Of a stretch of 64,000 nt of DNA, positions 1-64,000 are shown piece by piece. The stretch is taken from positions 3,112,001 to 3,176,000 of the forward strand of contig NZ_CP136651.1 in assembly GCF_036784765.1 (NCBI RefSeq). The letters are read 5' to 3'. Made by a program: the position numbers and the translations under genes. Source of the DNA: Novosphingobium sp. ZN18A2 (GTDB lineage Bacteria; Pseudomonadota; Alphaproteobacteria; Sphingomonadales; Sphingomonadaceae). Each line of letters begins with the position of its first letter. The first letter of the stretch is position 1. The notes beneath the pieces are model-generated. The model ran no database searches and had not been told where the DNA came from. It was given only the letters and a program-made list of their open reading frames with translations.

Positions 1-2896
1 CCGCGGCCGCGATCGGCTCTCCCGCTTCGCGGAAGGCCTTGGCGAATTCCACGATCAGAATCGCGTTCTTGGCGGAAAGGCCCACCAGCGTGACCACGCC
101 GATCTGCCCGTAGACGTTGAAGTCCATCCCGCGCAGCAACACCGATATCAGCGCGCCCATCACCCCGAACGGCACGCCCAGCAGCACCGCGATGGGAACC
201 GACCAGCTTTCATACAGCGCCGAAAGGAACAAGAACACCACGACCACGGAAAGGCCCATGACGATGGCGGCCGAATTGCCGGTTTCCACCTCTTCGCGCG
301 TGACGCCCGCCCATTCATAGCCATATCCGGCCGGCAAGGCCTTGGCCGCCGCGCGTTCAAGCGCCGCAATCGCTTCGCCCGAGCTGTAACCGGGCGCGGG
401 CGCACCCGAAATGTCGGCCGAACCATAAAGGTTGTACCGCGTCGTGAAGCGCGGGCCGGCGCTCTTCTCCACCGTCACCACGGTGCTTAGCGGCACTTCC
501 TGCCCGGTCGTGCGGCTGCGCACCTTTATCGCGCCCAGCGCTTCGATATCCTCGCGATAGGGCGCGTCGGCCTGGACCATCACCTTGTAGTTCTTGCCGT
601 AGCGGTTGAAATCGTTGACCTGCGCGCCGCCCAGCATGATGCCCAGCGTCTGATAGATATCGGTCAGTTGGAGGCCCAGCTTCTTGGCCCTCTCGCGATC
701 CAGCGTCAGCTTGAAGTTGGGTGTGCCGGCATTGAAGGTGGACGAGATTCGCCCGATGGCCGGATCTTTCGATGCTTCCTCAAGGAACGCGGTTGTAACC
801 TTCGCCAGTTCCTTGGGCGACTGCCCCGCCTTTGCCTGCAACATCATGGAAAAGCCGGACGATGCGCCGAAACCCGGCAGGGCGGGCGGCCCAAAGCTCA
901 TCAACATCGCTTCGGGCACGCCGAAGCCCATCATGTTCGATTTCTGCATCAGCGCCGCGGCCGAGCTTTCGCTGTCCCGTTCGCTCCACGGCTTCAGCTT
1001 GGAAATCATCATGCCCGCATTGGGCGCCGCGGTAACCGACAGCACGTCGAAGCCCGAAATCGACAGCACCGATTCCACCCCCGGCAGCTTTTCAAGCTTC
1101 TTCGAATAGGAATCGAGCACGGCCTGCGTTCGCTGGCTGTTCGACGCGTCGGGCAATTGCGCCATCGTGAAGAACGCGCCCACATCCTCGTCCGGCACGA
1201 AACCGGTCGGGGTTATCCGGAACAGCATGACGATCGCCAGGATGACGAAGACCAGCAACAGCGCCACGCGCTTGAGGCTGGTCGTCGTCATGCCGACGAT
1301 GCGGGCATACCGGTCGGTCATGCGGGCAAAGCCGGTATTGAACCGGTCGAAAAACCGGTTGAGCCAGGACTTTTCCTCTTCCGGCTTGTCTTCACCCTTG
1401 GGCTTGAGCAGCAGGGAACACAAAGCCGGCGTCAACGACAGCGCGACAAGCGCGGAAAACGCGGTGGAAACGGCAATTGTAAGGGCGAACTGCTTGTAAA
1501 GCTGGCCGGTAACACCCGACACGAAAGCCATGGGGATGAACACGGCCGACAGCACCAACGCGATGGCCACAACCGGTCCGGACACTTCGTCCATCGCCGC
1601 GCGGGTCGCCTCACGCGGGGGCAGCCCTTCGTTCTCCATCTTCTCTTCGACCAGTTCGACCACGACGATCGCGTCGTCGATCACGATCCCGATCGCCAGA
1701 ACCATGCCGAAAAGCGACAGCGTGTTGATGGAGAATCCCAGGAAATTGTAAGCGATAAGCGTCGCGATCAGCGAAACCGGGACGGCCAGCATAGGGATCA
1801 GCGTTGCCCGCCAGCTTTGCAGGAACAGAAACACGACGATCAGCACCAGGATGATCGCGTCGCGCAGGGTATGTTCGACCTCGACGATCGATTCCCCCAC
1901 GAATTCGGACGTGTCGTAAACGATGCTGTAATCGAAATCGGGCGGGAATGCCGTCTTCAGGTCGGCCAGGCGCGCCTTCACGTCATCGGCCGTCTGCATG
2001 GCATTGGCGCCCGGAGACAGCGACACGCCGATGGCCGCCGCCGGTTTCCCGTCCAGCTTGGCTTCCTGCGCGTATCCTTTCGCGCCAAGCTCTATTCGCG
2101 CAACGTCGCGCAAGCGGACCAGCGAACCGTCCGGCTGGCTGCGCAGGACGATATCGCCGAACTGCGCGGCATGGTTGATCCTGCCCTGCAACTGGAGCGA
2201 ATACTGAAAACCGCTTTCGGTTTGCGTGGGCGGCTGGCCCACCGAGCCGGGAGCCGCCTGCGCGTTCTGTTCCTGCACTGCCGCAACAACGTCCATCGGC
2301 GTAAGGTCAAGCGCGGCCAGCCTGTCCGGCTTCAACCAGATGCGCATCGCGAACTGGGAGCCGAAAACCGACACGTCACCCACGCCGGGCGTCCGCTTCA
2401 CCTCGTCGACGATGTTGTTGTAAAGGTAATTGGCGAGGAAAGTCTTGTCGTAAGCGTTCGACGGCGAATAGAACGCGACATACATCAGCGTGTCGGTCGA
2501 CGCCTTTTTCACCGAAACGCCGATATCCTGAACTTCCGACGGCAATTGCGGGATCACCAGCGATGCGCGGTTCTGCGTTTCGACCGCGGCAATGTCGGGG
2601 TTACGATCCAGCGCGAACTTCACGGTGATCGTGGACGTCCCGTCCGAACCCGATACCGAACGGATCGAACGCTGGCCGGTTACGCCGTTTATCTGGGAAT
2701 CGAGCGGGGCCGTAACCGTATCTTCCACCACTTGCGCATTCGCGCCGGGATAAGTGGCCGACACGCGAACCGTCGGCGGGGAAATTTCCGGAAATTGCGC
2801 GACTGGCAGGCCAAGCAGCGAAAGCGCACCTGCCAGGACGAGAAACAGCGAAATGACGATCGCGAAGATCGGCCGGTCGATGAAAAAGCGTGCCAT
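1..2896 (-). CDS. RND multidrug efflux permease (HAE1/AcrB-like), 3' end outside window
   Basis: Inner-membrane proton-driven pump subunit of a tripartite RND exporter. It starts MARFFIDRPIFAIVIS, the hallmark N-terminus of AcrB/MexB permeases, and stays open for 965 codons to the window edge, so roughly the last 80-100 residues are missing. The TM4 motif GIVIDDAIVVVEL carries the paired aspartates of the proton relay, and LVGLSAKNAILIVEFAK carries the TM10 lysine. The periplasmic GGAQVNDF segment also fits the family. It begins 8 nt after the stop of the adaptor gene, so the two form an operon. The substrate cannot be told from sequence. Confidence 0.95.
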   Translation of the reverse strand, partial: MARFFIDRPIFAIVISLFLVLAGALSLLGLPVAQFPEISPPTVRVSATYPGANAQVVEDTVTAPLDSQINGVTGQRSIRSVSGSDGTSTITVKFALDRNPDIAAVETQNRASLVIPQLPSEVQDIGVSVKKASTDTLMYVAFYSPSNAYDKTFLANYLYNNIVDEVKRTPGVGDVSVFGSQFAMRIWLKPDRLAALDLTPMDVVAAVQEQNAQAAPGSVGQPPTQTESGFQYSLQLQGRINHAAQFGDIVLRSQPDGSLVRLRDVARIELGAKGYAQEAKLDGKPAAAIGVSLSPGANAMQTADDVKARLADLKTAFPPDFDYSIVYDTSEFVGESIVEVEHTLRDAIILVLIVVFLFLQSWRATLIPMLAVPVSLIATLIAYNFLGFSINTLSLFGMVLAIGIVIDDAIVVVELVEEKMENEGLPPREATRAAMDEVSGPVVAIALVLSAVFIPMAFVSGVTGQLYKQFALTIAVSTAFSALVALSLTPALCSLLLKPKGEDKPEEEKSWLNRFFDRFNTGFARMTDRYARIVGMTTTSLKRVALLLVFVILAIVMLFRITPTGFVPDEDVGAFFTMAQLPDASNSQRTQAVLDSYSKKLEKLPGVESVLSISGFDVLSVTAAPNAGMMISKLKPWSERDSESSAAALMQKSNMMGFGVPEAMLMSFGPPALPGFGASSGFSMMLQAKAGQSPKELAKVTTAFLEEASKDPAIGRISSTFNAGTPNFKLTLDRERAKKLGLQLTDIYQTLGIMLGGAQVNDFNRYGKNYKVMVQADAPYREDIEALGAIKVRSRTTGQEVPLSTVVTVEKSAGPRFTTRYNLYGSADISGAPAPGYSSGEAIAALERAAAKALPAGYGYEWAGVTREEVETGNSAAIVMGLSVVVVFLFLSALYESWSVPIAVLLGVPFGVMGALISVLLRGMDFNVYGQIGVVTLVGLSAKNAILIVEFAKAFREAGEPIAAA

Positions 2897-2904
2897 GGCC
2901 GGGG

Positions 2905-4086
2905 TCAGTCCTGTCCCGTGCCGGCCTGTCCCGTGCCGGCCTGCCCCGCACCGGGCGACGCGGCGGCGCCTTTCGCCTTCGCGCCTTGCGGCATCGGCTG
3001 CACAACCGCCCCCGGTTTCGTCTTGGAAAGCCCTTCGACGATGACCCGCTCACCCGCCTTCAGGCCGCTGGTGATGATCCATTGCCCGCCTACGTGAGGC
3101 CCAACCTGCACGCGGCGCTGTACCGCCTTGTTGTCCTTGCCCACCACCATCACGAAGAACGATCCGAACTGTTCGCTTACCGCCTTGTCGGGAATGACGA
3201 TGGCGTTCTTTTCAATCGCGACGCGGATCTGCACCCGGCCAAACTGGCCCGGTCGCAAGGTCAGATCCGGATTCGGGAATATCGCGCGCAACCGGTAACT
3301 GCCCGTTGCCTCGTCGAAAGCCCGGTCCGTAAAATCTATCGTGCCGGTCCGGGGATAGACCGATCCATCGGAAAGGATCAGCTTCAGGCCATTCTGGGCC
3401 TGCTCGCGCTGCTGTTCGGGCAATTGCTGAAACCGCAGCACTTCCTGTTCGCTGGGGCTGAAATAGACTTCGACGGTCGATGCATTGGAAATGCGGGCAA
3501 GTTCCGTGGACCCCGGCGACACAAGCGTGCCGACGTCTACAGACGCCTTGCCGATCTTTCCGGAGATCGGCGCGCGAACATAGGCGTAGGATAAGGACAG
3601 CCGGGCCTGTTGAAGGCTTGCGCGGGCAGCTTTCACCTGGGCGGCATTGGCTTTCGCGGTTGCAACGGCGTTGTCGAACACCTGGCGCGCAATCGCGTCT
3701 TCTTCCACCAGCGGCCGATAACGCGCCACGTCTTCGCCCGCCTGGGCGGACTGGGCCTGGGCGCCGGCCAGCTGGGCTTCTGCCGCGGTCACCGATGCCT
3801 GGTATTCGCGCGGATCGATAACGAAGAGCAGCTGCCCCTTGCGCACGTTACTGCCTTCAACGAAAGCACGCCGCATCAGCACCCCGCCGACGCGCGGGTA
3901 TATGCCCACATCCTTCAGCGCGCGGATATCGCCGATGTATTCAGCATAGAGAGGCGTCGATTGTGTGCGGGCAGCGGCCACTTCCACGGGAATTGGCGGA
4001 ATCGCGGCCTTATTTCCACCCTGGCCGCAACCGCCCAATAATGTAATAATCGCAACAGACGAAAGTACTGCGCGAGTTCTTGCCAT
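2905..4086 (-). CDS. RND efflux periplasmic adaptor (HlyD/AcrA-type membrane fusion lipoprotein)
   Basis: Adaptor that links the inner-membrane permease to an outer-membrane channel. The chosen start gives MARTRAVLSSVAIITLLGGC, a lipoprotein signal with lipobox LGGC, preceded by GGGGA at 5 nt; an in-frame ATG 25 codons upstream would bury the signal. Order: lipoyl half-motif around residues 60-90, a coiled-coil hairpin rich in Ala/Gln (about 95-160), the second lipoyl half (VRAPISGKIGKASVDVGTLV), then the beta-barrel and membrane-proximal domains. 393 aa, usual for the family. The C-terminus is a Gly/Thr/Gln micro-repeat coded by a 15-bp tandem repeat. First gene of the pump operon. Confidence 0.94.
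   Translation of the reverse strand: MARTRAVLSSVAIITLLGGCGQGGNKAAIPPIPVEVAAARTQSTPLYAEYIGDIRALKDVGIYPRVGGVLMRRAFVEGSNVRKGQLLFVIDPREYQASVTAAEAQLAGAQAQSAQAGEDVARYRPLVEEDAIARQVFDNAVATAKANAAQVKAARASLQQARLSLSYAYVRAPISGKIGKASVDVGTLVSPGSTELARISNASTVEVYFSPSEQEVLRFQQLPEQQREQAQNGLKLILSDGSVYPRTGTIDFTDRAFDEATGSYRLRAIFPNPDLTLRPGQFGRVQIRVAIEKNAIVIPDKAVSEQFGSFFVMVVGKDNKAVQRRVQVGPHVGGQWIITSGLKAGERVIVEGLSKTKPGAVVQPMPQGAKAKGAAASPGAGQAGTGQAGTGQD
2910..2954. repeat. 15-bp tandem repeat, three copies, in the 3' end of the adaptor gene
   Basis: Two exact copies of cctgtcccgtgccgg (2910-2924, 2925-2939) are followed by a third with changes (2940-2954). In the adaptor protein they encode an AG(T/A)GQ repeat at the extreme C-terminus. 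This looks like slippage expansion of a dispensable tail. Confidence 0.85.
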
Positions 4087-4122
4087 TATTTTCCCCAATA
4101 CATTTATTTTCCCCAATACATT
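4087..4122 (-). repeat. Tandem 18-bp duplication carrying a second Shine-Dalgarno copy
   Basis: The 18-bp unit tattttccccaatacatt is repeated head to tail (4087-4104 and 4105-4122). On the minus strand each unit contains TTGGGGA; the copy next to the adaptor start acts as its ribosome-binding site (GGGGA, 5 nt before ATG). The upstream copy is a spare or decoy site. Confidence 0.8.
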
Positions 4123-4471
4123 TGCGAAATCCACAGAGTGCAGGCGAGGCGCAGGCAACAAATGTTGATGCCGCTACCCAGCATTGCATTACGCATTACG
4201 AAATATTGCACTACCCAACCGAAACATTAATCTGACATTAATCCATTTGACAATCGTGCATATGGACCAATCTGGATGTATTTCGTCGAAACCATCCCCA
4301 TAACGACTCGACTATGCCGACCCCATTTGAGCATTCGGTTATAATTTTTATTATGGTAGATGTCTGTTTACATAATTTTTCTGGCTATCGAACTTCGCAT
4401 ATCTCCACCTCACCAAGCGCAGCGGGGCACACCGTTGCAGCGAAACACTTTGGTTCAGATGGAGAATTCAC
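4123..4471. promoter_or_regulatory. AT-rich divergent control region between the efflux operon and the outer-membrane protein gene
   Basis: This stretch is clearly more AT-rich than its surroundings and has no convincing gene. It holds a direct repeat ACATTAAT at 4224-4231 and 4235-4242 (11-bp period, one helical turn), overlapping GCATTACG copies at 4186-4193 and 4193-4200, and a near-palindrome CAACA-AA-TGTTG at 4156-4167. TTGACA occurs at 4248-4253 and a TATAAT-like run near 4340. It probably carries both promoters and regulator sites for the pump. No efflux regulator gene lies next to it, so the regulator would act in trans. Confidence 0.5.
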
Positions 4472-5149
4472 ATGCTCAACGGAAAGTCATTTGTCGCCGC
4501 CCTGGCAATCGCCGCCACGGCATCGGTCGCGTCTCCGGCACTGGCGCAGGGTAACGATGCCGGTGGCGTCTATGTCGGCGCGGAAACCGGCGTGGTGATG
4601 GCCGGAAGCGGGAACCTGGGCGGCGATGCGGTCGTCGGGCAGAAGGCCGGGTTCGACCTGGGCGGCACCGTCGGCTATCGCTTCGCGCAGACCCCTTCGG
4701 GCAATTTCCGCGTCGAACTGGAAGGTCACTATTCCCAGTCCGACCTGGACACCGGCAGGCCCTATGGCGCCTTCGCCGCAGACGCCTACAACGGCGAGGT
4801 GCAGACGGCGGGCGCGATGGTGAACGCCTATTACGACCTATCGCAACTGGGCGGCCGGGTGGTTCCCTATGTCGGCGCCGGGCTCGGCTTCGAAAACGTC
4901 GACCTCGATGCCCGCGGGAGCGCCGCGTCCTATCACGGCAACGATACCGTCTTCGCCTATCAGGCCATCGCGGGCATCGAATACCGGATCGACAACCACG
5001 TTTCGGTAACGCTCGACGGGCGCTATTTCGACATGGACAAGCCCCGCTTCCACACGGCCCCTGCCGGGATCGCGGTGACGCCGGAGCCGACCGCCTCGTA
5101 TGACCTTGACGGATTCAAGGGCATGGTCGGGGTTCGCTACACCTTCTGA
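4472..5149 (+). CDS. Outer-membrane beta-barrel protein (opacity/Omp25-like porin family)
   Basis: A 225-aa secreted protein with a clear signal peptide (MLNGKSFVAALAIAATASVA, cleavage after ASPALA near residue 25). The mature part alternates polar and aromatic residues as in an 8-stranded barrel, with GYRF, LEGHYS, AYYDLS and VPYVGAGLGFENV strands, and ends GMVGVRYTF with the C-terminal Phe expected for barrel assembly. GGAG lies 7 nt before the ATG. It is probably a monocistronic structural surface protein. The exact role is unknown. Confidence 0.85.
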   Translation: MLNGKSFVAALAIAATASVASPALAQGNDAGGVYVGAETGVVMAGSGNLGGDAVVGQKAGFDLGGTVGYRFAQTPSGNFRVELEGHYSQSDLDTGRPYGAFAADAYNGEVQTAGAMVNAYYDLSQLGGRVVPYVGAGLGFENVDLDARGSAASYHGNDTVFAYQAIAGIEYRIDNHVSVTLDGRYFDMDKPRFHTAPAGIAVTPEPTASYDLDGFKGMVGVRYTF

Positions 5150-5333
5150 TCGCTGGCGCGGCAATGCACCGGCCGTCCCCGGGCCATGCGCATTGCCGCC
5201 CACACCGGTCCGGCGCTTCGACAACAGCCCTCCCCCCGCACGGAGCGCCGGACCGTTAACATCGTCAGGCCATGGCCGGACCGGACCGTTCCCGTCTTGC
5301 ACGTGCATCGGCAGGCGTGGTTACGAAGGGATC

Positions 5334-5362
5334 GGCCCAAGGGAGAAGGCCCAAAGGGAGAA
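5334..5362 (+). repeat. Tandemly duplicated leader with two Shine-Dalgarno copies
   Basis: ggcccaagggagaa (5334-5347) is followed directly by ggcccaaagggagaa (5348-5362). Each copy holds GGGAGAA; the second sits 5 nt before the ATG of the lipoprotein gene at 5368. Confidence 0.8.
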
Positions 5363-5367
5363 ACTCG

Positions 5368-6198
5368 ATGAAGAAGCCACTTCCCGCGTCGATCCTCGCC
5401 GGATCGATGCTTGCCGTTTCGGTTCTGGTATCCGGATGCGCGATGCCCGCGCGTCAGGCCGAACCCCAGGCCCCGCTTGCGAAGTTGCACGACATGAAGA
5501 TTTCCGGACAGGCCGCCTATCGCGAGCGTATTGCCCTTGCGCCGGGCTCTACATTCGACGTGCGCCTGATCGACATTTCCCGCGCGGACGCCCCGGCCGA
5601 CGTGCTGGCGCAGGAAAGCCGCGTACTGAACGGTGAACAGGTGCCGCTGCCGTTCACGCTTTCGGTAAGCGAGCACAAGATCAAGACCAACCGCCGCTAT
5701 GCCGTGCGCGCCACGATCACCGATCCGCAAGGGCGGCTGGCGTGGACATCGGACAGGGTCTATCCGGTCGGCACCTCCGCTTACGAACAGGATCTTGGCA
5801 CGATCGCTCTGGTCCGGGTGCGCTCGTCAGGGGGAAGCGATCCGGCACGGCCGGCATCGACACAAGCCATTCCATCGGGCGCCGTCCACACCGTTGAGGA
5901 CATCGACGGCACCGGCCTGATCGACAATTCGCACGTGACGATCCTTTTCGGGACAGACGGCCGGGTAAGCGGATCGACCGGATGCAACACCTTCTCGGCC
6001 AGCTATACCGCGAACGGCAACGCGCTTTCGATCGGTCCGGTCGCGACCACACGGCGTGCCTGCCTTCCGGCGCTCGACAAGCAGCAGGCGCGCTTTCTGG
6101 AAGCGATGCAAAGCCTTTCGCAATGGTCGCTCGATCCGCAGGGCCGGCTTGTCCTGCGGGGGGCGAACGGGCACGTCATCGTTGCGATCCGGTCGTAA
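5368..6198 (+). CDS. Envelope lipoprotein with YbaY-like and META (HslJ-like) domains
   Basis: 276-aa lipoprotein: MKKPLPASILAGSMLAVSVL then lipobox VSGC. Residues about 45-155 match the YbaY type, an eight-stranded sandwich seen in stress lipoproteins (ISGQAAYRERIALAPGSTFD, VRLIDISRAD). Residues about 175-276 match the META/HslJ fold (FGTDGRVSGSTGCNTFSASY, then TTRRACLP), with the family's conserved Cys pair. The start was chosen for the lipoprotein signal and the GGGAGAA site at 5 nt; longer in-frame starts add an arginine-rich stretch unlike a signal. Such proteins are usually linked to envelope stress or antibiotic tolerance, but the exact function is unknown. Confidence 0.8.
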   Translation: MKKPLPASILAGSMLAVSVLVSGCAMPARQAEPQAPLAKLHDMKISGQAAYRERIALAPGSTFDVRLIDISRADAPADVLAQESRVLNGEQVPLPFTLSVSEHKIKTNRRYAVRATITDPQGRLAWTSDRVYPVGTSAYEQDLGTIALVRVRSSGGSDPARPASTQAIPSGAVHTVEDIDGTGLIDNSHVTILFGTDGRVSGSTGCNTFSASYTANGNALSIGPVATTRRACLPALDKQQARFLEAMQSLSQWSLDPQGRLVLRGANGHVIVAIRS

Positions 6199-6208
6199 AT
6201 CGGCCGGA

Positions 6209-7102
6209 CTACGTTCCGGGTGCCTCGCCCGCCGATCCCAGCAGCATGGCCCTCGCCTTCGAGATGCGGGGATTGCGCAGGGCGCTTTTGGGCCAGAGCA
6301 GGTTATATTCGATAGACGGGTTACTGTGGGGGCCATCCAGCGCCAGCAGCCGCCCTTCGCTCAATTCGTGCCCGACCATGTAGCGCGGCAGCACGGTCCA
6401 CCCCAGCCCGGCCATCACGAAGTTGCGCAGTGCGCGCAAATCGGGCGCGGTCAGCGCTTCATGGGCATGGTCCAGCACGATGCGATTGTGATCGAGCCAC
6501 GTCCGAAGCAGGTGACGTTCAAGATCGTAGGCGAGGAAGGGCGTTTCGCCCAGGGCCTTGCCCAGTCCATCGGCGCGCACGGCCTCGCCCATCCGAAGGG
6601 GGGCGACAAGCACCAGTTCCTCGCTGCCGTAAACGGTGAAGTCGATCCGCGGGTCGTCCGGGACAAAGACATTCAGCCCGAAATCGGACCGCCCCTCGAC
6701 CAGCATCGCGATGATTTCCTCTCCGGCCGCCGGGTGCATCTGCACGGTCAGGTTGCTGGCGACGAGGTCCGCCAGCCGGGGTATGATCAGATCGGAAAGA
6801 ATGTCGGACGGCCCGCAAAGATGGATCGTCCCCCCGATCGTGCGCGATCGCGCGCGCACTTCCGCCAGAATGCCTTCTGCCGTGTCGATCGCGCCCGATA
6901 CGCGCGCGGCCAGTTCATCAGCAATCACGGTCGGCTTCACGCCGCGGGCATGGCGGGTGAACAGCTTGCGCTCAAGCATCGCCTCAAGGCTTGCAACGTG
7001 TCCCGAAACCGCGGGTTGGGTCAGCCCCAGTTCGTGCGCGGCCTTGCTGACCGAACCCTGGCGATAAACCTCCACGAAGCTGCGCAGCAGAATGATCGAC
7101 AT
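6209..7102 (-). CDS. LysR-family transcriptional regulator
   Basis: 297 aa. The N-terminal winged helix-turn-helix is plain: LLRSFVEVYRQGSVSKAAHE then LGLTQPAVSGHVASLEAML and KLFTRHARGVKPT. A periplasmic-binding-like effector domain follows (about residues 90-290). The start at MSIILLRSF fits the family; a longer reading adds about 50 residues with no counterpart. It faces away from the small membrane protein gene at 7312 and ends next to the lipoprotein gene. The target and ligand are not evident. Confidence 0.9.
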   Translation of the reverse strand: MSIILLRSFVEVYRQGSVSKAAHELGLTQPAVSGHVASLEAMLERKLFTRHARGVKPTVIADELAARVSGAIDTAEGILAEVRARSRTIGGTIHLCGPSDILSDLIIPRLADLVASNLTVQMHPAAGEEIIAMLVEGRSDFGLNVFVPDDPRIDFTVYGSEELVLVAPLRMGEAVRADGLGKALGETPFLAYDLERHLLRTWLDHNRIVLDHAHEALTAPDLRALRNFVMAGLGWTVLPRYMVGHELSEGRLLALDGPHSNPSIEYNLLWPKSALRNPRISKARAMLLGSAGEAPGT

Positions 7103-7311
7103 AGCGCAGACATAACAATCCTTATCGCGATCGTCGGCAGATATAACCGAACTGGACCATTCAATCGGCAAGCGCGTCACGCGCGTGCGAACAAGCGTGC
7201 ACGGCGCCTCTGCCGTCGGGCATTCCCACAAACTCTCCGGGTTGATAGGTATCAATGCAGCGGCGGGGGAAATGCGGTTTCAAACACCCGGCTGCTTTTT
7301 GGGAGGCGCAC

Positions 7312-7503
7312 ATGTTCAAGACCAACGTTGGAAGTCTCGATCGTATTGCCCGCATCGTTCTGGGCGTGATCCTTATCGCGCTTGTTTTCGTGGGACCGAA
7401 AACGCCGTGGGGCTGGCTGGGCATCATCCCGCTTGCAACCGGGCTGCTGCGCACCTGCCCGCTCTATTCGATCCTTGGCCTCAACACCTGCGGAGCGAAA
7501 TAG
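7312..7503 (+). CDS. Small two-helix inner-membrane protein, DUF2892 (YgaP membrane-domain type)
   Basis: 63 aa. Begins MFKTNVGSLDRIARIVLG and has two hydrophobic helices (about residues 15-30 and 35-52) separated by GPKTPWGW, then LRTCPLYSILGLNTCGAK, the usual DUF2892 ending with a Cys in CPLY. GGGAGG lies just before the ATG; a longer in-frame start at 7255 has no such site. In YgaP this domain is fused to a rhodanese; here it stands alone, so a link to sulfur handling is only a guess. Confidence 0.85.
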   Translation: MFKTNVGSLDRIARIVLGVILIALVFVGPKTPWGWLGIIPLATGLLRTCPLYSILGLNTCGAK

Positions 7504-7580
7504 GGCGGTTCGTCGACGGGTATCGTGCAGGACGGCCAAGCGCGCTTGACCGGCGTCGGCACTGCCAATAGGCCGCGCCC

Positions 7581-8867
7581 ATGCACGATATCCGCCTGAT
7601 CCGCGAAAACCCGGAAATGTTCGACGCAGCCCTCGCCCGCCGCGGGGTGGAGCCTTGCGCGAAAGACCTGCTTGCCCTCGATGCAGAGCGGCGCGCCATC
7701 GCGACGCGGATGCAGGAGGTTCAGGCTCGCCGCAACGAGGCGTCAAAGGCCATCGGCGCGGCCATGGGCAAGGGCGACAAGGACGCAGCCGAAGCGCTGA
7801 AGGCCGAAGTTTCCGGCCTGAAGGAAGAACTGCCCGCGCTGGAAGAGAAGGACCGCGAGCTTTCGGGACTTCTGGCGGAGCGGCTGGCCGCGCTGCCCAA
7901 CCTGCCCGATGCCGACGTGCCCGACGGGGAAGACGAAACGCAGAACGTGGAAGTATCGCGCTGGGGCACCCCGCGCACTTTCGCGTTCCAGCCGAAGGAA
8001 CATGCCGACCTTGGCCCCGCGCTGGGCATGGACTTTGAAACCGGCGCGCTGATTTCGGGCGCGCGCTTCACCTTCCTTAAAGGCCACATGGCCCGCCTGC
8101 ACCGCGCGCTGGCGCAGTTCATGCTGGACAGGCAGACGGAAGAGGCCGGCTATACCGAATGCAACCCGCCGCTTCTGGTGAAAGACGAAGCTGCCTTCGG
8201 CACCACCCAGTTGCCCAAGTTTTCCGAAGACCTGTTCCGCACGACGGACGGCCGCTGGCTGATCCCCACCGCCGAAGTCAGCCTGACGAACGCGGTGCGC
8301 GAACAGATCCTCGACACCGGCGCGCTGCCGATCCGCATGACCGCGCTTACCCCGTGCTTCCGGTCCGAAGCGGGCGCGGCGGGGCGCGACACGCGCGGCT
8401 TCATCCGCCAGCACCAGTTCGAGAAAGTGGAACTGGTATCGGTCTGCAGGCCCGACGATTCGGCGGCGGAACACGAACGGATGACCGGCGCGGCCGAAGC
8501 GATCCTGCAGGCGCTGGACCTGCCCTATCGCAAGATGCTGCTTTGTGCGGGCGACATGGGCTTTGCCGCGCGCAAGACCTATGATCTGGAAGTCTGGCTG
8601 CCGGGGCAAGGCGCCTATCGGGAAATCAGTTCGTGTTCGAACTGCGGCGATTTCCAGGCAAGACGGATGAATTCCCGCTTCCGACCGGACGGGCAGAAGA
8701 ACACCGAATTCGTCCACACGCTGAACGGATCGGGCCTTGCCGTCGGTCGAACGCTGGTGGCGGTGCTGGAAAATTACCAGCAGGAAGACGGCTCTGTAAT
8801 CGTGCCGGACGTGCTTCAACCCTGGATGGGCGGGATCACCCGGCTGGTGCCCGCAAGCGCGGCGTGA
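7581..8867 (+). CDS. serS: Seryl-tRNA synthetase
   Basis: Cytoplasmic class II aminoacyl-tRNA synthetase that charges tRNA-Ser (and tRNA-Sec where present). 428 aa, normal length. The N-terminal coiled-coil arm spans about residues 1-110 ([20 protein letters not shown] onward, then heptad-like Glu/Lys/Ala). Motif 2 reads [20 protein letters not shown] and motif 3 is in [19 protein letters not shown]. The next gene starts with GTG overlapping this stop, so translation is probably coupled. Confidence 0.98.
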
Positions 8868-9679
8868 ACGCGGCGCGGCGCCTGGCGCTTCCCGCCAGCG
8901 CGGCATTGACCGCGCTGGCCGGAGGCTGCGTCGGCTCATCGTCCCCGCCGCGCCAGGTCGCCCGGCCGGTCGTGCAATCGACCGCGAATGCGAACACCTA
9001 TGTCGTGCGCAGCGGAGACACGCTGTCAGAGATCGCGCAAAATCAGGGCGTGGGCATGCGCGAACTGGCGCGCGCCAACGGCATTGCCCCGCCATACCTG
9101 ATCCGCATCGGTCAGCGTTTGCGCATCCCATCGCGCAACCTTTCCTATCGCGAGCCGGCAAGGCCGGCGCCGATGCCCATGCCGCGCCCTGCGCCCACCC
9201 CGGCGCCGGTCCGCCCCTATGTTACGCCCGCCCCGCGCCCGACGAGCCTGCCAACGCCGGGTCCGGTGCGGCAGGCGCGAACGAAGATTCCGGGCGCGCC
9301 GGGCCTTACCTGGCCAACGGACGGGCCGCTTGCCAGCCGGTTCGGCAGCCTTGTGAATGGCGAACCCAACAACGGCATCGACATGACCGCCTATCCCGGC
9401 ATGGCGGTGCGGGCTTCCGCCGCCGGCACGGTGATCTTCGCCGGGCAGGAAAGCCGGCGTTTCGGCAAGACGGTGATCGTCGATCACGGGGACGGATGGA
9501 TGACCGTCTATGCCTATCTGGGCCAGCTGACGGTCAGCGCGGGGGAAAAGGTCCGCCAGCGCACGCGCATCGCCTTTGTCGGCAAGAGCGGGGAAGCGCG
9601 CGTGCCCAAGGTCCATTACGAATTGCGGCACGACAACGTGCCGGTCGATCCGCAGCTCTACCTGCCGGGACGACTTTGA
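8864..9679 (+). CDS. LysM and LytM/M23-domain lipoprotein (NlpD-like), zinc ligands degenerate
   Basis: The GTG start overlaps the serS stop (GTGA) and gives a lipoprotein signal ending LAGGC. A LysM peptidoglycan-binding domain follows (about residues 42-88, [30 protein letters not shown]), then a Pro-rich linker (about 90-150) and a LytM/M23 domain. The usual HxxxD reads NNGIDM, so the His is lost, and HxH reads KVHYELR. Like NlpD and EnvC it is therefore probably not an enzyme but an activator of a cell-wall amidase. 271 aa. Lies between serS and the channel gene with overlapping codons at both ends. Confidence 0.9.
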
Positions 9680-10719
9680 GCGTGGCGCCGCCGCGCCAGC
9701 GCCGCCTGTTCAATCCGCTTCGGCGGGACGTGGGCGTTCCGGTCTGGGCGGATGTGGCAATACGGCTGTTCGCGGCGCTGGGGCTCGTGTTCGTTGTCGT
9801 GCTGGTCCACTGGTTCGACCGTGACGGCCTGGTCGACAATCACGACGGCCACGTCAGCTTTCTCGACGTCGTCTATTTCACGATGATCTCGATCACGACG
9901 ACCGGGTTCGGGGATATCGCGCCGGTCAGCGACCGGGCACGGATGATAGAGGCGGTGATCGTCACGCCGATCCGTCTGGCGGTGCTCTTCATTTTCGTGG
10001 GCACGGCCTACAACTTCCTTATCAAGCGCAGCTGGGAGAGATTTCGCATGGCGCAGATCCAGAAGAAGCTCACCGGCCACATCGTGGCACTGGGCTTCGG
10101 CATCTCGGGGTCGGAGGCGGTGGGCGAACTGATCGCGCGCGGCACCGATCCCAAGCGCATCGTCGTGCTCGACCTTGACGATACGCGGCTGGAGCAGGCC
10201 GCGGCGTTGGGCTGCAACGTGATGAAGGGCGATGCAACGCGCGACGATACGCTGATGGACGTGCACGTGGCGCGCGCGTCGTCGATCCTTGTCTCGGCGG
10301 GGCGCGACGACACGTCCATCCTCATCACGCTGACCGCGCGGCACCTCGCCCCCGAAATTCCCATCACGGTTGTCGTGCGGGCGGAAGACAACGAGCAGCT
10401 TGCCCGGCAAGCAGGCGCCAGCAACGTGATCAATCCGGTGCGCTTCACCGGCCTCTTGCTGGCGGGTTCTGCCCACGGCCTGCACGTGGCGGACTATCTG
10501 GGCGACCTTGCCTCGGTCACCGGCCGTGTCCAGCTGGTCGAACGCCCGGTAACCCCGGACGAGGTGGGCAAGCCGCTAAGCGCGCTGGCCAGCGGCGGAC
10601 AGGGGCTGCGCGCCTATCGCGCCGGGCAGGCCATCGGGTTTTGGGAAGACGCGGCGCAAGCGCTTCAGGCGGGCGATATCGTGGTCGAGATCGTGCCGGC
10701 TCCGGCCGAATCGGCTTGA
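9676..10719 (+). CDS. Two-helix potassium channel with TrkA-N (RCK) domain
   Basis: 347 aa from a TTG that overlaps the upstream stop (TTGA); a GTG two codons later is an alternative. TM1 is about residues 22-42; the pore helix and filter read MISITTTGFGDIAP, where TTTGFGD is a K+ selectivity filter; TM2 is about 95-117. From residue 130 a Rossmann RCK domain follows (HIVALGFGISGSEAVGELI, VVLDLDD, CNVMKGDATRDDTL), then a TrkA-C-like tail. Likely a ligand-gated inner-membrane K+ channel, probably tetrameric. Co-translated with the NlpD-like gene. Confidence 0.92.
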   Translation: MSVAPPRQRRLFNPLRRDVGVPVWADVAIRLFAALGLVFVVVLVHWFDRDGLVDNHDGHVSFLDVVYFTMISITTTGFGDIAPVSDRARMIEAVIVTPIRLAVLFIFVGTAYNFLIKRSWERFRMAQIQKKLTGHIVALGFGISGSEAVGELIARGTDPKRIVVLDLDDTRLEQAAALGCNVMKGDATRDDTLMDVHVARASSILVSAGRDDTSILITLTARHLAPEIPITVVVRAEDNEQLARQAGASNVINPVRFTGLLLAGSAHGLHVADYLGDLASVTGRVQLVERPVTPDEVGKPLSALASGGQGLRAYRAGQAIGFWEDAAQALQAGDIVVEIVPAPAESA

Positions 10720-10739
10720 CGGTCGCGCGGAAATCGCCC

Positions 10740-11150
10740 CTAGCCGAACAGGAAGAAGACCAGCCCCATCGATAGATAGGCGAACAGCCAGTAACCGGCG
10801 TCGATCATGGCCAGCCGGGTGGAAATGCGCTGGTGCGAATAGCTGGTCCACAGCGCCGGAATGACGAACGCGATCGCCAGCCCGCCCGACATCATGAAAT
10901 AGAGCCACGGCTTCACCGAAAGCGTTGCTTCGCCCACTCGCGCGAACATGTGGCCGATCATGGTCGAGGAAACCAGCAGCAGCAGGGCGCTGATCATGAG
11001 GGTCCGCCCGGGCGACGTGCGCGTACCCAGGCCGCCGGGTCCAACCTCCTCAAGCTTGGCGCGGCCGAACAGCGGTCCGTACCACAGGCCGGACACACCC
11101 AGCGCTACGGCAGTTGCGACTACCACGGCAAGCCAGTTTACCGGTCCCAT
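10740..11150 (-). CDS. DUF1761 integral membrane protein
   Basis: 136 aa with four predicted helices. It begins [20 protein letters not shown] followed by [11 protein letters not shown], the characteristic DUF1761 start, and later has [19 protein letters not shown]. The start was chosen at this motif; the frame is open much further upstream but without family match. It is divergent from rimO. Function unknown. Confidence 0.85.
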
Positions 11151-11271
11151 GCCTTCCTCTCGTGCCGACCCTGTTTGTGCACGTGCTAACGCTCCATACC
11201 GGGCATTGCAAATGCACCCGTTGTGGAGATTGGTGACTGTTTCACGAAAAGCGCCTATGGGCGCGCCAATC

Positions 11272-12663
11272 ATGGCATCGCAAACCCCGCAAGACACCAC
11301 CCGCATCCCCGCATCGCCGCGCGTCGGCATGGTCAGCCTCGGCTGTCCGAAAGCACTGGTCGATTCCGAACGCATCCTCACGCGACTGCGCGCGGATGGC
11401 TATGCGATGAGCGCCGATTACGCGGGGGCGGACGTTGTTCTGGTCAACACTTGCGGCTTCCTCGATTCCGCCAAGGAAGAAAGCCTGGCCGCGATTGGCG
11501 AGGCCATTGCCGAAAACGGTCGCGTAATCGTGACCGGCTGCATGGGGAACGAGGCCGAAACGATCCGCGCGCGTTTTCCCGACGTACTGGCGGTAACCGG
11601 CGCGCACCAGTATGAGGCGGTTGTCGATGCCGTGCACGACGCGGCGCCCCCGGCGCGCGGTCCGTTTGTCGACCTGATCCCGCAGCCCGATATAAAGCTC
11701 ACCCCGCGCCATTACGGCTATCTGAAGATATCCGAGGGCTGCAACCATTCCTGCGCGTTCTGCATCATCCCGCAACTGCGTGGAAAGCTCGCCAGCCGCC
11801 GCATAGACGCGGTGCTGCGCGAAGCGGAAAAGCTGGTCGCGGCGGGGACGAATGAACTGCTGGTGATCAGCCAGGACACCTCTGCCTATGGCGTCGACGT
11901 GCGGCACGAGACGCGCGACTGGAAGGGGCATCCGGTCCGCACGCACATGACCGACCTTGCCCGCGAACTGGGCGGGTTGCGCACGCCCGGGGGGCAGGTG
12001 CCGTGGGTGCGGCTGCACTATGTTTACCCCTACCCTCACGTCGACGCGGTGATCCCGCTGATGGCCGAAGGGCTGGTCACGCCCTATCTCGACATTCCCT
12101 TTCAGCACGCCAGCCCGTCTGTCCTGAAAGCCATGAAGCGACCGGCGAACGAGGCCAAGGTGCTCGAGCGCCTGAAATCCTGGCGCGAAATTTGTCCCGA
12201 CGTCGCCATCCGTTCCAGCTTCGTCGTCGGCTTCCCCGGTGAGACCGAGGACGATTTCCGCTACCTGCTCGACTGGCTGGACGAAGCACAGCTTGACCGG
12301 GTGGGCGGCTTCCGGTTCGAGCCGGTCGAAGGCGCGGCGGCCAACGATCTGCCCGGTGCCGTGCCCGAAGAGGTGAAGGAAGAACGCTACGCCCGTCTGA
12401 TGGAAAAGACCGAGGCGATCAGCGCGGCGAAGCTGGCGGCAAAGGTCGGGCGGACGATCCCGGTAATCGTCGACGAAGTGGGCGAGCCCGACGAGGACGG
12501 CGATATCGGCGCAACCGCGCGCAGCCAGGCCGACGCGCCAGAGATCGACGGCGCGGTTTACCTGCGCAACGTGCCAGCATCGCTGAAACCCGGCGATATC
12601 GTGGACGTGGCGATAGAAGACGCTGACGCGCACGACCTGTACGGAGCCATCGCCGGCGCGTGA
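11272..12663 (+). CDS. rimO: Ribosomal protein S12 methylthiotransferase RimO
   Basis: Radical SAM enzyme that adds a methylthio group to the conserved Asp of ribosomal protein S12. 463 aa. The N-terminal UPF0004 domain has the cluster cysteines in [20 protein letters not shown] and VTGCMGN. The radical SAM motif CxxxCxxC is CNHSCAFC, followed by IIPQLRGK, and a TRAM domain closes the C-terminus. [12 protein letters not shown] separates RimO from its paralogue MiaB. The start was set at MASQTPQD; an ATG five codons earlier is possible. Confidence 0.97.
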
Positions 12664-12752
12664 TTGCCGGGATTTAACGGAACCCCATCGGCGCTCCGGG
12701 CGTAGGGAAAGCATCCCGGCTTTCCCGTAACCGCAAAATGGAGCTGCCTGCC

Positions 12753-14462
12753 ATGTCGCTGACCGTCGCCGAACTTCTGACCCGGACGCTTGCCGAAATC
12801 GGCGTCAGCCATGTCTTCGGGATCGTCGGCGACGCGCTGAACCCCTTCACCGATGCGCTGCGGCGCGACGACCGTATCGGCTGGGTCGGCGTGCGGCACG
12901 AGGAAGGCGCCGCACTCGCCGCCGCCGGACAGGCGAAGCTGACCGGGCGGCTGGCGGTGTGTTGCGGCACCACCGGGCCGGGCGGAAACCATCTTGTCGC
13001 CGGCCTTTACGAAGCGCGCAAGGACCATGCGCCGGTGCTGGCGATTTCCGGCGGGGTGCCGTCCGCCAAGCGGGGGCTGGACTATCACCAGGAAGACGAT
13101 CCGGTGGAGCTGTTCCGCGACGTGTCGGTCTATTCCGAACTTGTCGCCAGCCCGGAACAGGCGCCGGGCGTGATCCGCCAGGCCATTGCCGAAGCCTATG
13201 GCCGCAAGGGCGTGGCGCATCTTTCGATCCCGCCCGACGTGTTTTCCGCGAAAGTGGAAATCGATGCGATACCCGGTCTTGCCACCCTGCGCCCGCGACC
13301 GGCCTTCGCCCCGGCGGAGGGCGAGATAGACCGGGCCGCGCTGATGATTGCGGAGGCTGAAAAGATCGCGGTGTTCTGCGGCGAAGGGTGTCGCGGCGCG
13401 GAAGTGGAACTGGTGCAGCTGGCCGAACGGCTGCAGGCTCCGCTGATGCACACCTTTCGCGGCAAGGACCTGTTGCCGTTCGACAATGCCTACTGGATCG
13501 GCGGCGTCGGCATGATCGGCGGCAGGCCGGGCGTGGACGCGCTGCACGATGCCGACCTGATGTTGATGGTGGGCACGGACTATCCCTATTCGGAATACCT
13601 GCCCCAGCACGGCAAGGTGATCCAGATCGACGAGCGGGCAGAGGCGCTGGGCCGCCGGGCACCGGCAGGGCTGGGCGTGGTCGGATCGGTCAAGCCCGCA
13701 CTCGCCCGCCTGATCGAACGCCTGCCCCAGCGTAGCGACAGCGCGTTTCTGGACAAGGTCAAGGCAGACCGCGCCGAATGGAACGCGATGCTGGACGAAA
13801 AGGCCAGCCCGTCACGAACGGGCCACCGGCTCCACCCGCAGCAACTGGCGCGCGCGATCAGTGACCGCGTGGCGCAGGACGCGATCTGGGTAACGGATAC
13901 CGGCGAAGTCACGCTGTGGGCCGCGAACTGGTTCCGCCAGAACGGGCGCCAGCGCATGACCGGATCGTTCAACAACGGCGCCGTGGGCACGGGAATGGGC
14001 ATCGCAAACGGTGTGCAGGCGCTCGATCCCGCGCGCCAGGTGGTGCTCCACGCGGGCGACGGCGGCTTCACGATGCTGTGCAGCGAATTCATGACCGCAG
14101 TCGAGCACAAGCTGCCGGTAAAGGTGGTGGTTTACGACAACAGCGGCTGGGGCCTCGTCCACCTGGAAATGGAGGGCGCGGCGCTGCCGGCGGCAAAGGG
14201 CACCGAGTTTCCGAACATGGATTTCGCGGCCTTCGCCCGGGCCTGTGGCGGCGAAGGCTTCTCCGTCCACACCACCGGCGAATTGCCGGGCACGATCGAA
14301 AGCTGGCTGTCGGCCCCCGGCCCGGCAATCCTCCACGCGATGGTCGATCCGGACGAAATCCCGGCCATGCCGCACATCGACATTGGCCAGGCCGCACGCT
14401 TCGGCATCGCACGCATCCGCGAGGCGTGGCTTTCGTTGACCGGCCGCGAAAACGAAGCCTGA
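12753..14462 (+). CDS. ThDP-dependent pyruvate oxidase/dehydrogenase, PoxB-like
   Basis: 569 aa with the three-domain thiamine-diphosphate fold: an N-terminal Pyr domain with the catalytic Glu in GVRHEEGAALAAAGQAKLTG, a central FAD/nucleotide domain, and a C-terminal PP domain with GDGGFTMLCSEFMTA and VVYDNSGWG (the GDG...N motif). Closest in pattern to PoxB, which decarboxylates pyruvate to acetate and CO2 and passes electrons to the quinone pool; other ThDP oxidases cannot be excluded. GGAG lies 9 nt before the ATG; another ATG 5 codons upstream overlaps that site. Convergent with the cytochrome c gene. Confidence 0.85.
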   Translation: MSLTVAELLTRTLAEIGVSHVFGIVGDALNPFTDALRRDDRIGWVGVRHEEGAALAAAGQAKLTGRLAVCCGTTGPGGNHLVAGLYEARKDHAPVLAISGGVPSAKRGLDYHQEDDPVELFRDVSVYSELVASPEQAPGVIRQAIAEAYGRKGVAHLSIPPDVFSAKVEIDAIPGLATLRPRPAFAPAEGEIDRAALMIAEAEKIAVFCGEGCRGAEVELVQLAERLQAPLMHTFRGKDLLPFDNAYWIGGVGMIGGRPGVDALHDADLMLMVGTDYPYSEYLPQHGKVIQIDERAEALGRRAPAGLGVVGSVKPALARLIERLPQRSDSAFLDKVKADRAEWNAMLDEKASPSRTGHRLHPQQLARAISDRVAQDAIWVTDTGEVTLWAANWFRQNGRQRMTGSFNNGAVGTGMGIANGVQALDPARQVVLHAGDGGFTMLCSEFMTAVEHKLPVKVVVYDNSGWGLVHLEMEGAALPAAKGTEFPNMDFAAFARACGGEGFSVHTTGELPGTIESWLSAPGPAILHAMVDPDEIPAMPHIDIGQAARFGIARIREAWLSLTGRENEA

Positions 14463-14502
14463 ACGCCCCGTTTCGGATTGGGCAGTTTCAGATCGGGCGG
14501 AT

Positions 14503-15507
14503 TCAGAGCGGGCCGCCGGGCACACCCGCGCCCAGCAGCTTTCCGTCCACCACCTTGCCGTAATAGCTTTTCTGGCCCTTGTGGTGCTTCTTCGCGTTTT
14601 CCGCGACGGTGCCGGTCTGGCGCGGATCCCTGGGGCGTTCGTGGCTGTCGACATAGGCCGCCACATCCCAAGCGTCCTGATCGCTCAGGGTGCCGCTGGT
14701 GCCATAGGGCATGTTCCACTTGATGAAGGCCGCGGCCTTGTCGACCTTCGCCAGCCCCGCGCCCCAGTTATAGCTGTGCGGCCCCCAAAGCGGCGGGAAG
14801 GTGACGTTGCGGCCGGAATGGCTGCCCTGCCCGTCCGCACCGTGGCAGGAATCGCACTGCTGTTCGAACACCTTCTTCCCGCGAACGGGATCATAGCCCA
14901 GCTTGGTTTCCTTCACCGCCGGAAAGCCGCCGCCAACCATCTTCACGCCCGTCGGCGCGCCGGTGGCCAGCCAGTGGAAATAGGCTTCAAGATCGCGATA
15001 GACCGGGCTGCCGCGCGCGGGTGCACCGCCTGCGGGGCTGTCCTGCGCGTTCATCGAATACATGAAGCAGCCGCGGATGCGGTCTTCCATGTCGTTGATC
15101 TGGCCGTTCTTCGAACGATAGGCCGGATACTTCACCCAGGCCGCCCACATCGGCGAAGCCTTGGGGCGGCGCCCGCCGTCTAGGTGGCAATTGGTGCATG
15201 ACAGCGCACCGCCGACATAGGCGCGCGCATTGCCCGGCGTATCCGAAAAGATCGCCATGCCGCGCCGGATCGCATCGCCGTCCGGCCCGTCGGGGATTGT
15301 CGCCGGACTGGGCGGCTGGAAGCCCGCCGTCTTCGGGTCGGGCGTTTCCGCCTCGGTGGGCGTGCCCTGGTGATAGCCTGCCAGATCGGCGAGGAGCGAT
15401 CCGCCGTTCACAAGCAGCATCGCCGCAAGCCCGCCACCGAACGCGGCCAGCAGCGGCAATAGGATCGGCGAACCGCCTTTTTGCGAAGTACCTTCGTTTT
15501 CCTGCAT
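14503..15507 (-). CDS. Membrane-anchored dihaem cytochrome c, TsdA-like (thiosulfate dehydrogenase family)
   Basis: 334 aa with one N-terminal membrane anchor (about residues 13-34) and a periplasmic domain with two haem c motifs, CTNCH (104-108) and CDSCH (218-222). DRIRGCFMYSMNAQ follows the first haem, placing Cys147 39 residues after the haem His. That matches the unusual axial Cys of TsdA thiosulfate dehydrogenase/tetrathionate reductase. IKWNMPYG supplies the likely Met ligand of haem 2. Family enzymes interconvert thiosulfate and tetrathionate. Three ATG starts are possible; this one is nearest to the membrane anchor. Confidence 0.8.
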   Translation of the reverse strand: MQENEGTSQKGGSPILLPLLAAFGGGLAAMLLVNGGSLLADLAGYHQGTPTEAETPDPKTAGFQPPSPATIPDGPDGDAIRRGMAIFSDTPGNARAYVGGALSCTNCHLDGGRRPKASPMWAAWVKYPAYRSKNGQINDMEDRIRGCFMYSMNAQDSPAGGAPARGSPVYRDLEAYFHWLATGAPTGVKMVGGGFPAVKETKLGYDPVRGKKVFEQQCDSCHGADGQGSHSGRNVTFPPLWGPHSYNWGAGLAKVDKAAAFIKWNMPYGTSGTLSDQDAWDVAAYVDSHERPRDPRQTGTVAENAKKHHKGQKSYYGKVVDGKLLGAGVPGGPL

Positions 15508-15641
15508 TCCTGGCCTATTTCCTGTCCGGCCGATAGCCTGGCTGGCTCTCCCGCGCGCATTCATGCCGCGCCGGACGCCCGCCGTCAAACATTAGCGTTT
15601 ACTGATAGGCGTTCGCAGGATCGCCCCTCATAACAACGCTC

Positions 15642-15663
15642 TTGTAACATTGCGGTCATAAAC
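15642..15663 (+). promoter_or_regulatory. Candidate PHO box (PhoB site) before the NUDIX-DUF47/PiT operon
   Basis: TTGTAAC-ATTG-CGGTCAT-AAAC: two heptamers at 11-bp spacing, each close to the PhoB half-sites CTGTAAC/CTGTCAT. It lies about 46 nt before the proposed start. In rhizobia the DUF47-pit operon is PhoB-controlled, which makes a site here plausible, but neither half is perfect. Confidence 0.4.
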
Positions 15664-15708
15664 GTAGGCGCGCGACCGGAAAGAGAACATCGGGTCCGGA
15701 GATCAACC

Positions 15709-16833
15709 ATTCGCCAGATTGCTGCCCTGCCTTATTGCACAGAGGGGCCGGGGCTCGACGCCCCGGTGCGGGTGATGCTTGTCACCTCGCGCCGGACCGG
15801 ACGCTGGGTGATCCCCAAGGGCAATCTGATGGCCGGCACGCCGTCCCACGCGGCGGCCGCGCTAGAGGCGGAGGAAGAGGCCGGAATCCGCGGGCTGGCC
15901 TGCCCCGTCGCGATCGGCAGCTATCGCTATCGCAAGCGCAGGCGCAACGGCGCGTCGCTTATGGTCGATGTGGAAGTCTTTCCGCTCTCGGTCAGTGAGG
16001 AACTGGCGACGTGGAAGGAAAAGGACGAGCGGGAACGCCGCTGGTTCACGCTTGCCGAAGCGGCGAACGCCGTGGACGAGCCCGATTTGCGCGAACTGAT
16101 CCGTTCGTTCGGGCCAAAGGAATTTCGCGCGGCGGCCGTTCGCACCGGCATGCTGAACGTGGTTGCCAAGAAATCAAGGATTCCCAAGATGTTCGCATGG
16201 TTCCAGCGCCTTCTCCCGAAGACCGGCAACTTCTTCGAACTGTTCGAGGCGCACGCGCTTACGATCACCGCGGCCGCCGATGCGCTGGCCCGCCTGTTGC
16301 AGGGCGCGTCTTCCCCGGCGGACCACATCCGCGAAGTGAACGAGCGGGAAACCGATGCGGACAACATCATCCGCGAAGTGCTGCACACCGTGCGCGAAAC
16401 CTTCCTGACGCCGTTCGATCGCAGCGCAATCACCAGCCTGATCGGATCGATGGACGATTCGGTCGATGAAATGCAGGCCGCCGTCCAGGCGATCGACGTG
16501 TACGACGTGACCGAGTTCGATCAGGAAATGAAGGACATGGCCGCCATCATCGTGGATTGCGCGCGGCTTACCGCCGAGGCGATCCCCCTGCTGCGCGACG
16601 TGGGCCGCAACGGCAACCGCCTGCACGAACTGACCGAACGGATGGTCCGGGCCGAAAACCACGCGGACGAAGTGCACCGCGCCGGGCTCAAGCGCAATTT
16701 CCGCGAGTTCGGCAAGGTCGACACGCCGCGCTTCATCGTGGCGCGCGAAATCTACAAGCATCTCGAACGGATCGTGGACGCTTTCGAAGACGTCGCGAAC
16801 GAGATCGACGGCATCGTGATCGACCACGCCTGA
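15709..16833 (+). CDS. NUDIX hydrolase - DUF47 (PhoU-like/PiT accessory) fusion protein
   Basis: One open frame joins two families. Residues 1-160: NUDIX fold of the DIPP type (IRQIAALPY, RVMLVTSRRTGRWVIPKGNL), whose box reads LEAEEEAGI where REUxEExGU is expected, so the Arg is Leu but the metal-binding Glu are kept. Residues 161-374: a complete DUF47 protein (MFAWFQRLLPKTGNFFELFE onward), the all-helical PhoU-like partner of PiT transporters. The first NUDIX strand lies upstream of the first GTG (15766), and GGAG sits 7 nt before an ATT at 15709, so AUU initiation is proposed. The DUF47 half also has its own AAGGA-8nt-ATG at 16189. The PiT gene follows after 16 nt. Confidence 0.75.
   Translation: MRQIAALPYCTEGPGLDAPVRVMLVTSRRTGRWVIPKGNLMAGTPSHAAAALEAEEEAGIRGLACPVAIGSYRYRKRRRNGASLMVDVEVFPLSVSEELATWKEKDERERRWFTLAEAANAVDEPDLRELIRSFGPKEFRAAAVRTGMLNVVAKKSRIPKMFAWFQRLLPKTGNFFELFEAHALTITAAADALARLLQGASSPADHIREVNERETDADNIIREVLHTVRETFLTPFDRSAITSLIGSMDDSVDEMQAAVQAIDVYDVTEFDQEMKDMAAIIVDCARLTAEAIPLLRDVGRNGNRLHELTERMVRAENHADEVHRAGLKRNFREFGKVDTPRFIVAREIYKHLERIVDAFEDVANEIDGIVIDHA
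16176..16191 (+). promoter_or_regulatory. Internal ribosome-binding site and start for the DUF47 half
   Basis: AAGGA (16176-16180), an 8-nt spacer and ATG at 16189. Translation from here would give a stand-alone 214-aa DUF47 protein, the normal family length. It may therefore be made both fused and alone. Confidence 0.55.
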
Positions 16834-16849
16834 ACGAAGGGGCGACACG

Positions 16850-17863
16850 ATGTACGAACTCGCCTTCCCGCTGCTGGTGGGGCTGATCGTCACCGCGCTG
16901 GCGTTCGACTTTCTCAACGGCCTGCACGATGCCGCGAACTCTATCGCCACCGTCGTATCCACGCGGCTTCTGCGCCCGGTTCCTGCGGTGGCCTTTGCCG
17001 CCGTGTTCAACGCCGGCGCCTATTTCCTGACGATCACCTTTCCCAGCCTGCACAAAGTGGCGGAAACGATCGGCGCCGGCCTGATCGACAAGAACCTGGT
17101 CACGCCTTCGGTAGTGTTCGGGGCACTGGTGGGCGCGATGTTCTGGAACGTCGTCACCTGGATGAAGGGCATCCCCTCGTCCTCAAGCCACGCGCTTGTC
17201 GGCGGCATCGTGGGTGCGGGCGTCGCGCACGCGGGCATCGCCGGTATCGAGTGGACCGGCCTCAACAAGACGCTGATCGCCATCGTGCTGTCTCCGCTTC
17301 TGGGCATGATCCTGTCGATGGCGATCATGCTGGTGACGAGCTGGGCCTTTTCGCGCAGTTCCAACCGCGTCGCCGAACGATCGTTCCGGTTCCTGCACCT
17401 CATTTCCTCGGGCACCTATTCGCTCAGCCACGGCCTGAACGATGCGCAGAAAACGATGGGCATCATCACCGTCCTGCTGTTTTCGACCGGCCACCTGAAC
17501 GGCAAGTTCGAAGTGCCGCACTGGGTTGCGCTGTCCTGCTACACGGCGATGGGGCTGGGCACGCTGGTCGGCGGCTGGAAGATCATCGAGACGATGGGAT
17601 CGCGCATCACCAAGCTTTCCCAGCACCAGGGATTTTCCGCGTCGCTTGGCGGTTCGATCATGGTCTTCGCCGCATCGTTGCTGGGCATTCCCGTCTCCAC
17701 CACGCACACGATCACCGGCTGCGTGATCGGCGCGGGCGTTTCCCGCCGCGCCAGCGCGGTGCGCTGGGGCGTGGCGAGCGACGTGGTTGTTGCCTGGGTG
17801 GTGACGATCCCCGCTTCGGCGCTGGTGGGCGCGGCGTTCTATATGCTGACCCTGCTGTTCTAG
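16850..17863 (+). CDS. Low-affinity inorganic phosphate transporter (PiT family)
   Basis: 337 aa, about ten membrane helices, H+- or metal-phosphate symport. Both halves carry the PiT signature: FLNGLHDAANSIATVVSTR near residue 20 and LSHGLNDAQKTMGII near residue 195; GIPVSTTHTITGCVIGAG is the conserved second-half motif. It sits 16 nt behind the DUF47 protein, its standard regulatory partner. The stop codon overlaps the stop of the convergent CDF gene. Confidence 0.95.
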   Translation: MYELAFPLLVGLIVTALAFDFLNGLHDAANSIATVVSTRLLRPVPAVAFAAVFNAGAYFLTITFPSLHKVAETIGAGLIDKNLVTPSVVFGALVGAMFWNVVTWMKGIPSSSSHALVGGIVGAGVAHAGIAGIEWTGLNKTLIAIVLSPLLGMILSMAIMLVTSWAFSRSSNRVAERSFRFLHLISSGTYSLSHGLNDAQKTMGIITVLLFSTGHLNGKFEVPHWVALSCYTAMGLGTLVGGWKIIETMGSRITKLSQHQGFSASLGGSIMVFAASLLGIPVSTTHTITGCVIGAGVSRRASAVRWGVASDVVVAWVVTIPASALVGAAFYMLTLLF

Positions 17864-18816
17864 GCGGCCTGTATCCGCGCGGATGCATCCTGCGGACGGA
17901 CATAGACACGCGCGACAATCGGGAAGCCGGCCCCCACCTTGCGCTCTATAGCGGCGACGATCCGTTCTACCTCTCCGGCGCTGATCGCATCGTCGAAATC
18001 GGCGGTAATGATCGCCGTCACCATGTCCGGTGCTGCGTGCAGCGTCAGCACTTCGCGCACCGAAACGATGCCCTTGTGCGCTTCGGCGCAGGTGCGGATC
18101 GCATCGACAAGCTCCGGGTCCGCGCTTTCGCCGATCAGCAGGCTTTTCGCTTCGTAAAGCAGCATGATCGCAAGGATGCCCAGCACCAGCCCGATCAGGA
18201 CCGACGCGAAACCGTCGAAGAACGGATTGCCGGTGACAAGGCTGAGCGCAAGGCCCGCCGCGGCGACCGCCAGGCCGACCAGCGCGCCCGCGTTCTCAAG
18301 CAGAATTACCAGCGTCGGCGCATCCTTGGTGTCGCGGATTTCCTGAAGGATGGTTCCCCTGCGGTGGGCGTTGAAATCCTTCAGCGCCGCGATCACGGAC
18401 CAGCCTTCAAGCATGAAGGCGATGGCCAGCACCACGAAGGCGACCAGCGGATCGCTCGCCGGTTCCGGCTCCAGGATGTGGATGATGCCTTCGTAAACCG
18501 AAACGCCCGCGCCCAGCGAGAACACCAGGATCGCGACCACGAAGCTCCAGAAATAAAGTTCCCGCCCGTAACCGAACGGGTGCTGCGCATCGGCCGGCGC
18601 ACGTGACCTTTTGCGGCCATAGAGCAGCAGCACCTGGTTGGTCGAATCGACCAGGCTGTGCACGCCTTCGGTCAGCATCGCTGAAGAGCCCGTGATCCCG
18701 GCCGCGACGAATTTCGCCACCGCAATGCCCACGTTCGCCCCCAGCGCGATCAGGATCGTGCGCGTCGAACCGCTTGCCATTTCCGGTCTGTCTCCATGTT
18801 TCGTGCCGTCGGACAT
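17860..18816 (-). CDS. Cation diffusion facilitator (CDF) family metal transporter
   Basis: 318 aa. Six helices in the first 220 residues with the TM2 metal site in TEGVHSLVDSTNQ (HxxxD) and PFGYGRELYFWSF after TM2; the TM5 site is reduced to FFDGFASVLIG. A ferredoxin-like cytoplasmic domain follows (about 225-310). Exports a divalent metal (Zn, Fe, Mn or similar) by proton exchange; specificity is not readable. Start at MSDGTKHG; a second ATG 12 codons on is possible. Confidence 0.9.
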   Translation of the reverse strand: MSDGTKHGDRPEMASGSTRTILIALGANVGIAVAKFVAAGITGSSAMLTEGVHSLVDSTNQVLLLYGRKRSRAPADAQHPFGYGRELYFWSFVVAILVFSLGAGVSVYEGIIHILEPEPASDPLVAFVVLAIAFMLEGWSVIAALKDFNAHRRGTILQEIRDTKDAPTLVILLENAGALVGLAVAAAGLALSLVTGNPFFDGFASVLIGLVLGILAIMLLYEAKSLLIGESADPELVDAIRTCAEAHKGIVSVREVLTLHAAPDMVTAIITADFDDAISAGEVERIVAAIERKVGAGFPIVARVYVRPQDASARIQAA

Positions 18817-18971
18817 ACTTCGTTACGAAGCCGAAACGCGCGCGCCAAGCGTTTCGAATATCCGCTTTGGTTCCGGCGCGACGCGTCACCATCGGCCCGG
18901 CCCGATGAGAGGGCGCGCACGCCGGACGCAGGATGGAACGTTTTTACCCACCAGACGGGAGGACGTTCCCT

Positions 18972-19787
18972 ATGAAAATATATATCGCCGCGGCGCTTGC
19001 CGCGTGTGCCATTCCGGCTTCGGCGCTTGCCGAAGAGACCGATCCGCCCGGCGCCTTCGAAGTGTCGGGCAGCGCGGCGCTCGTCTCCGACTATCGCTTT
19101 CGCGGCGTATCGCAGACTGACAAGCAGATGGCCGTCCAGGCGGGTGCGACCGTTACCCACGCCAGCGGCATCTATGTCGGCACATGGGCCTCCAACCTTG
19201 CCGGGTGGGGCACCTTCGGCGGCTCCAACATGGAACTGGACATCTATGGCGGATACAGCGCCGCGATCGCCAGCGGGGTGACGCTGGACGTCGGCCTTAC
19301 GTGGTACATGTATCCCGGCGGCGCGGACACGACCGACTTTGCCGAACCCTATGTGAAGCTGTCGGGCGACCTTGGCCCCGCGAATATGCTGGTTGGCGTT
19401 GCCTATGCGCCGAAGCAGAAGGCGCTGGCGAACGTATCCAACACACCGCAAAGCAACGGACAGAGCCAGGACAACCTGTATATCTGGACGGACCTTGGCG
19501 CGGGGATTCCCGGCACCCCGTTCTCCGCCCGCGCGCACCTTGGCTATTCTAACGGCAACCCGGGCCTTGGCCCCAACGGCACCAGCATCGCCCCCACGGG
19601 CGAATACTTCGACTGGTTGCTGGGGCTCGACTATGCGCTCGGCCCGGTCACGCTGGGCGTGTCCTATGTCGATACCGACATCTCCCGGGCGGGATCGGCC
19701 TATCTCCTGCCGGGCTTCGCATCGACCAAGGACGGATCGACCATCGCCGGATCGACGGTGCTCTTTTCGGCAACGGCCTCGTTCTAG
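18972..19787 (+). CDS. TIGR02001-type (TorF-like) outer-membrane porin
   Basis: 271-aa barrel protein with signal MKIYIAAALAACAIPASALA. The mature start, EVSGSAALVSDYRFRGVSQT, is the TIGR02001 fingerprint; further strands alternate hydrophobic and polar residues and the chain ends SATASF. GGGAGGA lies 8 nt before the ATG. Common in sphingomonads and other proteobacteria; the transported substrate is unknown. Confidence 0.88.
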   Translation: MKIYIAAALAACAIPASALAEETDPPGAFEVSGSAALVSDYRFRGVSQTDKQMAVQAGATVTHASGIYVGTWASNLAGWGTFGGSNMELDIYGGYSAAIASGVTLDVGLTWYMYPGGADTTDFAEPYVKLSGDLGPANMLVGVAYAPKQKALANVSNTPQSNGQSQDNLYIWTDLGAGIPGTPFSARAHLGYSNGNPGLGPNGTSIAPTGEYFDWLLGLDYALGPVTLGVSYVDTDISRAGSAYLLPGFASTKDGSTIAGSTVLFSATASF

Positions 19788-19829
19788 GGCAGACCGGGGC
19801 CAGTCCCGGCCATTGCAGGCTTCATGGGG

Positions 19830-19858
19830 TGGCCCGGCGCGGTAATCGTGCCGGGCCA
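19830..19858. terminator. Hairpin between convergent porin and CorA genes
   Basis: TGGCCCGGC (19830-19838) pairs with GCCGGGCCA (19850-19858) around an 11-nt loop. There is no long U-run, so it may be a weak two-way terminator or a transcript-end stabiliser. Confidence 0.5.
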
Positions 19859-19864
19859 TTCCGG

Positions 19865-20851
19865 TCAGATCCAGCCGATCTTGCGGAAGCGCCAGTAAAG
19901 CAAGGCGCACACCGCGATCATCACACCCAGCAGCCAATAGAACCCGTCCACCAGGTGCGAGCCGGGGATGCGTTCGAAGTTCATGCCGTAGACGCCCGCA
20001 ATCGCTGTGGGCACGGCCAGGATCGCGGCCCAGCTTGCCAGCTTGCGGGTCATTTCGCCCTGCCGGTGCTGTTCAAGCAGGCTGGCCGTATCGACGATGG
20101 AGGCCAGCGTCTCCTTCAGGCCGGACTGCCGGGCCAGAACGCGGCGCACATGGTCCAAGACGTCGCGGAACCATATCTGCGAGGACGCGTCGATCACCGG
20201 CAGTTCCGCCACCGAAAGGCGCTTGGTCACTTCCTCCATCGGGCCGATCACGCGTTCGAACCGCCGCAACTGGCGGCGCAGGCGGAAGATGCGGCGGATC
20301 GTCGCCTGGTCGGGAAACTCGTCGATCGCGTCCTCTTCCATTTCCTGCGCGATCGCATCCAGGTCGTCCATCAGCGGCAGGTATCCGTCGACCAGGAAAT
20401 CAAGCACCGCGTGCAGCACATAGTCCGGCCCTTCGGCCAGCCGTTCGGCATCCTCTTCCAGCCGCCGGCGCAAGTCGCTGTGCGCGCGCGTGCTGCCGAA
20501 ACGGACGCTGACGATGAAGCCCTTGCCGACGAAGAACGACGTCTGGCCATATTCGATCAGGTCTTCGCCTTCGGGCGTCTCCACCAGTTCGGCTGTGCGT
20601 GCGACGACGAAGATCTGCTGCCCGTAGATGTCGATCTTGGGCAGCTGGCGCGGGTGCAGCGCGTCTTCCACGGCAAGCGGATGCAACCCGTATTGCACGC
20701 GCACCCGCTCCATTTCCGCATCGTCCGGCTCATAAAGGCCGATCCAGTCGAAACTGCCATCGGGCGGCAGCGAACACGCCTCTCCATCGATGGGAAGGTC
20801 CGCATGGCTGACCAGGCCGTGGGTATAGCGCCGTGCCGCAACGATCGTCAT
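19865..20851 (-). CDS. CorA-family magnesium/divalent-metal channel
   Basis: 328 aa. A long soluble alpha/beta and helical domain is followed by two C-terminal helices with the GMN signature in AGVYGMNFERIPGSH and a basic tail (YWRFRKIGWI). This is the homopentameric CorA architecture for Mg2+ (or Co2+/Zn2+) passage. Start taken at MTIVAARRYTHG; twelve more codons are open upstream. Its promoter region is shared with the divergent monooxygenase. Confidence 0.93.
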   Translation of the reverse strand: MTIVAARRYTHGLVSHADLPIDGEACSLPPDGSFDWIGLYEPDDAEMERVRVQYGLHPLAVEDALHPRQLPKIDIYGQQIFVVARTAELVETPEGEDLIEYGQTSFFVGKGFIVSVRFGSTRAHSDLRRRLEEDAERLAEGPDYVLHAVLDFLVDGYLPLMDDLDAIAQEMEEDAIDEFPDQATIRRIFRLRRQLRRFERVIGPMEEVTKRLSVAELPVIDASSQIWFRDVLDHVRRVLARQSGLKETLASIVDTASLLEQHRQGEMTRKLASWAAILAVPTAIAGVYGMNFERIPGSHLVDGFYWLLGVMIAVCALLYWRFRKIGWI

Positions 20852-21006
20852 GGCGCATACCGTGGCAGGACGCGGCCGCGCTGGCAATCGGGGCGCGAAG
20901 GCAAGGCGCCCCGCTGCGGCGCATCAGGCCAGTTGCAATTCAGGACTGTTCAGGCCGTCCGCCGTCGCCTACACTGGTGTCAACAAGACAGAACGGGAGA
21001 ACAGCG

Positions 21007-22542
21007 GTGAACGCGATCGGCGGCAACACCGAATTCGGCAAAGCGGGCGAAGTGCCCGATATCGACGTGGCCATCGTAGGTGCGGGCATTTCCGGCATCG
21101 GCATGGCGGCGCACATGGAAATGATGTGCCCCGGCCGCAGCTATGCCCTGCTGGAGCGGCGGGCGGACCTGGGCGGCACGTGGGACCTGTTCCGCTATCC
21201 GGGCATCCGGTCCGACAGCGACATGCACACGCTGGGCTTCGTGTTCGAGCCGTGGAAGCACGAGAAATCCATCGCGGACGGCCCTTCGATCCTGGAATAC
21301 CTGAACCGCATCGTCGACGAACGCGGCATCCGCCCGAAAATCCGCTTCAACACCAAGGTCGTCTCTGCCGACTGGGACGGCGCCGCCGCACTGTGGCGCA
21401 TCGCGGTGGAGGACGAGACAGGCAAACACAGCGAAGTGACCGCGCGCTTCGTTTACCTGGGATCGGGCTATTACGATTACGACGATCCGTATGACGCGGG
21501 CTTTGCCGGGCGCGAGGCGTTCAAGGGCGATCTGATCCACCCGCAGTTCTGGCCGAAGGACTATGACTATTCGGGCAAGCGCGTGGTGGTGATCGGATCG
21601 GGCGCCACGGCCGTTACCATCGTGCCGTCCATGGCGGCCAGGGCCGCGAAGGTCACGATGCTCCAGCGCACGCCCACGTGGTATGCGATCCGTCCGGCGA
21701 AGGACAAACTGGCCAACACGCTGCGCAAGTTCCTGCCCGAAGGGCTGGCCTATGCGATCACGCGGTTCAAGAACATCCGGTTGCAGGATTTCTTCTTCAA
21801 GCGCGCACGCCAGCGCCCGGAAAAGGTCAAGGAGTTCCTCAGCGGCAAGATCCAGGACGCGCTGGGCGACAAATACGATGCCGCGACATTCACCCCGCCC
21901 TACGATCCCTGGGACCAGCGCCTGTGCCTTGTGCCCGACGCGGACATGTTCGAAGCGATCAAGGCGGGCAAGGCGGAAATCGTTACCGGCCATATCGACC
22001 GTTTCGATGAAACCGGCGTGCTGCTGAAGGACGGGCGGCACCTTGACGCAGACATCATCATCACCGCCACCGGCCTGCGCCTGGCGGTTGCGGGCAAGAT
22101 CGCGTTCAGCGTGAACGGCGAGCCGGTCGATTGGTCGCAACGCTTCTTCTACAAGGGCTGCATGTTCTCCAACGTGCCGAACCTGGCGCTGGTGTTCGGC
22201 TATCTGAACGCATCGTGGACGCTGCGGGCGGACATCAATTCCGATTATGTGTGCCGCCTGCTGAACCACATGGAAAAGATCGGCGCGGAGGTTGCCGTGC
22301 CTTTCCTTGCCGAAGACCACGGGCTGGAAGAGGACGACATCTTCGATTTCTCGTCCGGCTATATCCAGCGTTCCAAGCACCTTCAGCCACGGAATGCCAA
22401 GGATCTGCCGTGGCGGTTGAACCAGGAATACGTGAAGGACAAGGCCTGGCTCAAGGCCTCTCCGATCGACGACGGCGTGATGCGTTTCGGCCATGCCGAT
22501 CCGCAGGCGGCGCGGGTGGAGGTTCTGGAAGCGGCGGAATAG
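21007..22542 (+). CDS. FAD-dependent Baeyer-Villiger-type monooxygenase (EthA-like)
   Basis: 511 aa, GTG start with GGGAG 8 nt upstream. The FAD Rossmann motif is AIVGAGISGIGMAA near residue 20, the NADPH motif VVIGSGATAVTIVP near 195, and between them FKGDLIHPQFWP matches the Baeyer-Villiger fingerprint FxGxxxHxxxWP exactly. YPGIRSDSDMHTLGF is typical of the EthA branch. Family members insert oxygen next to ketones using NADPH and O2; the substrate is unknown. No partner ferredoxin is needed. Confidence 0.92.
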   Translation: MNAIGGNTEFGKAGEVPDIDVAIVGAGISGIGMAAHMEMMCPGRSYALLERRADLGGTWDLFRYPGIRSDSDMHTLGFVFEPWKHEKSIADGPSILEYLNRIVDERGIRPKIRFNTKVVSADWDGAAALWRIAVEDETGKHSEVTARFVYLGSGYYDYDDPYDAGFAGREAFKGDLIHPQFWPKDYDYSGKRVVVIGSGATAVTIVPSMAARAAKVTMLQRTPTWYAIRPAKDKLANTLRKFLPEGLAYAITRFKNIRLQDFFFKRARQRPEKVKEFLSGKIQDALGDKYDAATFTPPYDPWDQRLCLVPDADMFEAIKAGKAEIVTGHIDRFDETGVLLKDGRHLDADIIITATGLRLAVAGKIAFSVNGEPVDWSQRFFYKGCMFSNVPNLALVFGYLNASWTLRADINSDYVCRLLNHMEKIGAEVAVPFLAEDHGLEEDDIFDFSSGYIQRSKHLQPRNAKDLPWRLNQEYVKDKAWLKASPIDDGVMRFGHADPQAARVEVLEAAE

Positions 22543-22598
22543 GCGGGCCGCTCCGCCCCGCTTCCCGCAGCCGGACCAATGGTCTATCCCTCGCGCCG

Positions 22599-23360
22599 AT
22601 GACTGACGAATCGCGCATCTGGACCGCCGCAATCGTGATCGTGGGGGACGAGATCCTCTCGGGCCGCACGCAGGACAAGAACATCTCGCAAATCGCCGTA
22701 TGGCTGGGCGTGCAGGGTATCCGCCTGCGCGAAGTGCGCGTGGTCGCCGACGATATCGACGCGATTGTAGAGGCGGTGAACATCCTGCGCGCGCGCAACG
22801 ATTATCTGTTCACCACTGGCGGCATCGGCCCGACGCACGACGACATAACCGTTGACGCCATCGCGCAGGCGCTGGGCGTGGACGTGATCGTCCACCCCAA
22901 GGCGCGCGCGATCCTTGAAAGCTATTACAACACGCGCGGCGGATTGACCGACGCGCGCCTGCGCATGGCGCGCGCGCCCGATGGCGCGGACCTTATCGAA
23001 AACCGGATGTCCGGCGCGCCGGGAATCCGCATCGGCAACATCTTCATGATGGCGGGCGTGCCCGGCATCACCGCGCAGATGCTCGATTCGCTCACCGGGC
23101 AACTGGAAGGCGGATTGCCGCTGCAATCGCTGACCATCGGCTGCTGGGTTCCCGAAAGCGAGGTTTCCGACCTGCTTGCCGCCACCGAAAAGGCGCACGC
23201 GAATTGCCAGATCGGCAGCTATCCGTTCTTCCGCGAAGGCAAGGTCGGCGCGAACTTCGTGATCCGATCGACCGATCCCGAAGAAATGGAAACCTGCGCG
23301 GCGGCACTGGAATCCGGCCTTGCCCGATTGGAGCGCGAGGCCGTGCGGGGCGGGATCTGA
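22599..23360 (+). CDS. CinA-like molybdopterin-binding-fold protein (MoCF domain)
   Basis: 253 aa. The MoaB/Mog-type fold begins IVIVGDEILSGRTQDKN, then LFTTGGIGPTHDDITVDAIA, the nucleotide-binding motif of the CinA N-terminal domain. It lacks the C-terminal NMN deamidase domain, so it is the short COG1058 form. The function of the short form is not settled. The next gene overlaps its stop codon. Confidence 0.9.
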   Translation: MTDESRIWTAAIVIVGDEILSGRTQDKNISQIAVWLGVQGIRLREVRVVADDIDAIVEAVNILRARNDYLFTTGGIGPTHDDITVDAIAQALGVDVIVHPKARAILESYYNTRGGLTDARLRMARAPDGADLIENRMSGAPGIRIGNIFMMAGVPGITAQMLDSLTGQLEGGLPLQSLTIGCWVPESEVSDLLAATEKAHANCQIGSYPFFREGKVGANFVIRSTDPEEMETCAAALESGLARLEREAVRGGI

Positions 23361-23935
23361 AACCGCGTCCGGCACCGGGGCTTGTAGTTCTTGCCATCCT
23401 GCTTGCCGCGGGCGCGTGCGCCACATCCCCGCAAGGAACGCTGCCCCGGTTCGAAGCCGCACTTGCCGCACAGGACAGCGCGACGGCCGCCTTGCGCGGC
23501 TGGTGCGCGCAGCGACACATCGCCCCTGCGGCCGGCATTCGCGCGCTTCCCGTAAAGACCGCGACGATCCCCGCCTCTGCGGAAACGCGGCGGCTGCTGG
23601 CCGTCCGTGCGGACGAACGCATCGGCTATCGCCATGTCGCGCTGGCTTGCGGGGATACAGTCCTGTCTGTCGCGCACAACTGGTACGTTCCGGGCAGGCT
23701 GACCGCGCAAATGAACCGCACGCTGGAAACCACGCGCACCCCGTTCGGCAAGGCCGTGGCCGATACGCATTTCACGCGCCAGCGGCTTGCCGCGATCCGC
23801 GGACGCGGCCCCGGTTGCCCGGCTGGCACGGTGCTGACCCACCGGGCCGTGCTCCACCGCGCCAGCGACGGATTGCCGATCAGCCTTGTCGTGGAATGCT
23901 ATACGCGCGCCAACCTGATGGCCGGCGCGCGCTAG
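23357..23935 (+). CDS. Lipoprotein with a possible chorismate-lyase-like fold; probable CTG start
   Basis: 192 aa. A lipoprotein signal KPRPAPGLVVLAILLAAG followed by Cys is clear, but no ATG, GTG or TTG precedes it within the intergenic part; only CTG overlapping the cinA-like stop (CTGA) puts the signal at the N-terminus. The nearest ATG (23204) would add 51 residues inside the other gene. The mature part (HVALACGDTVLSVAHNWYVP, TPFG, FTRQRL, then GLPISLVVECY) resembles the UbiC-like fold by pattern, which is a weak call. Function unknown. Confidence 0.6.
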   Translation: MKPRPAPGLVVLAILLAAGACATSPQGTLPRFEAALAAQDSATAALRGWCAQRHIAPAAGIRALPVKTATIPASAETRRLLAVRADERIGYRHVALACGDTVLSVAHNWYVPGRLTAQMNRTLETTRTPFGKAVADTHFTRQRLAAIRGRGPGCPAGTVLTHRAVLHRASDGLPISLVVECYTRANLMAGAR

Positions 23936-23963
23936 GCGGCGTGGACAAATTCCGCGTGGATCA

Positions 23964-25598
23964 TCACCCGCCAACATTATCGGTCCGCCGGATAAAGGCC
24001 GCCACGTTATCGTGCAGTGCCTTCAGCGAAGGTTCGTGCGCATAGACCATGTGACCGGACTGGTAATACTTGTATTCGATGTTCTTCTGCAGGCTGTCGG
24101 GGATCTGCAGGTGATGATCTTCGTACCAGCCTTCGTAGAACGGCGTGGCAAGATCGAAATACCCGCCGTTGACCATCACTTTCAGGTCCGGGTTGTATTT
24201 CATCGCCATGGCAAGGTCGGGCATCACGTTGGTCGCCCCGCGGATCGGGAACGGCATGCCCGGCTGCTTGTGGGCGAAATCCCATTGGCGGAACACGTTG
24301 ATTTCGGGCTTGTAGGTCTTCCCCTTCCCGTAATGCAGCGTTGAACGCACATAGTCGTTGAAGGCAGAGACATAGGCCGAACTGATCGCGGCGGACTGCG
24401 GATCGTATTCCGCCTCCTTCTCAAGCGGGTCCATCGACGGCCCTGAAAAGCGGCTGTCGAGCCGGCCCGTGGTGAGATCGCCCGAAATCTGCAACTCGTG
24501 CGCGAACTGTCCGCCATCGACCCGCAGGTTCGATTTGAGGATATAGTCCACCGGAAGCCCGGTATATTGCGCAAGCTGCGTGGCAACCTTCTGCTTGGTC
24601 GCCGGGTCGATCTCATCACCCTGCGCCAGCGCCTGAAGGTAATCCGTCGTCGCGAAATGTTCGACCTGCTTCAGGAACGCAGGCAAGTCGGCGGGGCGCT
24701 GCCCCGGCAGCTTGTTGTGATACCAGGCGGTTGCCGCATATGTCGGCAGCGCGACGACATAGGGTTCTTCGGTGCCGGGGTTCAGGGTCGGCGTATCGAT
24801 CGAAAGGTCGAAGTTGAGGATCTGCGACAGCAGGATCACGCCGTTGAAATCGATGTCGTCACCCGTTTCCAGCTCGTTCACCACCACGGCGGAGCGCGGC
24901 GTGCCATAGCTTTCACCGAACAGATATTTCGGGCTGTTCCAGCGATCGTATTTCGAAAGGAACGCCTTGATGAATTCCGAAAAAGCGTGGCCATCGGCAT
25001 CGACGCCATAGAACGCCTTGTCCTTGTCCTTCCCCGCGATGCGCGAAAAGCCGGTGCCCGGTGCATCGATGAACACGACATCGGTCGCGTCGAGCAGGCT
25101 ATAGGCGTTGTTCACCAGGCTGTAGGGCGCGGCGGGCGTGTGAGAATCGTCCGACGTCACAACCCGCTTCGGGCCAAAGGCGCCCATGTGCAGCCACACG
25201 GTAGAAGATCCGGGACCGCCGTTGTAGAAGAACGTGATCGGCCGGTTGGCGCTTGGCGCGCCGTCCTTGAAATAGGCGACATAGAACATTGACGCTTCTG
25301 CGCCCGGTTCCCCCTTTTTCGCGTTGCCCGACTTTTCGCGCCACGCGGCATCGTCCCACCCCGCCGGGTGCACGACAAGCGTGCCCGCGACGGCCTTGTA
25401 GCCGATCTTGCTGCCTTCGACCGTTACCGAGCCAGCACTGGCGGATTCGGTCGGCTGGAACAGCGCCTGCGGCGCTGCGCTGGCGGATGCGGCATCGTCG
25501 CCCGCGGTGTCTTTCTTGCTGCTGGCAGCCTGCGCCGGGCCGGCGGACAAGGCAATTGCGGCGCATCCCAGCGCCAATGTCCTGACAAGGGTTTTCAT
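23964..25598 (-). CDS. Secreted S10-family serine carboxypeptidase-like protein (paralogue 1)
   Basis: 544 aa with signal MKTLVRTLALGCAAIALSA. Catalytic features of family S10 (alpha/beta hydrolase): oxyanion motif NGGPGSS, nucleophile in LFGESYGTPRSA, acid in VNGGYFDLATP, and the His in QSGHMVYAHEP. The same gene type recurs at 55363-56952. Likely periplasmic or exported; it removes C-terminal residues in known members, but sphingomonad forms are uncharacterised. A palindrome GCAACA-A-TGTTGC at 25695-25707 lies about 100 nt upstream and may be an operator. Confidence 0.88.
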   Translation of the reverse strand: MKTLVRTLALGCAAIALSAGPAQAASSKKDTAGDDAASASAAPQALFQPTESASAGSVTVEGSKIGYKAVAGTLVVHPAGWDDAAWREKSGNAKKGEPGAEASMFYVAYFKDGAPSANRPITFFYNGGPGSSTVWLHMGAFGPKRVVTSDDSHTPAAPYSLVNNAYSLLDATDVVFIDAPGTGFSRIAGKDKDKAFYGVDADGHAFSEFIKAFLSKYDRWNSPKYLFGESYGTPRSAVVVNELETGDDIDFNGVILLSQILNFDLSIDTPTLNPGTEEPYVVALPTYAATAWYHNKLPGQRPADLPAFLKQVEHFATTDYLQALAQGDEIDPATKQKVATQLAQYTGLPVDYILKSNLRVDGGQFAHELQISGDLTTGRLDSRFSGPSMDPLEKEAEYDPQSAAISSAYVSAFNDYVRSTLHYGKGKTYKPEINVFRQWDFAHKQPGMPFPIRGATNVMPDLAMAMKYNPDLKVMVNGGYFDLATPFYEGWYEDHHLQIPDSLQKNIEYKYYQSGHMVYAHEPSLKALHDNVAAFIRRTDNVGG

Positions 25599-25694
25599 CA
25601 GATCTGCTCCCGTCTTTTACGGATAAGGCGGGGGCGTCCTTTGCTCGGCATCCTCTGGCGCCCCCTGTTGTGCGGAGCAGGATGGCGCGGCAGG

Positions 25695-25707
25695 GCAACA
25701 ATGTTGC
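25695..25707. promoter_or_regulatory. Perfect short palindrome upstream of S10 peptidase 1
   Basis: GCAACA-A-TGTTGC, followed by an AT-rich TTAAATTAT. The position, about 97 nt before the peptidase start, fits an operator or an upstream promoter element. No adjacent regulator gene is present. Confidence 0.35.
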
Positions 25708-25753
25708 GTTAAATTATGGCAAGGTTCCGGTCACACCTGAAACCATCGGCACG

Positions 25754-25790
25754 CAAAAAGGGCCTGGCAGGCGTCGCTCCCAGGCCCCTT
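25754..25790 (-). terminator. Rho-independent terminator of the channel gene
   Basis: GGGCCTGG (25760-25767) pairs with CCAGGCCC (25780-25787). On the minus strand the stem is followed by TTTTTGCG. It lies just downstream of the stop at 25819. Confidence 0.85.
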
Positions 25791-25818
25791 CATGCCGCTA
25801 GCCCCGCAGGGCGACGGC

Positions 25819-26984
25819 TTACTTGACGACGTCGTTCAGCTTGCGCGCGGCAACGTCGCGCCCGCCCAGCCCGAAGGCCAGCGCAAAGGCGACGGACGCC
25901 CCGGCCACGATGGCCACGAACGCATAATCGACGATCGGCCCGCCGATATTCATCTGCTTGATGCCGATGAACACGAACAGGGCAACCGTCAGCCAATAGA
26001 CCAGTGCCGGCGCAAAACCGTCTCCCGCGGCGGTCGAGATCAACCCCTTGAGGACGCGCGCCAGGATCACGCCTGCCGCGATCAGAACCGCGCCGAAGAT
26101 AACGCTCGCCCCCTGGTCAAGCACGGTTTCGACCACGCGGGTGAGTTCGGGAAAGCCCAGCAGCCGCGTTGCCGCGATGGCCATGAACAGCAGGATGCCG
26201 ATCCGCACCAGCGTGGCGACGATGCCCGATGCGGTGCGCCCTTCGGGAACGACGCCGATGGCCGCCACCGAACGGTCGAAGCCGAGCCCGGGCAGCACTT
26301 CCTCTATCATCCGGCCGACCCAGCGGGCGATCACGTATCCCAGCCCCAGCAGCAGGCTGGCCCCGATGATCAGCGGCACGGCTTGCAGCATCATCGCCAG
26401 CATTTCCGTGGCGGGAACTGTGATTGCCGGGATGTTGAGCACATCCAGCGCCGCGATCGACACCGGAATGATGATCAGGATGAACACGATCGTGGAGATC
26501 GTCCTGCTGATCGTGCTGTTGCCGGTAACCGCTTCGGCGCCGCCAAGGTTGGCCCACTTGTCGAAATCGACCGAGACAAGCGCGGTTTCCACGATGTCGC
26601 GCGCGATCCGGGCGATCATGCCGCCGACGAAGAAGATAATCGCGGCGCCAAGGATCTTGGGAATATAGTCGATGAAGCTGTTGATCAGTTCCTGAACGGG
26701 GCCGATCACGCTGTTGAGTTCAAGCGCCTGCAGCACGGCGATCAGGCCGAAAAGCCAGATGAACAGGGAAACCAGCCGGCCCAGCGTGGCACCGATGCTT
26801 TCGCCAGAGCCCGACGCGCGTTGCAGCAGCGGTATCGCATCCACCAGTTTTGCGAAGGACCACTTGGCGGCTTTGGCCAGCAGCCAGGTTATAAGCGGAT
26901 GATGACGACGGTTATCGCCTTCTGGGCAAGCTGGCTGGCCAGCGCCGGATCGAAGGCATAGCCCCCCAATGTCAGATAATTCAT
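25819..26984 (-). pseudogene. MscS-like/TM-helix-repeat channel protein, disrupted by a 1-nt frameshift near residue 30
   Basis: Small-conductance mechanosensitive-channel-type membrane protein with several TM-helix repeats (for example FFVGGMIARIARDIVETALV). The natural N-terminus is MNYLTLGGYAFDPALASQLA at 26984, with GGGGGA upstream, and continues QKAITVVII; that frame then hits TAA at about 26891. The family continuation LITWLLAKAAKW is in the -1 frame. One missing base near 26892-26900 restores a normal 388-aa protein. The body frame has no good start: its only upstream ATG gives an Arg/Pro-rich stretch unlike the family. Either a real lesion, a recoding site or an assembly error. Confidence 0.75.
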
Positions 26985-27210
26985 GTCTGTCCCCCGGTTT
27001 GCGTTGCGGCGGGCGGTCATGATCATTCGGGCCAGCCGCTGCCGCCCCGGACCGCATCGATGCCAGATCGCCACTGGGCGGCGACGGCGTTTTGGCGACC
27101 TTGAGCCGGACAAATGCGGCGAGTCGCTCTCGCATCGTGGTCAATCCGGGAGACGCGGGCAACCCTTGTGCCAAAGGGCATGTAACGGGGAATCAAACGA
27201 AATCCGCGCG

Positions 27211-27255
27211 AAACAAACGAAAAGGGCCGGGAAACGGCGTGCTTCCCGGCCCTTT
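27211..27255 (-). terminator. Rho-independent terminator after rplA
   Basis: A perfect 13-bp stem: AAAGGGCCGGGAA (27221-27233) with TTCCCGGCCCTTT (27243-27255), 9-nt loop. On the minus strand it is followed by CGTTTGTTT. It ends the rplK-rplA unit. Confidence 0.9.
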
Positions 27256-27280
27256 GCTATTTGATCCGAAGTGGCTGGAT

Positions 27281-27982
27281 TCAGGCGCCAGCGACCTCGG
27301 CCGTGTCGATCTTGATGCCCGGCCCCATCGAGGACGAGAGCGCGACCTTCTTCAGGTACTTGCCCTTCGCGCCCGAAGGCTTCGCCTTGACGATCGCGTC
27401 CATGAACGCATCGAAGTTGGCGCGCAGCGCTTCGTTGGTGAAGCTCATCTTGCCGATGCCGCCGTGGATGATGCCCGCCTTTTCCACGCGGAACTCGATC
27501 TGGCCGCCCTTGGCGTCCTTGATCGCCTGCTCCACGTTCGGCGTGACGGTGCCCAGCTTCGGGTTCGGCATCAGGCCCTTGGGGCCGAGCACCTTGCCGA
27601 GACGGCCGACCACACCCATCATGTCGGGCGTGGCGATCACGCGGTCGTAATCCAGGTTGCCGGCCTGCATGTCTTCCATCAGGTCTTCCGCGCCAACCTT
27701 GTCGGCGCCGGCGGCCAGCGCCTTTTCGGCGTTGTCGCCGCGCGCGAAGACCGCGATCTTCACGTCCTTGCCCGTGCCCGACGGCAGCGAAACCATGCCG
27801 CGAACCATCTGGTCCGCGTGGCGCGGATCGACGCCCAGGTTCATCGCGACCTCGATGGTCTCGTCGAACTTGGTGGTCTTCAGGTCCTTCAGAAGCTGGA
27901 TCGCTTCGTCGACGCCATAAAGCGTCTGGTTGTCACCCAGCTTTTCGGCGAGGGTCTTCTGCTTCTTGTTCAGCTTAGCCAT
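27281..27982 (-). CDS. rplA: 50S ribosomal protein L1
   Basis: 233 aa. Starts [17 protein letters not shown] and contains the L1 signature region [20 protein letters not shown]. Forms the mobile L1 stalk on 23S rRNA and usually represses its own rplK-rplA mRNA. Four nt separate it from rplK. It ends at a strong terminator instead of continuing into rplJ-rplL within this window. Confidence 0.99.
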
Positions 27983-27986
27983 GTCT

Positions 27987-28418
27987 TCAGCCCTCCACGA
28001 CGTCGAGGCCCATCGAACGGGCGGAGCCCTCGATGATCCTGGTTGCCTGCTCGATGTCGTTCGCGTTCAGGTCCTTCATCTTCATCTCGGCGATCTCGCT
28101 GAGCTTCGAACGCGCGATGGTTCCGGCCGAAACCTTGCCCGGTTCCTTCGAACCCGACTTGAGGTTGGCGGCCTTCTTGATGAGGAAGCTGGCGGGCGGG
28201 CTCTTGGTCTGGAACGTGAAGCTGCGATCCGCATAGACCGTGATGATGGTCGGGATCGGCATGTTCTTTTCCATGTCCTGCGTGGCGGCATTGAACGCCT
28301 TGCAGAATTCCATGATGTTCACGCCGCGCTGGCCCAGGGCAGGGCCGATCGGCGGAGAGGGGTTCGCGGTGCCGGCGGGCACCTGCAGCTTGATATAACC
28401 TTCGATCTTCTTGGCCAC
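27987..28418 (-). CDS. rplK: 50S ribosomal protein L11
   Basis: 143 aa. GTG start with a near-perfect Shine-Dalgarno (AAAGGAGG, 6 nt). Sequence (M)[20 protein letters not shown] then [19 protein letters not shown] is typical L11, the GTPase-centre protein that also triggers RelA. First gene of the rplK-rplA unit. The normal upstream neighbour nusG is about 3 kb away, so this unit must have its own promoter within 28419-28602. Confidence 0.99.
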
Positions 28419-28602
28419 GAGTGGCCTCCTTTCTTCCTGTCGGGCCGCACGCCGAAGCGTTGGCCCTCAGAGTGAGCGGTCAGACAGACGGCGCATGGCC
28501 ATCCTCCCGCACGGATTTCCGGCCTGGCATGGATATCCACGACGCCCGGGAGCGCGCGCGAATAGCGGGACAAAGCGATTCTGGCAAGCCGCCTTGCGCG
28601 GT

Positions 28603-29409
28603 TCAGCCTTCGCGGCGCCCCACGATCGCGCCGTCGCGCAGCGCCAGAACGGTTCCGCGCGGCAGGCCTTCCCAGTTGCCGTCGTCCAGCGGCACGCTTG
28701 CAAAGACGATGGTCTGCGGCGGCAGATCGCGCACCCTGGGGCCGCTGGCATGCCATTCGCGCGGGGCGTCCTCGCGATCGAAACGACGCATGACAAGCCC
28801 CGGCTCGCGCGGTTCGGTAAGGCCATCGGGCATCTCGAACCTGCGCCGGTCGGCATGGACGAACAGCGTGTGCCCGTCGAAAAACAGGAAGTTGGCATCG
28901 CCCAGCGCACGCATGTCGGCTGCAAACGCCGCGAACGCATCGATCCGCGCCTCGTCCGACGTCGCATTCGCGCGAGAGAGGCGTGCGAGCAGAATCAGGA
29001 AAGCCAGTTCGGAATCGGTATCGCCCACCCGCTCGGCCTTCACCGCCTGCGCTTCGGGCACGTCCTCTATGCCGCCCAGCGTGCCGTTGTGCGCGAAGTG
29101 ATGCGCCCGGCCGCAATGCACGCGCGTATAGGGATGGGTGTTCGCCAGAAGCGGCCTTCCGTGCGAAGCGCGGCGCACGTGCGCCATCAGATGGCGGCAG
29201 GCGATCTCCCGCTCGATCACCATGCGCGCAAGCGGGCTGTCCGCCGCGGGAGAGGCTTCACGGAACACGTGCGCGTCGCGGTCTTCGGCGAACATGATGC
29301 CCCAGCCATCGCGGTTGGCGTGGCGTTCGCCGCCTTCCGCGGCAAAGGCATCGAGTTCGTAACGCACCGTGGCAGGCCGGGCAGCCGTCATCGCAAACAG
29401 TTCACACAT
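28603..29409 (-). CDS. Class II glutamine amidotransferase (YafJ-like)
   Basis: 268 aa. The mature N-terminus would expose Cys2 (MCELFAMTAARPA), the Ntn nucleophile of class II amidotransferases. RHANRDGWGIMF, MAHVRRASHG, HPYTR and FAHNGTLGGI are the glutamine-site motifs. No synthetase domain is attached, so the ammonia acceptor is unknown. It lies inside the interrupted secE-nusG/rplK-rplA block. Confidence 0.9.
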   Translation of the reverse strand: MCELFAMTAARPATVRYELDAFAAEGGERHANRDGWGIMFAEDRDAHVFREASPAADSPLARMVIEREIACRHLMAHVRRASHGRPLLANTHPYTRVHCGRAHHFAHNGTLGGIEDVPEAQAVKAERVGDTDSELAFLILLARLSRANATSDEARIDAFAAFAADMRALGDANFLFFDGHTLFVHADRRRFEMPDGLTEPREPGLVMRRFDREDAPREWHASGPRVRDLPPQTIVFASVPLDDGNWEGLPRGTVLALRDGAIVGRREG

Positions 29410-29529
29410 AACGCTTTCCTAGACCCTTGCGGCGCCAGATGCGAGCGTGCCGTCGCACGGGGCGCGTCCGGCATTGACCGCGCCTTCGCGTGGCTGCACA
29501 CCGTCACCCCGAACACCACGGGGAGAGAC

Positions 29530-30009
29530 ATGAGCAACCCTGCGAAATCAAGCGTGACCGCACTGGCCGGAATTGTTGCGACCATGGCACTGGCCCTCTC
29601 CGCTACATCCCTGTCCGCGACACCCCTTTCCGCAACGGCTGCGGCGCAAGGCAGCGAAACGGAGCCGCCCGCCGACGCCGTAACCGCGCCAGGCGATACC
29701 GACCAGACGATTACTGTCGAGGCGCCGCGCCTGGTCAAGCGGCCGGCGGCAAAGGAGGCCCATACCGGGGCCGAGTTCATGTCGACCACGGTGGCGATTC
29801 CCGTGCTCTACAGCGATCTGGACCTGACGAAGGATTCCGATGCCGAACGGCTGATGGCGCGAATCGAACGCGTGGCGACCGACGCATGTCGCGAGCTTGA
29901 CCGCGTCTATCCGCTGGATCCCGACCCGGATTGCATCACCCGCGCGGCCGGAAACGCACAGCAGTCGGCTCGCGAAGCGATCGACGCGGCACGAGGCACG
30001 ACCCCATGA
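29530..30009 (+). CDS. UrcA-family secreted protein
   Basis: 159 aa, signal MSNPAKSSVTALAGIVATMA plus a Thr/Ser/Ala-rich extension to about residue 40. The UrcA core is VLYSDLDLTKDSDAERLMAR then IERVATDACRELDR and DPDCITRAAGNA, with the two conserved Cys. Typical of Caulobacter and sphingomonads; function unknown. The stop overlaps the ATG of the hydrolase (ATGA), which indicates translational coupling. Confidence 0.87.
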   Translation: MSNPAKSSVTALAGIVATMALALSATSLSATPLSATAAAQGSETEPPADAVTAPGDTDQTITVEAPRLVKRPAAKEAHTGAEFMSTTVAIPVLYSDLDLTKDSDAERLMARIERVATDACRELDRVYPLDPDPDCITRAAGNAQQSAREAIDAARGTTP

Positions 30010-30827
30010 GCAACACGCTTGTCGCCAGCCGGTCCGCGTTCCTGGCCGGCCACCCGGAGCAGCGCGAAACCGTGAACGGCCGCGAATGGGGAGTGATCCG
30101 CGCGGGCAAATCGGGTCCGGGGCTGGTCCTCCTTCCCGGAACGCTGGGCCGCGCGGACATCTTCTGGCAGCAGATCGATGCGCTGTCCCACCGCGCGCGG
30201 ATACTCTCGCTGAGCTATCCCGACAGCGGCGGAATCGCCGAATGGTCCGCCGAAATCGCTGCGCTGATGGACCGTTCGGGAATGGATAACGCGGTGGTGC
30301 TGGGCACCTCGCTTGGCGGCTATGTCGCGCAATATTTCGCCGGCGCGGAGCCCGCGCGCGTGGCTGGGCTGATCGCTGCGAACACGCTGTCCTCCGCGTC
30401 GCAGGTGGTCGGCATTCCGCCCTATAGCCTCGACGTTGAATCGGTTCCGGCCGAGATCCTGCGCGATGGCTTCGTGCGCTCTCTCGAAGCGGCACCGCAA
30501 ACCGATCGCGGACGCCGGGCCTTGACCGAATTGCTGCTGGCCGAAGTAACCGGCCGCATTCCCGCCGCGGAATTGCGCGCGCGTCTTTCCGCGCTGAAGC
30601 ACGGACCGGAACTGCCGCCGCTCGACCTTGAGCGGGACAGGATCGCGGTCGTCGAATCGAACGACGACCCGCTTATTCCGGCGACAATGCGCGACATGGT
30701 GCGAAAGCGGCTTTCCCCCGGGCGGGTGTTCCGGTTCAGCAACGGCGGGCACTTCCCCTATGTGGAGCGGCCCGCCGAATACAACGCCTTGCTGGAAGAA
30801 CGGCTGGACCTGGCCGAAAACGGCTGA
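30006..30827 (+). CDS. Alpha/beta-fold hydrolase
   Basis: 273 aa. The nucleophile elbow is VVLGTSLGGYVAQYF (G-x-S-x-G, Ser near residue 100); the acid is likely in VVESNDDPLIP and the His in FSNGGHFPYVERP. Strand order fits the canonical fold with a small lid. No signal peptide, so cytoplasmic. Substrate unknown. Coupled to the UrcA gene. Confidence 0.88.
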   Translation: MSNTLVASRSAFLAGHPEQRETVNGREWGVIRAGKSGPGLVLLPGTLGRADIFWQQIDALSHRARILSLSYPDSGGIAEWSAEIAALMDRSGMDNAVVLGTSLGGYVAQYFAGAEPARVAGLIAANTLSSASQVVGIPPYSLDVESVPAEILRDGFVRSLEAAPQTDRGRRALTELLLAEVTGRIPAAELRARLSALKHGPELPPLDLERDRIAVVESNDDPLIPATMRDMVRKRLSPGRVFRFSNGGHFPYVERPAEYNALLEERLDLAENG

Positions 30828-30842
30828 CCCAGGCCCCCTGGC

Positions 30843-31316
30843 TCAGGCGGGCGCCCCTTGCGCAAGCATGGCCTGCCACACGGGCAGGCGCATCGCGTCG
30901 AGGTATTCGCGCTGCATATCATGCGTCAGCACCTCGATCATGCGATCGCCCTCGATCCACACTTCGATCACGCCGAAGGCGCCGCCGCGCTTGCGATATT
31001 TGGACGTCCAGCCTTCGCGGCGGGCGATGGCGTGCACCTCGTCCTCGTCCAGCGGCGTCGCCATCGCGAAATGCGTGGACGATCCGCCACGCACCGCGCC
31101 GGGCATACCAAAGCCATCGGCGTCGCCTTCGGCCTCTACCAGTTCGGTGTTGCGCGGATAGACTTCGACCAGGGTGTTGCGATCGTCGCCCGCGTGGGCG
31201 ACCCAGCTTCCCTCTATCACCGGCGGAAACGGCGTGGCGGCCCCTCCGAACAGTTCGGCAAGGACAGTGGCGACGCGCTGCGGATCATGCGCATCTATGG
31301 ATACGTGAAACAGCAT
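30843..31316 (-). CDS. VOC/glyoxalase-fold protein of unknown function
   Basis: 157 aa. Starts MLFHVSIDAHDPQRVATVLA followed by ELFGG, a pattern of vicinal-oxygen-chelate folds, with STHFAMATPLDEDEVHAIAR as the second half. Metal ligands are not certain. Function unassigned. It is convergent with the hydrolase gene and is the last of the four genes lodged between nusG and rplK. Confidence 0.7.
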   Translation of the reverse strand: MLFHVSIDAHDPQRVATVLAELFGGAATPFPPVIEGSWVAHAGDDRNTLVEVYPRNTELVEAEGDADGFGMPGAVRGGSSTHFAMATPLDEDEVHAIARREGWTSKYRKRGGAFGVIEVWIEGDRMIEVLTHDMQREYLDAMRLPVWQAMLAQGAPA

Positions 31317-31470
31317 GGACCTTCTCCCGACTCACGATGAGCCGGAAGCCATTTACACCCGAATCGGAGGCAACCGCCCGTTTCCCGTCAAACGACCGGA
31401 AGCACACGACAGACGGCGCGGCGCGCCGACGAACGGCCGCGTAGGGCCGACCAAACGCGCGGGCGGGCGC

Positions 31471-32007
31471 TTACTTGCTGAGTTCGACCTCGTCGAAGCC
31501 CAGTTCGACCGGCGTCGCGCGGCCGAAGATCGAAACGCTGACCTTCACGCGCTGCTTGTCGAAATCGAGCTCTTCCACGATGCCGTTGAAGCTGGCGAAC
31601 GGGCCGGCGTTGACCTTGACCGAATCGCCGATCTCGTAATCGATCGAAACTTCCTCACGCGGCTTGGAAGCGGCTTCCTCGCGCGCGCCGAAGTAACGCG
31701 CGGCATCGCGTTCCGAAATCGGCTGCGGCTTGCCGCTCGATCCCAGGAAGCCGGTAACCTTGGGCGTGTTCTTGACGAGGTGATACACGTCGTCGTTCAT
31801 CGCCAGCTTGGCCAGGACATAGCCGGGCATCGTCTTGCGTTCGACCTGCACCTTCTTGCCGCGCTTGACCTCGGTCACCGTCTCGGACGGGACTTCCACC
31901 GCCTCGACGAGCTGCTCGAGCCCCATACGTTCGGCCTCGGCAAGGATCGCTTCCTTCACCTTGTTCTCGAAGCCGGAATAAGCGTGGATGATGTACCAGC
32001 GGGCCAT
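31471..32007 (-). CDS. nusG: Transcription termination/antitermination protein NusG
   Basis: 178 aa. [20 protein letters not shown] is the NGN domain start, MPGYVLAKL the conserved core, and the C-terminal KOW domain reads [20 protein letters not shown]. Binds RNA polymerase, Rho and S10. It follows secE after 34 nt. The start is fixed by the family N-terminus. Downstream rplK is displaced by about 3 kb. Confidence 0.98.
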
Positions 32008-32041
32008 ATGTCTCTCGAAACCGTGTCTTGTGCGGGATGGA

Positions 32042-32236
32042 TCAGGCGAGCGACAGCAGGAACTGCACGATCTTGCCGAACAGCGTGTCGATGCCAAGGA
32101 AGAACAGCGCCAGGATGACCATCATGATCGCCACGAAGATGGCCGTCGTCACGGTTTCCTGGCGGGTCGGCCAGACGATCTTGCGCGCTTCCGACTGGAC
32201 CTGGCGCATGAACTCGCCGGGATTGATCTTGGCCAT
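32042..32236 (-). CDS. secE: Preprotein translocase subunit SecE
   Basis: 64 aa, the short single-helix SecE: MAKINPGEFMRQVQSEARKI then VWPTRQETVTTAIFVAIMMV, where VWPTRQET is the conserved amphipathic hinge. Inner membrane, part of SecYEG. Lies between tRNA-Trp and nusG as in many bacteria. Confidence 0.98.
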   Translation of the reverse strand: MAKINPGEFMRQVQSEARKIVWPTRQETVTTAIFVAIMMVILALFFLGIDTLFGKIVQFLLSLA

Positions 32237-32565
32237 CGTGCTGCCTCTTTTCGCCTTGGCTTGCCTGATTCGAATTCGTGTCTCTTCCGCCTAGGGGACA
32301 TCGCCGCCCCGGCCAGTGTCCGGGAGGGGCTGCGATATTCTCCATGAGCGGGAGTAGCGGCCATTTAGGCGCAGCCGCGCGCGATGGCAAGGTCTTGCCG
32401 GGTTTCATGCGCTCATATCATGTTGCCGCGCCCCTTGCACCGCACGGCCCGCACTTGCGCGAAACGCGCGACGGGCCGCGCCGGGGCCGGGAACGATGGC
32501 CCGTGCGCTCCATTGCAGCAGTCCGTCCGGGTCGCATCGGACGCGAGCAATCGGAGTGCAAAGAC
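32237..32565. other. Divergent intergenic stretch between secE and the 32566 gene
   Basis: No credible gene seen. Since the tRNA-Trp transcript is closed by a hairpin at 32935-32976, the secE promoter must lie here, but no clear -35/-10 pair stands out. Confidence 0.5.
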
Positions 32566-32919
32566 ATGAAAACCATCACCCCCTGGATCATCCCCCTTGC
32601 CGCCACGGCCGCCTTTGCCGGGGCTGGCATCGCGCAGGCAGCGCCGCCCAAGGACGGCGCTTCGGCCGATACCGGCGCAACCGTATCGTCCACCACCCGC
32701 AGCGGGGACCGGGACGTAACGGCAACCGGCTCGGCCAAGGCCAAGGGCGGCGTTTCCGCGGATTCGTCGGGCGTTACCGGCGCGGCGAGCGACCACACCA
32801 ACGCGGGCGCGATGATGACCGGTCCCGATCGCGCCGCGACCGTGGGCGGAAACCCTGGCACGGCGCAAACGAGCGCGACGCCTTCGGACAGCCCGTCCGA
32901 CAATCCCGATTCGCTGTAA
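32566..32919 (+). CDS. Small secreted low-complexity protein
   Basis: 117 aa. Signal peptide MKTITPWIIPLAATAAFAGA with cleavage near IAQA-AP, then a mature part made mostly of Ser, Thr, Ala, Gly and Asp (TSATPSDSPSDNPDSL at the end), probably disordered. GGAG lies about 10 nt before the ATG. No family recognised; hypothetical. Confidence 0.6.
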   Translation: MKTITPWIIPLAATAAFAGAGIAQAAPPKDGASADTGATVSSTTRSGDRDVTATGSAKAKGGVSADSSGVTGAASDHTNAGAMMTGPDRAATVGGNPGTAQTSATPSDSPSDNPDSL

Positions 32920-32934
32920 TCGCCGCACAGCACG

Positions 32935-32976
32935 GAAAAACAAGCGCGGGGGCGGGAACATCGTTTTCCGCCCCCG
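32935..32976 (-). terminator. Rho-independent terminator after tRNA-Trp
   Basis: CGGGGGCGG (32947-32955) pairs with CCGCCCCCG (32968-32976). On the minus strand the stem is followed by CGCTTGTTTTT. It separates the tRNA from secE. Confidence 0.8.
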
Positions 32977-33081
32977 AACACGTGTGGGAACGGGGCCGGG
33001 ACGCATTCCAGCGCCGATTCGCGCACGCCGGGCGCACATGGCCGAATGACGACCACACAATGACGGCAAATGCGGGAAAAA

Positions 33082-33157
33082 TGGCAGGAGTGGCAGGATT
33101 CGAACCCGCGGCCCTCGGTTTTGGAGACCGATGCTCTACCAACTGAGCTACACTCCT
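33082..33157 (-). tRNA. tRNA-Trp (anticodon CCA)
   Basis: A 76-nt cloverleaf including an encoded CCA end. Acceptor arms AGGAGTG and CACTCCT, D-arm AGCTCAGTTGGTAGAGC, anticodon loop CTCCAAA (CCA = Trp), and T-arm GGGTTCGAATCC. It precedes secE, the common bacterial order. Confidence 0.98.
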
Positions 33158-33220
33158 GTGCGGAAGCGCCCTGTAGTGGGTTGACCGGCGAAGCACAAGC
33201 GCGACAAACAATTTCCCGCA

Positions 33221-33961
33221 ATGCACGGGCCCGCCGACAACCAGATCATTCCGCCAGCGCTGCTGATGCGCGCCTATCAGGCGGGCATTTTCCCGATGTC
33301 CGACAGCCGGGACGACCCGGACGTTTTCTGGGTAGAGCCACGGCAGCGCGCGATCCTGCCGCTCGACGGGCTACACCTGTCGCGCTCGCTTGCAAAGACG
33401 CTGCGCCGCGGGCGCTTCAAGGTCACTTGCGACGCCGCTTTCGACGCGGTGATCGATGCCTGCGCGGCGCCGCGTTCGGACAGCGAAGACAGCTGGATCA
33501 GCGGGCGCATCGCCGGCAGCTATCGCGCACTTCACGAACTGGGCCATGCCCACTCGATCGAATGCTGGGAAGACGGCGAGCTTGCCGGTGGGCTGTATGG
33601 CGTGGGCTTCGCGCGCGTGTTCTGCGGCGAAAGCATGTTCAGCCGCACAAGCGATGCCAGCAAGGTCGCGCTTGCGTGGCTGGTTGCCGCGCTGCGCCGC
33701 GCCGGGGCCGAATTGCTCGACTGCCAGTTCCTTACGCCGCACCTGGCCTCATTGGGCGCGGTGGAAATCCCGCAGGCGCAATACCTTGAATTGCTTGCGC
33801 GCGCGCAGCGGCCCTATTCGGCGGACGGGGCGCCCGAAGGCGAAGTGGATGCGGTTCCGCTGCCCGACGCTTTTGCCGCCTTGCTTGCCGATGCGTCCGA
33901 TGCGGGCTTCGCGTCCTCCCCCGGGAAGGTCATCGAACAGTCCTTGACCCAGACATCGTAG
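33221..33961 (+). CDS. aat: Leucyl/phenylalanyl-tRNA--protein transferase
   Basis: 246 aa. Adds Leu or Phe to proteins with N-terminal Lys or Arg (N-end rule, ClpAP route). LLMRAYQAGIFPMSD, FWVEPRQRAILPLDGLHLSR, GLYGVGFARVFCGESMFSR and LLDCQFLTPHLASLGA are the family motifs. Its last 148 nt overlap, antisense, the 3' end of the DUF2155 gene. Confidence 0.97.
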   Translation: MHGPADNQIIPPALLMRAYQAGIFPMSDSRDDPDVFWVEPRQRAILPLDGLHLSRSLAKTLRRGRFKVTCDAAFDAVIDACAAPRSDSEDSWISGRIAGSYRALHELGHAHSIECWEDGELAGGLYGVGFARVFCGESMFSRTSDASKVALAWLVAALRRAGAELLDCQFLTPHLASLGAVEIPQAQYLELLARAQRPYSADGAPEGEVDAVPLPDAFAALLADASDAGFASSPGKVIEQSLTQTS

Positions 33962-34419
33962 ACCGGGTGTTCAACCACGTTGAGCGAAGGCGAGTTCTTG
34001 AACAGCCAGCCCGAGAACACCTTGTGCCAGGCCAGCTTGTCCTTGATCGTTGCCCGCTCTTCCACGAAGACCTGCACGAAGGCGCCTGTTTCGGGCGGGT
34101 CTTCCCACGGCTTCGTCCGCTCGCAGGTCGCCAGCTTCACGATGAGATTGCCGATCCGCGTCGATTCGCCGCTTTTCAGCTTGATGTCCTGCGTAAGGTT
34201 GTTGCGCTTGTTCAACACGCCAAGCGTGGCAACGCGGTCCTTTACCGGGGTGCCATAATCCTCGTCCGCCGCGGCAGCCGCGGCGCTGGGCGCAATCGCG
34301 GGTGCCGTCGCCTCTTCCGGCGGCGGCGGATTGTTCTGCCCCTTGTTCGTGCATCCGGCCGTCGCAGCCAGCGCCGTGCAGGCGAGCAGCGCCCCGGCCG
34401 GCCTTGAAAGCACGCGCAT
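33814..34419 (-). CDS. DUF2155 lipoprotein
   Basis: 201 aa. Lipoprotein signal (MRVLSRPAGALLACTALAAT, lipobox TAGC). The DUF2155 core spans about residues 55-165: ATLGVLNKRNNLTQDIKLKS, CERTKPWEDPPETGAFVQVF, FSGWLFKNSPSLNVVEHPVY. A 35-residue Ala/Ser tail follows, which lies over the aat 3' end on the other strand. It overlaps the NDUFA12 stop by one base (TGATG), so the two form an operon as in other alphaproteobacteria. Function unknown. Confidence 0.88.
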   Translation of the reverse strand: MRVLSRPAGALLACTALAATAGCTNKGQNNPPPPEEATAPAIAPSAAAAAADEDYGTPVKDRVATLGVLNKRNNLTQDIKLKSGESTRIGNLIVKLATCERTKPWEDPPETGAFVQVFVEERATIKDKLAWHKVFSGWLFKNSPSLNVVEHPVYDVWVKDCSMTFPGEDAKPASDASASKAAKASGSGTASTSPSGAPSAE

Positions 34420-34838
34420 CAGCCCTCTGGCGACCAGGCTTCGTAATCGCCTGTTGCCGCGGCGCGCTTGCCGCCGCGCTCAAGCGCGCCTTGCGGGCGA
34501 TAGGCGAGCGCGGTGCCCGTTGCGTTGGGCGTGTAGTCCACTTCCCAGATACGCGGCGGAGGAAGGTTGCTTTCGGGAACGGCCCCGTCTTCAAAGCTGC
34601 CGTGCAGCCAGCCATGCCATTCGGCGGGCACGTTGCTGGCATCGTTCGCGCCGGCGTAGATCACCCAGCGCCGCTCACGCCCGGCGAACGGATGCCCGGC
34701 CGGATACGGCTTTTTCGAGCGATAATATTTGTTGCCCGCAGCGTCCGTGCCGACCTGTTCGCCATGACGCGCGCTATCGAGCATTGTGCCGATGGTGGCG
34801 CCATTCCACCATGTGAAGATCTTGGAGAAGATGCCCAT
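34419..34838 (-). CDS. NADH:ubiquinone oxidoreductase accessory subunit, NDUFA12/B17.2 family
   Basis: 139 aa. MGIFSKIFTWWNGATIGTML, GTDAAGNKYYRSKK, ERRWVIYAG and EWHGWLHG are the NDUFA12 family pattern. An alphaproteobacterial supernumerary complex I subunit on the cytoplasmic side of the membrane. The start is set at the family N-terminus; a longer frame upstream has no match. Confidence 0.93.
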   Translation of the reverse strand: MGIFSKIFTWWNGATIGTMLDSARHGEQVGTDAAGNKYYRSKKPYPAGHPFAGRERRWVIYAGANDASNVPAEWHGWLHGSFEDGAVPESNLPPPRIWEVDYTPNATGTALAYRPQGALERGGKRAAATGDYEAWSPEG

Positions 34839-34951
34839 GGTCGCGCGCCTAGCGGAAACAGGGGGGGCGCGGCAAGGCGATTCGGGCAGGATCACCCCGG
34901 CAGCAGTCCATTTGATCGATCCGGCAGTCACGACTCCCGCCGTCATCCCCG

Positions 34952-35542
34952 TTACCAAGGGGCATTTCCGGCATCGTCTTCGCCTTCCCCGGCCCATTGT
35001 TCCGCTTCCTCGACCGAGGGAGCTTCGATCAGGGCGCGCGCGCTGTCGATCGGGTGGCCGGCGCGCAGCATTGCCGCAACCTGCTTCTGCCTTTTCGCCG
35101 GGTCGCCCACCGCATCGCCGAATGGCCCGAACCGGCGTTTTTTTGCGAGCGCCAGCGCGGCGCGGCGGCGTTCCCCCTCGCTGGCCTGCACGTCATCGCG
35201 AACGGCCTCTTCAATTCCGGCCGCGCGCAGCGCCTGGTCGATCCGCCGTGCCCCGTATCCGCGCCGCAGCAGCCCGGCGCGCTTTGCCTGCGCGAAGGCA
35301 ACGTCGTCCACGTATCCGGCGTCCACCATGCGCGCCACGATGGCCTGCACGTCGGGCTCTCCCTCCCCGTCCCAGCCGCGTTCGCGCAGCTTGCGCGACA
35401 GATAGGCGGAAAGCTTGCCCGCGCTCGTCGCAAATCGCGCGACATAGGCGAGCGCAAGCTCGTCCAGCCGGGCGCGATCAAGCGGTCGCGCAGCGCGTTC
35501 GCGGCGCTTGCTGCGCGAATTGTGTCGGGGACGGTCATCCAT
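34952..35542 (-). CDS. recX: Regulatory protein RecX
   Basis: 196 aa. RecX modulates RecA filaments. Helical repeats: ALAYVARFATSAGKLSAYLS then RKLRERGWDGEG, and MVDAGYVDDVAFAQAKRAGL then LRRGYGARRIDQALRAAGI, the most conserved RecX block. Length and Arg-rich character fit. No recA lies in the window, so regulation with recA is not shown. Confidence 0.88.
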   Translation of the reverse strand: MDDRPRHNSRSKRRERAARPLDRARLDELALAYVARFATSAGKLSAYLSRKLRERGWDGEGEPDVQAIVARMVDAGYVDDVAFAQAKRAGLLRRGYGARRIDQALRAAGIEEAVRDDVQASEGERRRAALALAKKRRFGPFGDAVGDPAKRQKQVAAMLRAGHPIDSARALIEAPSVEEAEQWAGEGEDDAGNAPW

Positions 35543-35699
35543 CGCGCCACATTCGTGCCACAGTCACGACTAAATGAGAACGTCGCGGAGCCCACACCCT
35601 GAATGCAGGGGAGGGGATGGCGCTCCATCGAATGTTCACGCGGCGGCCCGCATCGGCGGTGCCATCGCACGGAAAAACGATAGAAATTCGGGGTTTCGC

Positions 35700-37454
35700 A
35701 TGACTGTCACCGATGCCGTCGCCGACGGGACGACACTTGTACCCACTCCCAACGACGACCATCTCGCGCGCCGCTACGCGGATTTCGAGACCTTCGTCGA
35801 GGCGCTGGATTATGCGGCGCAGGGTACGCTGGGCTTCAATTTCCACGACGCGCGCGGCAATCTTTCGCTGGTCTATCCGTTTTCGCAGCTTCGCGAAGAG
35901 GCGGTGGCGGTTGCGCGCAAACTGGTCGCGCACGGCGTGAAACCGGGCGATCGGCTGGCCATTATCGCCGAAACGAAACCGCAGTTCGCGGCGCTGTTCT
36001 GCGGCGCGGTCTATGCCGGCGCCTGGCCCGTTCCGCTGCCCCTGCCGACCAGTTTCGGCGGCAAGGACAACTATATCGAACAGCTTGTGGTCCAGCTTTC
36101 GAGTTCCGACCCGGCGATCCTTTTCTTCCCCGGCGAACTGACCGAGATGGCCGGCGCCGCCGCCGCGCGGCAGGGGTGCGAAGGCGTGGCCTGGGACGGG
36201 TTCCTTGAAGGTGAGGCTCCCGAGGTCGATCTGCCCGAGGCCGATCCCGATGCGATCTGCTATTTGCAGTATTCCAGCGGATCGACCCGTTTCCCGCACG
36301 GCGTGGCGGTTACGCACCGTGCGCTGCTGGCGAACCTGGCCGGCCACTCGCACGGGATGGAAATCAGCACCGGCGATCGCTGCGTCAGTTGGCTGCCGCT
36401 CTATCACGACATGGGGCTTGTCGGCTGTTTCCTCTCGCCGATCGCCAACCAGGTTTCGGTCGATTACCTGAAGACAGAGGATTTCGCGCGCCGCCCGCTC
36501 GCCTGGCTGGACATGATCAGCCGCAACAAGGGCACGACGCTCTCTTACTCCCCCACCTTCGGCTACGATATCTGCGCACGGCGCATTTCCAGCCAGTCGA
36601 ACGTGGCCGAACGCTTCGACCTGTCGCGCTGGCGCGTGGCGGGCAACGGCGCCGACATGATCCGGCCCGACGTGATGCAAAGCTTCGTCAACGCCTTTGC
36701 CGAGGCGGGGTTCAAGGCGGGCGCATTCCTGCCCAGCTATGGCCTTGCCGAAGCGACGCTGGCCGTCACCATCATGCCGCCGGGCGAAGGTATCCGCGTG
36801 GAACTGGTCGAGGAAGAGCGCCTTTCCGGCACCCCGCGCGACCTTTCGCGCCCCGCGCGCTATCGTGCGATCGTGAATTGCGGCAAGGCAATTCTCGGCA
36901 TGGAAGTCGCCATCCTCGGCGAAAAGGGAGAGCCTTTGGCCGACCACCGGATCGGCAAGGTATGGTGCAAGGGCTCAAGCGTCATGCATTCCTACTTCCG
37001 CGATCCGGAATCGACCGATGCGTGCCTTGTCGATGGCTGGCTGGACACCGGCGACATGGGATACCTTGTAAACGGCTACCTGTTCATCGTCGGCCGCGCG
37101 AAGGACATGATCATCATCAACGGCAAGAACCACTGGCCGCAGGATATCGAATGGGCGGTTGAACAGCTTCCCGGCTTCAACCACGGCGATATCGCCGCCT
37201 TCGCGATGGAAACCGAAAACGGGGAGGAAACCGCAGCGGTGCTGGTCCATTGCCGCGTTTCCGACGAGGACAAGCGCGTGGAACTGCGCGAACAGATCCG
37301 CGACAAGGTCCGCTCCGTCACCGGCATGAACTGCGTGGTGGAACTGGTTCCGCCGCGCACGCTGCCGCGCACCAGTTCGGGCAAGCTCTCCCGCGCGAAG
37401 GCCAAGAAGCTGTATCTTTCGGGCGAGATCGAACCCTACAAGCTGGCTGCCTGA
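35700..37454 (+). CDS. Fatty-acyl-AMP ligase (FAAL)-type adenylating enzyme
   Basis: 584 aa, ANL superfamily. ATP motif YLQYSSGSTRFPHGVAVTH, SWLPLYHDMGLVG, SYGLAEATLAV, then DGWLDTGDMGYLVNGYLFIV and GRAKDMIIINGKNHWPQDIE. The QYSSGSTR motif and FGYDICARR region mark the FAAL branch, which makes acyl-AMP and hands it to an acyl carrier protein or polyketide synthase, not to CoA. No carrier protein or synthase gene is nearby, so its partner is elsewhere. Confidence 0.87.
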   Translation: MTVTDAVADGTTLVPTPNDDHLARRYADFETFVEALDYAAQGTLGFNFHDARGNLSLVYPFSQLREEAVAVARKLVAHGVKPGDRLAIIAETKPQFAALFCGAVYAGAWPVPLPLPTSFGGKDNYIEQLVVQLSSSDPAILFFPGELTEMAGAAAARQGCEGVAWDGFLEGEAPEVDLPEADPDAICYLQYSSGSTRFPHGVAVTHRALLANLAGHSHGMEISTGDRCVSWLPLYHDMGLVGCFLSPIANQVSVDYLKTEDFARRPLAWLDMISRNKGTTLSYSPTFGYDICARRISSQSNVAERFDLSRWRVAGNGADMIRPDVMQSFVNAFAEAGFKAGAFLPSYGLAEATLAVTIMPPGEGIRVELVEEERLSGTPRDLSRPARYRAIVNCGKAILGMEVAILGEKGEPLADHRIGKVWCKGSSVMHSYFRDPESTDACLVDGWLDTGDMGYLVNGYLFIVGRAKDMIIINGKNHWPQDIEWAVEQLPGFNHGDIAAFAMETENGEETAAVLVHCRVSDEDKRVELREQIRDKVRSVTGMNCVVELVPPRTLPRTSSGKLSRAKAKKLYLSGEIEPYKLAA

Positions 37455-37478
37455 GGGCGGTTCCGGGGCCGAAGGGCG

Positions 37479-39098
37479 TCAGCCGGCGGCGTCAGCCCCG
37501 CCCGGCGCCTCTGCCGGGGATGCCCAATCCGCCGTCACCACGTCCTTGGGCGCCTTCCGGCTGCTTTCCGTTTCCGTCAGAACCGTCACGCCCTTTTCGC
37601 GCAGAGCCTTGGCGGCAGCGTCCACTTCATCCCCGTCGCGCCCCGTCAACTTGACGGGCGCCTGTACGCGCGTCGCGGCCCAGGCGATCAGGCCCAGCGC
37701 GTTCTGCCCCTGTTCGTCCACCTTGCCTTCGGCAAAGGTCACGCGCGGAAGGGCTGCCGCAGGCGGGCGCAGCGCCACCTGCCAATCGGGAGCGAGCCGG
37801 GCGACACGCGATTCGAGCACCGCATAGGTCGCCAGCGGCGTACCCGGCACCACCTGCGCGTTGACCACGATCTTGCGATGATCGCGATCGACCAGGATCT
37901 GGTCGGCCGGGACGCCCGAAACCAGCGACATCGCATCCACCAGCCGCTTGATCCGTGCGGCTTCGTCTTCCTGCTGCTTGGCGCGCGCCGCAGAAAGCTG
38001 CGCTTCTTCTGCGTCGGTCGCGCTGGTGCCAACGCGGAACTGGTCGATCGATACCTTGACCGGACGGCCCAGCAGGCGGGTCAGCGCGCGGTTGCTGGTG
38101 TCTTCCGCCCCCGAAAGCAGCTTGGGCGTCAAGATCGATGCGGTGACGTTGATCGGCTTCGAATCGAAATCGATATCCATCTGCGAAATCCGCGCGCGCG
38201 GATCGAACTCGTCCTTGATGAAGCCGTTGATCGTGCGCGTGGCGTTGGTTTCCCACGCGATCTGCAAAAGCGAGATCGTAAGCGGCACCGCCAACGCGAC
38301 AAGGCTTACGACGATACCCGCCGACTGCCAAAGCGTCTGCCGCTCTGTCAGCAGCGAATGGAAGCCATAGATCCGTGCCATGATCGTCGCGGTCAATGCG
38401 ATGGTCATCAGGTTGGTGACGAACAGCATCAGCGCACCGCTGAACACCGTCCAGTTCCACGTCGCCAGACCGAAGCCGACCACGGCCAGTGGCGGCATCA
38501 AGGCGGTAGCAATCGCGACGCCCACGATCGCGCCCTCGCGGCCGCGGATCATCGCGTAGGTGCCGGCAAGTGCCGAGAAGAACGCGATGGCAAGGTCGAA
38601 CAGGTTGGGGCGCGTGCGCGCGGCGATTTCGGGCGTAACCGTCTGCAGTGGCGACATCAGGACGATAAGCGCGCAGAACAGGATAGCGGCGCCGGTGCCC
38701 AGCCCCAGCGTGCGGGCCGCCCGCCTGAGCCAGTGAACATCGCCCGTGGCCAGCGCGAAGCCCGCGGCGATGATCGGCCCCATCAGCGGCGAGATGAGCA
38801 TGGCGCCGATGACCACGGCCGGCGAGGACAGCAACAGGCCAAGGATGGCGATGCCGCCCGACATGAGCAGCATGAACACGTACCGGCCCGAGAACTGGCC
38901 TTCGTCCTGCACTTTGGACAGCACGGCAAGCTGATCGACCGACGCGACAAGTTCGCGCCGCCGCCAGCGCCGCATCGGCCCCAGCACCGGCGCGAGCAGG
39001 CGCATGCGCGGATTGAAGGCGCTTTCGCGCTTCGCGCCGGGCGCGGTTCCGGCCTCTGCGGCAGTGGACGGTGTCTGCGAATTCATATCCGGCCGCAT
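37479..39098 (-). CDS. DUF389 multi-span membrane protein
   Basis: 539 aa. The DUF389 membrane domain (about residues 65-290) includes SPAVVIGAMLISPLMGPIIA, GREGAIVGVAIATALMPPLA and TNLMTIALTATIMARIYG. The remaining 250 residues form a soluble C-terminal region with OmpA-like features near the end (about 390-510). AGG precedes the first ATG; a second ATG is four codons downstream. Function unknown. Confidence 0.85.
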   Translation of the reverse strand: MRPDMNSQTPSTAAEAGTAPGAKRESAFNPRMRLLAPVLGPMRRWRRRELVASVDQLAVLSKVQDEGQFSGRYVFMLLMSGGIAILGLLLSSPAVVIGAMLISPLMGPIIAAGFALATGDVHWLRRAARTLGLGTGAAILFCALIVLMSPLQTVTPEIAARTRPNLFDLAIAFFSALAGTYAMIRGREGAIVGVAIATALMPPLAVVGFGLATWNWTVFSGALMLFVTNLMTIALTATIMARIYGFHSLLTERQTLWQSAGIVVSLVALAVPLTISLLQIAWETNATRTINGFIKDEFDPRARISQMDIDFDSKPINVTASILTPKLLSGAEDTSNRALTRLLGRPVKVSIDQFRVGTSATDAEEAQLSAARAKQQEDEAARIKRLVDAMSLVSGVPADQILVDRDHRKIVVNAQVVPGTPLATYAVLESRVARLAPDWQVALRPPAAALPRVTFAEGKVDEQGQNALGLIAWAATRVQAPVKLTGRDGDEVDAAAKALREKGVTVLTETESSRKAPKDVVTADWASPAEAPGGADAAG

Positions 39099-39190
39099 TT
39101 ATTGCCTGCCGCAATCGCGCGCAAGCAAAGCTCTATACGGAACGGATGGATATGAAACGGATGGCAAGGGTGCAGGAACGATCCCGCGCC

Positions 39191-39592
39191 TCAACCCGCC
39201 AGCAGCGGCCAGAGCGCGATCAGCAGGCCGACGATGCTGACCAGGAATACAAGCGTGCGCACCTTGGGCACACCGGCCCAGTAAAGCGGCAGGTAAACCG
39301 CCCGCGCGCCCAGCCAGATCCAGCCGCCCAGCGCGGTCGTGCCACTCGTCCGCCCCGCAACCACCACGCCAAGAAGCGCGATGATCGCGATAGGCAGCGT
39401 TTCCAGATAATTGTCGCGCGCGCGTTCCAGCCGGCCGGCAATCGGGTTGAGCGGCGGCAGGCTGGCGGTTTCATCGCGCGCGCCGGTGTTCCAGTCGACG
39501 CCGTATTGCTTCGTCTTGAAGTGGATCGCGGTGAAGATGTGGACCAGAAGCAGGACGGCGGCCCAGCCCAGGATCATGATTTCAGGATGCAT
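39191..39592 (-). CDS. MAPEG-family membrane protein
   Basis: 133 aa, four helices. NPIAGRLERARDNYLETLPI is the MAPEG helix-1/loop motif, and the protein ends with two hydrophobic spans. Eukaryotic members act in eicosanoid and glutathione metabolism; bacterial roles are mostly untested. Confidence 0.88.
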   Translation of the reverse strand: MHPEIMILGWAAVLLLVHIFTAIHFKTKQYGVDWNTGARDETASLPPLNPIAGRLERARDNYLETLPIAIIALLGVVVAGRTSGTTALGGWIWLGARAVYLPLYWAGVPKVRTLVFLVSIVGLLIALWPLLAG

Positions 39593-39710
39593 GGCGCGGC
39601 TTCTCTCCCAATGTGGTTTTTATCCAGCCTGACCGTGACGCACGCCAATGTCCAGCGGGATCGGCGCCTGTCGCCGGGCGGACGGGCTATGCCGCTGGTC
39701 GACCCGTCCC

Positions 39711-39739
39711 TTGAATGCCGTGTCTTACAATCATAATAC
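39711..39739 (+). promoter_or_regulatory. Candidate sigma-70 promoter of the telA-like operon
   Basis: TTGAAT (39711-39716), a 17-nt spacer, TAATAC (39734-39739), about 66 nt before the first start codon of the operon. Confidence 0.45.
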
Positions 39740-39805
39740 AGCTTGTCAGGAGACGCGCGCATCTCCACATTGAAGACGACCGACCTACACGCCGGGGACT
39801 ATCCG

Positions 39806-41017
39806 ATGGCCAGCAGTACCGAAACGCAGACCGAAGCCAAGCTTGACCTGACACCGCCCGATCCGGTGCCGGCTGTCGCGCCGACGAAAGCGGCGGGCCT
39901 TGTGCCTGTATCGGATGAGACAAAGTCCAAGCTGGAAGCGAAGGTCGAATCCTTCGTTGCCGACCTTGTCTCGCAGGATGCAGCAAGCCCCGAATTCGGC
40001 AAGCGGGTGGACCAGCTTACCAACATGGGCCGCAAGGAAATCGTCGCTGCCGCGTCGATGTCCAACCGCTTCCTGGACCGGCCGATCCGGGCGATGGACA
40101 AGGACACCGGCGTCGGCACCGACCTGGCCGAACTGCGCCGCACGGTGGAAGACCTCGATCCCGGCCGGCAAGGCAATCTTTCCTCGGGCCGCAAGTTCCT
40201 GGGCATCATTCCCCTGGGCAACCGCATCAAGCGCTATTTCGACGGCTATACGTCGGCGCAGGGGCACATCAAGGCGATCCTCGACCGGCTTTCGTCGGGC
40301 AAGGACGAACTGCTGATGGACAATGCCGCAATCGACGTGGAACGCCAGAAGCTGTGGGAAGCGATGGGCAACCTGGAACAGATGATCCACATCTCCAAGG
40401 TGCTCGACCAGCGGCTGGAGGACGCCGCCGCCGACCTTGACCACACCGATCCCGCAAAGGCCAAGGCGGTGCGCGAAAGCGCGCTGTTCTATACCCGCCA
40501 GCGCACGCAGGACCTGCTGACGCAGATGGCGGTGACGGTGCAGGGCTATCTCGCGCTCGACCTGGTGAAGAAGAACAACGTCGAACTGGTAAAGGGCGTG
40601 GACCGCGCCAGCACGACCACGGTGGCCGCATTGCGCACCGCCGTGACGGTGGCCCAGGCGATGACCAACCAGCGGCTGGTGCTGCAACAGATCACCGCGC
40701 TCAACACCACGACATCGGACATCATCGATTCGACCGGCAAGCTGCTGAAGGAACAGACCGGCAAGATCCACGAACAGGCCGCGTCGAGCACGATCCCGCT
40801 CGAAACGCTGCAGCGCGCATTCCAGAACATCTACGATACAATGGACAACATCGACACGTTCAAGATGAAGGCGCTCGATTCGATGAAGCAGACGGTCGAC
40901 ACGCTTTCTGGCGAAGTCGAAAAGTCGCGCGGATATATCGCGCGGGCCGAAGGGGCGGCGCAGGCAAAGCAGCTTGCCGGCAGCGAAGCGCCCTCGTTGC
41001 TGAGCCTGGAGGGCTGA
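39806..41017 (+). CDS. Toxic-anion-resistance protein, TelA/YaaN family
   Basis: 403 aa, almost entirely helical. GIIPLGNRIKRYFDGYTSAQ and ALRTAVTVAQAMTNQRLVLQ are hallmarks of the TelA family, named after tellurite resistance; the mechanism is unclear. GGGGA lies 8 nt before the ATG. First gene of a three-gene operon with an XpaC-like membrane protein and a PHA-type protein. Confidence 0.9.
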   Translation: MASSTETQTEAKLDLTPPDPVPAVAPTKAAGLVPVSDETKSKLEAKVESFVADLVSQDAASPEFGKRVDQLTNMGRKEIVAAASMSNRFLDRPIRAMDKDTGVGTDLAELRRTVEDLDPGRQGNLSSGRKFLGIIPLGNRIKRYFDGYTSAQGHIKAILDRLSSGKDELLMDNAAIDVERQKLWEAMGNLEQMIHISKVLDQRLEDAAADLDHTDPAKAKAVRESALFYTRQRTQDLLTQMAVTVQGYLALDLVKKNNVELVKGVDRASTTTVAALRTAVTVAQAMTNQRLVLQQITALNTTTSDIIDSTGKLLKEQTGKIHEQAASSTIPLETLQRAFQNIYDTMDNIDTFKMKALDSMKQTVDTLSGEVEKSRGYIARAEGAAQAKQLAGSEAPSLLSLEG

Positions 41018-41027
41018 CTGACCCGCG

Positions 41028-41795
41028 ATGGCCGGAGAAGCACAGCAGCACCAGCAGATCATGGCCGCCGCCGGCCAGTCGCTCGCGCGCAATCGCGCGG
41101 GCGGCCGCCGCTCTATCGGCAGGCGCTCGGCCGAACTGAAACACCGCCATTTCGCCCGCAAGCTGACTCGCATCGCGATGGCGATCGGGGCGATCCTGCT
41201 TGCCGCGATGATCGCGGGCATGGTGATAGACGGCATCGGCTTCACCGGCATCGTGGTGACGTTCTTCGCGGTCGTCTTCGCGACGGTGTTCTTCGGCCGC
41301 TATCCCCGCATGAAAGTGCCCGACCTGTCAAAGCTCAACACCGGCGATGTGCGCTCCATGGTCGGGCGAACCGAACTGTGGCTGGAGGCGCAGCGCCCTG
41401 CCCTTCCCGCGCCTGCGGTGCAACTGGTCGACCAGATCGGCGTGCAGCTTGACGGGCTGGGCGTGCAGCTTGAAGGCATAGACCCCGCCGAACCCGCCGC
41501 GCAGGAAGTGCGCAAGCTGGTGGGTGAACATTTGCCCGGCATGGTCGAATCCTATCGCCGCATCCCCGCGCACTTGCGCAAGGAGGAACGCGGCGGGCGC
41601 ACCGCCGACCAGCAGCTGGCCGACGGGCTGGGCAAGATCAGCCGCGAGATTGACGACGTGACCCGCAGGCTGGCGGCGGGCGACCTGGACGCGCTGGCCG
41701 TTCAGGGCCGTTATCTCGATTACAAATATGGCAACGGGCTGAACGAAAGCGACGGCGCGGGCGCGGTCCTGCCCGCACCGGGAGAGAACGCCTGA
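41028..41795 (+). CDS. XpaC-like membrane-anchored protein
   Basis: 255 aa. Two adjacent helices (about residues 45-65 and 70-90), then a helical cytoplasmic domain (SYRRIPAHLRKEERGGRTAD, LADGLGKISREIDDVTRRLA). The order telA-xpaC is the usual pairing, which supports the call more than local sequence does. XpaC was named from hydrolysis of a chromogenic phosphate ester; its real role is unknown. Its stop overlaps the next start by one base. Confidence 0.7.
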   Translation: MAGEAQQHQQIMAAAGQSLARNRAGGRRSIGRRSAELKHRHFARKLTRIAMAIGAILLAAMIAGMVIDGIGFTGIVVTFFAVVFATVFFGRYPRMKVPDLSKLNTGDVRSMVGRTELWLEAQRPALPAPAVQLVDQIGVQLDGLGVQLEGIDPAEPAAQEVRKLVGEHLPGMVESYRRIPAHLRKEERGGRTADQQLADGLGKISREIDDVTRRLAAGDLDALAVQGRYLDYKYGNGLNESDGAGAVLPAPGENA

Positions 41796-42091
41796 TGCGC
41801 GTTGCAATCCCCCATTCGCTTCCGCGCGAAGAGGTGCGCCGCCGCCTTCACGAACGCGCCCACGAAATCACGGGCTTCATCCCCGGCGGCATCGCGGAAG
41901 TCGCCACGGACTGGCCGGGTGACGACCGGATGCACATGGCGCTATCCGCGCTGGGACAGACGGTGGATGCGCAGGTCGATATAGAGGACACGGCGATGGT
42001 TGTGACCATCGACCTTCCGCCCTCGCTCTCGTTCGTGCGCGGCATGGTGGAAAGCACCGTGCGCGAAAAGGGCACCAAGCTGCTGAAATAG
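41795..42091 (+). CDS. Polyhydroxyalkanoic-acid-system family small protein
   Basis: 98 aa. VAIPHSLPREEVRRRLHERA, WPGDDRMHMALSALGQTVDA and TIDLPPSLSFVRGMVESTVR follow the PHA-granule-region family pattern. Members are found with PHA synthesis genes; none are nearby here. Translationally coupled to the XpaC-like gene (TGATG). Confidence 0.72.
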   Translation: MRVAIPHSLPREEVRRRLHERAHEITGFIPGGIAEVATDWPGDDRMHMALSALGQTVDAQVDIEDTAMVVTIDLPPSLSFVRGMVESTVREKGTKLLK

Positions 42092-42094
42092 CGG

Positions 42095-42538
42095 TCAGAG
42101 ATCCCGGCGTTCCAGTTCAAGGAACTCGCGCGGCAATCGCAGGGTCCGCGCCACAAGCCGCGTTTCCATAAGCAGGAACACAAGCGCCGCCATCAGCAGG
42201 CCGACGGCAATGAAAAAGCTGATGCCGATCGGAAGGTCGAACCGCATGCCCTCCAGTTCGCCGATGAACAGCGCGCCCACCGTGACGCCCACGGCAAGGC
42301 CGCTCATCACCAGCATCAGCAGCGCGCGCCCGATAAGCTGGATGCGCCGGTCGATATAGCGGATCTCGACCACGACCGCGTCGTGCTCCGCTCCTTGCGT
42401 TTCGCCATGCAGCTTTTTCAGGTTGCGCGAACGATCGACGATACGGCCCAGCCGGGTCGTCAGGATGTTCATGATATTGCCGATGGCGACCAGCATGAAC
42501 ACGGGCGCCAGCGCCAGTTGGATGGTATGTGCGATCAC
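42095..42538 (-). CDS. DUF2721 membrane protein
   Basis: 147 aa. MIAHTIQLALAPVFMLVAIG, NILTTRLGRIVDRSR and two C-terminal helices match DUF2721. Convergent with the PHA-type gene, 3 nt apart. Function unknown. Confidence 0.87.
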   Translation of the reverse strand: MIAHTIQLALAPVFMLVAIGNIMNILTTRLGRIVDRSRNLKKLHGETQGAEHDAVVVEIRYIDRRIQLIGRALLMLVMSGLAVGVTVGALFIGELEGMRFDLPIGISFFIAVGLLMAALVFLLMETRLVARTLRLPREFLELERRDL

Positions 42539-42677
42539 CGTTGCCCTTCCCCTTGAACCGCCACGTCCTTAGCCCCGATGCGAAACCGACTGGAAGGCCC
42601 GAATTGGCGATAACTATCGGGATCGCCGCCAGCCAAACGGCGCCCGTGGCGCGATCCGGAATTTGCGCTGCCCCGGA

Positions 42678-43475
42678 TCAGCCGGGACGGACGATCACGC
42701 ACTGCGCATCGTCCTCGAACTCAAGCGCCTCTATCGACGATGCACTGGCGCACTCGCCTGGCCACACGCGTTCGCCATGAAGCCGCACCGTCCCCGCCAG
42801 CGGGAGCACCAGCATCGGCGTATCGTATTCGGCCAGCAGCGCATCATCGGGTTCGCCGTCAAGCCGATGCGCGATGAAATGCGCCGCGCGCACCAGTTCT
42901 TCCGTCCCGTGCGCCCCCACATGGTGGCGCAGCGCGGGATCGTGCGGGGCACCGCGCGCCACAGCGATGCCCCGGTCCAGGTGGAGTTCGCGCGGTCGGC
43001 CATAATCGTAAAGGCGATAGGTGACATCGCTGTTCTGCTGGATTTCCACCAGCGAAAGGCCGCTGCCGATCGCATGGACGGTTCCCGCCGGAATATAGAA
43101 GAAATCACCCGCGCGCGCCGGATGCCACGCCAACAGGCCTTCGATCGAACCGTCGAGCGCGGCGGCCCGCATCGTTCCGGCATCGACCGGTTCGCGAAAG
43201 CCGATGGCGACGCTGGCGCCGGGCTCCGCATCGAGGATCAGCCAGCACTCCTCCTTGCCGGTCCGCGCATCTCCATCCACGCCGGAATCGCCGGGGTGGA
43301 CCTGAACCGAGAGCTTTTCGGACGTGAAAATGTATTTGACCAGCAGGCCGGGCAGGTCTTCCGGGGGTTCGAACCAGATTTCACCGATGCGCTTGCCCGC
43401 TGGTGCTTCGAAGGGTGCGGGAAGGCTGTCGCGCCCCCAGACCTTCTCTACCTCGCGAATCGGAAGAACGCTCAT
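42678..43475 (-). CDS. Class I mannose-6-phosphate isomerase-like enzyme
   Basis: 265 aa. Cupin-fold phosphomannose isomerase: IGEIWFEPPEDLPGLLVKYI, the zinc-site motifs SVQVHPGD, KEECWLIL and PAGTVHAIGSGL. Converts fructose-6-P to mannose-6-P for GDP-mannose. Shorter than E. coli ManA, like other alphaproteobacterial forms. ATG overlaps the stop of the guanylyltransferase gene by 4 bases, so the pair forms one pathway unit. Confidence 0.9.
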   Translation of the reverse strand: MSVLPIREVEKVWGRDSLPAPFEAPAGKRIGEIWFEPPEDLPGLLVKYIFTSEKLSVQVHPGDSGVDGDARTGKEECWLILDAEPGASVAIGFREPVDAGTMRAAALDGSIEGLLAWHPARAGDFFYIPAGTVHAIGSGLSLVEIQQNSDVTYRLYDYGRPRELHLDRGIAVARGAPHDPALRHHVGAHGTEELVRAAHFIAHRLDGEPDDALLAEYDTPMLVLPLAGTVRLHGERVWPGECASASSIEALEFEDDAQCVIVRPG

Positions 43476-44530
43476 TGCCGCGACGCTCCGGACAGCTTGC
43501 CCACGTCCTGCGCCCCTTCTGGCGTGCAGACCAGCACCTCATCTCCATCGACGACCACGATCAGGTTTGAAGCACCGATCACGGAAACACGCGGACCGTC
43601 GCTTTGCACCAGCACGTTGCTGCAATCGCGCAGTTCGGCGCGCCCCGCGATCGAATTGCCCGATCCGTCCTTTTCCAGAGCTTCGTGCAGCGCCTGCCAG
43701 TTGCCGATATCGGACCAGCCCATCGATGCGGGAACAACCGCCGCCTTCGCGGTATTTTCCATCACCGCGTAATCCACGGATTCGGATTGGATGGCGGCAA
43801 ATGCTTGCGCGTCAGGATGGAACCGGCCCCCTTCCGCGTGTCCGGCCCTGACCGCACGGGCTACGGTTTCGGCGAGCGCCGGGCGATGGGCGGCCAGTTC
43901 TTCAAGGAACGTTCCGGCGCGAAAGGCGAACAGACCGCCGTTCCAGAAATATCCACCGTCATCCAGAAAGGCCTGCGCGCGCGCGCGATCGGGCTTTTCC
44001 ACGAAGCGATCCACGCGCCATCCCGAAGCGACGCCGATCGCTTCGCCGCGCCTGATATAGCCAAAGCCGGTTTCGGGACCGGTCGGCGTTATTCCGAAGG
44101 TCACCAGCCAGCCCCGGGCGGCAAGATCGGCGGCCTTTCGGGCGGTTTCGCGGAACGTATCGACATCGGCGATGTAATGGTCACTGGGGCAGACAAGCAT
44201 GATCGCGTCTGCGGGCAGGCGCAGCGCGGCCAGCGCGATTGCGGCGGCGGTGTTCTTGCCTTCCGGTTCCACGATTGTGCCGGCGCCCTTGCAGCCGTTC
44301 AATTGCGCTTCGACAAGGTCGAGATGCGCGGCCCCCGTCACCACCACCGGCGGCGCAAAACCGGCCGCCGCATCGCACCGCGCAAGCGTGGCCTCGAACA
44401 ATGTCGATTCGCCGACGAGCGGGAGGAACGGCTTGGGCCGGGTCTTGCGCGAACGCGGCCACAGGCGCGTGCCGCTGCCTCCGCAAAGGATGACCGGGAC
44501 AATCGGGACAGGTGCTGCTGAATCGTTCAC
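43472..44530 (-). CDS. manC: Mannose-1-phosphate guanylyltransferase
   Basis: 352 aa, GTG start. The nucleotidyltransferase signature PVILCGGSGTRLWPRSRKTR then PKPFLPL is unmistakable; EKPDRARAQAFL and FWNGGLFAFRAG are further GMP motifs. Makes GDP-mannose from mannose-1-P and GTP for surface polysaccharide. It lacks the fused isomerase domain, which is supplied by the next gene. No clear Shine-Dalgarno seen. Confidence 0.93.
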   Translation of the reverse strand: MNDSAAPVPIVPVILCGGSGTRLWPRSRKTRPKPFLPLVGESTLFEATLARCDAAAGFAPPVVVTGAAHLDLVEAQLNGCKGAGTIVEPEGKNTAAAIALAALRLPADAIMLVCPSDHYIADVDTFRETARKAADLAARGWLVTFGITPTGPETGFGYIRRGEAIGVASGWRVDRFVEKPDRARAQAFLDDGGYFWNGGLFAFRAGTFLEELAAHRPALAETVARAVRAGHAEGGRFHPDAQAFAAIQSESVDYAVMENTAKAAVVPASMGWSDIGNWQALHEALEKDGSGNSIAGRAELRDCSNVLVQSDGPRVSVIGASNLIVVVDGDEVLVCTPEGAQDVGKLSGASRQ

Positions 44531-44561
44531 GCCGAGTCGTTAGCACAGCGTTCTTGCCAAA

Positions 44562-45326
44562 TCATCGCGACCTGAAGTCTACCCGGTAACCATAGCGGGC
44601 TACTACCGGTGTGCCATCGCTGCGCCTTGCAGGGTTGAACCGGATCTTGCGGATCACCAGCGGGCAAACCAGCGCCGTGGTCGCGGCATCCACGTCGCTG
44701 CGCGCTACAGAGCAATCGCACGCGCGGCCATCGACCGTAACGGTAAAATATACCGTCACCGACCCACCCGAGCGTGTCTGGCGCCCGCCGGGAGGTGTGG
44801 GAAAGTCGCTCGCCTCATTCAGTTCGCCCGAACGGATCGACGGACGCACCGCGATGGTTCCCCCTGCCCCGTTGCCCTGGCCGCCGCTGCCGGTTCCCTG
44901 CCCGTCGCCACCGCCACCGGTGCCTTCCCCCGACCTTGCGGCGCCCGACTTCCTTTCGTCTCCGGTCGAAGAGACGGGCGCCGCGGACATCTTCGGGATC
45001 GGAATACGGGCCTTGGGCGCCGAAACGGCCTTGGCCCGCGCGGTGGGCGCTGCCTGCGCGGCCTTGCCTTCGGGCTCTTGCGCGGTCGTCGAAGGGGCGG
45101 GTGGCGGCGGAGGAGGCGGCGTAAGCGGCACGTCATAAGTGCGCACGGACCGGTCGAGGCCAGCCTTTTCCAGCACCGCGGGCACGCCTCCCAGCCCGTG
45201 AATGATCGCCACGACAAGCCCGGCGTGAATCAGCGCGATCACGCCCAGAATCGCAAGCCTTGTCCGGGGTTCAAGGCGCGGCGCGTCGGTAAAGCGCCTT
45301 ACGTCTTTCGTCTTTCTTTCAAGCAT
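44562..45326 (-). CDS. TonB energy-transducer protein
   Basis: 254 aa from ATG; a TTG six codons upstream with AGGAG very close is an alternative. One helix (about residues 24-45, LAILGVIALIHAGLVVAIIH), a Pro-rich stretch VPLTPPPPPPPAPSTT, a flexible Ala/Gly linker, and a TonB C-terminal domain (GGSVTVYFTVTVDGRACDCS, VIRKIRFNPARRSDGTPV). Transmits proton-motive force to TonB-dependent receptors such as the one at 57070. Two Cys pairs (CDC and later C) in the C-terminal domain may form a disulfide. No exbB/exbD nearby. Confidence 0.88.
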   Translation of the reverse strand: MLERKTKDVRRFTDAPRLEPRTRLAILGVIALIHAGLVVAIIHGLGGVPAVLEKAGLDRSVRTYDVPLTPPPPPPPAPSTTAQEPEGKAAQAAPTARAKAVSAPKARIPIPKMSAAPVSSTGDERKSGAARSGEGTGGGGDGQGTGSGGQGNGAGGTIAVRPSIRSGELNEASDFPTPPGGRQTRSGGSVTVYFTVTVDGRACDCSVARSDVDAATTALVCPLVIRKIRFNPARRSDGTPVVARYGYRVDFRSR

Positions 45327-45413
45327 ACCGTTCAATCGGGCCAACGCTCCTGCAGCTTACCCTATTGCCGCGTTAATCGCGGCGGGTCATGTCCCATTTG
45401 CGGCGAAGGCGGT

Positions 45414-45441
45414 TTGTGCCGATACATCCATAGTGTATTGT
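45414..45441 (+). promoter_or_regulatory. Candidate promoter of the receiver-domain gene
   Basis: TTGTGC (45414-45419), 16-nt spacer, TATTGT (45436-45441). It would give a leader of roughly 65 nt that contains both hairpins described at 45471-45502. Confidence 0.4.
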
Positions 45442-45470
45442 TTCCGCGCCGCCGATGTGGGAACGCGCGG

Positions 45471-45502
45471 GGACTCGGCGGAGTCCGGCACTTTTGCCGG
45501 AC
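45471..45502 (+). promoter_or_regulatory. Two overlapping, mutually exclusive hairpins in the leader of the receiver-domain gene
   Basis: Hairpin 1: GGACTC (45471-45476) with GAGTCC (45481-45486), loop GGCG. Hairpin 2: GTCCGGCA (45483-45490) with TGCCGGAC (45495-45502), loop CTTT. They share bases 45483-45486, so only one can form at a time. GGGGATCGGA and the ATG at 45514 follow at once, so hairpin 2 ends at the ribosome-binding site. Confidence 0.55.
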
Positions 45503-45513
45503 GGGGATCGGAA

Positions 45514-45867
45514 ATGCGTATACTAGTTGTCGAAGACGAGCCCTTGCTCGCAATGCTGCTTGAAGAAAACATAAGCGAACTCGGTTACGAGTCCGCCGGT
45601 TCCGCCGCGACCGTCGAACAGGCGATGGGGTTGCTCGATTCGGGCGGCTTCGACGCGGCGCTGCTCGATTTCAGCCTGTCGGACGATACGACATCTGCCC
45701 CGGTGGCCGAAAGGCTGAAGCGCGAAGGCAAGCCGTTCTGCTACCTTTCGGGCCATTCGTCGCTGACGCTGGAGGACAGCGTTCCGCAAGCCCCCCTGCT
45801 GACCAAGCCGGTCAGCCTTTCCGCACTGCGCGGCGCACTCGATTCGATGGCGCGCCCGGCGGCCTGA
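45514..45867 (+). CDS. Stand-alone response-regulator receiver protein
   Basis: 117 aa, only a CheY-like receiver domain: MRILVVEDEPLLAMLLEENI with the acidic pair, phospho-acceptor Asp in DAALLDFSLSDD, Ser/Thr switch in FCYLSGHSS, Lys in PLLTKPVSL. No output domain and no kinase next door, so it probably works in a phosphorelay or by protein contact. Its short leader can form two alternative hairpins. Confidence 0.93.
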   Translation: MRILVVEDEPLLAMLLEENISELGYESAGSAATVEQAMGLLDSGGFDAALLDFSLSDDTTSAPVAERLKREGKPFCYLSGHSSLTLEDSVPQAPLLTKPVSLSALRGALDSMARPAA

Positions 45868-45877
45868 ATCGGCTCGT

Positions 45878-46672
45878 CTATTCGCCCCTGCTCTCAAGCA
45901 CACTGTCGGACCGAAGCAGGCTGTAAAGCCTGACGCCGTGCGCCCGCGCCTGCTCTGCCGCAAGCGTGGACGCGGCCGAAATCGTTGCCAGCACCGGACA
46001 ACCGGCAATCACGGTCTTCTGCACAAGCTCGAACGAACAGCGCGCGCTGAGCAGAATAAACCCTTCCGCCGGGGAAATTCCGCGAATGGCGAGATGCCCG
46101 ATCAGCTTGTCCAGCGCGTTGTGCCGGCCCACATCCTCTCGCACCGCCACGATCCGCCCTTGCCCGTCACAAAACGCAGCGGCGTGCGCAGCCCCCGTCG
46201 TCCGGCCGAGGGGCTGGCGGTCGCGCAGCGCCCCGGCGGCGGCGAACAGGGCCGCTTCGGACACGTCCAGCCGCGCGGTCACCGGCGCAAGCGGCCGCAA
46301 AACCTGCTCCAGGCTTTCGATCCCGCACAATCCGCAGCTGCCTTCCGAAAGACGCAGCCGTGCGCGCTCCAGCAGCGGCGCCGCATTGCCGGCCGATACC
46401 GTTACGCGCAGCATCCAGCCGCCGTCGGCAACCGGTTGCGCATCGGTTGAAAGCAGTTCGGCCGGGTCCGCAATGATCTGCTCGGACAGCAGGAAACCGG
46501 CCGCATAGTCGGCAAGGTCAGTCGGCGTGGCCATCATAACGGCGTAACCGATACCGTTGATCTCTATGGCGACCGGCGCTTCCTCTATCAGCGGCCGGTC
46601 GATGTCATGGGGCGGACGGGCGTCCGCAAAATGCTCGCGAAAGCGGGCATTCTCCCAGCCTTTATCCGGCAT
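45878..46672 (-). CDS. fdhD: Formate dehydrogenase accessory sulfurtransferase FdhD
   Basis: 264 aa. Moves sulfur from a cysteine desulfurase to the Mo cofactor, which FDH needs for activity. The sulfur-carrying CxxC is in EGSCGLCGIESL; GRTTGAAHAAAF and VREDVGRHNALDKLIG are family blocks. Last gene of the fds operon; it overlaps fdsD by 11 nt. Confidence 0.95.
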   Translation of the reverse strand: MPDKGWENARFREHFADARPPHDIDRPLIEEAPVAIEINGIGYAVMMATPTDLADYAAGFLLSEQIIADPAELLSTDAQPVADGGWMLRVTVSAGNAAPLLERARLRLSEGSCGLCGIESLEQVLRPLAPVTARLDVSEAALFAAAGALRDRQPLGRTTGAAHAAAFCDGQGRIVAVREDVGRHNALDKLIGHLAIRGISPAEGFILLSARCSFELVQKTVIAGCPVLATISAASTLAAEQARAHGVRLYSLLRSDSVLESRGE

Positions 46673-46886
46673 CGGCACCCTGCGTGGCCGCCACCCGTTC
46701 CATCGCCGCCCGCGCCCGTTCCGACAGGCCGTCAAACCCCGTCGCTATCAGCTGTTCGCGCATGGCGGGCGTCCAGAAGCTGACGATGTGATCCGCCGTC
46801 GCGGCAACCGGATCGTCCTCATGCCCAAGGTTCGCGGCGATCTGGTTGGCCATCCGGGCCAGCCGCTCGGGCGTGGTCGCGCTCAT
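46662..46886 (-). CDS. fdsD: Formate dehydrogenase delta subunit FdsD
   Basis: 74 aa. RLARMANQIAANLGHEDDPV then AATADHIVSFWTPAMREQL is the FdsD pattern, a small subunit or assembly factor of soluble NAD-dependent FDH. The ATG overlaps the fdsA stop (ATGA). Confidence 0.92.
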   Translation of the reverse strand: MSATTPERLARMANQIAANLGHEDDPVAATADHIVSFWTPAMREQLIATGFDGLSERARAAMERVAATQGADAG

Positions 46887-49738
46887 TCGGCGGGCTCCAT
46901 CTCGCCCTCGCCGGCGATGCGGCGCGAATGGCGGGCCTGCGCGGCATAGTCTTCCTGCCAGTCGCTCGGCCCGTTGGACGGGGTGACCTGCACCGCGGTC
47001 ACCTTGTATTCGGGGCAATTGGTCGCCCAGTCGGAATAGTCGGTGGTCACGACATTGGCCTGCGTCGCGGGGTGGTGGAACGTGGTATAGACCACGCCCG
47101 GCGCCACCCGATCCGTCACCAGCGCGCGCAAGGTCGTTTCGCCGGACCGGCTGGCAAGGCGCACCATATCGCCCGACCGCAGGCCCCGGTTCTCCGCATC
47201 CGATGGGTGGATTTCCAGCACGTCTTCCTCATGCCAGACAGAGTTCGCGGTGCGCCGCGTCTGCGCGCCGACATTATATTGGCTCAAGATGCGGCCGGTG
47301 GTCAGCAGCAGCGGGAATCGCGGGCCGGTGCGCTCATCCGTGGGGACATAGTCCGCAACCACGAAGCGTCCCTTGCCGCGCACGAATCCGTCAACGTGCA
47401 TGATCGGAGAGCCGTCGGGATGCGCTTCGTTGACCGGCCATTGCAGCGACCCTTCGGCCTCCAGCCGTTCCCACGTAACGCCCGCGAAGGTGGGCGTAAG
47501 CCGGGCGATCTCTGCCAGCACTTGCGCGGGGTGCGTGTAATTCCACGACAGCCCCAGCGCGCGGGCGAGTTCCTGGGTCACTTCCCAGTCCTCATACCCG
47601 TTAGCCGGCTCCATCACTTTCCGCACCGGCTGGATGCGGCGTTCGGCATTGGTGAAGGTGCCGTTCTTTTCAAGGAATGTGGAGCCGGGCAGGAACACGT
47701 GCGCGTAATTCGCCGTTTCGTTCAGGAACAGGTCGTGCACGATCACGCATTCCATCGCGGCGAGCCCCGCCGCAACGTGATGCGTATCGGGATCGGATTG
47801 CAGGATGTCCTCACCCTGGATGTAGATCGCCTTGAACTGCCCGTCGGTCGCGGCATCGAGCATGTTGTTGATGCGCATGCCCGGTTCCGGGTCTATCGCA
47901 ACGCCCCAGTCATCCTCGAACAGCTTGCGCGAGGCGGCGTCCGACACGTGGCGATAACCGGAAAGCTCGTGCGGGAAGCTGCCCATGTCGCAGGCGCCCT
48001 GCACGTTGTTCTGGCCACGTAGCGGGTTCACCCCCACACCCTCGCGCCCGATGTTGCCGGTTGCCATCGCCAGGTTGGCGATCGCCATCACGGTAGAGGA
48101 GCCCTGCGAATGCTCGGTCACGCCAAGGCCATAGTAGATCGCGCCGTTCCCGCCCGTTGCATAAAGACGCGCGGCACCGCGCAATTCTTCGGCCGGAACG
48201 CCGGTGACGGGTTCGAGGAATTCGGGGCTGTTGCGCTCCTGCCCCACGAATTCGGCCCACTCGCGGTATTCGTCCCAGTCGCAGCGTTCGCGGATGAAAT
48301 CCTCGTTCGCCAGCCCTTCGGTCGCGATCACGTGCGCCATCGCGGTCAACACCGCAACATTGGTGCCGGGGCGCAACGGCAGGTGATAGTCGGCCGAGAC
48401 GTGCGGACTGCGCACAAGGTCGATGCGGCGCGGATCGATCACGATCAGCTTCGCGCCCTTGCGCAGCCGCTGCTTCATGCGGCTGCCGAACACCGGGTGC
48501 GCGTCCGTCGGGTTGGCGCCGATCACCAGGATCACGTCGGATTGCTCAACACTGTCGAAGTCCTGCGTGCCCGCGCTGGTGCCGAAGGTGGTCTTCAATC
48601 CGTATCCCGTGGGCGAGTGGCAAACGCGCGCGCAGGTATCGACGTTGTTGTTGCCGAACCCCGCGCGGACCAGCTTCTGCACAAGGAACGTCTCTTCATT
48701 GGTGCAGCGGCTGGACGTGATGCCGCCCAGCGCGTTGCGCCCGTATTTCGCGGAAATGCGCCGAATTTCGCTTGCGGCGTGGGCCAGCGCCTCGTCCCAC
48801 GAAACCTCGCGCCACGGCTGGTCGATGCTCTCGCGGATCATCGGCGTGGTGATGCGGTCCTTGTGGTTGGCATAGCCCCAGGCGAAGCGGCCCTTCACGC
48901 ACGAATGGCCGTGGTTGGCCTTGCCATCCTTCCACGGCACCATGCGCACAAGCTGCTCGCCCTTCATTTCGGCGCGGAAGGTGCAGCCCACCCCGCAATA
49001 GGCGCAGGTGGTGACGACGGAGCGTTCGGGCTTGCCCATTGCCTTGACCGACTTTTCCATCAGTGCGCTGGTCGGGCAGGCCTGCACGCAGGCGCCGCAG
49101 GAAACGCATTCGGACGACAGGAAATTGTCCGACGCCAGGCCCGCGCTGATCTGCGAAGCGAAGCCGCGCCCTTCCATCGTCAGCGCGAACGTGCCCTGCA
49201 CTTCATCGCAGGCACGCACGCAGCGCGAACAGGCGATGCACTTGTCGGGCGCGAACAGGAAATAGGGGTTGGTCAGGTCCGGCGCCGTGCCGAGGTGGTT
49301 CGCGCCTTCATAGCCATAGCGCACGTCGCGCAGGCCCACGGCGGCGGCCATGTCCTGCAATTCGCAATCGTTGTTGGCGCTGCATGTCAGGCAGTCGAGC
49401 GGGTGATCGGAAATGTAGAGTTCCATCACCCCGCGCCGCAGCCTGGCGAGCTTCGGAGTCTGGGTGTGGACGACCATGCCTTCGGTCACGGGCGTGGTGC
49501 AGCTTGCGGGCGTGCCCTTCATCCCGTCGATCTCGACCAGGCACAGGCGGCACGATCCGAACTGCTTCAGATTGTCCGTCGCACACAGCTTCGGGATCTC
49601 GCCTCCCGTCACCGCAGCGGCGCGCATTACCGTGGTGCCCGCGGGGACGGTAACCTCGCGGCCATCGATTGTGCAGGTGACCGATTGGTCGGCAAGGACT
49701 TCGGGCGTTCCGAAGTCAGGCTGGCGTTCATAGCCCAT
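46883..49738 (-). CDS. fdsA: NAD-dependent formate dehydrogenase alpha subunit FdsA (molybdopterin)
   Basis: 951 aa. N-terminal [2Fe-2S] domain (CATDNLKQFGSCRLCLVEID), a His-Cys cluster (HPLDCLTCSANNDCELQ), two [4Fe-4S] motifs (CIACSRCVRACD and CVSCGACVQACP), then the bis-MGD domain with CAYCGVGCTFRA and the metal-ligand Cys in DTCARVCHSPTG (Cys, not selenocysteine). Oxidises formate to CO2 and passes electrons to FdsB. It overlaps mobA by 11 nt upstream and fdsD by 4 nt downstream. Confidence 0.97.
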   Translation of the reverse strand: MGYERQPDFGTPEVLADQSVTCTIDGREVTVPAGTTVMRAAAVTGGEIPKLCATDNLKQFGSCRLCLVEIDGMKGTPASCTTPVTEGMVVHTQTPKLARLRRGVMELYISDHPLDCLTCSANNDCELQDMAAAVGLRDVRYGYEGANHLGTAPDLTNPYFLFAPDKCIACSRCVRACDEVQGTFALTMEGRGFASQISAGLASDNFLSSECVSCGACVQACPTSALMEKSVKAMGKPERSVVTTCAYCGVGCTFRAEMKGEQLVRMVPWKDGKANHGHSCVKGRFAWGYANHKDRITTPMIRESIDQPWREVSWDEALAHAASEIRRISAKYGRNALGGITSSRCTNEETFLVQKLVRAGFGNNNVDTCARVCHSPTGYGLKTTFGTSAGTQDFDSVEQSDVILVIGANPTDAHPVFGSRMKQRLRKGAKLIVIDPRRIDLVRSPHVSADYHLPLRPGTNVAVLTAMAHVIATEGLANEDFIRERCDWDEYREWAEFVGQERNSPEFLEPVTGVPAEELRGAARLYATGGNGAIYYGLGVTEHSQGSSTVMAIANLAMATGNIGREGVGVNPLRGQNNVQGACDMGSFPHELSGYRHVSDAASRKLFEDDWGVAIDPEPGMRINNMLDAATDGQFKAIYIQGEDILQSDPDTHHVAAGLAAMECVIVHDLFLNETANYAHVFLPGSTFLEKNGTFTNAERRIQPVRKVMEPANGYEDWEVTQELARALGLSWNYTHPAQVLAEIARLTPTFAGVTWERLEAEGSLQWPVNEAHPDGSPIMHVDGFVRGKGRFVVADYVPTDERTGPRFPLLLTTGRILSQYNVGAQTRRTANSVWHEEDVLEIHPSDAENRGLRSGDMVRLASRSGETTLRALVTDRVAPGVVYTTFHHPATQANVVTTDYSDWATNCPEYKVTAVQVTPSNGPSDWQEDYAAQARHSRRIAGEGEMEPAE

Positions 49739-50273
49739 GGGAGCGCTCCCCAGGATTGGCCTGCGCGGCCTTCAGGTCCGCCGGCGTATTGATATTAGCA
49801 GGTTTCGTCGAAAGGCGCACACCGCGCGCGCCGATCGCTTCGGCAAAGGCCAGCATCGAGTGCCGCCCCTCACCCTCAAGCAGCGCGTCGAGCGTGGCCG
49901 AGGCGCTGGCGGGCCACAGGCCGATCACCGGCTGGCCATCCGCATAGGCGGGCGCGGGCTGGAGTTCAGCCACCAGCCCCGCCCCCAGCCCGACCGAATC
50001 GACCGAACAGGTGAGCACCGCCCAATAGCCCGCGTCGGCTGCATGATGGAGCGCGGCGGCAACCCCGCCCAGCGGCCCCATCCCGGCATGCGGCCAGTCG
50101 GGCAGCGTCGGCGCGGGCGCGGTTTCGCGCCCGACCACGACCACCGCATCGCATTGCGCTTCAAGCGTCTCGACCGCGCGGGACAGCAAGGTTCGTCCGC
50201 CGATCTCGGCCAGCGCCTTGTCGCTGCCGAAGCGCGTGGAAGCCCCGCCCGCAAGGACCGCACCAAGGATCAT
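49728..50273 (-). CDS. mobA: Molybdenum cofactor guanylyltransferase MobA
   Basis: 181 aa. MILGAVLAGGASTRFGSDKA is the GTP-binding motif (LAGGxSxRxGxDK); GMGPLGGVAAAL follows. Converts Mo-MPT to MGD, which FdsA requires. Placed between fdsB and fdsA and overlapping both, so its supply is coupled to the enzyme. PVIGLWP and NINTPADL are normal MobA endings. Confidence 0.94.
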   Translation of the reverse strand: MILGAVLAGGASTRFGSDKALAEIGGRTLLSRAVETLEAQCDAVVVVGRETAPAPTLPDWPHAGMGPLGGVAAALHHAADAGYWAVLTCSVDSVGLGAGLVAELQPAPAYADGQPVIGLWPASASATLDALLEGEGRHSMLAFAEAIGARGVRLSTKPANINTPADLKAAQANPGERSHGL

Positions 50274-51790
50274 GTCGCGCCAAAGTCCTCGGGCCAGTGC
50301 TTCAGCGCGCTCATCACCGGATAGGGCGTGAAGCCGCCCAGCGCGCAGAGCGATCCGAACTTCATCGTTTCGCACAGGTCGGTCAGAAGCGCGATTTCCT
50401 CTGCCGGATCGCGGCCCTGTTTCGGCATGTTGTGCATCTGCGGCATCCGCTCGATCGTCTCCAGCTGGCGCCCCGCGCCGCTGCGGATACGGTCGATCAC
50501 TTCCATTCCACGCACCGCGCCAAGACGGCAGGGCGTGCACTTGCCGCAGCTTTCCGCCGCGCAGAATTCCATCGCGAACCGCGCCTGCGCGGCCATGTCC
50601 ACCGTATCGTCAAAAACCACGATGCCAGCATGGCCGATCAGTCCGTCGGCAGCGGCAAAGGCTTCGTAATCGAACGGCAGGTGAAAATCCGATGGCGGGT
50701 GATACGCGCCCAGCGGCCCGCCAACCTGAACCGCGCGCACCGGACGGCCGCTGGCCGTGCCGCCGCCGATATCGTTCACCAGTTCGCCCAGCGTGATGCC
50801 GAAGCCCACTTCGAACAGCCCGCCGTGCTTCACATTGCCCGCAATCTGGATCGGCATCGTGCCCCTGGAACGCCCGAAGCCGACCTCGGCATAGCCATCG
50901 GCCCCGTTGGCGAGGATCCAGGGCACGGCAGCCAGCGTCAGCACGTTGTTGACCACGGTGGGCTTGCCGAACAGCCCCTCTATCGCGGGGAGCGGCGGCT
51001 TGGCGCGCACTTCGCCGCGCTTGCCTTCAAGCGAGTTCAGCAGCGAGGTTTCCTCGCCGCAGACATAGGCGCCCGCGCCCACCCGCACTTCCAGTTCGAA
51101 CGGCGCGACGATCTCCGCACTGGCGGCAATGGCGGCCTGCATCTTCGCGATCGCGTGCGGATATTCGCTGCGAATGTAGACATAGCCGCGCTGCGCCCCC
51201 ACCGCTTCGGCGGCGATCGCCATGCCTTCGATCAGCATGAAGGGATCGCCCTCCATCACCATGCGGTCCGCGAACGTGCCAGAATCACCCTCGTCCGCAT
51301 TGCAGACGATGTATTTTTCGCCGCCGGCAGCCCCGGCGACGGTCTTCCACTTGATGCCGGCCGGAAAGCCCGCGCCGCCGCGCCCGCGCAGCCCCGACGC
51401 GGTTACCGTTTCGACAATCGCCTCCGGCCCGATCTCGCGCGCCTTGCGCAGGCCGTCCCAGCCGCCTGTGGCGGCGTAGTCATCAAGGTTGAGCGGCCGG
51501 GTTTTCCCCGCCCGCGCGAACGTGAAACGCTGCTGGCGCATGATGAACGGGTGCGCGGCAACGGGGCCGATACATTTCGCGTCAAGGCCGCCGTCAAGGA
51601 TCGCCTGCACGTCGCCCGGCCCGACCGGTCCCCAGCCGATGCCGCCCACTTCCACCAGCGGTTCGAGCCAGTGCATGCCCCAGCTCGAAACACGCTCCAC
51701 AGTGGCGCCCGCCGCCGTAAAGGCCGCGGCCACCGCATCGGCTCCGCACGCGAGCGCCAGCGCGTCGTCGCTGATCCGCACCGTCGTCAC
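50270..51790 (-). CDS. fdsB: Formate dehydrogenase beta subunit FdsB (NADH/FMN subunit)
   Basis: 506 aa, GTG start overlapping the fdsG stop. NuoF-like: GLRGRGGAGFPAGIKWKTVA (NADH site), CNADEGDSGTFADR (FMN), GAYVCGEETSLLNSLEGKRG, and the [4Fe-4S] motif ESCGKCTPCRLG. The N-terminal 120 residues add a thioredoxin-like extension as in other FdsB proteins. Reduces NAD+ with electrons from FdsA. Confidence 0.96.
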   Translation of the reverse strand: MTTVRISDDALALACGADAVAAAFTAAGATVERVSSWGMHWLEPLVEVGGIGWGPVGPGDVQAILDGGLDAKCIGPVAAHPFIMRQQRFTFARAGKTRPLNLDDYAATGGWDGLRKAREIGPEAIVETVTASGLRGRGGAGFPAGIKWKTVAGAAGGEKYIVCNADEGDSGTFADRMVMEGDPFMLIEGMAIAAEAVGAQRGYVYIRSEYPHAIAKMQAAIAASAEIVAPFELEVRVGAGAYVCGEETSLLNSLEGKRGEVRAKPPLPAIEGLFGKPTVVNNVLTLAAVPWILANGADGYAEVGFGRSRGTMPIQIAGNVKHGGLFEVGFGITLGELVNDIGGGTASGRPVRAVQVGGPLGAYHPPSDFHLPFDYEAFAAADGLIGHAGIVVFDDTVDMAAQARFAMEFCAAESCGKCTPCRLGAVRGMEVIDRIRSGAGRQLETIERMPQMHNMPKQGRDPAEEIALLTDLCETMKFGSLCALGGFTPYPVMSALKHWPEDFGAT

Positions 51791-52200
51791 TTCGTCTGCT
51801 CCACAAGTTCGGAAAGCGTTGTGGGGTCGAGCCTCGCGTGAACCGTATCGCCGACCAGCGCGCTTGGGCCGGCGCTGCACAGGCCCAGGCAATAGACAGT
51901 GCCAAGCTGCGCACGCACCGATTCGTCCAGCGCGGCGACCAGTGCATCGACACCGCGAGCCTGGCACGCTTCCGCGCGGCACAATTTAACTTGCGGGCGC
52001 GGATCGGCATCTGTCGCGAAATCATGGTAGAAGCTGACCACGCCGTGCACTTCGGCGCGGCTGAGATTCAGCGCCGATGCAATCGCGCGAATCGCCTCTT
52101 CCGATATGTGTCCGAATGCGGCCTGCACATCGTGCAGGATCGGCAACAACGGGCCTTCCCGCCCGGCGTGCGCTGCGATTATGTCTTCAAGCCTCTCCAT
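51787..52200 (-). CDS. fdsG: Formate dehydrogenase gamma subunit FdsG ([2Fe-2S])
   Basis: 137 aa, NuoE-like. GPLLPILHDVQAAFGHISEE, AEVHGVVSFYHDF, and four cluster Cys in VKLCRAEACQARG and TVYCLGLCSAGP. First gene of the fds operon. The in-frame codon shortly upstream is a stop, which fixes the start at 52200; the best Shine-Dalgarno however serves a 7-codon frame at 52210. Confidence 0.96.
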   Translation of the reverse strand: MERLEDIIAAHAGREGPLLPILHDVQAAFGHISEEAIRAIASALNLSRAEVHGVVSFYHDFATDADPRPQVKLCRAEACQARGVDALVAALDESVRAQLGTVYCLGLCSAGPSALVGDTVHARLDPTTLSELVEQTK

Positions 52201-52210
52201 TGCGAGACAT
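52187..52210 (-). CDS. Seven-codon upstream frame overlapping the fdsG start
   Basis: ATG TCT CGC AAT GGA GAG GCT TGA (MSRNGEA) has GGAG at 5-nt spacing, while fdsG starts in another frame inside it, 15 nt after that GGAG. It could set fdsG translation by termination-reinitiation. Too short for any homology support. Confidence 0.3.
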   Translation of the reverse strand: MSRNGEA

Positions 52211-52228
52211 ACTTACTCCGATGACGCT

Positions 52229-52247
52229 TTGTAAGCAACGCATACAA
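52229..52247. promoter_or_regulatory. Inverted repeat before the fds operon
   Basis: TTGTA - 9 nt - TACAA, next to the AT-rich ATATAATT (52247-52255) that could be the -10 region on the minus strand. A candidate operator of the formate dehydrogenase operon. The spacing resembles LysR- or TetR-type sites, but no LysR gene is adjacent. Confidence 0.4.
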
Positions 52248-52258
52248 ATATAATTGCG

Positions 52259-52927
52259 TCAGTGCGCGACGAGCCCGGCCAGCAGACGATGCGCGATTTC
52301 CGCCACGGTCTTGCGTCGCGAACCGTCCAACGCGTCCCAGCCAAGGAATGCCCGCGAAATGGGTTCTTCCCGCGTAAAGGCCGAAAGCGACGCGATCAGC
52401 ATCAGTGCGCCGGCCCTGTCCTGCTCGCTGCCGGGTTCCCGCCTGCGCGCAATCGCGATCAGATCGGCGACAAGCCCGATGCCAGGCTGCCACAGTTCGT
52501 CGACCAGCAGGGTATAGCCCGGCCCCTGCTCGCTCATCTCGCGCAGAAGGAAATCGGTCGACAGGCGCTGTTCGGTATCGGCCGTGATCATGGCGACCAG
52601 CGCCGTGAGTATCTTTTCCAGCCAGTCGCGCGCCGCTTCGGGTGCCAAAGGGCCGGATGCCGCCTCTCTGGCAGCGCTGGTCAGTGGCAGCAGCTGGCGC
52701 CGGTGCTGTTCGACGATTTCCTGAGCGCAGGCGCGGTGCAGTCCGTCCTTGTTGCCGAAATGATAGGCGATCACCGGCAGCGTGACACCGGCTTCCGCTG
52801 CGATCATGCGGGTCGTGGCGCCGGCAAAGCCTTCGCGCGCGAAGCATCGCATTCCCGCAGCCAGAATGCGGTCTGCGGTGGTGCCCGAAGGCTCGGGCTT
52901 CACAACTGTCGAGGCGTCCATGCCCAT
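52259..52927 (-). CDS. TetR-family regulator with CecR-type C-terminal domain
   Basis: 222 aa. HTH: RILAAGMRCFAREGFAGATT then RMIAAEAGVTLPVIAYHFGN KDGL. The C-terminal part (DTEQRLSTDFLLREMSEQGP) matches the CecR/YbiH branch. Divergent from the acyl-CoA ligase at 53048, its likely target, and upstream of fdsG in the same direction. The shared intergenic stretch holds TATC-GACT-GATA at 52960-52971. Confidence 0.88.
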   Translation of the reverse strand: MGMDASTVVKPEPSGTTADRILAAGMRCFAREGFAGATTRMIAAEAGVTLPVIAYHFGNKDGLHRACAQEIVEQHRRQLLPLTSAAREAASGPLAPEAARDWLEKILTALVAMITADTEQRLSTDFLLREMSEQGPGYTLLVDELWQPGIGLVADLIAIARRREPGSEQDRAGALMLIASLSAFTREEPISRAFLGWDALDGSRRKTVAEIAHRLLAGLVAH

Positions 52928-52959
52928 CGCTATAGCGCGAACCCTGTTGCAGTAAAACC

Positions 52960-52971
52960 TATCGACTGATA
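52960..52971. promoter_or_regulatory. TATC-N4-GATA inverted repeat between TetR and acyl-CoA ligase genes
   Basis: TATCGACTGATA. The same TATC-N4-GATA pattern occurs before the TonB receptor (59609-59620) and the acyl-CoA dehydrogenase (60393-60404). Probably a TetR operator. Confidence 0.5.
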
Positions 52972-53047
52972 ACCCGGTCCAAAGTGGTCCGGGGAGGCTG
53001 GCATGGTGCGCCAGATTCGATCCGGGGCCAACGGGAGAACGGACTAT

Positions 53048-54634
53048 ATGACTCAGGCGACCGCTACCGCTCCGACCACGGCAGAGCGCACAGCCCACAT
53101 CTTCACCTTCGACGATTTCATCCGCTTCTGGGCCGATGATCGCCCCGATCGCGTGGCGCTGGACGGTTTCGATGGCGTGCTTACCTACGCCGAACTGGCC
53201 GATACGACTGCCCGCGTCGCCGCAGGCCTGAAGGCGATGGGGATCACCAAGGGGGATCGCATCGCCTGGTTCGGCAAGAACAGCGTGCTTTACTTTACGG
53301 TATTCTTTGCGGCTGCCCGCGCGGGCGTGGTCATGGTTCCGGTCGGCTGGCGCCTTGCCCCGCCCGAAGCGGCGTGGATCGTCGAAAACGCGGAAGCCAA
53401 GGCCGTTTTCCTGGGTGACGGGTTCGATGCGATGCAGGAAACTTTCGGCAAGGTCGGAACCGTCCAGCGCTGCTTCACCGCGGACGAGGCCCGCAAATGG
53501 GTCGACGATTGCCAGCCCGGCGATTTCGAACCTGCGGCCGAAGAAGAAGCCGTGCTGCAACTCTACACCAGCGGCACCACCGGCAATCCGAAAGGCGCGG
53601 TGCTTTCCAACCGCAACCTGTTCGGCCTGCGCAAGCAGTCCATCGGGCAGGAACTGGCCTATATGCAGACCACCGACGACGAGGCGATCCTTGTCGCCAT
53701 GCCCTGCGCGCATATCGGCGGCACCGGACTTGGCGTGATGGCGATCGCCGCGGGCCTGCCCGGCATCGTGCTGGCCGAATTCGAGCCGCGCGCGGTGTTC
53801 GACGCGGTGGAGCACAAGGGGATCACCCGTTTCTTCATCGTTCCCGCCGCGTTGCAGATGCTGCTGAACCATCCCGATTGCGGCAAGATCGACTACAGCC
53901 GCCTCAAATACATCCTCTACGGCGCGTCGCCGATTCCGCTTGAACTGCTGCGCGAATGCATCGCGATGTTCGATGCCGAATTCGTGCAGGCCTATGGCAT
54001 GACCGAGACGACCGGCACGATCTGTTCGCTCCCGCCAGAAGACCACTCGGTGGAAGGGAACGAGCGGATGCGCTCTGCCGGCAAGCCGCTGCCGGGCGTG
54101 GAAGTGCGCATCGTCGATGCCGACGGCAACGCGCTCGGCCCGCGCGAGATCGGCGAGATCCAGACGCGTTCGTCCAACAACATGATCGGCTACTGGAAAC
54201 TGCCCGAGGCGACCGCGAGCACGCTGTCGAACGACGGCTGGATTTCGACCGGCGATGCCGGATACGTGGACGAGGACGGCTATGTCTACATGCACGACCG
54301 CATGAAGGACATGATCATTACCGGCGGCGAGAACGTCTATCCCGCCCAGGTCGAAAGCGCGATTTACGGCCACCCCGACGTTCACGAAGTTGCGGTGATC
54401 GGCGTGCCTGACGACAAGTGGGGCGAAGCGGTAAAGGCCGTGGTCGTGCCCAAGCCGGGCCATACCGTCGATCCCGCCAGCGTAATCCAGTGGACGCGCG
54501 AAAAGCTGGCCGCGTTCAAGGTGCCCAAGACCGTGGACGTGATCGATGCCCTGCCGCGCAACCCCACCGGCAAAATCCTGCGCCGCGAACTGCGCGCGCC
54601 CTATTGGGAAGGCAAGGACCGGCAGGTAAACTGA
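53048..54634 (+). CDS. Acyl-CoA synthetase (FadD-like AMP-forming ligase)
   Basis: 528 aa. ANL motifs: LYTSGTTGNPKGAVLSNRN (ATP), YGMTETTGTICSLP, STGDAGYVDEDGYVYMHDRM then KDMIITGGENVYPAQVE, and RNPTGKILRRELR with the catalytic Lys. Activates a carboxylic acid to its CoA ester; chain length or ring type is not readable. GGGAGAA precedes the ATG; a start 15 codons earlier is less likely. Divergent from the TetR gene. Confidence 0.93.
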   Translation: MTQATATAPTTAERTAHIFTFDDFIRFWADDRPDRVALDGFDGVLTYAELADTTARVAAGLKAMGITKGDRIAWFGKNSVLYFTVFFAAARAGVVMVPVGWRLAPPEAAWIVENAEAKAVFLGDGFDAMQETFGKVGTVQRCFTADEARKWVDDCQPGDFEPAAEEEAVLQLYTSGTTGNPKGAVLSNRNLFGLRKQSIGQELAYMQTTDDEAILVAMPCAHIGGTGLGVMAIAAGLPGIVLAEFEPRAVFDAVEHKGITRFFIVPAALQMLLNHPDCGKIDYSRLKYILYGASPIPLELLRECIAMFDAEFVQAYGMTETTGTICSLPPEDHSVEGNERMRSAGKPLPGVEVRIVDADGNALGPREIGEIQTRSSNNMIGYWKLPEATASTLSNDGWISTGDAGYVDEDGYVYMHDRMKDMIITGGENVYPAQVESAIYGHPDVHEVAVIGVPDDKWGEAVKAVVVPKPGHTVDPASVIQWTREKLAAFKVPKTVDVIDALPRNPTGKILRRELRAPYWEGKDRQVN

Positions 54635-54719
54635 CCGGCCGGCCGGCGGTGGCCATGGACGAAACGCGCGGATCGGGGCAAAGCACCGGGCCGATGGCCT
54701 TGCAGCAACCGATCCGCGC

Positions 54720-55169
54720 GTGATTCGTCCCGCCCCGCTGATGGACCCGTGCGGCATAGAGCGCGCGCTGGTGCGCAGCGTGGACGTGCTGGTGCAGGAC
54801 GCCGGTGGGCGCACGCTGCTGCAGTTCCGCGATGGTGCCGCGCGCACTTATCCGCTTGCCTGGAGCTTCTGGGGCGGCGCGGTGGACGATTGCGACGAAA
54901 CGCTTGCCCATGCGGCAGCGCGCGAACTGGAGGAAGAACTGGGCGTATCCGTTCGGCCCGAAGAATTCGAACTTGCCGGCAGGCGCGTCGCGCGGTCGGG
55001 ACGCACCGCACCGCTGTTCCGCCTCGTCCGTGCGCTCGCCTGGACAGACATAACCATACACGAAGGCGCAGGCGCGGGCTGGTTTCGCCGGGCGGAAATC
55101 CTCTCGCTGCCCGCGACGCCGAGCGTCGTCTTCCATGCACAGGAATCCCCGCGCCTGTTCGGCGATTAG
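54720..55169 (+). CDS. NUDIX hydrolase
   Basis: 149 aa from GTG; an ATG seven codons later is possible. NUDIX box: GGAVDDCDETLAHAAARELE EELGV, which keeps REUxEExGU; one extra residue lies between the first Gly and Glu. ALVRSVDVLVQDAGGRTLLQ is the first strand. Hydrolyses a nucleoside-diphosphate-linked compound; substrate unknown. Confidence 0.8.
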   Translation: MIRPAPLMDPCGIERALVRSVDVLVQDAGGRTLLQFRDGAARTYPLAWSFWGGAVDDCDETLAHAAARELEEELGVSVRPEEFELAGRRVARSGRTAPLFRLVRALAWTDITIHEGAGAGWFRRAEILSLPATPSVVFHAQESPRLFGD

Positions 55170-55195
55170 GCGCCGTGAGGATAGAGTCCCCGCGG

Positions 55196-55332
55196 CCAAG
55201 GCGTGAATAGGGGCGATGCCGCTGCGCCGTTGCATCGTGATCGACGCGCAACGCCACCATCACGCCTTGGAAATGTTCAAGCGCCACACGGGCTTAACCA
55301 AAGCCCTATGAGTCAAGCTCATCGCGCTTTGG
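55196..55332. repeat. Two inverted repeats between convergent NUDIX and S10 peptidase genes
   Basis: CCAAGGCGTGA (55196-55206) with TCACGCCTTGG (55260-55270), perfect 11-bp arms around 53 nt; and CCAAAGC/GCTTTGG (55298-55304, 55326-55332) enclosing ATGAG/CTCAT (55308-55312, 55318-55322). Neither has a U-run. They may be transcript-end structures or a small structured RNA. Confidence 0.5.
55216..55311 (+). CDS. Possible 31-codon peptide gene, weak support
   Basis: MPLRRCIVIDAQRHHHALEM then FKRHTGLTKAL; AGGGG lies very close upstream. The stop overlaps an ATG (ATGA) that opens another short frame. It lies in the gap between convergent genes and overlaps inverted repeats, so it may be chance. 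Confidence 0.2.
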   Translation: MPLRRCIVIDAQRHHHALEMFKRHTGLTKAL

Positions 55333-55362
55333 TATTACACGGCGTTGCTCCGATTCCTTCGC

Positions 55363-56952
55363 TTACCGCACGCCGTCGGTCCGCCGGATGAAGTCCGCCA
55401 CGTTCGCGTGCAGTTCGGCCAGCACCTTCGGATTCACATAAACCATGTGGCCCGAACGGTAATACCGGTATTCGATGTTCTTCTGCAAAGCGGGCGACAC
55501 CGGCAGGTGACGCAGTTCGAACTTGCCTTCGAAATAAGGGGTCGAAACGTCGAAATACCCGCCGTTGACCATCACCTTCAACGTGGGGTTCTGCTTCATC
55601 GCGGCGGCAAGGTCGGGCAGCACGTTGGGCAATGCGATCATGTCCCGCCCCGAACCTGGCGGGCGGTGGCGATAGTCCCAGCCCGAATAGACATCGATGC
55701 CCGCCTTGTAGGTCTTGCCCGCACCATAGTGCAGTGTCTGGCGGACATAGGTGTTGAGCGCGGCGACATAGGCCGAACTGATACCCGCGCTTTGCGGATC
55801 GTATTCGGCGACTTTGCTTAAAGGGTCGAGCGTCGGGCCGGTAAAGCGCGTGTCCAATGTGCCGGTGGTAAGACCGCTGCCAGCCAGCAATTCCTTCTGG
55901 AATGCGCCGTATTCGATGCGCAGGTTGGTCTTGATCAGATAGCTGACGGGAAGCCCCGTCAGGTCGTGCAGTTTCCGCGCCATCGCCTGCCTGTCCGCAT
56001 CCGGCAAGTCGTTGCCCTGCATCAGCGCGGCGGCATATTCGGTAGTGGCAAAATGTTCGACCCGGGCCAGAAAGCCTTCCAGGTCGGCGGGCTTGTTCGG
56101 CAGCTTGTCATGATACCACGCGGTTGCGGCATATGTCGGCAGCGCGACGATATAGGGTTCGTCAATCGATGGATTGAGCTGCGGATCGTCCGGCATCGTA
56201 TCCCAGTTGAGGATATTCGACAGCAGGATCGTGCCGTTAAGGTCGATGTCTTCCTGTTGCAGCGCCAGGGTCAGTCCCGCCGCGCGCATCGTGCCGTAGC
56301 TTTCACCGAAAAGGTATTTGGGGCTGTTCCACCGGTTATACTTCGAAAGGAACTGTCGGATGAACATCGCGAAGGCGTGGATATCCTGGTCCACGCCATA
56401 GAACGCCTTGTCCTTGTCTTTCCCCGCAATGCGCGAAAAGCCGGTTCCGGGTGCATCGACGAACACCACGTCCGACACGTCGAGCAGGCTCTGGTCGTTG
56501 CTGACGATGCTGTATGGCGCGGCGGGCGTGTGGGTGCCGTCGCTCACCACCACGCGCACCGGGCCGAAGGCGCCCATGTGCAGCCAGAGGGATGACGAAC
56601 CCGGCCCGCCGTTGAAAACGAAGGTGATCGGCCGGCTGGCTGCAGGTACGCCGTCCCTGAAATAGGCGGCATAGAACATCGACGCTTCGGCCGGCGCCTC
56701 GTCCGCGTCCGCTTTGGCGTCCTTGCCCGTTACGGCGGCATCGTCCCAGCCCTTGGCGTGAACCACTAACGTGCCCGCCATCGCGGTATAGCCGATGCGC
56801 CGCCCGCCGATCGTTACGCTGCCGGCAGATCGCACTTCGTCCGGCGTGAACAGGCCCGCCTGCGCTTTTGCTTGCTGACCGCCATCGGCGGCATGCGCGG
56901 GCAACGAAGCCGCGGCAAGGCCCGCGGCGAACAGGACGGTAATGGATTTCAT
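55363..56952 (-). CDS. Secreted S10-family serine carboxypeptidase-like protein (paralogue 2)
   Basis: 529 aa, signal MKSITVLFAAGLAAASLPAH with cleavage near AHA-AD. Same catalytic set as paralogue 1: NGGPGSSSLWLHMGAFGP, LFGESYGTMRAA, VNGGYFDVSTPYFEG and RSGHMVYVNPK. Long identical stretches, such as SRIAGKDKDKAFYGVD, show recent common origin. Directly downstream of the TonB receptor but behind a strong terminator, so probably a separate transcript. Confidence 0.88.
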   Translation of the reverse strand: MKSITVLFAAGLAAASLPAHAADGGQQAKAQAGLFTPDEVRSAGSVTIGGRRIGYTAMAGTLVVHAKGWDDAAVTGKDAKADADEAPAEASMFYAAYFRDGVPAASRPITFVFNGGPGSSSLWLHMGAFGPVRVVVSDGTHTPAAPYSIVSNDQSLLDVSDVVFVDAPGTGFSRIAGKDKDKAFYGVDQDIHAFAMFIRQFLSKYNRWNSPKYLFGESYGTMRAAGLTLALQQEDIDLNGTILLSNILNWDTMPDDPQLNPSIDEPYIVALPTYAATAWYHDKLPNKPADLEGFLARVEHFATTEYAAALMQGNDLPDADRQAMARKLHDLTGLPVSYLIKTNLRIEYGAFQKELLAGSGLTTGTLDTRFTGPTLDPLSKVAEYDPQSAGISSAYVAALNTYVRQTLHYGAGKTYKAGIDVYSGWDYRHRPPGSGRDMIALPNVLPDLAAAMKQNPTLKVMVNGGYFDVSTPYFEGKFELRHLPVSPALQKNIEYRYYRSGHMVYVNPKVLAELHANVADFIRRTDGVR

Positions 56953-57000
56953 CTGCGCAAGGTTCCCCGGTTTGTCCGGCGTTAACTGCCGGTCCGGACC

Positions 57001-57042
57001 GAACAAATAAAGGGCGGGGCGGCTGTGTAAACCGCCCCGCCC
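57001..57042 (-). terminator. Rho-independent terminator of the TonB receptor gene
   Basis: A perfect 11-bp GC stem: GGGCGGGGCGG (57012-57022) with CCGCCCCGCCC (57032-57042), 9-nt loop. On the minus strand TTTATTTGTTC follows. Confidence 0.9.
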
Positions 57043-57069
57043 CGCTGGAGAGCCTTCTGGGGCTGTCCC

Positions 57070-59568
57070 TTACCGGAACGTGGTCTTCAGCGTTGCACCC
57101 CATGTCCGGCTGTGGCCGGGGAAGCGCACCGCCGTGTTGGCGTTGGTCGCGGCCGATACCCAGTAGTATTCGTCCGTCAGGTTGCGCGCCCAGATCGAGA
57201 AGTCCCACTTCCCGTCAAGGTCGTGAACGCCGATACTGGCGTTGATCGTGCCGTAAGGCTTGAGGTTCAGCAGCGGATCGTTCTCGAGCGTGTTCTTCGC
57301 GCTTGACTGGTAATGCCCGTTGACGATTGCCCGGACGCCCAGCTTGTCGCTCACGGGCACGTCATAGCTGATCGTTGCCGCGCCCGAGAATTCGGGGCTG
57401 AGCGGGAAGGTCGCGCCGTCATAGCTCTTGGGCTGGCCCGCCGCGTCGATCCCGGTGAAGCCCTGGATCTCGGTCTTCAGCCATGTCGCGGCAAGAGAGA
57501 CGTTGAGGTTGGGCGTAAGAAACCACGAAAGGTCGCCGTCGAGGCCATAGGCCCGCGACTTGGGCACGTTGTCGAGCCGCAGCAGCGTGGTGTAGATCGG
57601 GTCCGCGAAATAGACCGCCAGCTGCTTGTCGCGATAGTCGTAATAGAACCCTGTCAGGTTGAAGTTCAGCTTGCGGTCAAGCAGCCGCAGCTTGGTGCCC
57701 AGTTCATAGGACGTCAGTTCTTCCTGCCGCGCGGGCGCATCCTGCGTGGAGATGTTCGCGGCGTTCACCGGGGTAGAGCCCGATTTGTAGCCGCGGGAAA
57801 CCGACGCGAAGAAGTGCGTATCCGGGTTCACTTCCCATCCCAGCGCGACGCGCCACGCCACGTTATCCTCGTCCAGCTTTGACTTGACGATGCCGAAGGT
57901 GCCCGTGGCCGGATCGAAGGTGTTGCACTGGTTGGTCCCGATCGGCGCCGTCACCACACCATAAACCTGGTAGAAGAACGCCCGGTTGAACAGGTTCACG
58001 TTGGGCTGCATCGACCCGTTGATATCGCGCGAACAGCCGGCGAAATCCTGCGTATCCTTGGTGTAGCGGATGCCGGTCGTCAGCGTCAGCGCCGGGGTAA
58101 GCGTCCAGTCGGAGCTTGCGAAGATGCTCTTCGTCTCGACGTTGAAGTTCGCCGTATCGCGATAGGTGCGGAACGATTGCAGCACGTCGGTAACGGTATA
58201 GCCTTCCGAATTGAACGGCGAGTTCAACAGGTCGAGCCCCAGGATCGTCGCGCGGATGGCGCCGACGTTGGCGTTCTGGCCCAGCAACGTCTGGTTGGTG
58301 TCCAGCACCTTGTCGTTGGCATAGTATCCGCCGATTACCCAGTCGGCCGGCCCGGTCTTGCCCTGGAAACGCATTTCCTGGGAGATCGAGTCAACATAGC
58401 CTTCGGCGTGCTGCACCAGGATCACATAGGGGGAGCCGGACCAGTCGAACGTGCCGTTGCGCTTTACCTTGTTATAGCCGGTGAGCGAAACGAACTGGAT
58501 GTTGTCGGTCAGGTCGAACTGCATCAGCCCGCGGATGCCGATGTACCAATCGTTCTCGCGCAGCGGGTCGGAAATGCCCGCGCCGCGTCCGATGTCGGTC
58601 GAGCGCGACGAATAGGGAGCCCAGTCGGCGGTATCCTGGTTCCACGTGTCCTTGTGCGCGGCAATATATTCGGGCAGCCCCGCGGCGTTGAACATGGAAA
58701 ACAGCGTTCCGTTCGCCGGATCGGTGTTGGGCGTAAAGCCGATGCCTTGCGCGGCCAGCGTGTCGGACTTGTTCTTCCAGCCGTTGATGCCGAGTTCCAG
58801 CTTCATTCGGTCGGTCGGGTGCGCGGTGATCGTCAGGCGCGCGCCATACTTGTGGACCTTGCCCAGCTTTTCGTCGCGGCTGGCGCTCTTCTGCCAACCT
58901 TCCCAGCTATCCTCGGTGCGCCACGCCAGGCGCGCGGCCAGCCCGTCACCCATCGGCACGTTGAGGAAGCCTTCGGTGTTCAGGGTCTGGAAGTTGCCGC
59001 CTTCCACCGTAAGCCCGGCGGAAAGGTCGTCCGTCGGCTTTGCGGTGATGAAATCGACAAGACCCGCCGTGGTGTTGCGGCCGTAGAGCGTGCCCTGCGG
59101 CCCCTTCAGCACCTCGACACGTTCAAGATCGAACACCGGGCCGGAATTCATGAACGGATAGGCCAGCGCCACTTCGTCGACATAGGTGCCGACCGTGGAC
59201 GTGGAAGAAAGGTTGATCGTATTGAAGCCGATACCGCGCAGCGTATAGATCGGCACGCCCTGATACCCGCGCGAGACATTGAACGAAGGCACCACCGTCT
59301 GCAGGTCTTCGGTGGACGTGACGCGCAGATCCTTCAGCTTTTCGCCGCTGAACGCCTGGACCGATGCGGGCACATCCTCAAGCGACTGGGCACGCCTTTG
59401 CGCGGTAACGACGATAACGCCGTTTCCGGCCGCCGGCGCATCGGGCGTAGCGGCTTCGGCCGCCTGCGAATCGGGTGCCGTCTGCGCAAGCGCCGGTGCG
59501 GCGAACAGCGGCGTGGCAAGCATCGAAGCAGCAAGCAAGGAAGGCGCGATTCGCCTGGCAATCGACAT
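57070..59568 (-). CDS. TonB-dependent outer-membrane receptor
   Basis: 832 aa. Signal MSIARRIAPSLLAASMLATP; a TonB box-like VIVVTAQRR near residue 45; plug domain (SLEDVPASVQAFSGEKLKDL, IYTLRGIGFNTIN, DLERVEVLKGPQGTLYGRNT); a 22-strand barrel ending SRTWGATLKTTFR with terminal Arg after Phe. GGGAGAGAG lies 5-6 nt before the ATG. No N-terminal signalling extension. Sphingomonad receptors of this type import non-siderophore substrates as often as iron; the linked TetR and acyl-CoA genes favour a lipid-like or aromatic substrate (inference). Confidence 0.94.
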   Translation of the reverse strand: MSIARRIAPSLLAASMLATPLFAAPALAQTAPDSQAAEAATPDAPAAGNGVIVVTAQRRAQSLEDVPASVQAFSGEKLKDLRVTSTEDLQTVVPSFNVSRGYQGVPIYTLRGIGFNTINLSSTSTVGTYVDEVALAYPFMNSGPVFDLERVEVLKGPQGTLYGRNTTAGLVDFITAKPTDDLSAGLTVEGGNFQTLNTEGFLNVPMGDGLAARLAWRTEDSWEGWQKSASRDEKLGKVHKYGARLTITAHPTDRMKLELGINGWKNKSDTLAAQGIGFTPNTDPANGTLFSMFNAAGLPEYIAAHKDTWNQDTADWAPYSSRSTDIGRGAGISDPLRENDWYIGIRGLMQFDLTDNIQFVSLTGYNKVKRNGTFDWSGSPYVILVQHAEGYVDSISQEMRFQGKTGPADWVIGGYYANDKVLDTNQTLLGQNANVGAIRATILGLDLLNSPFNSEGYTVTDVLQSFRTYRDTANFNVETKSIFASSDWTLTPALTLTTGIRYTKDTQDFAGCSRDINGSMQPNVNLFNRAFFYQVYGVVTAPIGTNQCNTFDPATGTFGIVKSKLDEDNVAWRVALGWEVNPDTHFFASVSRGYKSGSTPVNAANISTQDAPARQEELTSYELGTKLRLLDRKLNFNLTGFYYDYRDKQLAVYFADPIYTTLLRLDNVPKSRAYGLDGDLSWFLTPNLNVSLAATWLKTEIQGFTGIDAAGQPKSYDGATFPLSPEFSGAATISYDVPVSDKLGVRAIVNGHYQSSAKNTLENDPLLNLKPYGTINASIGVHDLDGKWDFSIWARNLTDEYYWVSAATNANTAVRFPGHSRTWGATLKTTFR

Positions 59569-59604
59569 GTTTCTCTCTCCCAAAAGCACAGTTGTTTGCC
59601 AGAC

Positions 59605-59640
59605 AGTCTATCACCGGATAAAAAGTTATCAATCATGATA
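59605..59640 (-). promoter_or_regulatory. Promoter and operator pair of the TonB receptor
   Basis: Box A TATCA-ATCA-TGATA (59627-59640) and box B TATC-ACCG-GATA (59609-59620). On the minus strand TTGATA (59632-59627), 16 nt, TAGACT (59610-59605) forms a promoter that both boxes overlap. The same A-then-B order occurs before the acyl-CoA dehydrogenase. The TetR gene at 59722 is divergent. Confidence 0.65.
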
Positions 59641-59721
59641 GTGAGGATGGGTTGTGACATTTTTGCACCATAGCGGGTCGGGCCGCTTGCTTTTCCCACC
59701 GCGAACCGGTCAAGTGCCGCG

Positions 59722-60363
59722 ATGAAAGCCCCCGCACGCAAGTCCGCGGCCACGCGCCAGCCTCGCGAAAACAGCCGCGAGACGCTTCTGGACGCGACCA
59801 GCGCGCTGATGCGCGAACTGGATACGGTGGAGGTCGGCATTGTCGACATCGCCGCCCGCGCCGGGGTGAACCACGCGATGATCCGCTATTTCTTCGGCAG
59901 CAAGGAAGGGCTGATGTTCGCGCTTCTGGACCGCGACGTGGAAAAGCGAATTCGGCAGCTGGACCGGCTCTTCGCGCTAGACGTCACACCGACGGAGCGG
60001 ATGCGTATCCACCTGCGCGGCATCATGGATACTTATTACGAGATTCCCTATCTCAACCGCCTGATCCAGCGCATGGTGCGCGAAGCGGACCCGGTGCGGG
60101 TGGAACACGTGGCGGAAGAATTGCTGAAACCGATCGCGCAGGCACAGCACCGAATTATCGAGGAAGGGGTGAAAGCCGGCGAATTTCGTCCGATCGATCC
60201 CAAGCTGTTCTATTTCAACACGATCGGCTCGGCCGACGGGCTTTATGCCAACCGCTTCACGCTTTCGGCCGTGTTCGGCGACGTTCCGCATTTCGATCCG
60301 CAGCTTCATGCCCGGTATCGCGATCAGACGGTAGACACGCTGATGCGGGGCTTGCTTGTCTGA
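59722..60363 (+). CDS. TetR-family transcriptional regulator
   Basis: 213 aa. HTH: RETLLDATSALMRELDTVEV then GIVDIAARAGVNHAMIRYFF GSKEGL. The C-terminal ligand domain is about residues 80-213. It sits between the divergent TonB receptor and the acyl-CoA dehydrogenase, both of which carry matching TATC/GATA boxes, so it is their likely repressor, perhaps with an acyl-CoA ligand. Confidence 0.92.
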   Translation: MKAPARKSAATRQPRENSRETLLDATSALMRELDTVEVGIVDIAARAGVNHAMIRYFFGSKEGLMFALLDRDVEKRIRQLDRLFALDVTPTERMRIHLRGIMDTYYEIPYLNRLIQRMVREADPVRVEHVAEELLKPIAQAQHRIIEEGVKAGEFRPIDPKLFYFNTIGSADGLYANRFTLSAVFGDVPHFDPQLHARYRDQTVDTLMRGLLV

Positions 60364-60373
60364 CCAAGCATGT

Positions 60374-60404
60374 TATCAGATCTGATAATTCGTATCACCC
60401 GATA
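60374..60404 (+). promoter_or_regulatory. TATC/GATA operator pair before the acyl-CoA dehydrogenase
   Basis: Box A TATCA-GATC-TGATA (60374-60387), part of the perfect 16-bp palindrome TTATCAGATCTGATAA, and box B TATC-ACCC-GATA (60393-60404), 18 bp centre to centre. CTGATA and TAACAT within them could be -35/-10. Confidence 0.65.
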
Positions 60405-60429
60405 ACATAACCTGCCGGAGAACTGCCTC

Positions 60430-61509
60430 GTGAATCTCGAACTCGATGACGACCTGCGCCTGTTGGGAGAAAGCCTTTCGGGTTGGCTGGCACAGCATCT
60501 TCCGTTCGAGCGCCGCCGCGAGATGCGCGATGCCACAAGCCAGGCGGGCTTGTGGAACGAGATGAATGCCGCCCTGGGCCTTGCAGGCGCGGGCCTGCCC
60601 GAAAGCTGGGGCGGTTTCGGTCGCGGCTGCGAAGCGCACATGGTCGTGGCCGAAGCGTTGGGTGCCGCGCTGGCCCCCACACCCTATGTCGAAAGCGCGG
60701 TGCTTTCCGGCACGCTTCTGGAATCGCTGCAAGGGCAGGACGAACTGGGGGCACAGCTTGCCGCCGGACGGATCGTGATAACGGCCTGGGAAGAACCGCA
60801 GTCGCGCGGTGACGCGACATCGATCGGCACCGCCGCGCGGGCTGACGGCAACGGCTGGAAGATAAGCGGGCTGAAGCGCGCCGTGCGCTGGGCGGGCGAA
60901 GCCGATGCCCTGCTGGTGAGTGCGAGAACGGCTGACGGCCCGTCAATCTTCCGCGTCGCGCTCGATGCGCCGGGCATGGACCTGCGGGCCTATCGCCTGA
61001 TCGACGATCATCCCGCATCCGACATAACGTTTTCTGACAGCCCGGCCACGCTTCTGGCAAGCGGCGCCGATGCTGCCGACGCGCTGTCGCGCGCGATCGA
61101 CGCGGCCACCGCCGCTACCTGTGCGGAAGGTACCGGTCTGATGCGCACGCTTCTGGACGATACCATCGCCTATACGCGAGAGCGCAAGCAGTTCGGCCAG
61201 CCGCTGGCATCGTTCCAGGTCCTGCAGCACCGCATGGTGGACATGCGGATCGCGGTTGAGGAATCGAGTGCCGCCGCCTTGCTTGCGGCGCTGCGCGCCG
61301 ACGATCCCGCCGCCGTTTCCGCCGCCAAGACCACCGTGGGCGAAGCGGTGCGCAAGATCGGCCAGGAAGCCGTGCAACTGCACGGGGCGATGGGGCTGAC
61401 CGAGGAATTGCGCGTCGGGCATTATTTCCGCCGCACCACCGCGATCGAAAACCAGTTCGGCGACGCCGACCGCCACCTCGCACGTTATCGCGCGCTGAAG
61501 ACCGCCTGA
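60430..61509 (+). CDS. Acyl-CoA dehydrogenase (FadE-like, small-subunit type)
   Basis: 359 aa, GTG start with CGGAGAA upstream. FAD-binding helices and beta domain: GLAGAGLPESWGGFGRG, VITAWEEPQSRGDATS; C-terminal helical domain with YTRERKQFGQPLASFQVLQH and LHGAMGLTEELRVGHYFRRT. The spacing resembles the smaller partner of pimeloyl/steroid side-chain dehydrogenases, which work as heteromers; no large partner is adjacent. The catalytic Glu of classical enzymes is not obvious at the usual place. Confidence 0.87.
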   Translation: MNLELDDDLRLLGESLSGWLAQHLPFERRREMRDATSQAGLWNEMNAALGLAGAGLPESWGGFGRGCEAHMVVAEALGAALAPTPYVESAVLSGTLLESLQGQDELGAQLAAGRIVITAWEEPQSRGDATSIGTAARADGNGWKISGLKRAVRWAGEADALLVSARTADGPSIFRVALDAPGMDLRAYRLIDDHPASDITFSDSPATLLASGADAADALSRAIDAATAATCAEGTGLMRTLLDDTIAYTRERKQFGQPLASFQVLQHRMVDMRIAVEESSAAALLAALRADDPAAVSAAKTTVGEAVRKIGQEAVQLHGAMGLTEELRVGHYFRRTTAIENQFGDADRHLARYRALKTA

Positions 61510-61629
61510 CCGGCGCGCGCGCCCACGGCGGCCGCGGCTTCGGATTCGAGTGCGGCGCTAAACAGATATTAACCAAGCCGCAGCCATGATCCGGGCCGAC
61601 GCCGCATGTTGGCGTTGCAGGCGAACGAG

Positions 61630-63804
61630 ATGGCAACCAGAAGTTTCCTGAGAGGATTCACCGACCGTGCCGCCGCGCGGGGTGAAAGTGCGAAGCACTC
61701 CGACGATCACGCCGCCGTGATCGCGATGAGCGATAGCACGCGCCGACTGGAAGTGCTGGACGATTGCGAAAATGCAGACTTCGCCTGGCTTTGGGCCAGC
61801 GATCCCGAAGGCCGCCTGATCTATATCTCCCCCGGCGCCGCCGCCCGGCTGGATTGCGATGCAGAACAGATACTTGCCCGGCCGCTGGTGGATATATTCG
61901 AAGTCGCCACGGACAATCCCGGCGGCAGTTCGCAGCGGCCGCTGAAATTCCAGCTTACCGCGCGAAGCAAGATCAACAACCTGATCGTGCACGTCGCGCC
62001 GGGCGAAGGCGAGCGCACGCGCAAGTGGTGGTCCCTCTCCGGTCATCCCAAGGTCGATGCCGCCGGCACGTTCCTGGGCTATCGCGGAAGCGCCAAGGAC
62101 GTAACCGTCGAATACGAGCGCAAGCTGCAGGATTCGCGGCTGGCCGAATACGATTCGCTGACGGGACTTGCCAACCGCCACCGCATGAACCGTCTGCTGG
62201 ACGGCACGCTTGCCAGCTTCAAGGCCGCAAAGCGCAGTTGCGCGCTGCTGATGCTCGACCTCGACCGGTTCAAGCATGTCAACGACACGATGGGCCACCA
62301 GGCCGGTGACGACCTGCTGAAACAGGTTTCGGAACGGCTTTTGCGCATCATCGGCGATGCGGGCGAGGTCGGCCGCCTGGGCGGCGACGAGTTCCAGGTG
62401 ATCCTGCCCGATCTCGACGATCGCGGCGCCCTGGGCGAACTGGCCGACAAGCTGATCCAGATGATCTCGCAGCCCTATCCCATTGGCGACAAGCGCGCGA
62501 TCATCGGCACCTCCGTGGGCATCGCCATCGCCCCCTATGACGGGCTCGACCGCGATGGCCTGGTGCACAGCGCGGACCTTGCGCTTTATGCCGCCAAGAA
62601 TTCGGGTCGCGGCCAGTTCCGTTTCTTTTCGCACGACCTGAAGGACGAAGCGGAAGAGCGCCAGCGGTTGATGGAAGACCTGCGCGAGGCGCTGGCGACC
62701 GACGCGCTGGAACTGCATTACCAGCCGGTCGTGCGGCTGGAAGACAACCTGGTGGTCGGCTTCGAGGGGCTGATGCGCTGGAATCACCCCGAACGCGGCT
62801 TCGTCAGCCCCGGCACCTTTATCCCGATGGCCGAGGAATCGAACCTCATCATCCAGCTGGGCGACTGGGCACTGCGCCGCGCCTGCCGCGATGCGGTGGC
62901 ATGGCCGCAGACGGTGAAAGTGGCGGTGAACGTATCTGCCCTCCAGTTCGCGAACCCCGGCTTCCTCGATTCGGTAGCAGAGGCGCTGAAAAGCTCTGAA
63001 CTGACGCCCGAACGGCTGGAGCTGGAGCTGACCGAAAGCGTGTTCATGGGCGACAACACGCTGGTCGACGAAACGTTCAAATCGCTGAAGGAACTGGGCG
63101 TAAAGCTGGCACTCGACGATTTCGGCACCGGCTATTCCTCGCTCAGCTATCTTCGCTCTGCCCCGTTCGACCGGATCAAGGTGGACAAGACGTTCGTCGA
63201 TTCCTGTACCGCCAGGGACCAGAACAGCGCCAAGATCATCGCGGCGATCATCGGGCTTTCCAATGCGCTGGACATCGAAACCACGGTGGAGGGCGTGGAA
63301 GCGTTCGACCAGCTGGACCTCGTGCGCGAAAAGGGTGCGCGATTCATCCAGGGATGGATCTATTCGAAGGCGCTGCCCCAGAACGAAGTGATAGAACGCA
63401 TGTCGATCGGCACGTTCAAGATCGAACCCGACGGGCCGGACCGCTATCGCGCCGAACGGCGCAAGGTGCTGAAGCGCATCGGCGTGATCCACGGCGACCA
63501 TCGCCTGCAAGGCGTGATGCGCGACCTGTCGAAAACCGGCGCGGGAATAGAGGGACTGTTCGGTATCGGCATGAACGAATCCGTCGTGCTCGACCTGGGC
63601 GAAGGCCAGCTTGCCGTCTGCCAGGTAACGCGCGTGCGCGAAGGCGAGATCGGCGTGGAGTTCGAAACGCCGCTGGTCAGTGACGGCGCGGGCGGCCTTT
63701 GCACGCGCCACCGGATTTCTCCCTATGCGCTGGCAGCGGCCGGGATGCCGCTGGAAGCCTTGCCCAAGGGCAGCTACCCGATGGGGCTTTCCGCCAAGGC
63801 TTAG
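61630..63804 (+). CDS. PAS-GGDEF-EAL-PilZ cyclic-di-GMP signalling protein
   Basis: 724 aa; an ATG eight codons upstream is possible. PAS domain about residues 40-160 (FAWLWASDPEGRLIYISPGA); GGDEF domain with intact RLGGDEFQVIL; EAL domain with EGLMRW (EGL in place of EAL), ELELTESVF, LALDDFGTGYSSLSYLR and TTVEGVE; C-terminal PilZ with RAERRKVLKR and RDLSKTGAGIEG, which binds c-di-GMP. No membrane spans, so cytoplasmic. It both makes and probably degrades c-di-GMP under PAS and PilZ control. Genes at both sides are unrelated. Confidence 0.95.
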   Translation: MATRSFLRGFTDRAAARGESAKHSDDHAAVIAMSDSTRRLEVLDDCENADFAWLWASDPEGRLIYISPGAAARLDCDAEQILARPLVDIFEVATDNPGGSSQRPLKFQLTARSKINNLIVHVAPGEGERTRKWWSLSGHPKVDAAGTFLGYRGSAKDVTVEYERKLQDSRLAEYDSLTGLANRHRMNRLLDGTLASFKAAKRSCALLMLDLDRFKHVNDTMGHQAGDDLLKQVSERLLRIIGDAGEVGRLGGDEFQVILPDLDDRGALGELADKLIQMISQPYPIGDKRAIIGTSVGIAIAPYDGLDRDGLVHSADLALYAAKNSGRGQFRFFSHDLKDEAEERQRLMEDLREALATDALELHYQPVVRLEDNLVVGFEGLMRWNHPERGFVSPGTFIPMAEESNLIIQLGDWALRRACRDAVAWPQTVKVAVNVSALQFANPGFLDSVAEALKSSELTPERLELELTESVFMGDNTLVDETFKSLKELGVKLALDDFGTGYSSLSYLRSAPFDRIKVDKTFVDSCTARDQNSAKIIAAIIGLSNALDIETTVEGVEAFDQLDLVREKGARFIQGWIYSKALPQNEVIERMSIGTFKIEPDGPDRYRAERRKVLKRIGVIHGDHRLQGVMRDLSKTGAGIEGLFGIGMNESVVLDLGEGQLAVCQVTRVREGEIGVEFETPLVSDGAGGLCTRHRISPYALAAAGMPLEALPKGSYPMGLSAKA

Positions 63805-63947
63805 AGCGCTTTTCCGTTTCGGCGCGATGGTTGATGCAGCATTAACCGCATAGGTTATGTCATCCTTGATATCGCGACACAGACCCTCTGTTCATCGGTG
63901 GGCAGCCTGATAGGCTGTCATCCATCAACTGCTCGGGGGAGTGTTGA

Positions 63948-64000
63948 ATGCGTAAGATCATCATAGTTTCGTCCATGTCCGCCCTGGCCCTGGCCGGTGC
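63948..64000 (+). CDS. Start of a secreted protein, cut by the window edge
   Basis: MRKIIIVSSMSALALAGA: a signal-peptide start with GGGGGA 7 nt before the ATG. The remainder lies outside the window. Confidence 0.7.
   Translation, partial: MRKIIIVSSMSALALAG

Follow-up and report, generated by a model that had tools for sequence, protein, structure and literature searches.

Two TetR-type repressors with operators of different spacer length probably share one catabolic regulon in Novosphingobium

The tetO region of Tn10 contains two 15 bp operators, TCTATCATTGATAGG, which are separated by 11 bp (as quoted in PMC9736018). The operators analysed here in Novosphingobium sp. ZN18A2 have the half-site TATCA/TGATA in common with tetO, and likewise two of them are found in a single control region. 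However, the tetO spacer consists of one base (TATCA-N1-TGATA), compared to two or four in the present boxes, the present system is without an efflux pump, and its two regulators, named TetR1 and TetR2 here, differ from Tn10 TetR in recognition-helix residues and are not orthologues of it. The TetR-family protein FhtR of Enterococcus faecalis binds two TATC-N4-GATA palindromes in PhrtBA, TTATCAATCGATAA and TTATCGATTGATAA, which belong to one of the two operator classes considered below (N2) and are, as in our case, paired over -35/-10; in contrast to the arrangement proposed here, one protein acts on both sites, and FhtR senses heme and controls export (PMC7858072). We regard FhtR as directly showing that palindromes of the N2 class can serve a TetR-family protein as operators. 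In mycobacteria, the TetR repressors KstR and KstR2 act on one lipid-type catabolism, each with a short palindrome, which resembles the situation suggested here; but the KstR2 motif AnCAAGnnCTTGnT is unrelated to TATC/GATA boxes, KstR2 controls a gene set of its own, and a common two-site promoter is not reported in the accessible part of the source (PMC3068626). Among sphingomonads, EdcR (estradiol) and the bsd I bile-salt cluster of Caenibius tardaugens provide examples of TetR proteins encoded near TonB receptors and acyl-CoA dehydrogenases, but neither the EdcR operator TnnCnnTACnAnTnGTAnnGnnA nor the proposed bsd I palindromes match the present boxes (PMC8700777, PMC12882949). In the literature searched, a previous account of this pair of operators in sphingomonads was not found.

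Here, we analysed a stretch of 64,000 nucleotides, referred to as the window. We designate TATCA-N4-TGATA as box A ('N4') and TATC-N4-GATA, i.e. TATCA-N2-TGATA with at most one change, as box B ('N2'). Both boxes are present ahead of the genes for a TonB-dependent receptor and an acyl-CoA dehydrogenase (Table 1). Read along its own gene, each promoter has A followed by B at centre-to-centre distances of 19 and 18 bp and with 5-6 bp between the box cores, and the box A at 60374-60387 sits inside a 16-bp perfect palindrome, TTATCAGATCTGATAA. The helix-turn-helix domain TetR_N scores above the Pfam cut-off (24) in both regulators (TetR1 30.3 bits, TetR2 51.4 bits), while the CecR_C domain (PF09209) of TetR2 is marginal (25.7 bits vs cut-off 24); the best solved match of TetR2 is CecR (9i1x). 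The N2 box is not a property of CecR as such, because the E. coli cecR-rhlE spacer contains no TATC-N4-GATA at ≤1 mismatch, and an N2 operator for all CecR proteins was ruled out on this basis. TetR2 is divergent from the acyl-CoA synthetase gene, with an N2 box in between (window 52259-52971). Directly downstream of the receptor gene and on the same strand lies a gene for an S10-type serine carboxypeptidase (window 55363-56955).

Table 1 Genes, predicted operators and promoter in the window (window coordinates)
Feature	Position	Strand	Remarks
TonB-dependent receptor	57070..59568	-	Plug + beta-barrel; ATG at 59568, GGGAG upstream
TetR1	59722..60363	+	Pfam TetR_N + TetR_C_9; proposed N4 repressor; recognition helix VNHAMIRYFFGSK; closest solved relative 2qtq
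TetR2	52259..52927	-	Pfam TetR_N + CecR_C; proposed N2 repressor; recognition helix VTLPVIAYHFGNK
Acyl-CoA dehydrogenase, small-subunit type	60430..61509	+	best solved match Tcur3481; best NCBIfam PimD small, below cut-off
Acyl-CoA synthetase (AMP-binding)	53003..54634	+	adjoins TetR2 here; in single cluster in Novosphingobium relatives
Box A / N4, receptor promoter	59627..59640	-	exact; TATCAATCATGATA, minus strand TATCATGATTGATA; contains -35 hexamer; proposed TetR1 site
Box B / N2, receptor promoter	59609..59620	-	exact; TATCACCGGATA, minus strand TATCCGGTGATA; overlaps extended -10; proposed TetR2 site
Sigma-70-like promoter of receptor	59605..59632	-	TTGATA-16-TAGACT, TG before -10; consensus match only
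Box A / N4, ahead of acyl-CoA dehydrogenase	60374..60387	+	exact; TATCAGATCTGATA; proposed TetR1 site
Box B / N2, ahead of acyl-CoA dehydrogenase	60393..60404	+	exact; TATCACCCGATA
N2 operator between TetR2 and acyl-CoA synthetase	52960..52971	+	TATCGACTGATA; missing from first-pass annotation

In 300 dinucleotide shuffles of the window, neither an exact box A nor an A+B pair within 25 bp was obtained, and TATC-N4-GATA appeared 0.11 times per shuffle. Across the genome (one contig of 3,304,454 bp), exact box A has 4 sites, compared to 0 for a reversed-pattern control. Allowing one mismatch yields 13 further sites vs 9 in the control, which is close to background, and we thus dropped the definition of a regulon via genome-wide one-mismatch sites. 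Box B at ≤1 mismatch of TATCANNTGATA has 19 genome sites vs 10 in the control and is, taken alone, too common to define a regulon by sequence. All 4 exact box A sites adjoin genes that are clustered in relatives: those for the receptor, the dehydrogenase, a second acyl-CoA dehydrogenase and an MpaB/Lcp-type protein (PF09995). The latter two genes are divergent, and the remaining two exact sites (C1:757928 and 757995) lie between them; the first of these sites has an N2 box, TATCGCTTGATA, at a distance of 9 bp. This locus (L013 8916-11256, genome C1:756916-759256), with its N2+N4 and N4 boxes, is a detached part of the cluster, which relatives have in one piece. Several kb away from it, another adjacent pair of acyl-CoA dehydrogenase genes (L013 812-3207) is without boxes. 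A one-mismatch N4 box, TATCTCACCTGATA, was also noted elsewhere (L143 ~1499, genome C1:2346269); a gene some 200 bp away from it is weakly similar (29%) to the dehydrogenase and possibly a further regulon member, with the reservation that one-mismatch sites are near background.

In the stretch upstream of the receptor gene (minus strand 59632-59605), TTGATA-16-TAGACT with its upstream TG is the sole sigma-70-like match; its -35 lies within box A and its -10 is overlapped by box B. The first-pass annotation of the window had reported boxes A and B ahead of both genes, in the same order and at these centre spacings, and had placed them over a plausible -35/-10 of the receptor. The four boxes are exact at these places and, judged by the shuffles, far exceed chance expectation, the coordinates bear out order and spacing, and the overlap holds for the promoter as recognised by consensus match. 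Its list was incomplete, since it lacked the N2 box at 52960-52971 and the three boxes at 758 kb. In relatives that keep the gene order, where their absence would have refuted its reading, the boxes are present. In an alignment of 12 receptor promoters, the invariant columns comprise the half-sites of the boxes, the Shine-Dalgarno GGAG, the ATG and two isolated bases, and the rest is mostly poorly alignable. The right half of box B is kept in all 12, and its left half is shifted in species with TetR1 only, which results in N4 in place of N2. The N4 box ahead of the dehydrogenase at 60430 is likewise kept in relatives. The N2 box of that promoter was not found at the same gene in five Novosphingobium relatives and, being absent there, is the site whose function is least certain.

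In relatives, the genes for the receptor, TetR1, the dehydrogenase, the second dehydrogenase and the MpaB/Lcp-type protein form one cluster of ~7 kb, which we found in Novosphingobium sp. KCTC 2891, N. percolationis, N. olei, N. huizhouense and Tsuneonella rigui, and further in Qipengyuania, Altererythrobacter xiamenensis and Sphingopyxis. N4 boxes precede the receptor, the dehydrogenase, and the second dehydrogenase or the MpaB/Lcp-type gene, and among the matches listed for those relatives most exact TTATCAN4TGATAA sites fall within the cluster. In the Novosphingobium relatives, the cluster is followed by the acyl-CoA synthetase gene, and TetR2, with one or two N2 boxes upstream, is located inside it, flanked by the genes for the second dehydrogenase and the MpaB/Lcp-type protein; in FKTRR1, it adjoins the receptor. 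ZN18A2 has a broken cluster, from which the genes for the second dehydrogenase and the MpaB/Lcp-type protein have moved to 758 kb together with their boxes. That the boxes stayed with the genes after the cluster broke is strong evidence for a functional regulon. In N. olei, a one-mismatch N4 box, TTATCAGCGTTGACAA, lies between divergent VOC and PhyH genes (L079 16510-16525), and TTATCAGCGTTGACAA is also among the sites listed for N. huizhouense; the sequence in N. olei suggests that the regulon may extend to the VOC/PhyH genes in this species. A gene for a protein with a linalool dehydratase/isomerase domain (L080 2293-4434) lies beside the cluster in N. olei and two other Novosphingobium genomes; it is absent from the genome studied.

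The two dehydrogenases of the regulon match different chains of solved heteromeric enzymes. The one encoded at 60430-61509 has its best solved match in Tcur3481 (6wy8 chain A), while the second (758 kb) is closest to 4x28 chain A and then to Tcur3483 (6wy8 chain B); the best NCBIfam models are PimD small and PimC large, respectively, both below cut-off. The 4x28 structure is that of ChsE4-ChsE5, a heterotetramer that acts in the oxidation of steroid side chains in mycobacteria. By their sequences, the two proteins look like two subunits of one heteromeric FadE-type enzyme. As in the known heteromeric acyl-CoA dehydrogenases (4x28; Tcur3481-Tcur3483, 6wy8), both different 6wy8 chains find a counterpart in the pair. 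The difference is that the genes of our candidate pair are far apart, with start codons separated by 2.41 Mb on the contig, or by 0.89 Mb the other way if it is circular; the feature that these distant genes have in common is the operator.

But which repressor would occupy which box? In six genomes that encode TetR1 together with a close TetR2, the receptor has N4+N2, while in seven TetR1 genomes without a close TetR2 it has either a pair of N4 boxes at a spacing of 16-17 bp or a single exact N4. With each genome represented by a single receptor promoter, N2 is present there in 6/6 genomes that have TetR2 and in 0/7 that lack it (Fisher p = 6e-4 with kinship ignored; all six two-repressor genomes are Novosphingobium, so that few independent events are represented). 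Whole-genome searches of the relatives from Qipengyuania, Tsuneonella, Altererythrobacter and Sphingopyxis gave no TetR2 at ≥60% identity; two of the TetR1-only genomes (G080 and G162) encode distant TetR2-type proteins (36-37%). Support of a more independent kind than this count comes from a genome of another genus (G058) and from the tally of recognition helices and boxes. G058 has a TetR2 at 74% with two N2 boxes upstream, and in this genome we found neither a TetR1 at E <= 1e-30 nor an exact TTATCAN4TGATAA. Similarly, the TetR2 (63%) of Sandaracinobacteroides hominis is preceded by an N2 box, and its locus lacks N4. In the tabulated set, by our count, 17/19 TetR2 relatives with an LP recognition helix have TATC-N4-GATA within 200 bp of the gene, an N2 box within that distance accompanies 0/3 TetR2-type proteins with an NQPA helix, and neither box is found near 23 TetR1 paralogues (N2 0/23); this grouping by recognition helix was made after the boxes had been seen. 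In five of the LP-helix cases (L118, L120-L123), the boxes are looser and lie on the downstream side of TetR2, and one TetR2 relative at 62% (L130) is without box and without cluster. The TetR1 helix VNH[AGC]MIRY[FY]F is kept wherever N4 boxes occur. Two apparent exceptions were dropped: L018 has the receptor and no N4 box, but the recognition helix of its TetR1 relative is altered to VNHAMVKYHF, and L048 has a one-mismatch N4 box, TCTCAGACCTGATA, upstream of its TetR1.

As the boxes co-occur with the respective TetR and its recognition helix, we assign box A to TetR1 and box B to TetR2. The first-pass annotation had ascribed both boxes to the TetR at 59722. Its proposal that the receptor and the dehydrogenase are under TetR control, with operators over the promoter, stands at the level of sequence; the assumption of a single TetR for both is not supported, since across genomes box B tracks TetR2 and only box A tracks TetR1. 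Binding of both boxes by TetR1 as tandem dimers that tolerate a spacer of two or four bases would fit the common half-site, the two boxes at the receptor of TetR1-only species and the tandem sites known for one TetR-family protein (FhtR, PMC7858072; PA3973, PMC9736018). However, N2 boxes are found without TetR1 and beside TetR2, and the receptor has no N2 where TetR1 is the sole repressor; we consider this explanation unlikely, as it is outweighed by the co-occurrence of boxes and TetRs across genomes.

Thus, we think it likely that one catabolic regulon is governed by two TetR repressors. In this model, TetR1 would bind TTATCA-N4-TGATAA and TetR2 would bind TATC-N4-GATA, ideally TATCA-N2-TGATA, so that both operators would be built from the half-site TATCA/TGATA with a different spacer. 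At the receptor promoter, TetR1 would mask the -35 and TetR2 the -10, and each alone may be able to block RNA polymerase. Full uptake would then require release of both repressors. The substrate or its CoA ester is the probable signal for this, which is plausible by analogy to TetR regulators of catabolism. The predicted members are the receptor, the acyl-CoA synthetase, the MpaB/Lcp-type protein and both subunits of the putative heteromeric acyl-CoA dehydrogenase. Judged by box content, the dehydrogenase at 60430 (N4+N2) may respond to both repressors, the second dehydrogenase (N4 only) to TetR1 and the acyl-CoA synthetase (N2 only) to TetR2. Joint control of the 60430 dehydrogenase would be a recent gain, since the N2 box is missing there in the five relatives. 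With the box cores 5-6 bp apart, simultaneous occupancy of A and B is uncertain. Such a possible steric limit, together with the identity of the half-sites, would suit an arrangement in which each repressor prefers its own spacer but either box can be bound by both, the classes are leaky and the receptor promoter integrates by competition; the strict spacer classes across many genomes suggest discrimination instead and make such cross-talk rather improbable. It is conceivable, although we would not yet favour it, that spacing alone insulates the two repressors and that the receptor promoter turned from N4+N4 into N4+N2, a two-input gate, when TetR2 joined the cluster. It is hardly credible that the conservation has another cause (a different regulator, or DNA or RNA structure) and that the adjoining TetRs are incidental: the boxes form inverted repeats located at promoters, they follow the presence of a TetR and its recognition helix, and none is found near TetR1 paralogues.

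What would such a regulon serve for? Further genes in the relatives encode a Baeyer-Villiger type flavin monooxygenase, PhyH-type dioxygenases, an SDR and sometimes the linalool dehydratase/isomerase, with PhyH, SDR and VOC genes read in N. olei only. Given the receptor, the acyl-CoA synthetase, the dehydrogenase of a type for bulky substrates, the MpaB/Lcp-type protein and these genes of the relatives, our guess is a hydrophobic cyclic or isoprenoid acid. We refrained from naming a pathway, since the gene for the linalool dehydratase/isomerase adjoins the cluster in no more than 3/5 checked Novosphingobium relatives and is lacking in ZN18A2, the PhyH/SDR/VOC set was read in one species, and the S10 peptidase gene was not found adjoining the receptor in relatives.

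The analysis assigns predicted operators to two hitherto uncharacterised TetR subfamilies and ties the receptor, the acyl-CoA synthetase, the MpaB/Lcp-type protein and both dehydrogenase halves into one putative regulon, also in cases in which these genes have become separated. It also points towards two natural tests: one of how repressors with the same half-site might avoid cross-talk through spacer length, and one of how a promoter might acquire a second input. Once the inducer is known, the pair of TetR1 and TetR2 could serve as an orthogonal biosensor set.
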